In this document: one piece after another, positions 1-25,365 of the stretch
Position numbering within the stretch: the first letter of the stretch is position 1
How the letters are laid out: every line of letters starts with the position of its first letter
Source: a virus
DNA: 25,365 nucleotides
IMG/VR virus record: IMGVR_UViG_3300049222_000632
Coordinates: 1-25,365 of that record
Strand: one strand, 5' to 3'
Notes under the pieces: model-generated
What the model was told of the DNA's origin: nothing
Databases searched by the model: none
What the model saw: only the letters and a program-made list of their open reading frames with translations
Position numbers and translations under genes: made by a program

Positions 1-2
1 CT

Positions 3-698
3 GTCAATGGTAAAATCATTTATGTTCCAATCAAAAACTACAAGGTTGATAGTGAATCTTATGATCTTGACAGAGTTTACAAAATCTGCAAGGGAGTTCG
101 CAAAAAAGCCGAAGATAATTCTGATGAAAAAAATCTTCAATTATTCGGTGTGCGTTCAGCAGATGTCAAAAAACTAGATAAAAGTACATGGGTATCATTT
201 TTTGATTTTTATCTTGACTATTGCAAGAACATCATTCGTAACAATAAGAAAGAATGTCAATCAGCATACAAAATAATTCAATTCAAAAAATCTACCGATA
301 ATAATTTCGCTGAATATCGTTGGAGTTATGGTCAAGTATTTACCAATAACACATTTGATGTTTCTCTTTTCGGTGACCATTTATTTGCTCGTTGTGCAGA
401 AAATTGGAAACTCCTTATGGAAGAGAATACAGATGATCGTAGATTTAGTGTTGCTATCAATGTCGTTAAGTTGGGTGATGAAGCATGGTTAGATGATATA
501 TTGGATACAAAAGTTGATGCAGAATCAATTATGCAGGATTTCAAATTACTTGATAAAAATTATCCTTTACTTCAAGTTGTTACAAGTCATGTTAGCAATT
601 GGGTCAATCTAAAACAAGACAATGACAAAAATGTAACCAACGAAACTCTCTTTGAATACATTTCCTTATGTGATGTGAATGGGGGAGAGAGAGCGTAA
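3..698 (+). CDS. 5'-truncated CDS, last 231 aa; possible rIIA-like protein
   Basis: The frame is open to the window edge, so the true start lies upstream; a GTG at 150 is in frame but the 49 codons before it also read as ordinary protein. The visible part is a mixed alpha/beta, Lys/Asp/Asn-rich protein with no signal peptide or membrane segment and no motif I recognise. It is directly followed by an intrinsic terminator and then by an rIIB-like gene. In T4-like phages rIIA and rIIB are adjacent, so this may be the C-terminal part of an rIIA-like membrane-associated protein. The GHKL ATPase motifs that would prove it would lie outside the window. The rIIA idea rests on position only. Confidence 0.8.
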   Translation, partial: VNGKIIYVPIKNYKVDSESYDLDRVYKICKGVRKKAEDNSDEKNLQLFGVRSADVKKLDKSTWVSFFDFYLDYCKNIIRNNKKECQSAYKIIQFKKSTDNNFAEYRWSYGQVFTNNTFDVSLFGDHLFARCAENWKLLMEENTDDRRFSVAINVVKLGDEAWLDDILDTKVDAESIMQDFKLLDKNYPLLQVVTSHVSNWVNLKQDNDKNVTNETLFEYISLCDVNGGERA

Positions 699-721
699 TT
701 GCTCCTCTCCCTCAAATTTTT
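683..721 (+). terminator. Rho-independent terminator after the first gene
   Basis: GGGAGAG (683-689) pairs with CTCTCCC (705-711). The stem continues through GAGC/GCTC with one bulged A, and a T-run follows at 717-721. The hairpin overlaps the stop codon of the upstream gene. Confidence 0.85.
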
Positions 722-732
722 AAAAATAATTC

Positions 733-761
733 TTGACAATATATACAAAACAATTTAAGAT
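733..761 (+). promoter_or_regulatory. sigma70-type promoter of the rIIB-like gene
   Basis: TTGACA (733-738), 17-bp spacer, TAAGAT (756-761). Unlike most promoters here it leaves a leader of about 28 nt that carries a Shine-Dalgarno sequence (AGGAG, 783-787) nine nt before the ATG at 797. The bases AATAATTCTTGACAAT are shared with the promoter at 3267. Confidence 0.75.
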
Positions 762-796
762 ATAGATATATTAAACAAAAATAGGAGAATAAAATT

Positions 797-1951
797 ATGA
801 ATCAAGTACCATATCAATTAACAGAAAATTCACTCACAATCTTTTGGGAAGGCAAGCCACACACAATTCGCAAAGATCATGTAAATTTCCAACTCGCCAA
901 GAAAGCTATTCTTGATGCTAGATATGATGATCTCGGTGATCTTATTGATGTTGCCAAGGCAGTCGAAAATTTTGTTGAAGGTGATATTGAAGTTAAGGAT
1001 GAAGTCGTTTATTACAAAGGTCATCGCTTGCATGGTGTTGTTGTTGACAAATTACTTGATATGCTTCGTGCAGGAATGAAAGATTCTGCTCCTCTTACCA
1101 ACTTTATCACTCGCTTGCAAGCTAATCCAAGTGCAAATTCAGTAAATGAACTTTATTCTTTTATGAGTTATAAGTCTCTTGCGAATACTCCCGAAGGTAA
1201 GGTTTTGGGGTACAAAGGTGTGCAATCTGATTATTGGAGTACAACAGGTAATGCCGATACAATTGTATTGCAAGGGAAAACTAATGATCGTCACCAAATT
1301 CTCAATGAGGTTGGTGCAACAATTGAAGTTGCTCGTAGATGCGTAGATGACAATAAGGATAATCATTGTTCTTTTGGTCTTCATGTTGGTTCATTCGATT
1401 ATGCTGATAGTTGGGCAGGAGAAGATGGAAGATTGCTTCTTGTGGAGTTTGATCCTGCTGATGCAGTATCTGTACCAACTGATTGTGACTTTCAAAAACT
1501 TAGGGTTTCTAAGTACAAGGTGATCTCTGATATTAGCGACACAAGAAAAGAGTTAAATAAACCTGTCTACGAGGCTAATAAGCCCATTTATGGATCAGAT
1601 GATGATGAAGACTGCGATTATGACGATGATGATTCTGATTTTGTTGATGAAGAGATGGCAGATAGAGTTGCCGATCATTATCTTAATAATCCTAAAGATT
1701 TATTAGCTAATAATCCTCATTTGCTAGATAGTTATGAAGATAGAGTTGATTCAGTTGTGGAGAGCGTTCGCAAGTATGTTACTAATAAATTAAATCTAGG
1801 AATTTTTCCAACAATTAAAGATATAGCAGATTTAAGAATTTGTAAATCCAATAAAATTGGATATGTTGGAGTAAAAAGTATTGTCGAAGAGTTAGGTTAT
1901 GTTCTTGATTTTCTTGACTTGCCTCTTGGTCAACAAATTGTGGTCGAGTGA
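797..1951 (+). CDS. rIIB: rIIB-like protein
   Basis: 384 aa. Residues about 115-245 match the conserved core of phage rIIB proteins: a short helix segment ending FMSYKSL, then LGYKGVQSDY (137-146), CSFGLHVGSFDYA (191-203), and VEFDPADAVSVPTDC (216-230) followed by LRVSKYKVI. In T4, rIIB acts with rIIA at the membrane in lysis timing and in resisting exclusion by lambda; the mechanism is unclear. After the core there is an Asp-rich linker (about 267-286) and a C-terminal segment (about 305-380) that is not part of the core I recognise. The start is fixed by AGGAG at 783-787. I am confident of the family and not of its role in this phage. Confidence 0.85.
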   Translation: MNQVPYQLTENSLTIFWEGKPHTIRKDHVNFQLAKKAILDARYDDLGDLIDVAKAVENFVEGDIEVKDEVVYYKGHRLHGVVVDKLLDMLRAGMKDSAPLTNFITRLQANPSANSVNELYSFMSYKSLANTPEGKVLGYKGVQSDYWSTTGNADTIVLQGKTNDRHQILNEVGATIEVARRCVDDNKDNHCSFGLHVGSFDYADSWAGEDGRLLLVEFDPADAVSVPTDCDFQKLRVSKYKVISDISDTRKELNKPVYEANKPIYGSDDDEDCDYDDDDSDFVDEEMADRVADHYLNNPKDLLANNPHLLDSYEDRVDSVVESVRKYVTNKLNLGIFPTIKDIADLRICKSNKIGYVGVKSIVEELGYVLDFLDLPLGQQIVVE

Positions 1952-1995
1952 TATTTTTGTAGAATTTTATTACTTGTAATATATAATATATGTAT

Positions 1996-2136
1996 ATGAG
2001 TAAAACAATTCAAACATTAGAAGATGTATCAAATATTGACGAGCTAAATGAATTAATAGGAGAAGATGATATTTCCGAAGAAGAGTATCAAGATATGGTA
2101 AAATATATTCAAGATAAAAATTCTTCTAATAAATAG
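1996..2136 (+). CDS. small acidic protein, 46 aa, unrecognised
   Basis: The frame reads MSKTIQTLEDVSNIDELNEL, continues through an acidic stretch (IGEDDISEEEY) and ends DKNSSNK. It is charged and probably helical, with no cysteines or membrane segment. It lies 44 nt after the rIIB-like gene. TATAAT at 1982-1987 leaves 8 nt to the ATG, close to the leaderless arrangement of other genes here, but I see no convincing -35 box. Codon use is like the neighbours. It is unusually coherent for a chance ORF in such AT-rich DNA. Confidence 0.6.
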   Translation: MSKTIQTLEDVSNIDELNELIGEDDISEEEYQDMVKYIQDKNSSNK

Positions 2137-2480
2137 GTAATCCTTTCTCTCCTATGGGTATTGTGGCGAGGTTTCTCTTTGTCCTTGGTCAGAATTCATC
2201 ACCCGATCCGTAACCACATAAAAGCGTGATCTAATTTATTTTCAAATAAACCTTACAACTATGAATTTACACAAGAAAATGATAATTTCAAATAATTTTT
2301 ACTTTGTGCTTGCTTTATATATCAATATTCATTAGTATATATAACATAATACAATATATATAGAGAGAGAATATAAGATATAATATAATAAATCACACAA
2401 GAAATAATAAATATATTGAAATGTAATAGATTATAAATATAATGATTAAGGAGTACGCAAATTAATTATATAAAAATAAG
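2137..2480. other. intergenic stretch, first mixed then very AT-rich
   Basis: The first 110 bases have near-average composition and include short complementary stretches such as TTGTGG (2160-2165) and CCACA (2215-2219), but I could not fold them into a tRNA or another known RNA. From about 2237 the sequence is mostly A and T with TATA-rich runs and no convincing gene up to 2480. Confidence 0.5.
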
Positions 2481-2624
2481 ATGAGAATAAAAGTATTGGC
2501 AATTATAAAAAATTATTTATTAAATAAAAAAATAAAAGATAAACAAAATAATTCAAAAGAAAAAAATTTAAAATATGTACGAAATAAATATGGTTTTTTT
2601 TCACTTGAAAATAACAAAAAATAA
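2481..2624 (+). CDS. possible small basic protein, 47 aa
   Basis: The frame starts MRIKVLAIIKNYLLNKKI and ends VRNKYGFFSLENNKK. It is Lys/Asn-rich with an amphipathic N-terminus. The surrounding DNA is so A-rich that Lys/Asn-rich open frames arise easily by chance, and there is no Shine-Dalgarno close to the ATG (an AAGGAG lies about 30 nt upstream). The YGFFSLEN segment looks protein-like, which is why it is listed. Confidence 0.3.
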   Translation: MRIKVLAIIKNYLLNKKIKDKQNNSKEKNLKYVRNKYGFFSLENNKK

Positions 2625-2689
2625 ACAATAATAAAAAATTTTACAATTAAATAAATAAATTAATTAAATAATAAATTATTACAAATAAA

Positions 2690-2905
2690 ATGAGCATCGA
2701 AGATCAAAGTGTAAATTTCGTAGAAAATCACATGGAAACGAGTTTCAGCGAAATAATGTCTTCAAAAATCATCAAAGAAATGTATTGGATTGATGTTAAG
2801 GAAGGTGCAAGGGCGGTAGCAATAATGGGCGAAATAACTGAAGAGAAAAAAATAGAGAGTAATTTAATATGTCTCTTTCCAATATTTAAACCAAAAGAAG
2901 ATTAA
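2690..2905 (+). CDS. unrecognised 71-aa protein
   Basis: The protein is acidic at the N-terminus (MSIEDQSVNFVENHMETSFS) with a central WIDVKEGARAVAIMGEI that looks like a beta-strand pair, and it ends LICLFPIFKPKED. Its composition is less A/T-driven than the flanking DNA, which supports real coding. I see no ribosome-binding site and no promoter of the fixed-geometry kind, and I do not recognise a family. It is an isolated gene inside the AT-rich region. Confidence 0.6.
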   Translation: MSIEDQSVNFVENHMETSFSEIMSSKIIKEMYWIDVKEGARAVAIMGEITEEKKIESNLICLFPIFKPKED

Positions 2906-2999
2906 CGCAAATAATTACTTATTAGGATAAAAAATAAAAATAATTAAAACAAATATTATTGTTAATAAAAAAACATCCCACAATTCTAAAAAAGTCATA

Positions 3000-3200
3000 T
3001 TATTTATTATTATTAATTTTTTTGTTTATTTCTATTTTTCTTAATAATATTTCAAATTGAGTGTCACTCATATTGTTATATTGATGCCAAGCATATTCCT
3101 TTATCCTCATTAATCTTTTTTCGGGAGTTCCATTCACCCAATAAAACGCACTAGAGCTTAATAAGTCTCTTACAATGTAATTATATATCTCCATATTCAT
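3000..3200 (-). CDS. unrecognised 66-aa protein on the minus strand
   Basis: I chose the ATG at 3200 (protein MNMEIYNYIVRDLL...). The frame can be opened upstream to 3254, but that adds a low-complexity hydrophobic stretch out of keeping with the rest. The body (SSAFYWVNGTPEKRLMRIKE, then AWHQYNNMSDTQFEILLRKI) is typical of small soluble helical phage proteins. It is the only minus-strand gene in the left third of the window. The family is not recognised and no clear promoter was found. Confidence 0.6.
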   Translation of the reverse strand: MNMEIYNYIVRDLLSSSAFYWVNGTPEKRLMRIKEYAWHQYNNMSDTQFEILLRKIEINKKINNNK

Positions 3201-3266
3201 AATAATAATTACACCCAAATAATTATACAAAAAATTTAATATAATAAAACACACATAAAATAATTC

Positions 3267-3295
3267 TTGACAATGTGTGAAAAATATATTAATGT
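3267..3295 (+). promoter_or_regulatory. sigma70-type promoter
   Basis: TTGACA (3267-3272), 17-bp spacer, TAATGT (3290-3295). Transcription would start near 3302 and give a leader of about 48 nt ahead of the lipoprotein gene at 3350. It shares AATAATTCTTGACAAT with the promoter at 733. Confidence 0.7.
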
Positions 3296-3349
3296 ATTTC
3301 TATCAATCATAAATAAAGCGTTAAAAGCGTAAAACAAAAAAAACATTCT

Positions 3350-3481
3350 ATGAAATATATATTAATTACATTATTATTTTTTATAAGTAGTTGTAGGCAT
3401 TGTGAATATAATGTCAGCAACATTTCACATAGTTGCCCGAAAATAGGACACGGACCTTGCTACCTCTGCGATACCAAATAA
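3350..3481 (+). CDS. small Cys-rich lipoprotein, 43 aa
   Basis: MKYILITLLFFISSC: a short basic N-terminus, a hydrophobic segment and a lipobox-like ISSC with Cys15 as the expected lipidated residue. The mature part has four more cysteines (18, 29, 37, 40) in 29 residues, including CRHC and CYLC pairs that could form disulfides or bind metal. It would be a periplasm-facing lipoprotein. The next gene, 4 nt downstream, also carries a signal sequence, so the pair may act together in the envelope. The size recalls small outer-membrane spanin lipoproteins, but the typical proline-rich sequence is absent and I see no partner inner-membrane spanin, so I make no lysis claim. Confidence 0.65.
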   Translation: MKYILITLLFFISSCRHCEYNVSNISHSCPKIGHGPCYLCDTK

Positions 3482-3485
3482 TATT

Positions 3486-3878
3486 ATGAAAATTTTAACC
3501 ATATTAATCTTATCTGTCTTACCAATATTCGGTGCTATTAATCCTTTTGATGATATAGCAGAAATAAAAGCAAAAAAATTAGACATGAAGCGTCAAGTAT
3601 ATTTCTTTTGTGCTGATATAAATTGGGCTTGCCAACAAATGACTAGCTTATCAAAGAAATGGGATCCCCAACGCATGGGTATTGAATTCACTCCACCGCC
3701 CCTTACCATGCCATTAAAAAGCCTACCCAAATATAAATGGCACACTAATAGCAAAAAATTTATTGATGTAATAAAAGAAATTGGTGATAAATATAATTGT
3801 ATTTGGGAATTTAAAGGTGGTAAAGTTATATTTAAATATGTCGAAAATAAATATATCAAAAATAAAGTTGACAAATAA
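3486..3878 (+). CDS. secreted protein, 130 aa
   Basis: N-terminal Sec-type signal (MKILTILILSVLPIFGA, likely cleavage after residue 17). The mature part has a pair of cysteines (C42, C49), a proline-rich stretch (TPPPLTMPLKSLPKYKW, about 69-85) and a C-terminal half that reads like an STN-type small domain: FIDVIKEIGDKYNCIWEFKG then KVIFKYV. That resemblance is weak and is my inference. It sits just downstream of the lipoprotein gene and probably shares its transcript. The ATG directly follows the upstream stop with no clear Shine-Dalgarno. Confidence 0.7.
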   Translation: MKILTILILSVLPIFGAINPFDDIAEIKAKKLDMKRQVYFFCADINWACQQMTSLSKKWDPQRMGIEFTPPPLTMPLKSLPKYKWHTNSKKFIDVIKEIGDKYNCIWEFKGGKVIFKYVENKYIKNKVDK

Positions 3879-3896
3879 CATATTATATTATATAAT
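3868..3896 (+). promoter_or_regulatory. perfect-consensus sigma70 promoter for the ncRNA locus
   Basis: TTGACA (3868-3873), exactly 17 bp, TATAAT (3891-3896). It starts inside the last codons of the upstream gene and is the only fully consensus promoter I found in the window. Predicted transcription start is near 3903. Confidence 0.8.
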
Positions 3897-3902
3897 GTAT
3901 AT

Positions 3903-4311
3903 ATAAAATTGAGAAAGATAAACTCAAATAAATAAAATAATCTAAAATTTTTGTTCTTTATAGTATTGGTAGACCTCTCCGAGCAGTTGGAAATTGTTGG
4001 AGGCTCGGAGGGGTCGCTTAAATTTTGGAAGGGCTTATAATCCTTCCTGTGGGTGACCCGAATAAGCCTGTCGTGAGCGGGCTAAGGTATGCAAATTCCC
4101 TGTGGTGGGGCGGTAGAGTTCAATCGAATGAGCCGATGACAAATACCATGTCTAATTTGTAGTTGGAAGTAGGTACACCATGAACTGATGTTCACGCCGA
4201 AAACTTGAAGGTATACAGTAATCCTTCCCCACACTCTATTTATCATCCCCCACCCCAACCCTTCTCGGTAACTGCCTAGTAATATCCCATTACTAACCGA
4301 GAAGGGTTTTT
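3903..4311 (+). ncRNA. structured noncoding RNA, about 410 nt, family not recognised
   Basis: No open frame of useful length exists in this stretch; the ATGs at 4148, 4179 and 4187 stop within four codons or lead nowhere. From about 3960 the GC content rises well above the surroundings. Visible structure: a 13-bp helix (3972-3984 with 4003-4015); GGAAGG/CCTTCC (4027-4032 with 4042-4047) whose loop GCTTAT (4033-4038) can pair with ATAAGC (4062-4067), a pseudoknot; GGGT/ACCC (4051-4059); GCCTG/CGGGC (4066-4082); GAACTGATGTTC (4181-4192); GAAGG/CCTTC near 4206-4226; and GTGGGG with CCCCAC. It has its own consensus promoter and ends in a long intrinsic terminator. It lacks the hallmarks I know for tmRNA, RNase P RNA, 6S RNA, SRP RNA and group I or II introns. 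Confidence 0.7.
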
Positions 4312-4313
4312 TG
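4257..4313 (+). terminator. long intrinsic terminator of the ncRNA
   Basis: A perfect 13-bp stem (4257-4269 with 4296-4308, CCCTTCTCGG/CCGAGAAGGG at its heart) encloses a second hairpin (TAGTAAT/ATTACTA). The T-run from 4307 flows directly into the TTGACA of the next promoter at 4316. Confidence 0.9.
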
Positions 4314-4315
4314 TT

Positions 4316-4344
4316 TTGACAACTGCGTTTTTATTTATTATAGT
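4316..4344 (+). promoter_or_regulatory. leaderless promoter of the 4351 gene
   Basis: TTGACA, 17 bp, TATAGT (4339-4344), then 6 nt to the ATG. Confidence 0.8.
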
Positions 4345-4350
4345 ATACTC

Positions 4351-4605
4351 ATGAAAACATTAAAAGACATACTATCAAATTACGGGTACATCAACAGCAA
4401 TCAACTTAAGGAGATAGCAGAGCACTTTCCTGCGTTCAGGGTGGTAATAAAATGGAGCGGGCTCCCCCGCGAGCGTCTTCCAGCCTGGGAGGCAATATCT
4501 AGAATCAAATCTGTAGAGGATCAAGATATCGATTACTGTAGAGAAGTATTTATATCAGGTAAAGAATATAATATATTACTAGACGCCTTTAATATTGCAA
4601 AATAA
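4351..4605 (+). CDS. unrecognised 84-aa protein
   Basis: The sequence begins MKTLKDILSNYGYINSNQLK and has a mixed charged core (HFPAFRVVIKWSGLPRERLP) with no signal or membrane segment. The N-terminal half could be a small helical, possibly winged-helix-like fold, but I see no diagnostic motif. It is the first plus-strand gene after the ncRNA terminator, with a promoter whose geometry places the transcript 5' end at or next to the ATG; no Shine-Dalgarno is present. A 20-codon hydrophobic ORF follows 22 nt later. Confidence 0.7.
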   Translation: MKTLKDILSNYGYINSNQLKEIAEHFPAFRVVIKWSGLPRERLPAWEAISRIKSVEDQDIDYCREVFISGKEYNILLDAFNIAK

Positions 4606-4627
4606 AAATAAATAACAAAAATATATT

Positions 4628-4690
4628 ATGGAAATAATACTCGTATTAACGGTAGCCCTAGGAGTAAAAATGTTATTAGATGAAATATAA
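4628..4690 (+). CDS. possible 20-aa membrane peptide
   Basis: The whole frame is MEIILVLTVALGVKMLLDEI, essentially one hydrophobic helix. It starts 22 nt after the 84-aa gene and precedes the terminator at 4757. No Shine-Dalgarno is visible. A chance origin is possible; it is listed because other tiny hydrophobic ORFs (10967, 11041) occur in this genome. Confidence 0.3.
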   Translation: MEIILVLTVALGVKMLLDEI

Positions 4691-4755
4691 AAATAAATAA
4701 AATATAAAGTAAATAAATAAATGATGAAATAAATTTGATTATGATTACCTCCTTG

Positions 4756-4784
4756 ACCCCCACTGTAACAGGTGGGGGTTTTTT
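4756..4784 (+). terminator. Rho-independent terminator
   Basis: CCCCCAC (4757-4763), an 8-nt loop, GTGGGGG (4772-4778), then six T. It closes the 4351 unit and lies just before repeat element E1. Confidence 0.9.
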
Positions 4785-4806
4785 GTTGCACAATTCTACT
4801 GTTTCA

Positions 4807-4890
4807 TAAGTCTTTAATTATCAAGCACTTGCGAGCGCGGCTGCCGTGCTACATAAGTCCTTGATTGACAAGCTTTTACAAAAGCATTTT
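4807..4890 (+). repeat. dispersed stem-loop element E1
   Basis: Left dyad from TAAGTCTTTAATTATCAAGC, core GCGAGCGCGGCTGCCGTGC, right dyad from TAAGTCCTTGATTGACAAGC. The right arm runs into a GCTTTTACAAAAGC hairpin and then a T-rich tract. First of ten copies; followed by the promoter at 4905. Confidence 0.85.
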
Positions 4891-4904
4891 TATTTACTTT
4901 TTAT

Positions 4905-4933
4905 TTGACAGAAACTAAAAATTAGTTTAGTTT
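4905..4933 (+). promoter_or_regulatory. leaderless promoter of the 4940 operon
   Basis: TTGACA, 17 bp, TAGTTT (4928-4933), then 6 nt (TATATT) to the ATG at 4940. The -35 box abuts the T-rich tail of E1. Confidence 0.8.
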
Positions 4934-4939
4934 TATATT

Positions 4940-5128
4940 ATGCAAGAGACAATAGATATTACACCAACATGGTCAGCACTCATTCTTCCGATGATTGAGG
5001 TGTTGAAGAACCCAAAAGCAGGATACGAAGACAAGCAAAATGTTATATTTGAATTAAAGCGTTTGGCTAAAATCGTTGACGACCAAAACGCAAAGATCAA
5101 AGCAAATGACAAAAACAAAACTAATTAA
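4940..5128 (+). CDS. conserved phage hypothetical protein, 62 aa
   Basis: Starts MQETIDITPTWSALILPMIE and continues with a helix ending LKRLAKIVDDQNAKIK. The opening ITPTW followed by a leucine-rich helix and a charged C-terminal helix is a pattern I know from many short phage hypothetical proteins of unknown function. It is the first gene of a run of seven to eight overlapping small genes (4940-6519) that probably form one operon driven from E1. The next gene overlaps it by 23 nt. Confidence 0.8.
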   Translation: MQETIDITPTWSALILPMIEVLKNPKAGYEDKQNVIFELKRLAKIVDDQNAKIKANDKNKTN

Positions 5129-5240
5129 AGAAATTTTAGATCAAATGAATTATCTAAGCCCACGAGAATTGATGAAAATTTTCGAGATGATTTATGGTCA
5201 AGGAGAAGTTGAACTAAAAGAAGTAGATTGGAGTAAGTAA
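5106..5240 (+). CDS. small protein, 44 aa, unrecognised
   Basis: Frame MTKTKLIKEILDQMNYLSPR then ELMKIFEMIYGQGEVELKEV and DWSK. It overlaps the 3' end of the 62-aa gene by 23 nt and its stop overlaps the next start as TAATG, typical translational coupling. It is predicted to be helical and soluble, with no motif recognised. The overlap pattern is the main evidence that it is real. Confidence 0.7.
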   Translation: MTKTKLIKEILDQMNYLSPRELMKIFEMIYGQGEVELKEVDWSK

Positions 5241-5464
5241 TGACATTATCAGAATCAATTATGGACATCGTTAGAGGCAACCTCGCATGGTCAGACCCCA
5301 TGTCAACAGTTTGCCTCGATCAACATGAGCGTCACCCCGAAAAGTTTCCAAAGGGTAGCTCGTTTCAAACTGAAGATGAATCTTTAGCAGACATCATTCG
5401 AGACTTGACATTATTACAAAATGAGCTTAGGATAGAATCATCTTTTCAATCAGCACAACTATAA
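5240..5464 (+). CDS. unrecognised 74-aa protein
   Basis: Starts MTLSESIMDIVRGNLAWSDP and ends with an acidic helical segment (DESLADIIRDLTLLQNELRI). There is a single Cys25 and His28/His32 in CLDQHERH, but no clear metal site. It is coupled to the gene before it by a TAATG overlap. The family is not recognised. Confidence 0.7.
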   Translation: MTLSESIMDIVRGNLAWSDPMSTVCLDQHERHPEKFPKGSSFQTEDESLADIIRDLTLLQNELRIESSFQSAQL

Positions 5465-5478
5465 CACAAGGAAAAATC

Positions 5479-5694
5479 ATGACAACAGTATTAGACACAC
5501 CCGAACAAATCGAAATGTTTCGCTACAAAACTCTTCTTAAAGGGTTAAGGCTCGAGACTTTAGGAATGCAAATGAGCAGGGGCAAATCTTGCTATTCTAT
5601 CATCAAACAAGAGTTCGGTCTCAAAGGTAGCAAGCAAAAAGTTTTCGATCAATTCAAATTAATGTTAGAACAAGTAAACGAAAGGGCAGTATAA
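5479..5694 (+). CDS. conserved phage hypothetical protein, 71 aa
   Basis: MTTVLDTPEQIEMFRYKTLL followed by LKLE-type helix (GLRLETLGMQ), then SRGKSCYSIIKQEFGLKG and SKQKVFDQF. This layout is familiar from short proteins of unknown function in many tailed phages, where the second half (SxYSIIKxEFGLKGxKxKV) is strongly conserved. AAGGA at 5468-5472 is a Shine-Dalgarno sequence fitting the ATG at 5479, unlike the first gene of the operon. Confidence 0.8.
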   Translation: MTTVLDTPEQIEMFRYKTLLKGLRLETLGMQMSRGKSCYSIIKQEFGLKGSKQKVFDQFKLMLEQVNERAV

Positions 5695-5906
5695 TGACAG
5701 CATCACAAGTAGAAGCGAGAGTAGAAAGTTGGAATTGGAATATGAATATCTTTGAGATTTATGATGAACTTAGAGATGGACATTCAGCAAAAGATCAAGA
5801 AAATTTACTTTCTTTTGCCTATCGTTATTTTAACAAAGACAAAATGATTTTAGAGCTTGCCTCTCATTTTGGAATCTATAACATAGAGGATGATAACAAT
5901 GAATAA
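5694..5906 (+). CDS. unrecognised 70-aa protein
   Basis: Frame opens MTASQVEARVESWNWNMNIF and continues with two amphipathic helices to a very acidic end (IEDDNNE). Its start shares one base with the upstream stop (TAATG), so it is translationally coupled. No family recognised. Confidence 0.7.
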   Translation: MTASQVEARVESWNWNMNIFEIYDELRDGHSAKDQENLLSFAYRYFNKDKMILELASHFGIYNIEDDNNE

Positions 5907-6141
5907 TTACATAGAAGCAACCTGCATCGGCAGTCCACTAGGTTTGCCCGAATACAATGAAGATACTGAGCAATGGGAAGTATTTTTTGAAGAATCAGAA
6001 ACGCCTTGGTTTCCATACGATATTCCAAGAGACATTCTATCCGTGAGCTTTGAGTCGGCAGATTTGGCTTGCGATGTTTACAATCACTACAACCAAAACC
6101 CCGTAAAAGAAGAAACTCAAGATGAAGAAATTACTAATTAA
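5899..6141 (+). CDS. unrecognised 80-aa protein
   Basis: I prefer the ATG at 5899 over 5890: AGAGG at about 5885-5889 is then correctly spaced, and the extra MIT residues of the longer form add nothing. The protein opens MNNYIEATCIGSPLGLPEYN, continues with WEVFFEESETPWFPYDIPRD and ends acidic. Its aromatic/acidic beta-rich pattern suggests a small compact domain, possibly a DNA-mimic or binding protein, but that is speculation. It overlaps both neighbours. Confidence 0.7.
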   Translation: MNNYIEATCIGSPLGLPEYNEDTEQWEVFFEESETPWFPYDIPRDILSVSFESADLACDVYNHYNQNPVKEETQDEEITN

Positions 6142-6355
6142 AATTTATCGCTTTTTTAATCCGCTATACCAAGTGGTTTATCAAACCAAAGATGGTAGAA
6201 CCGAAATGTACACAATTACAAAACCTATGCACGAAAATGAATTCGGCAACCAACAAGAGGGAAAAGATGTCGTTGGCTTCAGATCTTTTTGCGTGAATAA
6301 AGATGGTATCAGATCTTTTCGTTATGACCACATTGTATCCCTAACCAAAATCTAA
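6122..6355 (+). CDS. conserved phage hypothetical protein, 77 aa
   Basis: MKKLLIKIYRFFNPLYQVVY then a beta-rich body ending DGIRSFRYDHIVSL. The last motif (R.FR.D.I..L) resembles the end of many small phage proteins and of WYL-like domains, which is suggestive only. It overlaps the preceding gene by 20 nt. The two copies of RSF (positions about 54 and 65) reflect a short internal repeat (AGATCTTTT in the DNA). Confidence 0.7.
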   Translation: MKKLLIKIYRFFNPLYQVVYQTKDGRTEMYTITKPMHENEFGNQQEGKDVVGFRSFCVNKDGIRSFRYDHIVSLTKI

Positions 6356-6357
6356 TT

Positions 6358-6519
6358 ATGAAGAAAGAAATACAAAATAAAAATACCCTACAAGAGAGCT
6401 TGAGAAGATTTGGGCATATGCTTGCCATGCGTGAGCAGCGCGGCGATAATTCAACGGAATACAAAAAGAAACAGGCTATGCACGAATCTATGCTAAGAAA
6501 GCTTTACAACCAATCGTAA
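6358..6519 (+). CDS. small basic protein, 53 aa
   Basis: Frame MKKEIQNKNTLQESLRRFGH, then MLAMREQRGDNSTEYKKKQA and MHESMLRKLYNQS. It is a basic, helical protein with no motif recognised. It starts 2 nt after the upstream stop. Its own TAA stop is also the first base triplet of repeat element E2, an arrangement seen again at 10160 and 12044. Confidence 0.65.
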   Translation: MKKEIQNKNTLQESLRRFGHMLAMREQRGDNSTEYKKKQAMHESMLRKLYNQS

Positions 6520-6587
6520 GTCATTGATGCTCAGCCACTTAGGTGGCGGGCTGCCGTGCTACATAAGTCCTTGATTGACAAGCGTTT
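6517..6587 (+). repeat. dispersed stem-loop element E2
   Basis: Left dyad TAAGTCATTGATGCTCAGCC, core GGTGGCGGGCTGCCGTGC, right dyad TAAGTCCTTGATTGACAAGC. The segment from GGCTGCCGTGC to ATTGACAAGC is identical to E1 (about 35 bp), showing recent copying or exchange. Confidence 0.85.
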
Positions 6588-6615
6588 AAAAATTTAAAAT
6601 TATTTAACTTTTTTC

Positions 6616-6644
6616 TTGCAGTAATTAAAAAAATTGCTTAGTAT
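6616..6644 (+). promoter_or_regulatory. leaderless promoter of the 6651 unit
   Basis: TTGCAG, 17 bp, TAGTAT (6639-6644), 6 nt (GTTTAC), ATG. Preceded by AACTTTTTTC. Confidence 0.8.
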
Positions 6645-6650
6645 GTTTAC

Positions 6651-7064
6651 ATGATACTAAGAAACCAACAAGATCCACGATACACAATCAAAAAGAATCG
6701 TCCCGTATATGTTTACAAGAATCTACATAAAGATTGTTGGAGCATCAAGCAACATGGATTAGTAAAAGCTCACATTCCAAAGGATCATGCTATTGGATTA
6801 TGGGATTGCTATTTTCATGTCGATGCCAAAGGCAGAGAAAAAGTTCTTCGTGAGAAGCGTAAGAATGTTCATGCTTTTGTCAAGGGCTACCTTCAAGATG
6901 CTGAGAATGTATCTCGCAATCCCCAAGTTGTCACCAGGAAAGTCGAGGTAACATATAATCCTTACAAGTATGAGACTTTTGTCGAGAAGGATACCGAAAA
7001 GTTTGCGTACTATGCAGACGAAGTTTTATTAACACACAACAAAGTAACCGCTTATATGTCATGA
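6651..7064 (+). CDS. conserved phage hypothetical protein, 137 aa
   Basis: Starts MILRNQQDPRYTIKKNRPVY and contains VYKNLHKDCWSIKQHGLVKA (about 20-39), then an Arg/Lys-rich stretch with KNVHAFVKGYL, and a C-terminal segment with TYNPYKYETFV. Proteins with this N-terminal CWSI..GLV.AH pattern are common as unknown-function genes in phages. It is soluble, basic and without a signal. No Shine-Dalgarno; the promoter geometry fixes the start. The stop overlaps the next ATG as ATGA. Confidence 0.8.
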   Translation: MILRNQQDPRYTIKKNRPVYVYKNLHKDCWSIKQHGLVKAHIPKDHAIGLWDCYFHVDAKGREKVLREKRKNVHAFVKGYLQDAENVSRNPQVVTRKVEVTYNPYKYETFVEKDTEKFAYYADEVLLTHNKVTAYMS

Positions 7065-7216
7065 ATATTACAACAGCATTAGAAATTGTATTAGACCTAG
7101 CCAATCAAAATGTTATTGACGATCCTGAAATGAAAGAGGAGGCATCAAAACAAAATGAAGCTATTGAATGGGTTGCATATTATTTAGAAAATTTTATAAA
7201 GAAAGGTAAACATTAA
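7061..7216 (+). CDS. small acidic helical protein, 51 aa
   Basis: Frame MNITTALEIVLDLANQNVID, DPEMKEEASKQNEAIEWVAY, YLENFIKKGKH. It overlaps the upstream stop by four bases (ATGA) and ends one base before the next start, a tightly packed pair of junctions supporting translation. Short phage proteins with this ALEIVLDLA..N pattern are familiar but uncharacterised. Confidence 0.75.
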   Translation: MNITTALEIVLDLANQNVIDDPEMKEEASKQNEAIEWVAYYLENFIKKGKH

Positions 7217-7217
7217 A

Positions 7218-7421
7218 ATGAAAGAAGAATTATACTCAATTAAAACCGCCATTGACGGACTCAGCGATGAGATACTAGAACATCGCAGACACGCAAACAT
7301 GGACGACCTCGTCAAGGTAATGAAGAATATCAACGACAATCTTGTTGCAATTAGTTTCGACTTAAAAGATCTAGTTGAAGCAAAAAAGTTTCAAAATGAG
7401 TTGACAACCGCACTCAGATAG
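7218..7421 (+). CDS. helical protein, 67 aa, unrecognised
   Basis: MKEELYSIKTAIDGLSDEIL followed by a long helix with heptad-like hydrophobic spacing (VKVMKNINDNLVAISFDLKD, about 35-54), so a small coiled-coil dimer is plausible. It is the third gene of the E2-driven unit, and repeat E3 follows. Confidence 0.7.
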   Translation: MKEELYSIKTAIDGLSDEILEHRRHANMDDLVKVMKNINDNLVAISFDLKDLVEAKKFQNELTTALR

Positions 7422-7433
7422 GTAAATCCTTTA

Positions 7434-7494
7434 TAGTCAGTCACTTAGGTGACGGGCTGCCGCGCGATCTAAGTGCTTGATATTCAACGATTTA
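7434..7494 (+). repeat. dispersed stem-loop element E3 (short left arm)
   Basis: GTCAGTCACTTAGGTGAC forms a self-complementary arm, then GGGCTGCCGCGC core and the right dyad TAAGTGCTTGATATTCAACG. The left dyad lacks its outer half. The stretch TAGTCAGTCACTTAGGTGAC plus GGGCTGCCG is also found in E7. Confidence 0.8.
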
Positions 7495-7522
7495 AAAAAA
7501 TCAAAATTACTTAACTTTTTTC

Positions 7523-7551
7523 TTGCTATAATTAGGTATTTAGCCTACTAT
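7523..7551 (+). promoter_or_regulatory. leaderless promoter of the 7558 gene
   Basis: TTGCTA, 17 bp, TACTAT (7546-7551), 6 nt, ATG at 7558. This decides the start of the downstream gene. Confidence 0.8.
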
Positions 7552-7557
7552 GTATAT

Positions 7558-7674
7558 ATGAAAGCGAGAGAGATAAAGATCAGAAAACCAATTCTTTTTA
7601 CTAAGTCCCGCCCGCACAAAGTTAAAAACAAGACAATCCACAGAAAACTCAAACATAAGGAATTATTAGCATGA
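7558..7674 (+). CDS. very basic small protein, 38 aa
   Basis: Frame MKAREIKIRKPILFTKSRPH then KVKNKTIHRKLKHKELLA. About 40% of residues are Lys, Arg or His, which suggests nucleic-acid binding. An upstream in-frame ATG at 7477 would extend it through the promoter and repeat sequence, so I reject that start. The stop overlaps the next start (ATGA). Confidence 0.7.
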   Translation: MKAREIKIRKPILFTKSRPHKVKNKTIHRKLKHKELLA

Positions 7675-7898
7675 ATATCAGCGAAGACTATTTAGACAAT
7701 GAAAACCCAAATGCAGACGAAGTAATGACTCGAGCCATGAGTTGGCTTTGGAAACACTTCATTGAACCTAACACAGATCACATTACAGAAGAACAAGCTG
7801 AAATGCTTACAATGATTGGCGTTAGCTTTAAAATGATTGCAGAACAAGCTGATGCTTACGATCAAACTTTTGAAGAAAGTCCATATTTAAACAATTAA
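7671..7898 (+). CDS. acidic helical protein, 75 aa
   Basis: MNISEDYLDNENPNADEVMT, then RAMSWLWKHFIEPNTDHITE and a long helix (EQAEMLTMIGVSFKMIAEQA). It is strongly acidic, directly after a strongly basic 38-aa protein and overlapping it by four bases, so the two may form a complex (inference). No family recognised. It is followed by a new promoter, not by a repeat element. Confidence 0.7.
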   Translation: MNISEDYLDNENPNADEVMTRAMSWLWKHFIEPNTDHITEEQAEMLTMIGVSFKMIAEQADAYDQTFEESPYLNN

Positions 7899-7901
7899 CT
7901 C

Positions 7902-7930
7902 TTGACAAAAAACATTATAACTATTATTAT
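7902..7930 (+). promoter_or_regulatory. leaderless promoter of the DUF932-like gene
   Basis: TTGACA, 17 bp, TATTAT (7925-7930), 6 nt, ATG at 7937. No stem-loop element precedes it. Confidence 0.8.
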
Positions 7931-7936
7931 ACTATC

Positions 7937-8809
7937 ATGAATACAGAAGAAAACAACATTAACGCTCCTCGCAAATCCGTAAACTTACACATTTGTGGAG
8001 GTAATCGTACTTTAGTAGATTTTGATCAAGTGCAAGCAGTACCAACTCCTTTGGCAACCATGCGTAGCAAACCAAACAAAAGAACAGGTGAGCTTGCTGT
8101 TTCTCATCAGCCAATCGCTCATGATGAGCTTATCGTTCGCACTAGAGAATCTTTAACTCAAAAAGGTTTTGCTATTCAAGATGAAGTTCACTCTCTCGCT
8201 AGAGGCGATCAGCACTATTTCGGTTTATTTGCCGTAGATCATCCTAATCGAGTTGCAACTGATCGTGGTTGCGTTGTGGGCGTTCGTAACTCTCACGACA
8301 AAACATTCCCCGCAGGACTTTGTGCAGGTGATGCTCCATTCGTTTGCGATAATTTAATTTTTACCAATACCATTAAACTTGCTCGCAGACATACTCGCAA
8401 CATTCTCAACGATCTTGACTTTATGATCAATCGTGCTTTGGGTAAGTTGTTCGGATTTTGGCATGGACAAGATCAAAGAATTGAAGCCTACAAAGATCGT
8501 TCTATCGGCAATGTTCTTGCTCACGATCTAATCATCAAAGCGGTTCGTGCAGGTGCTTTACCAAAATCTAAAATTCTTGATGTTGCAGATCAATGGGAAT
8601 CAAGCGATCATGTTGAATTTAAGGATCGCAATGTCAATTCTCTTTATAATGCTTTCACCGAAATTTACAAAGGCAACTTAGTTGCCTTGCCAAATCGCTC
8701 GGATGCTCTTCATTCTGTTCTTGACAACTATGTTGATTTTAATATCGACAACCATGTTGAAAATACTCTTGATATGGAAGTTGTTGAAGGCGAATTGGTT
8801 GAAGTTTAA
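7937..8809 (+). CDS. DUF932-like phage/plasmid protein
   Basis: 290 aa. The central part matches the DUF932 family of phage and plasmid proteins: HYFGLFAVDHP (93-103), VVGVRNSHDKTFPAG (113-127) and FVCDNLIFTNTIKLARRHT (135-153). The function of the family is not established. The C-terminal third (about 205-290) is a helical tail with an acidic end. It is a single-gene transcription unit, with its own promoter and a strong terminator right after the stop. Its base composition is slightly higher in GC than its small neighbours, which fits a conserved, well-expressed gene. Confidence 0.85.
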   Translation: MNTEENNINAPRKSVNLHICGGNRTLVDFDQVQAVPTPLATMRSKPNKRTGELAVSHQPIAHDELIVRTRESLTQKGFAIQDEVHSLARGDQHYFGLFAVDHPNRVATDRGCVVGVRNSHDKTFPAGLCAGDAPFVCDNLIFTNTIKLARRHTRNILNDLDFMINRALGKLFGFWHGQDQRIEAYKDRSIGNVLAHDLIIKAVRAGALPKSKILDVADQWESSDHVEFKDRNVNSLYNAFTEIYKGNLVALPNRSDALHSVLDNYVDFNIDNHVENTLDMEVVEGELVEV

Positions 8810-8832
8810 AAATTGGTTTGTCGTTTCGTTTT

Positions 8833-8860
8833 GCTCCCCCGATTGGGGGAGCTTTTTTTT
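8833..8860 (+). terminator. Rho-independent terminator after the DUF932-like gene
   Basis: GCTCCCCC, loop GATT, GGGGGAGC (8833-8852), then eight T. Confidence 0.95.
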
Positions 8861-8879
8861 GGAATGATTTAGGCTTTTG

Positions 8880-8952
8880 TAAGTCTTTGGTTATCAAGCA
8901 CTTAGGGGCGCGGCTGCCGCGCGCCATAAGTCGCTGATGTTCAACGATTTAA
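8880..8952 (+). repeat. dispersed stem-loop element E4
   Basis: Left dyad TAAGTCTTTGGTTATCAAGC, then a perfect core hairpin GCGCGGCTGCCGCGC, then right dyad TAAGTCGCTGATGTTCAACG. This is the clearest three-hairpin example. Confidence 0.85.
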
Positions 8953-8978
8953 GAATGTCATTTTAGTTCATTTTTTTC

Positions 8979-9007
8979 TTGCGTTAAATTGTTTTTTTTG
9001 CGATAGT
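8979..9007 (+). promoter_or_regulatory. leaderless promoter of the 9014 gene
   Basis: TTGCGT, 17 bp, GATAGT (9002-9007), 6 nt (GTAACC), ATG. Confidence 0.8.
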
Positions 9008-9013
9008 GTAACC

Positions 9014-9220
9014 ATGAAAAGAATAGTAAAAATCTTAATGGAGCGTGACGGGCTTTCCCGCGAAGACGCTATTCACCAAACCGCAACTTTTTTCCGTGAA
9101 ATGTCTGAAGACATTGCAATGGGTGGTGATCCATTCGAATGGGAAGAAACATTTACCAGTGAGTTTTCTCTAGAACCAGATTTTTTTGAAGATCTTATTT
9201 TTTCGCTTGCAATTGCATAA
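9014..9220 (+). CDS. conserved phage hypothetical protein, 68 aa
   Basis: MKRIVKILMERDGLSREDAI then HQTATFFREMSEDIAMGGDP and an acidic EWEETFTSEFSLEPDFFEDL. The opening (a helix ending in LMERDGLSREDA) and the GGDPFEWEE/FSLEPDFFEDL end are typical of a widespread family of tiny phage proteins of unknown function. The -35 box of the next promoter lies inside its last codons. Confidence 0.8.
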   Translation: MKRIVKILMERDGLSREDAIHQTATFFREMSEDIAMGGDPFEWEETFTSEFSLEPDFFEDLIFSLAIA

Positions 9221-9235
9221 AAATTTGGTTAGTTT
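9207..9235 (+). promoter_or_regulatory. leaderless promoter of the GP88-like gene
   Basis: TTGCAA (inside the end of the upstream gene), 17 bp, TAGTTT (9230-9235), TATATT, ATG at 9242. TAGTTTTATATTATG is identical to that at 4928. Confidence 0.8.
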
Positions 9236-9241
9236 TATATT

Positions 9242-9967
9242 ATGAATCTATTATCAAACCCATCTAAAATGCCTTGCTTAGGCTTTAACATTCCCGCTTT
9301 CAAGTATTGCCCTGCAGCTCAACTCATGGCAAAGGTCAAGGACAAAGCAAAAAAGTTTATTTGTGATGCTTGTTATGCTTGCAAAGGTTTTTATATGTTT
9401 AACAATGTCAAACAAAGTTTGCAAGACAAGGCAAATTTTGTCACCAAGTCTTTACATCGAGACAATGGGCAAACTTTTGTAAATGAGATATCCAAGCAAA
9501 TCAAGGCAAAGTATTTTGACAAGCAAGGCAACAAAAAAGTTTTAAAGAATGTCAACACAGATCTTTTTCGTGTTCATGATTCAGGAGATCTTTTTTCCCC
9601 AAAGTATATCGAGGCATGGATTAAGATTTGCGAAAATTTTCCTTCAATTCGCTTTTGGTTTCCAACTCGTGAGTGGGCAAGAGATAGTCAATTGCCTTCA
9701 CTTCGCAAGCTCGCAAGTTTAAAGAATGTTTGCTTAAAACCAAGTGCTTTATATGTTGATGAACCCGCTCCACAAATCGATGGTCTAGATGCGGGAACTT
9801 CCGTCTATAGCTCAAAAGAGAAAGCTGAGCAAGACGGGCATTTTGTTTGTCCCGCAACTTATGTTAAGGGCGAAGACGGCAAGGTTCTTGCAACTTGTAA
9901 AGCTCATAATTGCAACTTATGTTTTATCAAAGGATGCAAAAAAGGTATTGCATATTTAGCTCATTAA
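9242..9967 (+). CDS. Cys-rich protein of the phage GP88-like family
   Basis: 241 aa. It carries Cys12, Cys23 (KYCPAA) and CDACYACKG (41-49) near the N-terminus, a central VHDSGDLFSPKYIEAW (111-126) followed by FWFPTREW (138-145), and a second cysteine cluster at the end: C203, C219, C224, C227, C232. This layout matches mycobacteriophage gene-product-88-type proteins, which occur in phages of many hosts and have no proven function. The ten cysteines suggest a metal or iron-sulfur centre. The cluster spacing is not the CxxxCxxC of radical SAM enzymes. It has its own promoter; a 59-aa gene follows. Confidence 0.8.
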   Translation: MNLLSNPSKMPCLGFNIPAFKYCPAAQLMAKVKDKAKKFICDACYACKGFYMFNNVKQSLQDKANFVTKSLHRDNGQTFVNEISKQIKAKYFDKQGNKKVLKNVNTDLFRVHDSGDLFSPKYIEAWIKICENFPSIRFWFPTREWARDSQLPSLRKLASLKNVCLKPSALYVDEPAPQIDGLDAGTSVYSSKEKAEQDGHFVCPATYVKGEDGKVLATCKAHNCNLCFIKGCKKGIAYLAH

Positions 9968-9975
9968 TCTATAAT
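9948..9975 (+). promoter_or_regulatory. probable near-leaderless promoter of the 9983 gene
   Basis: TTGCAT (9948-9953), 16 bp, TATAAT (9970-9975), 7 nt to ATG. One base off on both spacings from the common geometry. Confidence 0.6.
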
Positions 9976-9982
9976 TAAAGCC

Positions 9983-10162
9983 ATGAATGAAGAAACTTAT
10001 TTTGACTCAGCCCAAGGAATTGACATTTCACAAGATCGTGCCTTAGAAGAATTAGCCAGGCACGGCATTACTTCCAGTGAGGAAATTATTGAATTTTTTG
10101 AAGACATGGGCGACAAGGAAGGGTATTCAGCCCAAAAAGTTCTTGAGTGGTTAGGCTACTAA
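9983..10162 (+). CDS. conserved phage hypothetical protein, 59 aa
   Basis: Frame MNEETYFDSAQGIDISQDRA, LEELARHGITSSEEIIEFFE, DMGDKEGYSAQKVLEWLGY. The helical arrangement ending YSAQxVLxWLGY is a familiar small phage protein of unknown function. The stop codon coincides with the first bases of repeat element E5. Confidence 0.8.
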   Translation: MNEETYFDSAQGIDISQDRALEELARHGITSSEEIIEFFEDMGDKEGYSAQKVLEWLGY

Positions 10163-10232
10163 AGCCTTGACTATCAAGCACTTAGGGGCGCGGCAGCCGC
10201 GCAAGCTAACTGCCTGTTAGCCAACGACTTAC
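10160..10232 (+). repeat. dispersed stem-loop element E5 (inverted core)
   Basis: Left dyad TAAAGCCTTGACTATCAAGC, core GCGCGGCAGCCGCGC, right arm CTAACTGCCTGTTAGCCAAC. The core reads GGCAGCC instead of GGCTGCC, although the gene downstream is on the plus strand, so here the centre is flipped relative to E1-E4, E6 and E7. Confidence 0.8.
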
Positions 10233-10258
10233 ACAAGCATTTTTATTTAACTTTTTTC

Positions 10259-10287
10259 TTGCGTTAATTGTAGAAAGAGTTTAATGT
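10259..10287 (+). promoter_or_regulatory. leaderless promoter of the 10294 gene
   Basis: TTGCGT, 17 bp, TAATGT (10282-10287), GTTTAT, ATG. Confidence 0.8.
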
Positions 10288-10293
10288 GTTTAT

Positions 10294-10689
10294 ATGATTA
10301 ACTACGACATACCAAACTCAATCTCACAATTCAACCCAAAACCTTCTATGTTAGATTTTGACGATCTAGATTTTCAACCACATCGTGGTGCTGATGATGC
10401 AGTCCAAGCAAGACTTGACTTTGGCAACGGGCTAGAAATTTCTGTTGTTGCAAGTAAAGATGGCAGAGCAGGATTATATGGTAGTGTGGAGGAAGATTTG
10501 TACGAAGTTGCAGTTTTTTACAACAATGAAATGATTCCGCTTTCTCGTTCTGACGATGTTGTTGGCTGGCAATCTCCTGCTCAAGTATCTATCCTAATGG
10601 CGAAAGCTCAATCCGAAGGAAGCGTTTGGGTTGATGAGCTAATTGCAGACAAAGCAGAATTTAGAAGAGATTTAGGGCTTGACGACTAA
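10294..10689 (+). CDS. phage hypothetical protein, 131 aa
   Basis: Disordered start (MINYDIPNSISQFNPKPSML), then an acidic beta-rich domain: ARLDFGNGLEISVVASKDG (about 39-57), LYEVAVFYNNEMIPLS (about 69-84), VVGWQSPAQVSILMAKAQSE (about 89-108). The order 'strand with LDFGNG, YEVAV, W.SP..V..LM' is found in many short phage and bacterial proteins of unknown function. It has a clear promoter. The -35 box of the next gene overlaps its end. Confidence 0.75.
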   Translation: MINYDIPNSISQFNPKPSMLDFDDLDFQPHRGADDAVQARLDFGNGLEISVVASKDGRAGLYGSVEEDLYEVAVFYNNEMIPLSRSDDVVGWQSPAQVSILMAKAQSEGSVWVDELIADKAEFRRDLGLDD

Positions 10690-10707
10690 ACCAAACTAAA
10701 CTATATT
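10679..10707 (+). promoter_or_regulatory. leaderless promoter of the 10714 gene
   Basis: TTGACG (overlapping the last codons of the upstream gene), 17 bp, TATATT (10702-10707), ATTACT, ATG. Confidence 0.75.
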
Positions 10708-10713
10708 ATTACT

Positions 10714-10977
10714 ATGACAGAAGAACAAAGACTCGCAGTTATCGCTAACGCATATCGTGAATCCAAAGGTTTGCCAACTAATTCCTCAGTATTAGAATTA
10801 GTCGCAGACTTACAAGCAGAACAATTGGTTGTCGAGCATGGATTGAAAGATGTTGAAAGAGATGACATTACAGATGAAACTCAGTTCTTACTTACTGATG
10901 TCGCTGAAGATATTGATGAGGAAGATGAAGAAATCGGATTATCCGATGAAATGAAAGGAATATATTATGATAGTTGA
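10714..10977 (+). CDS. highly acidic protein, 87 aa
   Basis: MTEEQRLAVIANAYRESKGL gives a basic-acidic helix, followed by a long Asp/Glu-rich stretch (TDVAEDIDEEDEEIGLSDEM, about 61-80). Very acidic short proteins in phage accessory regions are often DNA mimics or inhibitors of host enzymes, which is only a guess here. A Shine-Dalgarno for the next micro-ORF lies within its last codons. Confidence 0.75.
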   Translation: MTEEQRLAVIANAYRESKGLPTNSSVLELVADLQAEQLVVEHGLKDVERDDITDETQFLLTDVAEDIDEEDEEIGLSDEMKGIYYDS

Positions 10978-11044
10978 ATTGTTTTTATTATCGCCTTGGC
11001 TTCTTGTTTTTTATATTATGTGGAAAGATATGATAGAAGAATGA
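10967..11044 (+). CDS. predicted micro-membrane protein, 25 aa
   Basis: Frame MIVELFLLSPWLLVFYIMWK then DMIEE: one hydrophobic helix with an acidic tail. AAGGA (10954-10959 region) is a well spaced Shine-Dalgarno. It overlaps the acidic 87-aa gene by 11 nt and the next micro-ORF by 4 nt. Its size makes chance hard to exclude, but the ribosome-binding site and both overlaps favour translation. Confidence 0.5.
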   Translation: MIVELFLLSPWLLVFYIMWKDMIEE

Positions 11045-11097
11045 TGCCAATTTTAATTATATTATCGATTCTACTTTATCTTTATATCCAAGACTAA
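11041..11097 (+). CDS. predicted micro-membrane protein, 18 aa
   Basis: The whole frame is MMPILIILSILLYLYIQD, a single hydrophobic helix. It starts in an ATGATGA overlap with the end of the 25-aa ORF. Together they could form a two-subunit small membrane unit; no function is recognised. Confidence 0.4.
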   Translation: MMPILIILSILLYLYIQD

Positions 11098-11163
11098 ATT
11101 TCTCAAATAGCAAATAACTTTTTTTAGTAGTATTAGTTGAAGTTGTTGGATTAGCCCTCGTCC

Positions 11164-11234
11164 TAAGTGATTGATAATCAAGCACTTAGGGCGGGCGGCT
11201 GCCAAATTCATAAGTCCTTGATTATTAAGGATTT
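11164..11234 (+). repeat. dispersed stem-loop element E6
   Basis: Left dyad TAAGTGATTGATAATCAAGC (near-perfect palindrome through CACTTA), shortened core GGGCGGGCGGCTGCC without its 3' partner, right dyad TAAGTCCTTGATTATTAAGG. A T-tract of about 20 nt leads to the next -35 box. Confidence 0.8.
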
Positions 11235-11252
11235 ATTTTTTTTATTTTTTTC

Positions 11253-11281
11253 TTGCAAGTTTTATTTTTTTATAGTAGTTT
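11253..11281 (+). promoter_or_regulatory. leaderless promoter of the 11288 gene
   Basis: TTGCAA, 17 bp, TAGTTT (11276-11281), ACTTTT, ATG. An overlapping TATAGT at 11271 would give a spacer of only 12 bp. Confidence 0.75.
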
Positions 11282-11287
11282 ACTTTT

Positions 11288-11482
11288 ATGGATAATCAAC
11301 AAGACTCTCTCGAAAACATTGCTCACGCCTACGGCATCACTGATGCTGATCTTGATGAACGCGAATCTGTGCTTGCTCAAATAGCACAGGAAGAACTTGA
11401 AGAGTATGACCGCCAAGCTCTCAAAAAATTCTCTGAAAACGAGGATTTTGACTGGGGTTATCACGCCCAATGGGATTTCTAA
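11288..11482 (+). CDS. acidic helical protein, 64 aa
   Basis: MDNQQDSLENIAHAYGITDA then a long acidic helix (DLDERESVLAQIAQEELEEY) and an aromatic tail (FDWGYHAQWDF). It is a single-gene unit between E6 and E7. Not recognised. Confidence 0.75.
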   Translation: MDNQQDSLENIAHAYGITDADLDERESVLAQIAQEELEEYDRQALKKFSENEDFDWGYHAQWDF

Positions 11483-11568
11483 CTCGTTGGTAGTCAGTCA
11501 CTTAGGTGACGGGCTGCCGACAAGCTTAAGTCTTTGATTATCAAGCTTTTGCAAAAGCATTTTTATTT
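11480..11568 (+). repeat. dispersed stem-loop element E7 with intrinsic terminator
   Basis: Left arm begins at the stop codon (TAACTCGTTGGTAGTCAGTC), core GGTGACGGGCTGCCG, right dyad TAAGTCTTTGATTATCAAGC. The right arm runs into a perfect GCTTTTGCAAAAGC hairpin (11545-11558) and T-rich tail, as in E1, so this copy is a plausible terminator. Confidence 0.85.
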
Positions 11569-11578
11569 ACTTTTTTTC

Positions 11579-11607
11579 TTGCGTATTTTAAAATTTTGTT
11601 CTAGTGT
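11579..11607 (+). promoter_or_regulatory. leaderless promoter of the 11614 gene
   Basis: TTGCGT, 17 bp, TAGTGT (11602-11607), GTATAC, ATG. Confidence 0.8.
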
Positions 11608-11613
11608 GTATAC

Positions 11614-11820
11614 ATGAAACATTCAGAAAGTGGAACTCGCAAAGTGTTAAAACAATTACGGAAATGTCCTGAAATCGAAAAGATTCGTGAGACTGCAAGT
11701 GGGCATATGATCCTTGCTAGAAATGGAGAGCAGTATCTCGCCCATTTTAGTGCAAGAGCATTTCACCCATTGCGTAGATGGTTAAAAAGAAACACTTCAT
11801 TAAAAACATTAAAATTCTAA
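11614..11820 (+). CDS. HicA-like small RNA-binding fold protein, 68 aa
   Basis: GTRKVLKQLRKCPEIEKIRE (7-26) then TASGHMILARNGEQYLAHFS and ARAFHPLRRWLKR. The helix, strand with SGH (29-31), strands and final Arg-rich helix recall the HicA/YcfA double-stranded-RNA-binding-like fold, with His31 at the place of the catalytic His. There is no HicB antitoxin beside it. Phage relatives of this size are common and untested as toxins. The fold resemblance is moderate; a toxin function is unproven. Confidence 0.65.
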   Translation: MKHSESGTRKVLKQLRKCPEIEKIRETASGHMILARNGEQYLAHFSARAFHPLRRWLKRNTSLKTLKF

Positions 11821-11824
11821 AATT

Positions 11825-12046
11825 ATGGATACTTACAACGGCTGGAAAAACTGGGCGACCTGGAATGTTGCTCTTTGGTTAGGGAATGACGAATATCTTT
11901 ACAAACTTTCTCGTAGGTTTGTTAATTACAAAGATCTTGCAAATACGCTCATAGAAATGGGTAGTCCTTGTACGCCTGACGGGGCAAGGTATGCAGATGA
12001 AGACTTAGACACCTACGCCCTCGATGAATTGTTGCAAGAAGAGTAA
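11825..12046 (+). CDS. conserved phage hypothetical protein, NGWKNWATWN type, 73 aa
   Basis: MDTYNGWKNWATWNVALWLG then NDEYLYKL and a C-terminal acidic helix (DEDLDTYALDELLQEE). The opening NGWKN(Y/W)ATWNVALW is a hallmark of a widespread family of small phage and plasmid proteins of unknown function. It starts 4 nt after the preceding stop. The stop codon is also the start of repeat E8. It is the last plus-strand gene before a block of minus-strand genes. Confidence 0.85.
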   Translation: MDTYNGWKNWATWNVALWLGNDEYLYKLSRRFVNYKDLANTLIEMGSPCTPDGARYADEDLDTYALDELLQEE

Positions 12047-12116
12047 GTCGTTGATTATCAAGCACTTAGGTGCTTGGCAGCCGCACCCATAAGGGCTTGG
12101 CTATCAGTGACTTATG
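12044..12116. repeat. dispersed stem-loop element E8 between convergent genes
   Basis: Left dyad TAAGTCGTTGATTATCAAGC, core GGTGCTTGGCAGCCGCACC, right dyad TAAGGGCTTGGCTATCAGTG. It fills the entire space between the convergent stop codons at 12046 and 12117, so its only obvious role there is transcription termination in both directions. Confidence 0.85.
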
Positions 12117-12344
12117 TCAGCAATCTTTTTGTGATTCCCATTTTAGTTTCCAATCCCTGCAACGGCAGGAAGTTTTTAGTGCGGGTGTTGAAAGTTTTGC
12201 AATTTGTTGCCCGACATCAAATCGTGCTTGCCAAGCTTTGCCGTAAGCAACCGATTGATCTTGCAAACTCTTTGAATTATCCCAAAGATTATAGCAACGG
12301 GCATTTAAGTCATTCCATTTTTGATTTAATTCTTGCAATGTCAT
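12117..12344 (-). CDS. unrecognised 75-aa protein
   Basis: MTLQELNQKWNDLNARCYNL then a Gln/Trp-rich helix (KSLQDQSVAYGKAWQARFDV) and a Cys-containing end (TSCRCRDWKLKWESQKDC). The C-x-C pair and final cysteine might bind metal, but there is no recognised motif. AGGGGA lies 9 nt upstream of the ATG on the minus strand, so this second gene of the unit uses a Shine-Dalgarno. It begins 13 nt after the stop of the 84-aa gene. Confidence 0.75.
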   Translation of the reverse strand: MTLQELNQKWNDLNARCYNLWDNSKSLQDQSVAYGKAWQARFDVGQQIAKLSTPALKTSCRCRDWKLKWESQKDC

Positions 12345-12357
12345 AATTATTTTCCCC

Positions 12358-12612
12358 TTATAGTTTTTCGGTTAACATTTCTTCCCTTACCGCATTGTTT
12401 GCAATGTTGTTAATTTCGGTCATCCATTTATCAACATTTTCATTGAACACTTTTCCATCGCCTGAAATGTTTTCTGCAACTGTGTTTTTAATAGCTCTTG
12501 CTTGAGCCGCAATGCCTAAGAGTGCTCTTGACAAGTTGTAAGCTTGGTGATTTTTATATGAATCGTTTTCTATTAAGTCAACGATTGAGATGGTGTCCGT
12601 ATTAGCTTTCAT
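12358..12612 (-). CDS. unrecognised 84-aa protein
   Basis: MKANTDTISIVDLIENDSYK, then YNLSRALLGIAAQARAIKNT and a C-terminal helix with EINNIANNAVREEMLTEKL. It is mostly helical, soluble and near neutral. It is the first gene of the unit with the 75-aa gene. No Shine-Dalgarno at its own start; the promoter ends 6 nt before the ATG. Confidence 0.75.
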   Translation of the reverse strand: MKANTDTISIVDLIENDSYKNHQAYNLSRALLGIAAQARAIKNTVAENISGDGKVFNENVDKWMTEINNIANNAVREEMLTEKL

Positions 12613-12618
12613 ATATAT

Positions 12619-12647
12619 AAGGTAAACGATTTATTAAGTAATTGCGA
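12619..12647 (-). promoter_or_regulatory. leaderless promoter of the 12612 gene (TACCTT class)
   Basis: On the minus strand: TCGCAA, 17 bp, TACCTT, ATATAT, ATG. The -35 box is poor, but GTTTACCTT is conserved with the promoters at 12891 and 15023. Confidence 0.6.
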
Positions 12648-12650
12648 ATT

Positions 12651-12884
12651 TTATTTTAGTAAATTTAAAAGATCATTTACGCATGGTTCAGTGATGTGTC
12701 CATCTACTTTCATTGCGTCGATGATTTCTTTATTTGTTACATCTTTAGATGCTTCGACTATTTGATCCCAAGTCCAAACATTATTTGCGACATCTTCCCA
12801 CAGGGAAACGCCCGACTTTTCGTCGCGTGAAAACTCAAGAAGCCCATTGACTCCGATTACATGATTGATTCTGATCTTATCCAT
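12651..12884 (-). CDS. unrecognised 77-aa protein
   Basis: MDKIRINHVIGVNGLLEFSR, then DEKSGVSLWEDVANNVWTWD, QIVEASKDVTNKEIIDAMKV. Strand-helix mixture, acidic, no motif recognised. A longer frame from a GTG at 13046 would have to translate the promoter and three 27-bp repeats, so I chose the ATG at 12884, which stands 6 nt from a well formed promoter. Confidence 0.75.
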   Translation of the reverse strand: MDKIRINHVIGVNGLLEFSRDEKSGVSLWEDVANNVWTWDQIVEASKDVTNKEIIDAMKVDGHITEPCVNDLLNLLK

Positions 12885-12890
12885 AAAAAC

Positions 12891-12919
12891 AAGGTAAACT
12901 AGTGGTGCGTGTTTTGCAA
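12891..12919 (-). promoter_or_regulatory. leaderless promoter of the 12884 gene (TACCTT class)
   Basis: Minus strand: TTGCAA, 17 bp, TACCTT, GTTTTT, ATG. Confidence 0.75.
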
Positions 12920-12972
12920 GCAAATACAGATTTTTTTTTGTCTTTTTATTTAAATACCAAATAGTCAAATAG

Positions 12973-13053
12973 TGCAACTTTTTAGGAGTGGCGGGATTGT
13001 GCAACTTTATAGTTGTAGTAGTATTGGGCAACTTTATAGTTGGCACACTTCCT
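12973..13053. repeat. three tandem 27-bp repeats with inner dyad (operator- or iteron-like)
   Basis: CAACTT begins at 12975, 13002 and 13029, exactly 27 bp apart. The second and third copies are CAACTTTATAGTTG, an inverted repeat CAACT-TTAT-AGTTG; the first is degenerate. They lie 56 to 170 bp upstream of the promoter at 12891, between it and E9. Even spacing near 2.5 helical turns suggests a protein-binding array. Confidence 0.7.
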
Positions 13054-13067
13054 GAACTCCTCTTTTG

Positions 13068-13140
13068 TAAGTCGTTGTTTATTAAGCACTTACAGCAGCG
13101 GCAGCCGCCTCCCTAAGTGCTTGATTATCAGTGACTTAGG
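13068..13140 (-). repeat. dispersed stem-loop element E9
   Basis: TAAGTCGTTGTTTATTAAGC, core GCGGCAGCCGC, TAAGTGCTTGATTATCAGTG. Nearly identical arms to E10. In the direction of the surrounding minus-strand genes the core reads GGCTGCC. Confidence 0.85.
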
Positions 13141-13149
13141 AGGCTGATC

Positions 13150-13323
13150 TTATCGGTGTGCTAGACCTTCCAATCGTGCTATTTGATTGTCCAATTCTAT
13201 TTGTATGGCTTCAATGTCTGAAGCCTTCTTTTTATTGTTTAATTTCATCGCCTTGACTCTTTCGTTATTCAACGCCATGATTTGAGTTCTTAATTTGTTT
13301 ATTGTGTTTTTTATGTATTCCAT
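13150..13323 (-). CDS. small coiled-coil protein, 57 aa
   Basis: Frame MEYIKNTINKLRTQIMALNN, ERVKAMKLNNKKKASDIEAI, QIELDNQIARLEGLAHR. Heptad-spaced Ile/Leu over nearly the whole length predicts a coiled coil. It starts 2 nt after the stop of the 111-aa gene and ends 9 nt before E9, so it is the second gene of that unit. It is too short to have been obvious, but fits the spacing on both sides. Confidence 0.7.
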   Translation of the reverse strand: MEYIKNTINKLRTQIMALNNERVKAMKLNNKKKASDIEAIQIELDNQIARLEGLAHR

Positions 13324-13325
13324 GA

Positions 13326-13661
13326 TTAGATTAAATCGTAGTATTGTGGCGAGTAGTCAACATGGCAAGAGTGGGATTCTATCTCTTCATCCATGTTGTC
13401 GTTAAGTTCTTTTTTAATTGCTTTGACAAGATCCAAATTGATTGAATCAATCTCTTTGCCGTTACCATCAAAACGCTTTACGCTTTCAAGAGTATCAAAG
13501 TAAGCTACCAAGTGAACGGCTGAGACTTGGTCTCCATAAAGAGACTCCTCTGTATCTGTCGATGCTCTACCTTGCAGTTCGTAGTATTCTTCGCCCACTT
13601 CAGCATAGGCGGAAAACTCTTCTTCGGTTACTTCGTCGAATTCTATTTTTATTTCTGTCAT
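13326..13661 (-). CDS. acidic protein, 111 aa, unrecognised
   Basis: MTEIKIEFDEVTEEEFSAYA, EVGEEYYELQGRASTDTEES, LYGDQVSAVHLVAYFDTLES, and a His-containing end (SHSCHVDYSPQYYDLI). It is strongly acidic, with alternating strand patterns that suggest a small beta-sandwich or DNA-mimic-like surface, though no family is recognised. It is first in a unit with the 57-aa gene, under a promoter that leaves 5 nt before the ATG. Confidence 0.75.
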   Translation of the reverse strand: MTEIKIEFDEVTEEEFSAYAEVGEEYYELQGRASTDTEESLYGDQVSAVHLVAYFDTLESVKRFDGNGKEIDSINLDLVKAIKKELNDNMDEEIESHSCHVDYSPQYYDLI

Positions 13662-13666
13662 ACCTT

Positions 13667-13695
13667 ACTATCGTCTATTTTTTAACTTTTGTCAA
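13667..13695 (-). promoter_or_regulatory. leaderless promoter of the 13661 gene
   Basis: Minus strand: TTGACA, 17 bp, GATAGT, 5 nt, ATG. Shares a 23-bp upstream repeat (13691-13713) with the next promoter. Confidence 0.75.
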
Positions 13696-13707
13696 ATTTA
13701 TTTTGAA

Positions 13708-14058
13708 TTATTTTTGAAACATTATTTCAAGGCAAGTGTCGAATTGTTCACGAAAGAGTCTTGGTGCATCTGTGACAAACCAAGTTTTGCTAGTGTTTGT
13801 GATTAACCTTTCTGTGATCTTTTTGCTTACGACATCTAAAAGATCTGTATTCTCGTAAATGTTGGATTCTGTCAATTCGTTTGTTTGTTCGTTTACTAGC
13901 TTTGCCATGTAGACATCTATATATTCGGGTTTATATGAATCATTTATCAAGATGTCATCTTGACAAGCTACTGCCTCAACCCTGTAAGTTGTGCCGCTTA
14001 TTCCCATCAGGAAGTTAAAAGTGAATTCTTCTGTGTCTGTATTGTATATTGATTTCAT
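13708..14058 (-). CDS. unrecognised 116-aa protein
   Basis: MKSIYNTDTEEFTFNFLMGI, then SGTTYRVEAVACQDDILIND and a C-terminal helical part with VVSKKITERLITNTSKTWFV. Of the two close ATGs (14064 and 14058) I chose 14058, because TTGACT-17-TAGTTT then stands exactly 6 nt upstream; the first ATG would lie directly against the -10 box. Its last codons overlap the 23-bp promoter repeat of the 13661 gene. No family recognised. Confidence 0.75.
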   Translation of the reverse strand: MKSIYNTDTEEFTFNFLMGISGTTYRVEAVACQDDILINDSYKPEYIDVYMAKLVNEQTNELTESNIYENTDLLDVVSKKITERLITNTSKTWFVTDAPRLFREQFDTCLEIMFQK

Positions 14059-14064
14059 ATACAT

Positions 14065-14093
14065 AAACTAAGGCATATATTAACTAAAGTCAA
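14065..14093 (-). promoter_or_regulatory. leaderless promoter of the 14058 gene
   Basis: Minus strand: TTGACT, 17 bp, TAGTTT, ATGTAT, ATG. Confidence 0.75.
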
Positions 14094-14111
14094 ATTTATT
14101 TTGAATTATTT
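14089..14111 (-). repeat. 23-bp direct repeat upstream of two promoters (second copy 13691-13713)
   Basis: Identical 23 bp, read on the plus strand as GTCAAATTTATTTTGAATTA plus TTT. It overlaps the -35 boxes and extends upstream, where an AT-rich UP-like element would lie. AAATTTATTTTGAATT also holds a partial dyad. Confidence 0.75.
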
Positions 14112-14174
14112 GGCAACTATTTTATTGCATTATTCTATCACATGAATTGGCATGGTTTCTGTACATGCGTCTCG

Positions 14175-14247
14175 TAAGTCGTTGTTTATTAAGCACTTAC
14201 GAGGGCGGCAGCCGCCGCCCTAAGTGCCTGATTATCAGTGACTTAGG
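14175..14247 (-). repeat. dispersed stem-loop element E10
   Basis: TAAGTCGTTGTTTATTAAGC, core GGGCGGCAGCCGCC, TAAGTGCCTGATTATCAGTG. Left and right arms are also complementary to each other, so the full element can fold as one long hairpin: GCACTTA pairs with TAAGTGC and GGGCGGC with the far side of the core. Confidence 0.85.
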
Positions 14248-14306
14248 AAAGCGTTTTAGTTATAGTGTATAGATGTATAGTGCAACCGATAAGAGGATTA
14301 TGCAAG

Positions 14307-14603
14307 TCATACATACACCTCCTCTGTATGTGTTACCCAATCGTATTCGTCAATTTCTTGCCCGTTTAGCATAGGGGTAAAGTTCTTTTGATAAATGCCT
14401 AATCCTGTTATGCCGTTGACTCTTTCCCTTGTTGTTGGAGTGTTCCAACCTGCAAGCGTTGCCATTACAAGCCCGCTTACATCTCGTTTGATTATCTCGT
14501 TGCCATGTAAGAAGACGCTTGTGCCGTCTGTTCTTGTGTTGCCAACCTTTAGAGAAGTGCCTTGCTCAAAGGCTTTTTTAATTCTTTCTGTTACTTTACG
14601 CAT
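14307..14603 (-). CDS. conserved phage hypothetical protein, 98 aa
   Basis: MRKVTERIKKAFEQGTSLKV, GNTRTDGTSVFLHGNEIIKR and LAGWNTPTTRERVNGITGLG. The GNTRTDG...LHGN...LAGWNTPTTRERVNG pattern is familiar from short phage proteins of unknown function. GAGGAAG about 8 nt upstream is a Shine-Dalgarno, and the gene overlaps the preceding 56-aa gene by 8 nt, so it is the second gene of that unit. Confidence 0.8.
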   Translation of the reverse strand: MRKVTERIKKAFEQGTSLKVGNTRTDGTSVFLHGNEIIKRDVSGLVMATLAGWNTPTTRERVNGITGLGIYQKNFTPMLNGQEIDEYDWVTHTEEVYV

Positions 14604-14766
14604 TTGTTTCTTCCTCTGTTATGATTTGAAAATGTGGATTGTTTCGTTTTATTTGTTTTGCAATTTGCAAGGCTTTTGCTTGTGATTTTGCGTTGTCTAT
14701 TAGTTCCCCAAAAAGGCGAATGTCAAACCAATTTGAAAAGTTAGGATTTCGTAGTATTTTAATCAT
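14596..14766 (-). CDS. small protein, 56 aa
   Basis: Frame MIKILRNPNFSNWFDIRLFG, ELIDNAKSQAKALQIAKQIK, RNNPHFQIITEEETNA. An alpha/beta mini-domain of unknown function; the order 'NWFDIRLFGELIDNA..A...A' is seen in other small phage proteins. It overlaps the 98-aa gene (8 nt). Confidence 0.75.
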   Translation of the reverse strand: MIKILRNPNFSNWFDIRLFGELIDNAKSQAKALQIAKQIKRNNPHFQIITEEETNA

Positions 14767-14771
14767 TTCTA

Positions 14772-14800
14772 TTTTTACCTTTCCTTGTGTGTTGTGTCAA
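14772..14800 (-). promoter_or_regulatory. possible promoter of the 14766 gene
   Basis: Minus strand: TTGACA, 17 bp, TAAAAA, 5 nt, ATG. The AAGGAAAGG in the spacer could also act as a Shine-Dalgarno if the gene is read from the upstream 15016 transcript. Confidence 0.5.
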
Positions 14801-14803
14801 GAC

Positions 14804-15016
14804 TTACCTTTTAAAGTAAGCCTTGACTTGATCGGCAGTTGCCTTGATTAGGTCAGAGATAAAAACCTCTGACTCGAAAAGATGATCTTGCGAATGATGC
14901 TTGATCGTTGCGACCCGTTGAGATCCGACTCTGTCGATAGACACGAGACGAACAACTTTATTATTAACCTTTGAGTGGTAAAGGCTTCCGACTTTTAATC
15001 CTTTAGTAATGTTCAT
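14804..15016 (-). CDS. small beta-rich protein, 70 aa
   Basis: MNITKGLKVGSLYHSKVNNK, VVRLVSIDRVGSQRVATIKH, HSQDHLFESEVFISDLIKAT. The N-terminal part (KGLKVGSLYHSKVNNKVVRL) has the look of a small SH3-like barrel, as in KOW or nucleic-acid-binding domains, but there is no diagnostic motif. It is the first minus-strand gene next to the divergent late region. Confidence 0.75.
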   Translation of the reverse strand: MNITKGLKVGSLYHSKVNNKVVRLVSIDRVGSQRVATIKHHSQDHLFESEVFISDLIKATADQVKAYFKR

Positions 15017-15022
15017 ATATAC

Positions 15023-15051
15023 AAGGTAAACGAATTGGTGCGTTGTGTCAA
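15023..15051 (-). promoter_or_regulatory. leaderless promoter of the 15016 gene (TACCTT class)
   Basis: Minus strand: TTGACA, 17 bp, TACCTT, GTATAT, ATG. Confidence 0.75.
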
Positions 15052-15270
15052 ACTATTTGAGTAAAAAAAACGCTTTTTTTAAAAGTTTTTTTGGTTGCAC
15101 TATACCCCCATTTTTTGAATTTTTTCCCGCCCCTCAATCTCAGATTTGGCGGGGGGGTGGGTTTTCTCAAAAAGTTTCCCGCGTATTCTCACTGAAATAA
15201 CCTTTTTTGAAAAAAAAACGACGCATATTTGAATTCTAACTGTATATAATGATAATAATATTATATAAAT
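15052..15270. other. divergent intergenic region between accessory and late genes
   Basis: It holds homopolymer runs of A and T, a G/C hairpin CCCGCC/GGCGGG (15126-15131 with 15148-15153) next to a run of seven G, and AT-rich DNA before the PhoH gene. TATAAAT (15264-15270) just upstream of the ATG resembles the T4 late-promoter core TATAAATA. One site alone does not establish a late promoter. Confidence 0.5.
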
Positions 15271-15999
15271 ATGCCAAGACGAAAAAAACCTGAAATTACT
15301 AATGATCAGGATATTGAAAATATAGTAGGTACTATTGGAAAAACTAAAATAAAAACACACAAAATTAGTTTTACTGATAAACAAACTGAGTTATTAAAAA
15401 TCATATTTGATAGAAATACTAAAATAGTTTTTGTTAGTGGTCCTGCGGGCACTAGTAAAACTTTTATGGCTATATACGGCGCTATACAGCTGTTTAATAT
15501 GAATAATGACTACTCTATTGGATATGTTCGAACAATTATAGAAAGTGCAGATAGAGGCATGGGCGCCCTTCCTGGTAACGTAGATGAAAAGTTCTGTCCT
15601 TTCATGATGCCTTTAACCGACAAGCTTTATGAACTTAGCCCAGCGTCCGACGCAAAAAAAATGATTGACAAGGAAATAGTAAAAGCTATGCCAATAAATT
15701 ATTTACGGGGAGCTAGTTTTAAAGATCAGATCATTATAGCTGATGAATCACAAAATTTCACAACAAAAGAACTAATTACTTTAATTACTAGAATTGGCGA
15801 AAATACCAAACTAATAATTTGCGGCGACTCTATGCAAGCTGATATTAATGGAAAGAGCGGCTTTAACCCAATCAAAGATCTTTTTAGTAATGAAGCAAGT
15901 GAAAAGCAAGGTATATATAATTTCGAGTTTGATTATAAAGATATAAAACGTAGCGAAATATTAAAATATATAGTTAAAAAATTAGAGGAATTAGATTAA
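15271..15999 (+). CDS. phoH: PhoH-like ATPase
   Basis: 242 aa. Walker A GPAGTSKT (57-64), followed by the PhoH-type VRTIIESADRGMGALPG (86-102), Walker B IIIADESQN (154-162) and the GDSMQAD motif (185-191). These make it a compact PhoH-like P-loop NTPase without extra domains. PhoH proteins are induced by phosphate starvation in some bacteria and are very common in marine phages; their role in infection is unclear. The N-terminus is basic (MPRRKKPE). It opens the late operon. There is no Shine-Dalgarno, and the nearby AT-rich sequence offers more than one possible -10 box. Confidence 0.9.
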   Translation: MPRRKKPEITNDQDIENIVGTIGKTKIKTHKISFTDKQTELLKIIFDRNTKIVFVSGPAGTSKTFMAIYGAIQLFNMNNDYSIGYVRTIIESADRGMGALPGNVDEKFCPFMMPLTDKLYELSPASDAKKMIDKEIVKAMPINYLRGASFKDQIIIADESQNFTTKELITLITRIGENTKLIICGDSMQADINGKSGFNPIKDLFSNEASEKQGIYNFEFDYKDIKRSEILKYIVKKLEELD

Positions 16000-16074
16000 T
16001 TTCCTTTTAAAATTATTTAGTGTAATAATCTATATGGAGATTATTAACAATAATAACAAGAAAGCGGGAACAAT

Positions 16075-16857
16075 ATGATTGCAGTTCATCATAGAGGTTC
16101 AACGGGAAATATTTTTTTGCAGCTTATGCGGGCAATAAGAGTTTCGAAAGAGCGCAATATGCCAATCAAGAATTTATGGACTACTTATCGTGGAGCGCCT
16201 ACAGGTCATTGGAACGAATCAATGTACAATAATTTTGTAAGTTTTGAAAATCCAATTGCGGAACCAAATGCCTCAATAGAGTATAAGGCCGAATATTTTT
16301 ATCAAGACCCAAAAGATATAAAATGGATTTTAGATAATACAGATTCGATATTAAAAACTCGTCCTCCACTAAGGCAAGGAGTATTTGTTCATGCTAGATT
16401 AGGAGACATTGTACATGCTCCACACTACGTAAGCTCCTTAAAAGGAGATCTAGAGCCTTTTAGGAAAGCTAGCAAATCGAATAAAAACCAAAGTTTTGAA
16501 TATTTTTGCAAAGCCATCGAGCAATGTTCACACTCTAGAAGATTTAATACGCCAGGTCATCCTGAAGGTTATATATCAACTAACCCTCAATCGGTAAATT
16601 GCATTTTAATAAAAGCCCTTGTTGAAAAATATAACCTCAAGGTTTATACGCAAGATGTAGAATCTACTATAGATTTTGGTAGCCAATTTTCCCATAAAGT
16701 TTTATCAACTGGAACCTTCAGTTTGATGATTGGGCTACTTGGGCAAAAATGTACAAAAATACTTTTACCTAATCCCGAATTGTACCATCAATGGCATCCA
16801 GATTTTATCTCATTTTTAGATGCCTATAGACATAACTTTCAAATTGTAAATGGATAA
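16075..16857 (+). CDS. GT11-like (alpha-1,2-fucosyltransferase family) glycosyltransferase
   Basis: 260 aa. N-terminal HRGSTGNIFLQLMRAIRVSK (6-25) matches the GxxGNxxFQ nucleotide-sugar motif of GT11; VFVHARLGDIV (103-113) matches the HxRxGD motif; STGTFSLMIGLLGQ (211-224) matches the final SxSTFSxW-type motif. GT11 and related O-fucosyltransferase folds move fucose or a similar sugar from a GDP donor. In phages such enzymes could modify virion proteins, DNA or host glycans; the substrate here is unknown. A 14-codon frame at 16034-16078 overlaps its start as ATGA and may be a short leader peptide or chance. The gene lies among structural genes, unusual for a host-modifying enzyme. Confidence 0.75.
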   Translation: MIAVHHRGSTGNIFLQLMRAIRVSKERNMPIKNLWTTYRGAPTGHWNESMYNNFVSFENPIAEPNASIEYKAEYFYQDPKDIKWILDNTDSILKTRPPLRQGVFVHARLGDIVHAPHYVSSLKGDLEPFRKASKSNKNQSFEYFCKAIEQCSHSRRFNTPGHPEGYISTNPQSVNCILIKALVEKYNLKVYTQDVESTIDFGSQFSHKVLSTGTFSLMIGLLGQKCTKILLPNPELYHQWHPDFISFLDAYRHNFQIVNG

Positions 16858-17065
16858 CCAATTTATTGAAAATCAATTTGTTAGTTTTACATACGATGGT
16901 AAAGAATTACGTGGAGAAATTATAAAAATATATACTCAAATTGGCTTTTCTGAACACGGACAAACATTCGCTATTATAAGAATCGAAGGGCAAAAAGGAT
17001 TGTTCAATAAAAATACATTAAGAATTGAAATTAATGAACTTGCAAATATTGCGCGACTACACTAA
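16850..17065 (+). CDS. small beta-rich protein, 71 aa
   Basis: MDNQFIENQFVSFTYDGKEL then RGEIIKIYTQIGFSEHGQTF and IIRIEGQKGLFNKNTLRIE. The regular strand pattern suggests a small SH3-like or OB-like barrel. It overlaps the glycosyltransferase gene by 8 nt. Function not recognised. Confidence 0.75.
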   Translation: MDNQFIENQFVSFTYDGKELRGEIIKIYTQIGFSEHGQTFAIIRIEGQKGLFNKNTLRIEINELANIARLH

Positions 17066-17068
17066 AAA

Positions 17069-17096
17069 TTGAAAAAAGATAAAAAAAAGATATAAT
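17069..17096 (+). promoter_or_regulatory. possible near-leaderless promoter of the 17104 gene
   Basis: TTGAAA (17069-17074), 16 bp, TATAAT (17091-17096), 7 nt to ATG. The AT-rich context lowers confidence. Confidence 0.45.
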
Positions 17097-17103
17097 ATAT
17101 ATT

Positions 17104-17337
17104 ATGGAAATCATAATTTCTTCTGTAGTTGGTGCAATTTCTGCAATTGTTGTTGCAATTATTCACAATAAAGCTATTGAGAGGAAGAAAAGTCAAACTT
17201 GCGACAGAATAATCAATACCCTAAACGTAGATAATAAAAATATTTATATTATCGACTCGAAAGAAGAAGAGCGCGGCAAGCAACCAATGCATTACTCAAA
17301 AGCAAGTACCGAAAAAATAATTTTTATAATAAAATGA
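17104..17337 (+). CDS. small membrane-anchored protein, 77 aa
   Basis: One N-terminal hydrophobic helix (about residues 2-20, MEIIISSVVGAISAIVVAII) followed by a basic stretch and a polar cytoplasmic tail. The single helix followed by positive charges predicts an N-out, C-in orientation. It could be a holin-like or small anchor protein, but no lysis genes lie nearby. It overlaps the next gene by four bases (ATGA). Confidence 0.7.
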   Translation: MEIIISSVVGAISAIVVAIIHNKAIERKKSQTCDRIINTLNVDNKNIYIIDSKEEERGKQPMHYSKASTEKIIFIIK

Positions 17338-17639
17338 GCGTTAAATATTGTAAATCGTGTGGAGCTAAAAATAGCTACGTGGGTCTCGAACCTAAGTTTT
17401 GTAGTAGCTGCGGGGCGCCTTTAAATCAAAGTTTAAAGAAAGTCTCAAGGGGCTCAATAGCAAATTCAAATATATCTGAAAGCTTAGTTAATAATGATGA
17501 TACAACCAATATAGATTTCGTACCTCATATAGGTAGATTGCAGTACGATATAGAAGTTTCTAATAAGAAAACTTTCACTTTTGAAGAAATTGCTGGACGA
17601 CCTTTAAATGAGTCAAAATCAACCGAAGAAGAGAGGTAG
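17334..17639 (+). CDS. zinc-ribbon protein, 101 aa
   Basis: N-terminal zinc ribbon: YCKSCGAKNSYVGLEPKFCS followed by SCGAP, giving two CxxC pairs (C6/C9 and C24/C27). The rest is a polar, low-complexity linker and a short C-terminal helix. Such ribbons bind nucleic acid or protein partners. It overlaps the next gene, a sigma factor, by 32 nt, and could be a cofactor for it; that is inferred only from position. Confidence 0.8.
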   Translation: MSVKYCKSCGAKNSYVGLEPKFCSSCGAPLNQSLKKVSRGSIANSNISESLVNNDDTTNIDFVPHIGRLQYDIEVSNKKTFTFEEIAGRPLNESKSTEEER

Positions 17640-18339
17640 GCCGAGAAAGATAACTTTTGTAGAAAAGTATGAGCATGTCTTAGAAAAAATTGAATCTCGA
17701 AAGAAAAATTGGTTCTTAAATAGCTCAGGCTGGATTGGGTGGGAAGATGTTAAGCAAATTATCGCTACCCATATTTTTAATAAATGGCACCTTTGGGACC
17801 AATCAAGAAATCTAGATCCTTGGTTGAATAGAATTATATCTAACCAGCTTAAAAATTTATTAAGAAATACTTACGGTAATTTTTTACGTCCATGCGCTAG
17901 ATGTCCTTTTAATCTTAACGGCGCAATTGATAACATTAATGAATCAAACAATACATGCACGTGGACGAAAAGCGGAAAACAAGATTGCACTTGTCCTTTA
18001 TTCAAGAAATGGAATAAAAGTAAAAAACATTCTTTTCATATAAATACTGCATCAAGTATAGATGTAGATGATTTTCAAGAGAAATGTAGAAATAGTTTTG
18101 ATATTGATGTAGCTAGTCAAAAATTGCATAAATTAATGAAAAAAAGTTTAAGTGAAAAACAATATAGAATATATGAAATGTTATATATTAAAAATTTAGA
18201 TATAAATAAAGCTGCAGAAGAGTTGGGTTACAAAACAAGCGAGAAGGGGCGCAGCGCGGGGTACAAACAAATTAAAAACTTTGAAAAAATATTTAAAAAA
18301 CTAGCTAAAAAGCTAATAGAAAAAAATGATATAATATGA
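17608..18339 (+). CDS. phage RNA polymerase sigma factor (sigma70-like) with Cys-rich insert
   Basis: 243 aa. An AT-hook-like RGRPRK (9-14) precedes a region resembling sigma region 2 (about 45-88: WEDVKQIIATHIFNKWHLWD, then LDPWLNRIISNQLKNLLRN). Next is an insert with CARC (96-99), C117 and CTC (127-129), which likely binds zinc. A C-terminal helix-turn-helix resembling sigma region 4 follows (about 181-236: LSEKQYRIYEMLYIKNLDIN, KAAEELGY). T4 gp55 and related phage sigma factors direct host polymerase to late promoters, and the late operon location fits that role. It overlaps the zinc-ribbon gene before it and the gene after it (ATGA). Confidence 0.8.
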   Translation: MSQNQPKKRGRPRKITFVEKYEHVLEKIESRKKNWFLNSSGWIGWEDVKQIIATHIFNKWHLWDQSRNLDPWLNRIISNQLKNLLRNTYGNFLRPCARCPFNLNGAIDNINESNNTCTWTKSGKQDCTCPLFKKWNKSKKHSFHINTASSIDVDDFQEKCRNSFDIDVASQKLHKLMKKSLSEKQYRIYEMLYIKNLDINKAAEELGYKTSEKGRSAGYKQIKNFEKIFKKLAKKLIEKNDII

Positions 18340-19385
18340 AGCTAACAAAACAACAACAAAAATTTATCACAGATAACGCTGATAAGATTAGCGATTTAAT
18401 CGAATTGACTAGGCAGACTTTTAATAACGAAAAGCTAGACGGGCGAACCAAAGAAGGTAGAGCTGTTAGAAAATTTTTAGTAGATAATAACTTAAAATAC
18501 AAAACTACAGAAAAAGAAAAAAGGGAAGAAATAGAGTTTAATCAAGAACAAAGAGAATTCATAATTCAGTATGCCAAAGAAGGAATGAGTGCCTATGAGA
18601 TATCTAAAGTTCTGTTTCCTGAGGTTAACGTAACCAACTTAAGTAAAGAGGTTCTGGAAATAGCAAAGTTCATCGAAGATATAGATTTTAAATTATTGCA
18701 TCCTAATGAAAGCGCTATGAATGCTCAGTATTTCGCGCCCAAATCAATTTCTAGAGTTTTAAAAAAAGTTAATGAATATTGTCAGCAAGAACTAACAGAA
18801 AAAGAGTTAACTCGTAATGATTTAGATAATCTTGAGAGTACCTTGCGTTTTTTAGCTGCTCCCAGGTTTATTCAAGTTATCAACACGTATAGCGCTATGG
18901 ATGATAGAACGTTATTTGAAGCTGAGTATATAAGATCTGTATGGGATAAACCAGACTTAACAAGTGATGAATTAAATTTATATATTAATGTTTGCATGGA
19001 TTATATACATTTAAAAAATATAAGTAGAGCTATAGATAAATTAAATAGAATGTTTGAAGATTGTGAAGATCAACAAGATATGACTGTTAGATTAGCAGAA
19101 TTATTAAAAACAAAGAGTGAGGAATATAATCAATGTGAAAAGAGACAAGAGACATTAATAGCAAGATTAAATGGAGATAGAAAAGAAAGAATAAAAAATA
19201 AACATAAAGATAATGCATCTATATTATCATTAGTTAGAGTATTTCAAAATGAAAATGATAGACAACGAATGGTAGACATGGCAGAGAAGCAAAAACTACT
19301 AATTGAGCAGGAAGCGTCCAATTTAGAGAATATGGACATCTGGAAGGCTAGAGTATTAGGAATATCCAAAGAAGACGTTCTATGA
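18336..19385 (+). CDS. putative terminase small subunit or packaging helper
   Basis: 349 aa before TGA at 19383-19385. It is almost entirely helical and highly charged. Residues about 66-106 (FNQEQREFIIQYAKEGMSAY then EISKVLFPEVN) read as a helix-turn-helix of the kind seen in small terminases. A long region follows (about 170-260), then a coiled-coil C-terminus. It stands before TerL in the packaging operon, the usual place for TerS, but sequence alone does not prove it. A conserved-looking frame continues past the stop in +1 for 38 codons to 19497 and overlaps the next gene's start; see findings. Confidence 0.65.
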   Translation: MKLTKQQQKFITDNADKISDLIELTRQTFNNEKLDGRTKEGRAVRKFLVDNNLKYKTTEKEKREEIEFNQEQREFIIQYAKEGMSAYEISKVLFPEVNVTNLSKEVLEIAKFIEDIDFKLLHPNESAMNAQYFAPKSISRVLKKVNEYCQQELTEKELTRNDLDNLESTLRFLAAPRFIQVINTYSAMDDRTLFEAEYIRSVWDKPDLTSDELNLYINVCMDYIHLKNISRAIDKLNRMFEDCEDQQDMTVRLAELLKTKSEEYNQCEKRQETLIARLNGDRKERIKNKHKDNASILSLVRVFQNENDRQRMVDMAEKQKLLIEQEASNLENMDIWKARVLGISKEDVL

Positions 19386-19483
19386 GGCTGTACAGGGAGT
19401 TTTCGCGGTATTTAAATCTCTTGTTGCCATTAAGGCAATTGGAGAGTTTCTATCTTTCTTAAACATAAACAGATTTTATTACG

Positions 19484-20413
19484 GTGAGTGTAAAATGTAA
19501 AATATGCGGAGCAGAGTTTAAAACTGAGCGTTCCTTGCACACTCACATCAAGGCGCATGGCATATTGTTGTCTGAATATTATATTACATATTATCCTAGA
19601 TATAATTTATATACAGGTGAGTTAATTCCTTTTAAAAATAAAGAACAATATTTTAATACATTTTTTTCTAATAATATTGAATTGGAGAAATGGGCGGCGA
19701 CAGCCGAACATGAGCATGTACAACAAATATTATTATTAATGTTAAAAAATAGAATAATTAGTAAAAATTTAAAATACGCGCCTAATCATTTAGAATTAAA
19801 ATTACTTGAGTTACCTGAGATAAAGATATATAAAGAATTTTTTGGTTCATATAACGAAGCCTGTCGCAGGCTTCAGGTTGAACCATTATTAAATAAAAGT
19901 ATAAAAAGTAAATTTTTAAAAGAAAATAAAAATTTAAATGAGTTAGAGATATTGATTGACACTAGAGAGCAGCAACCCCTTACCTTTAAAAATAGCATTT
20001 TACAAAAATTAGACTTTGGAGATTATACAGCTGCGGGAGAAATGTACAGCAGGACTTACATAGATAGAAAAAGTGAAACAGATTTTAAGTCTACAATGAC
20101 TGTAGGTTACGATAGATTTTGTAACGAGATGGATAGGTGCGTCAGCTTTGACTCATTTATGTATATTGTCGTAGAAAGCTCAATAGAGAAAATAATCAGA
20201 AATAATAACTATGGAGCACATAAATCAAATTTAACTTTTGTATGGCACCAAATGAGACTTATATCTCATAATTTCGCAAAGAATTGCCAATTCATTTTTT
20301 CAGGAGGGAGAAAACGATCAGAGAATTTAATTAAACTATTGTTACATGCAGGACCTGAAATGTGGAATAGTGACATCCAATATTACATAGATAACAGAAT
20401 ATTAAATGTATGA
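19484..20413 (+). CDS. C2H2-finger plus ERCC4-type nuclease
   Basis: 309 aa with a GTG start. Residues 5-25 form a classic C2H2 finger (C5, C8, H21, H25 with 12 and 3 spacers). Residues about 117-135 (KEFFGSYNEACRRLQVEP) resemble the DNA-binding repeat associated with homing endonucleases. The C-terminal half is an ERCC4/XPF-type nuclease domain: ILIDTREQQPL (156-166), LDFGDYT (176-182), IDRKSETD (193-200, the ERKx3D motif with Asp for Glu). It should cut DNA, perhaps at branched structures, during replication or packaging. It could also be a mobile endonuclease gene, but nothing around it is interrupted. The GTG was chosen because the Cys-rich finger follows directly. Confidence 0.8.
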   Translation: MSVKCKICGAEFKTERSLHTHIKAHGILLSEYYITYYPRYNLYTGELIPFKNKEQYFNTFFSNNIELEKWAATAEHEHVQQILLLMLKNRIISKNLKYAPNHLELKLLELPEIKIYKEFFGSYNEACRRLQVEPLLNKSIKSKFLKENKNLNELEILIDTREQQPLTFKNSILQKLDFGDYTAAGEMYSRTYIDRKSETDFKSTMTVGYDRFCNEMDRCVSFDSFMYIVVESSIEKIIRNNNYGAHKSNLTFVWHQMRLISHNFAKNCQFIFSGGRKRSENLIKLLLHAGPEMWNSDIQYYIDNRILNV

Positions 20414-20847
20414 AAAAAGAAATTAAAATTGTATTAATAGATTTAGATAAAACACTGTGGAGATTTGACAGTTGGAATCAAGGTGTAGTCTCCGAAGAAA
20501 AACTTAGAAATTTTTTATTCCCAGAAGCTCTAGAGGCTATAGAATTAATTAAAAATAAAGGTTACAAGATAGGTATAGCATCTGCCAGCCCTTCGTCAAC
20601 AATTTGTCATATTTATTTAGATAAATTATTTCCAAAAGATTATTTTGATATAATAATTATTCACCCTACATACCCATATAAAACTTATCACTTTAATCAA
20701 GTTGTAGAAAAATTTGGTTATAGTTATAATAATATATTAATGATTGATGATTTAGAACCTATTATCGAGAACGCTAAAGCTTTAGGGGTTCAAACAATTC
20801 ACGCAAAATCAGGATTATCAAAAAACTCTATAATTGACTTATTGTAA
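20410..20847 (+). CDS. HAD-family phosphatase, MDP1-like
   Basis: 145 aa. Motif I DLDKT (11-15, nucleophile Asp11 and acid Asp13), motif II in GIASASPS (55-62), Lys91 in YPYKTYHF as the motif III lysine, and motif IV MIDDLE (111-116). The layout and length match magnesium-dependent phosphatase-1-type HAD enzymes. In a phage it may act on phosphorylated sugars, nucleotides or DNA ends; the substrate is unknown. It overlaps the nuclease gene by four bases (ATGA) and TerL by one (TAATG). The gene between nuclease and TerL may suggest DNA-end processing, which is a guess. Confidence 0.8.
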   Translation: MKKEIKIVLIDLDKTLWRFDSWNQGVVSEEKLRNFLFPEALEAIELIKNKGYKIGIASASPSSTICHIYLDKLFPKDYFDIIIIHPTYPYKTYHFNQVVEKFGYSYNNILMIDDLEPIIENAKALGVQTIHAKSGLSKNSIIDLL

Positions 20848-22706
20848 TGACTTGGGAACCAGGAATTCAAAAACGTAAAACACTTACAAAAGATGTAAAC
20901 GAGGAGATTAAATCTTTAGAAGGATTTCTATCTGAAAACGAAGCTAAAATATTACTATATAAATTTTTAAGAGAAAATATCACTTTTAGCACAAACTTAA
21001 TAGCTGGAGTGGATTTATTTCCTTTTCAGCACATGGCTATTAAGGCTATGTTTGAATCAGATTATTTTTTAGGTATATGGTCTCGAGGAATGTCCAAGTC
21101 CTGGACAACGGGGATTTTTGCCTTTATGGACGCCATTATGAACCAAGGTGTGGATATCGGTATATTATCAAAATCTTTTAGGCAAGCAAAAATGATTTTT
21201 AAAAAAATTGAGGATATTGCAGCCAAACCTGAAGCTAAATACTTAGCAAATTGTATAACAAGAGTTTCTAAACAAAACGACGAATGGGTCATGGAGATAG
21301 GATCTAGTTCAATTAGAGCGTTGCCTCTGGGTGACGGTTCCAAGCTTAGAGGTTTTAGGTTTCATAGAATTATTATCGATGAGATGCTACTCATGCCTGA
21401 GAGAGTTTACAACGAAGTTATTGTGCCATTCTTGTCTGTCGTTCAAAACCAAAAAGAACGAGAGGATATGTATAACCTTGAAACAAAGCTGATTAAACAA
21501 GGCAAAATGAAAGAAGAAGATAGATATGTGTGGCCTAACAATAAATTGATTATGCTATCTTCAGCTAGTTACAAATTTGAATATTTATACAAATTATATG
21601 AAAACTTCGAACAACTTATATTAAATGAGAATGACAGTAATGCAAATAGATCTATAATGCATTTCTCATATGACTGCGCCCCGAAACAATTGTATGACCA
21701 GAATCTAGTTGAACAAGCTAAATCAACAATGAGCCAAAGTCAGTATGACCGAGAGTTTGGAGCAATTTTTACTGACGATAGCTCAGGATACTTTAAAATA
21801 TCAACAATGCAAGAGTGTACCATTCCAGAAGGGTCTGCGCCAAGTGTTGAAGTAAAAGGGCTGGAGGGTGATAAATATATATTAGCATTTGACCCGAGTT
21901 GGGCAGAGTCCGAAAGTTCTGACGATTTTGCCATGCAAGTTTTTAAGCTTAGTGAAAAAACTGGTGTCGCAACCTTAGTTCACGTTTACGCTATGGCTGG
22001 AGAGAGTTTAAAAAATCATATTAATTATTTTTATTATTTATTAAATAATTTTAATATTGTTGCTATTGTAGGTGATTATAATGGAGGAGTTCAATTTATA
22101 AATGCTGTAAAGGAAAGTTCTTTATTTAAATCTTCTAATATTAAAATCAATATAATTGAAACAGAATTTGATGATTTAGAGAATTACCAAAAGTCTTTAA
22201 GAAGCGCTAAAAGAGAATTTGCTAAAGAAGGATTACCTTGCATACTCAGGAAACCTACTTCGGAATGGATACGCCGAGCCAATGAACTTCTTCAAGCTAA
22301 TTTTGACCACAAAAGAATATGGTTCGCTTCACAAGCTATAGACGATCATTTTCAGTCTCAAAGAAGAAAAAAAATTCCAATTAAAAATCTAAGGTTTATG
22401 AATTTCGCTGAAGAAGAAGAGAAACAAAGCGATGGCGCTAAAATGATAGATTTAATTGAACATCAATACGATATGATATCGTATACAAAAGGACAGTGCG
22501 CGTTAATTGAAGTGCGTTCTTCGCCCCAAGGAAATCAAACTTTTGATTTGCCATTAACCTTAAAGAAAACAACTGGCCCGAGTAAAGCCAGAAAAGACTG
22601 CTACTCAGCATTAGTTTTGGGAAGCTGGATGATTAAGATATACTCAGACATTCATCACTTTAAAGACGAGACTTTAAATACGTTTGTGCCAATGTTCATA
22701 AAGTAA
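20847..22706 (+). CDS. terL: terminase large subunit
   Basis: 619 aa. N-terminal packaging ATPase: Q61 in FPFQHMAI, Walker A-like WSRGMSKSW (78-86), Walker B RIIIDEM (174-180) and coupling motif MLSSAS (236-241). C-terminal RNase H-like nuclease: ILAFDPSW (345-352, catalytic Asp349), IVGDYNGG (407-414, Asp410) and a late acidic residue in the region after 470. It pumps DNA into proheads and cuts the concatemer. The length and motif order are those of large tailed-phage terminases, and the portal follows directly. Start is coupled to the HAD gene by TAATG. Confidence 0.95.
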   Translation: MTWEPGIQKRKTLTKDVNEEIKSLEGFLSENEAKILLYKFLRENITFSTNLIAGVDLFPFQHMAIKAMFESDYFLGIWSRGMSKSWTTGIFAFMDAIMNQGVDIGILSKSFRQAKMIFKKIEDIAAKPEAKYLANCITRVSKQNDEWVMEIGSSSIRALPLGDGSKLRGFRFHRIIIDEMLLMPERVYNEVIVPFLSVVQNQKEREDMYNLETKLIKQGKMKEEDRYVWPNNKLIMLSSASYKFEYLYKLYENFEQLILNENDSNANRSIMHFSYDCAPKQLYDQNLVEQAKSTMSQSQYDREFGAIFTDDSSGYFKISTMQECTIPEGSAPSVEVKGLEGDKYILAFDPSWAESESSDDFAMQVFKLSEKTGVATLVHVYAMAGESLKNHINYFYYLLNNFNIVAIVGDYNGGVQFINAVKESSLFKSSNIKINIIETEFDDLENYQKSLRSAKREFAKEGLPCILRKPTSEWIRRANELLQANFDHKRIWFASQAIDDHFQSQRRKKIPIKNLRFMNFAEEEEKQSDGAKMIDLIEHQYDMISYTKGQCALIEVRSSPQGNQTFDLPLTLKKTTGPSKARKDCYSALVLGSWMIKIYSDIHHFKDETLNTFVPMFIK

Positions 22707-22714
22707 CTTTTAAG

Positions 22715-22742
22715 TTGACTTTGTAACTTTTAGGTGTATCAT
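22715..22742 (+). promoter_or_regulatory. leaderless-type promoter of the portal gene
   Basis: TTGACT (22715-22720), 16 bp, TATCAT (22737-22742), exactly 6 nt to the GTG at 22749. The repeat GTAACTTTTA occurs twice here (22703 and 22722 region). The spacing supports GTG as the start. Confidence 0.6.
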
Positions 22743-22748
22743 GTATGA

Positions 22749-24824
22749 GTGAGCGCGCCAAAAAAAAGAAAATACGAAAAAAAATCTAGCTACTGGAAGA
22801 AATTTGAAAACAAAACTCAAGCTTCTGCTCCAGAAGTAAATAGCAGTGTGGAACCAATGCTTTGTGGTGACAACTATTACACGAGCAACGCAAGCAACAC
22901 ACAGAAACCTCAATTGTTTGAAACAAAAAGTAGTTGTAATACTGTAAGCGATGCCTTAAGAGGCGCAGATAGAGCGACTACAGGAATGCGAGGCAGATAT
23001 GGGTCAAAAGTTAAATCAGATAAATATAAAAATATTGCAGAAGGGTTATTGCCGTATAATATTAACGTCGATGGTGTTGACGTAAGAGAATCTATAGAGC
23101 TGTGCCAAAAGGCGTATGCAAATATTCCAATCTTTAGAAATGCTATAGATGTTATGTCTGAATTCTCAAATTCAGAAATCTACCTAGAAGGGGGTAGTGA
23201 AAACGCTAGAAACTTTATATATAAATGGTTTGAAAAAATTAATCTTTGGAAACTAAAAGATCAATACTTTAGAGAGTATTATAGGAGTGGGAATATTTTC
23301 TTTTATAGAATTGATGGTGAATTTTCAAAAGAAGATGTTTTAAAGTTAAATAAAATTTACGGTAGCGCAAATCATAAATATCTTGATCCAGAAAAAATAC
23401 CTGTTAGATATATTTTACTAAATCCATATGATATTGTTGCCTCAAGAACCAGTTCCTTTAGTGAAGGAGTTTACAAAAAAGTTTTATCAGAGTACGAATT
23501 AGAAAAATTAAAAAACCCAACAAACGAAGAAGATCAAAAAATATTTGATTCTTTGCCTCCAGAAGTCCAACAAAAAATTTCTAAAAACAGTTATCATAGA
23601 ACGGGAGTATTAATACCTCTAGATCCTGAAAAAATAATATATTCTTTTTATAAAAAACAAGACTATGAGCCATTTGCAACTCCTTTTGGATTTCCTGTAT
23701 TAGATGACTTAAATTGGAAAATAGAATTAAAAAAAATTGATCAAGCTATTAGCAGAACAATAGAAAACGTGGTTCTCTTAATAACAATGGGAGCTGAACC
23801 AGATAAAGGCGGAATAAATCCTCATAGCATGAGTGCAATGCAATGCTTGTTTCAGAACGAAAGTGTTGGTAGGGTTTTAGTTAGTGACTATACCACAAAG
23901 GCTGATTTCGTTATTCCAGATGTTAATAAAATATTAGGTCCACAAAAATACGAAATCGTCAATCAAGATATTCGAGAGGGTTTGCAAAACATTATCGTCG
24001 GAAAAGAAAATTACTCAAGTACCCAAATTAAAGCTCAAATATTTTTGGAAAGATTGAAGGAAGCTCGGAATGCTTTTATTAATGATTTCATAATGCCACA
24101 AGTAAAAGTTTTATGTAAAAATATGGGATTCAGAAAATATCCTACAGTTAAATTTCAAGAAGTCGATATTAAAGATGAAGTGCAATTTCAAAGGGTAATC
24201 ACTAGATTGTTAGAAATTGGAGTTATCTCTCCAGAACAAGGTATGGATTCCATAAGAACGGGGTTGTTTCCAAACGCAGACACTTTACAACCAGCTCAAG
24301 AAAAATATTTAGAAGATCGAGAAAAGGGTATGTATAATCCATTGATTGGTGGAGTACCTTTGGTTGAAGCTCCTGGAGCTGAGGAAGAAAGAGATTTAAA
24401 AGAAAAGCAAATTAATAAGATCGCAAAACAATCTTCTGTTAACAACGCTCCAAATAATCAACAGGAAAAACCTCCTAAAGAAGTTGGCAGACCGACTGGA
24501 GCAACTGCAAAAACATTATATTCTAGAAAAAATCTTCAGTCAACTGTTTACGATATTGAAAAATTAAGATCCTTTGCAACAACAAAAATAAAAAATAAAT
24601 TTAAAGTTAAAAGACTCAACAAGCAGCAAACAGAAACTTTAGACAGTTTGATTGAAGCTGTTGTAGTGTCAAATCATAAAAAAGACTGGGAAAAGCAAAT
24701 TGAGGCATGCATTAAAAACCCAGAAAAAATTGAGCAGTGCTCAGCGCTCCCTGAGATATTAAATGTATCTTCTGCGCATCAGTTGACTGATTATCCAGCG
24801 GCAATACTTTTTCATAGTAAATAA
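22749..24824 (+). CDS. portal protein
   Basis: 691 aa with a GTG start; upstream ATGs at 22741 and 22745 are out of frame or stop at once. A basic N-terminus (MSAPKKRKYEKKS) is followed by a long mixed alpha/beta body: LCQKAYANIPIFRNAIDVMS (about 117-136), FREYYRSGNIFFYRIDGEF (about 177-195), YILLNPYDIVA (about 219-229), a long helix region and YSSTQIKAQIFLERLKEARN with DFIMPQV (about 419-445). This order (first alpha/beta part, stem, long crown helix) is typical of phage portals. Position directly after TerL supports it. The C-terminal 150 residues are Lys/Gln-rich and could act as a crown or barrel extension. Confidence 0.85.
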   Translation: MSAPKKRKYEKKSSYWKKFENKTQASAPEVNSSVEPMLCGDNYYTSNASNTQKPQLFETKSSCNTVSDALRGADRATTGMRGRYGSKVKSDKYKNIAEGLLPYNINVDGVDVRESIELCQKAYANIPIFRNAIDVMSEFSNSEIYLEGGSENARNFIYKWFEKINLWKLKDQYFREYYRSGNIFFYRIDGEFSKEDVLKLNKIYGSANHKYLDPEKIPVRYILLNPYDIVASRTSSFSEGVYKKVLSEYELEKLKNPTNEEDQKIFDSLPPEVQQKISKNSYHRTGVLIPLDPEKIIYSFYKKQDYEPFATPFGFPVLDDLNWKIELKKIDQAISRTIENVVLLITMGAEPDKGGINPHSMSAMQCLFQNESVGRVLVSDYTTKADFVIPDVNKILGPQKYEIVNQDIREGLQNIIVGKENYSSTQIKAQIFLERLKEARNAFINDFIMPQVKVLCKNMGFRKYPTVKFQEVDIKDEVQFQRVITRLLEIGVISPEQGMDSIRTGLFPNADTLQPAQEKYLEDREKGMYNPLIGGVPLVEAPGAEEERDLKEKQINKIAKQSSVNNAPNNQQEKPPKEVGRPTGATAKTLYSRKNLQSTVYDIEKLRSFATTKIKNKFKVKRLNKQQTETLDSLIEAVVVSNHKKDWEKQIEACIKNPEKIEQCSALPEILNVSSAHQLTDYPAAILFHSK

Positions 24825-24868
24825 TTTTTCATTTAATTTTTTTTTGCGTGTATTAGCATGGTATGCCT

Positions 24869-25365
24869 ATGCAAAAAATTTATATTGATTTATCTAACAG
24901 AATTAAAAATCATGATTTGTTTTGTAATTGTGATGAAGAAGGTGTTGCTATCACCAACGAGATTTGGGCCGAGGAAAAGAATAAAGGGAAAAAATTAAAC
25001 AAACCTTTTCGAACTCCAGGCGGACCAAAAAAGTTTTCAGTCTATGTTAAAAATGAAAAAGGTAACGTAGTAAAAGTTAACTTTGGTGATCCAAACATGT
25101 CTATTAAGCGAGATAACCCAGAAAGAAGAAAAGCTTTTAGGGCAAGACATAATTGCTCAAACCCTGGCCCTAAAACAAAAGCTAGATACTGGTCATGCAG
25201 GCAATGGAGAGCTGGATCAAAAGTTCAAGGAGCAGAAGTATTTTTATCAGAGGAGCAGATTGAGGCAGTGATATTAGATGAGCTAGACGAATCTGAAGGA
25301 AAGAAAAATAAACCTGGGCTTTGGGAAAATATCAGAAGAAAGAAAGCTAGAATGGGGAAAAATTA
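24869..25365 (+). CDS. conserved phage head-assembly operon protein, 3' end cut by window
   Basis: At least 165 aa, running off the edge. Opening MQKIYIDLSNRIKNHDLFCN, a Pro/Gly-Lys segment (FRTPGGPKKFSVYVKNEKGN), then VVKVNFGDPNMSIKRDNPER, RKAFRARHNCSNPGPK and ARYWSCRQW. This segment (PGGPKKFSVYVKN...VNFGDPNM...RARHNC) is strongly conserved among marine and other tailed phages, next to the portal and prohead protease. It is probably part of the prohead core or protease module, but the exact activity is not shown by the visible sequence. The promoter-like TTGCGT at 24844 has no matching -10 box at the usual distance. Confidence 0.75.
   Translation, partial: MQKIYIDLSNRIKNHDLFCNCDEEGVAITNEIWAEEKNKGKKLNKPFRTPGGPKKFSVYVKNEKGNVVKVNFGDPNMSIKRDNPERRKAFRARHNCSNPGPKTKARYWSCRQWRAGSKVQGAEVFLSEEQIEAVILDELDESEGKKNKPGLWENIRRKKARMGKN

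Follow-up and report, generated by a model that had tools for sequence, protein, structure and literature searches.

The manA RNA (Rfam RF01745) was found in marine metagenomes, in T4-like cyanophages and in two gammaproteobacteria, and was taken as cis-regulatory, perhaps as a riboswitch (Weinberg et al. 2010, PMC2864571). In Rfam the family carries the type Cis-reg, and the paper on cyanophage S-CREM1 repeats the cis-regulatory view, calling the regulatory role unverified (PMC9964418). The literature searched contained no solved manA function, and the searchable papers named no ligand. Another comparable system is the leader of rrn operons, where boxA is necessary and sufficient for the antitermination complex, and where the preceding boxB hairpin is of unclear use (PMC10250234). 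Non-coding sequence inserted behind a promoter with boxA is guarded against Rho termination (PMC4807359), and according to a work cited in PMC12691694, CRISPR arrays are protected by the same boxA complex.

The window, i.e. the whole stretch of 25,365 nucleotides analysed here (IMG/VR record IMGVR_UViG_3300049222_000632), gave one match in the Rfam scan, manA RNA at 4027-4237 on the + strand, with a score of 79.3 bits and an E-value of 6.4e-19 over the full length of the model (1-192). The score lies above the curated gathering threshold of 55.2 bits, by which membership is assigned, and the RNA, which the original prediction had called undescribed, naming a high-scoring Rfam hit as a refutation, is thus at 4027-4237 a member of a known family. 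A sensitive Rfam scan of the region up to E = 1 returned besides manA only RsaH, below its threshold. The suggestion that the RNA falls in the range of GOLLD or ROOL had to be given up, with no match to either model in the window or region scans and a size much below that of GOLLD; tmRNA, tRNA and other Rfam families gave nothing above threshold as identities of this RNA. A protein-coding reading was likewise rejected, as no convincing ORF was found (the longest inside the RNA region is a 58-aa antisense frame) and relatives conserve structure. Folding of the region gave z = -3.7, with 0/100 shuffles equally stable, and the GC content, said to be higher than in the surroundings, is indeed 42% at 3904-4313 and 47% at 4027-4237, compared to 34% in the whole window and 25.5% at 2600-3867; the GC-richest 211-nt stretch in the window begins at 3971. 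The original prediction was right in its central claim that the RNA is structured and non-coding and is flanked by a promoter and a terminator of its own.

We read the feature, with a probability of roughly 0.65, as a phage RNA gene whose product is structured, stands alone, measures ~410 nt, has manA as its 3′ half and probably acts in trans. The manA family itself is known; what is new is the stand-alone manA unit with an rRNA-type boxA in this phage clade. The elements of the locus are as follows.

3868-3896, + strand: sigma70-type promoter TTGACA-17-TATAAT (TTGACA 3868-3873, TATAAT 3891-3896), 12/12
3909-3943, + strand: 5′ leader pseudoknot, TTGAG 3909-3913 with CTCAA 3923-3927 and AGAT 3916-3919 with ATCT 3940-3943, A-rich linker
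3952-3963, + strand: boxA-like element TGTTCTTTATAG, 8/12 to E. coli TGCTCTTTAACA
3972-4015, + strand: 13-bp hairpin in the insert between boxA and manA, arms 3972-3984 and 4003-4015, 13 pairs including one G-T
4027-4237, + strand: manA RNA domain RF01745, 79.3 bits, covariation in 34 relatives
4257-4312, + strand: intrinsic terminator, outer stem 13 bp (4257-4269 with 4296-4308), inner stem 7 bp, T6
4316-4344, + strand: promoter TTGACA-17-TATAGT of the next gene (ORF 4351-4605), 11/12

Relatives were sought in 2.9 million viral contigs with a conserved 15-mer, a relaxed form of it, a second conserved block and the leader; copies were found via conserved sequence, so that divergent ones were missed. 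Two types can be told apart among the copies: type A, the cyanophage type described before, and type B, to which the window belongs. Type B is represented by 45 loci, of which 34 are less than 95% identical to one another. The window terminase is common to 12 of the 15 long type-B records at 64-85% identity, when the nearest terminase of a cultured phage, among 50,697 phage records, is only about 24% identical, and no DNA similar to the type-B clade was found among cultured phages. The clade consists of uncultured marine phages of ~180-206 kb, in which rIIA/rIIB-like, PhoH, gp88-like and L5 gp82-like genes occur. Exactly one manA is present in 14/15 long type-B records, the exception being a contig that breaks off within the RNA gene and resumes further along the syntenic region. 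Small genes, most often a relative of ORF 4351-4605, follow manA in the main type-B group; in L026, L118, L120 and L122 a PhoH gene lies on the upstream side, and the greater part of the gene block seen in the window was not found.

Two type-B copies reside in MAG contigs assigned to Rickettsiales (L106) and Neomarinimicrobiota (L109), with uncertain binning. The 80,000-base record L026, which carries a type-B manA, also contains a tmRNA gene at 10941-11374 with an unusually long predicted tag peptide. Under strict filters, and with no control genome matching either in one of the two scans, sampled proteobacterial genomes gave 0 manA in 369 genomes of one class, and in the 385 genomes of a second class manA only on a previously known contig that has a gene in common with the type-B phage clade.

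A search for TTGACA-(15 to 19)-TATAAT on both strands of the 25 kb window returned the site at 3868-3896 as the sole 12/12 match on either strand, in agreement with the original prediction of a single full-consensus promoter, and transcription would be expected to start near 3903. A 17-nt-spaced site of at least 10/12 is present in 30/33 type-B copies, compared to shuffled means of 7.4-8.7. The TTGAG...CTCAA leader hairpin or a variant of it was identified in 27/33 copies, and the six copies without it still keep boxA. Among about ten distinct leaders the second stem shows the compensatory variants AGAT/ATCT, GGAT/ATCC, AGCT/AGCT, GGGC/GCCC, GGGT/ACCC, AGGT/ACCT and AGGC/GCCT, and it is fully paired in 9/10 distinct forms (shuffled mean 2.9, in a register chosen by inspection); in single leaders taken alone, the pseudoknot is mostly not significant.

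Between the -10 box and manA, 30/33 type-B copies match boxA of E. coli (TGCTCTTTAACA) at 10/12 or better, compared to 0.41 of 33 copies expected by dinucleotide shuffles and 1/33 in equal-length real sequence upstream of the promoter. The rrnH leader of E. coli was read for comparison. Strict matches across all type-B loci lie directly upstream of manA in 23/28 cases. An rrn-type boxA shortly after the promoter is accordingly found in nearly all relatives, the window copy with 8/12 being the weakest of the set. In the closing stem of manA, UGUGGG was at one point read as boxC-like, a reading that was dropped.

The insert between boxA and manA varies from 0 to about 260 nt across type-B relatives, with hairpins mostly unrelated in sequence. 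The 13-bp helix at 3972-4015, listed among the stable helices of the RNA, is present in the window; it lies outside the conserved RNA, and is the window lineage's version of the variable insert. The manA domain itself gave a strong outcome in the covariation check that had been proposed: in 34 type-B relatives, 19/46 pairs carry changes on both sides, and 93.8% of the cells are paired, compared to 42-56% when the partners are slid, with poor support for helix 8 (55.6% paired). The idea that manA loops pair with 16S rRNA was dropped as likely chance.

At positions 9284-9768 (- strand) of L182, a syntenic relative, the type-B promoter, pseudoknot leader, boxA and terminator are all present, and the place of manA is taken by a different structured RNA of ~480 nt (z = -4.5), which has no Rfam match and scores 4.2 bits with the type-B manA model. 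No further copies were found with two exact pieces of it as queries. The RNA could be a manA that has diverged strongly, or else one that has replaced manA, and it shows that a quite different RNA can sit behind the type-B leader.

The predicted 13-bp intrinsic terminator was recovered with its T6 tract and an energy of -25 kcal/mol, compared to -5.9 kcal/mol for the best of 10 shuffles. Strong terminators of -14.5 to -31 kcal/mol follow 27/34 type-B copies, and none was detected in the other seven; in L026, a reading frame lies directly 3′ of manA. A new TTGAC promoter is usually located 5-18 nt past the terminator in type-B relatives. Judged by its sequence elements, the type-B manA is thus a self-contained transcription unit of promoter, leader, boxA, insert, manA and terminator. 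Further along in the window, a second terminator at 4755-4785 and a later TTGACA-like site at about 4900-4935 suggest that several small genes of the region are separate transcription units.

These data bear directly on the established view, in which manA is a cis-regulatory leader or riboswitch that responds to a ligand and so regulates the gene behind it, in the window by way of the terminator at 4257-4312. The Rfam type and the original description (Weinberg et al. 2010) speak for it, as do the cyanophage copies, which often stand just before gp32, TalC or other genes, and the type-B copies without a separate terminator. A terminator serving as switch platform, however, would be expected to have an arm that pairs with manA and changes together with it. 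The pairing of the arms is no stronger with the native manA than with swapped manA sequences (-12.8 vs -13.2 kcal/mol for the 5′ arm, -14.5 vs -14.5 kcal/mol for the 3′ arm), and a terminator-antiterminator switch was rejected. The 5′-UTR position of the original description is also not found in the window, where both a terminator and a promoter precede ORF 4351-4605, and a promoter of its own past the terminator is usual for the next gene, when downstream genes vary and include tRNA-Gly. The own start, stop and boxA of the unit argue against manA RNAs as switches for neighbouring genes, and we consider the riboswitch unlikely. As the 5′-UTR position belongs to the context in the original description and is no component of the covariance model, membership in the manA family is kept, and its cis-regulatory label is doubted.

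In the cyanophage type, a promoter of at least 10/12 precedes all 22 distinct copies, and the start would fall at the first manA hairpin; no leader or boxA like that of type B was found directly upstream of manA. The neighbours include regA, gp23, ferredoxin, a phosphate transporter subunit, gp32, TalC and others, and gp32 begins within about 50 nt behind manA in many copies. In two contigs (L083:5498-5595; L099:9003-9100, - strand), tRNA-Gly follows a few bases past manA under a shared promoter, and RNase P cleavage would presumably free manA from the tRNA. In Prochlorococcus phage P-HM1 (L191:1483-1659), a hypothetical protein is annotated in GenBank over the manA RNA, and similarly in P-SSM4, P-HM2, S-SSM5 and S-TIM4; these proteins are probably misannotations.

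A further explanation sees in the unit a site of antitermination serving the early genes behind it, with the leader hairpin and boxA acting like lambda nut, or manA like the HK022 put RNA, and with downstream terminators being ignored. The order of hairpin and boxA fits such a site, most of the main group has a block of small genes reading in the same direction behind the unit, and lambda N complexes are known to resist intrinsic terminators (PMC10250234). Own terminators and promoters are nevertheless usual for the genes behind the unit, most of the gene block is missing from the four records with PhoH upstream, and nothing like this leader or boxA was found immediately upstream of manA in the cyanophage copies. 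We hold this explanation to be distinctly improbable. Least credible of all, with hardly any weight given to it, is a decoy whose abundant boxA titrates NusB-S10 and lowers host rRNA synthesis in infection, manA being a stabilising body: Nus factors are reportedly titrated by NutL RNA at high levels, with a fall in rRNA expression (PMC4807359), and strong promoter and boxA are conserved, but cyanophage manA starts at its promoter without such a leader, conservation of the manA core exceeds the need of a mere stabiliser, and the window boxA is weak.

The stand-alone RNA gene is favoured over these alternatives. Counted for it are the Rfam match, the covariation, the conserved promoter, boxA and terminator, one copy per genome, and the varied neighbours; counted against it are the window boxA of 8/12, the 7/34 copies without a strong terminator, the L026 frame behind manA, and the closeness of gp32 behind many cyanophage copies, which suits a leader. 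A role in trans is preferred because the terminator arms show no preferred pairing with manA, the neighbours vary, the cyanophage promoters are present in 22/22 copies, two copies run into tRNA-Gly, and manA is scarce in the sampled proteobacterial genomes. In cyanophages and in the terminator-less type-B copies, manA may still act in cis. For the manA class as a whole, it is about an even call that these are trans-acting phage RNAs and not riboswitches, independently promoted in cyanophages and in type B, and that type B is made like rRNA via the host boxA/Nus system.

In the stand-alone RNA gene, host RNA polymerase would start at the near-perfect sigma70 promoter, which probably gives early and strong synthesis. 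BoxA, behind the 5′ hairpin or pseudoknot, may recruit NusB-S10 and associated factors, by analogy with rRNA and CRISPR transcription, and the Nus complex would carry the polymerase over the untranslated structured stretch and keep Rho from ending transcription there; the element itself is established by comparison. A structured untranslated phage RNA meets the same Rho problem as rRNA and CRISPR transcripts, and the parsimonious role of boxA would therefore be to secure full-length synthesis. The manA domain, as the covariation indicates, would then fold, the intrinsic terminator would end the RNA, and the next gene would use its own promoter, as the sequences of most relatives suggest. The released RNA most likely acts in trans and does not control the neighbouring gene; the likeliest mode would be that its invariant loops bind a protein or nucleic acid of the host or the phage.

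The manA RNA has been an orphan riboswitch candidate since 2010. If it is an independent, Nus-protected transcript, to look for a small ligand and for a gene under its regulation may be misdirected, and the questions become its binding partner and the timing of its synthesis. Beside rRNA and CRISPR arrays, there would then be a phage-encoded class of boxA-protected non-coding RNA, which suggests that phages borrow the rRNA antitermination signal for making structured RNA. The Rfam cis-regulatory label looks wrong for a whole phage clade.

Compared to the manA described so far (PMC2864571, PMC9964418), the window copy shares the full-length covariance model, the conserved hairpin GGUAUACAGUAAUCC and the marine phage setting, but is stand-alone with leader, boxA and terminator, when the described manA is a presumed 5′ UTR. 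GOLLD and ROOL (PMC12286853) are also phage-borne structured ncRNAs, often near tRNA genes, as manA abuts a tRNA in two cyanophage-type contigs; the window RNA differs in size from GOLLD and in sequence model from both. The boxA-protected CRISPR arrays, as they are presented in PMC12691694, likewise have boxA ahead of Rho-exposed non-coding transcription, whereas the type-B unit is without repeats, lies in a phage genome and encodes a single structured RNA. With the E. coli rrn leader (boxB-boxA-boxC) the type-B unit has in common a strong promoter, a hairpin and boxA before a long structured untranslated RNA; its product is a phage RNA of ~410 nt and not rRNA, and the third base of its putative boxA is A or T, where E. 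coli rrn boxA has C.
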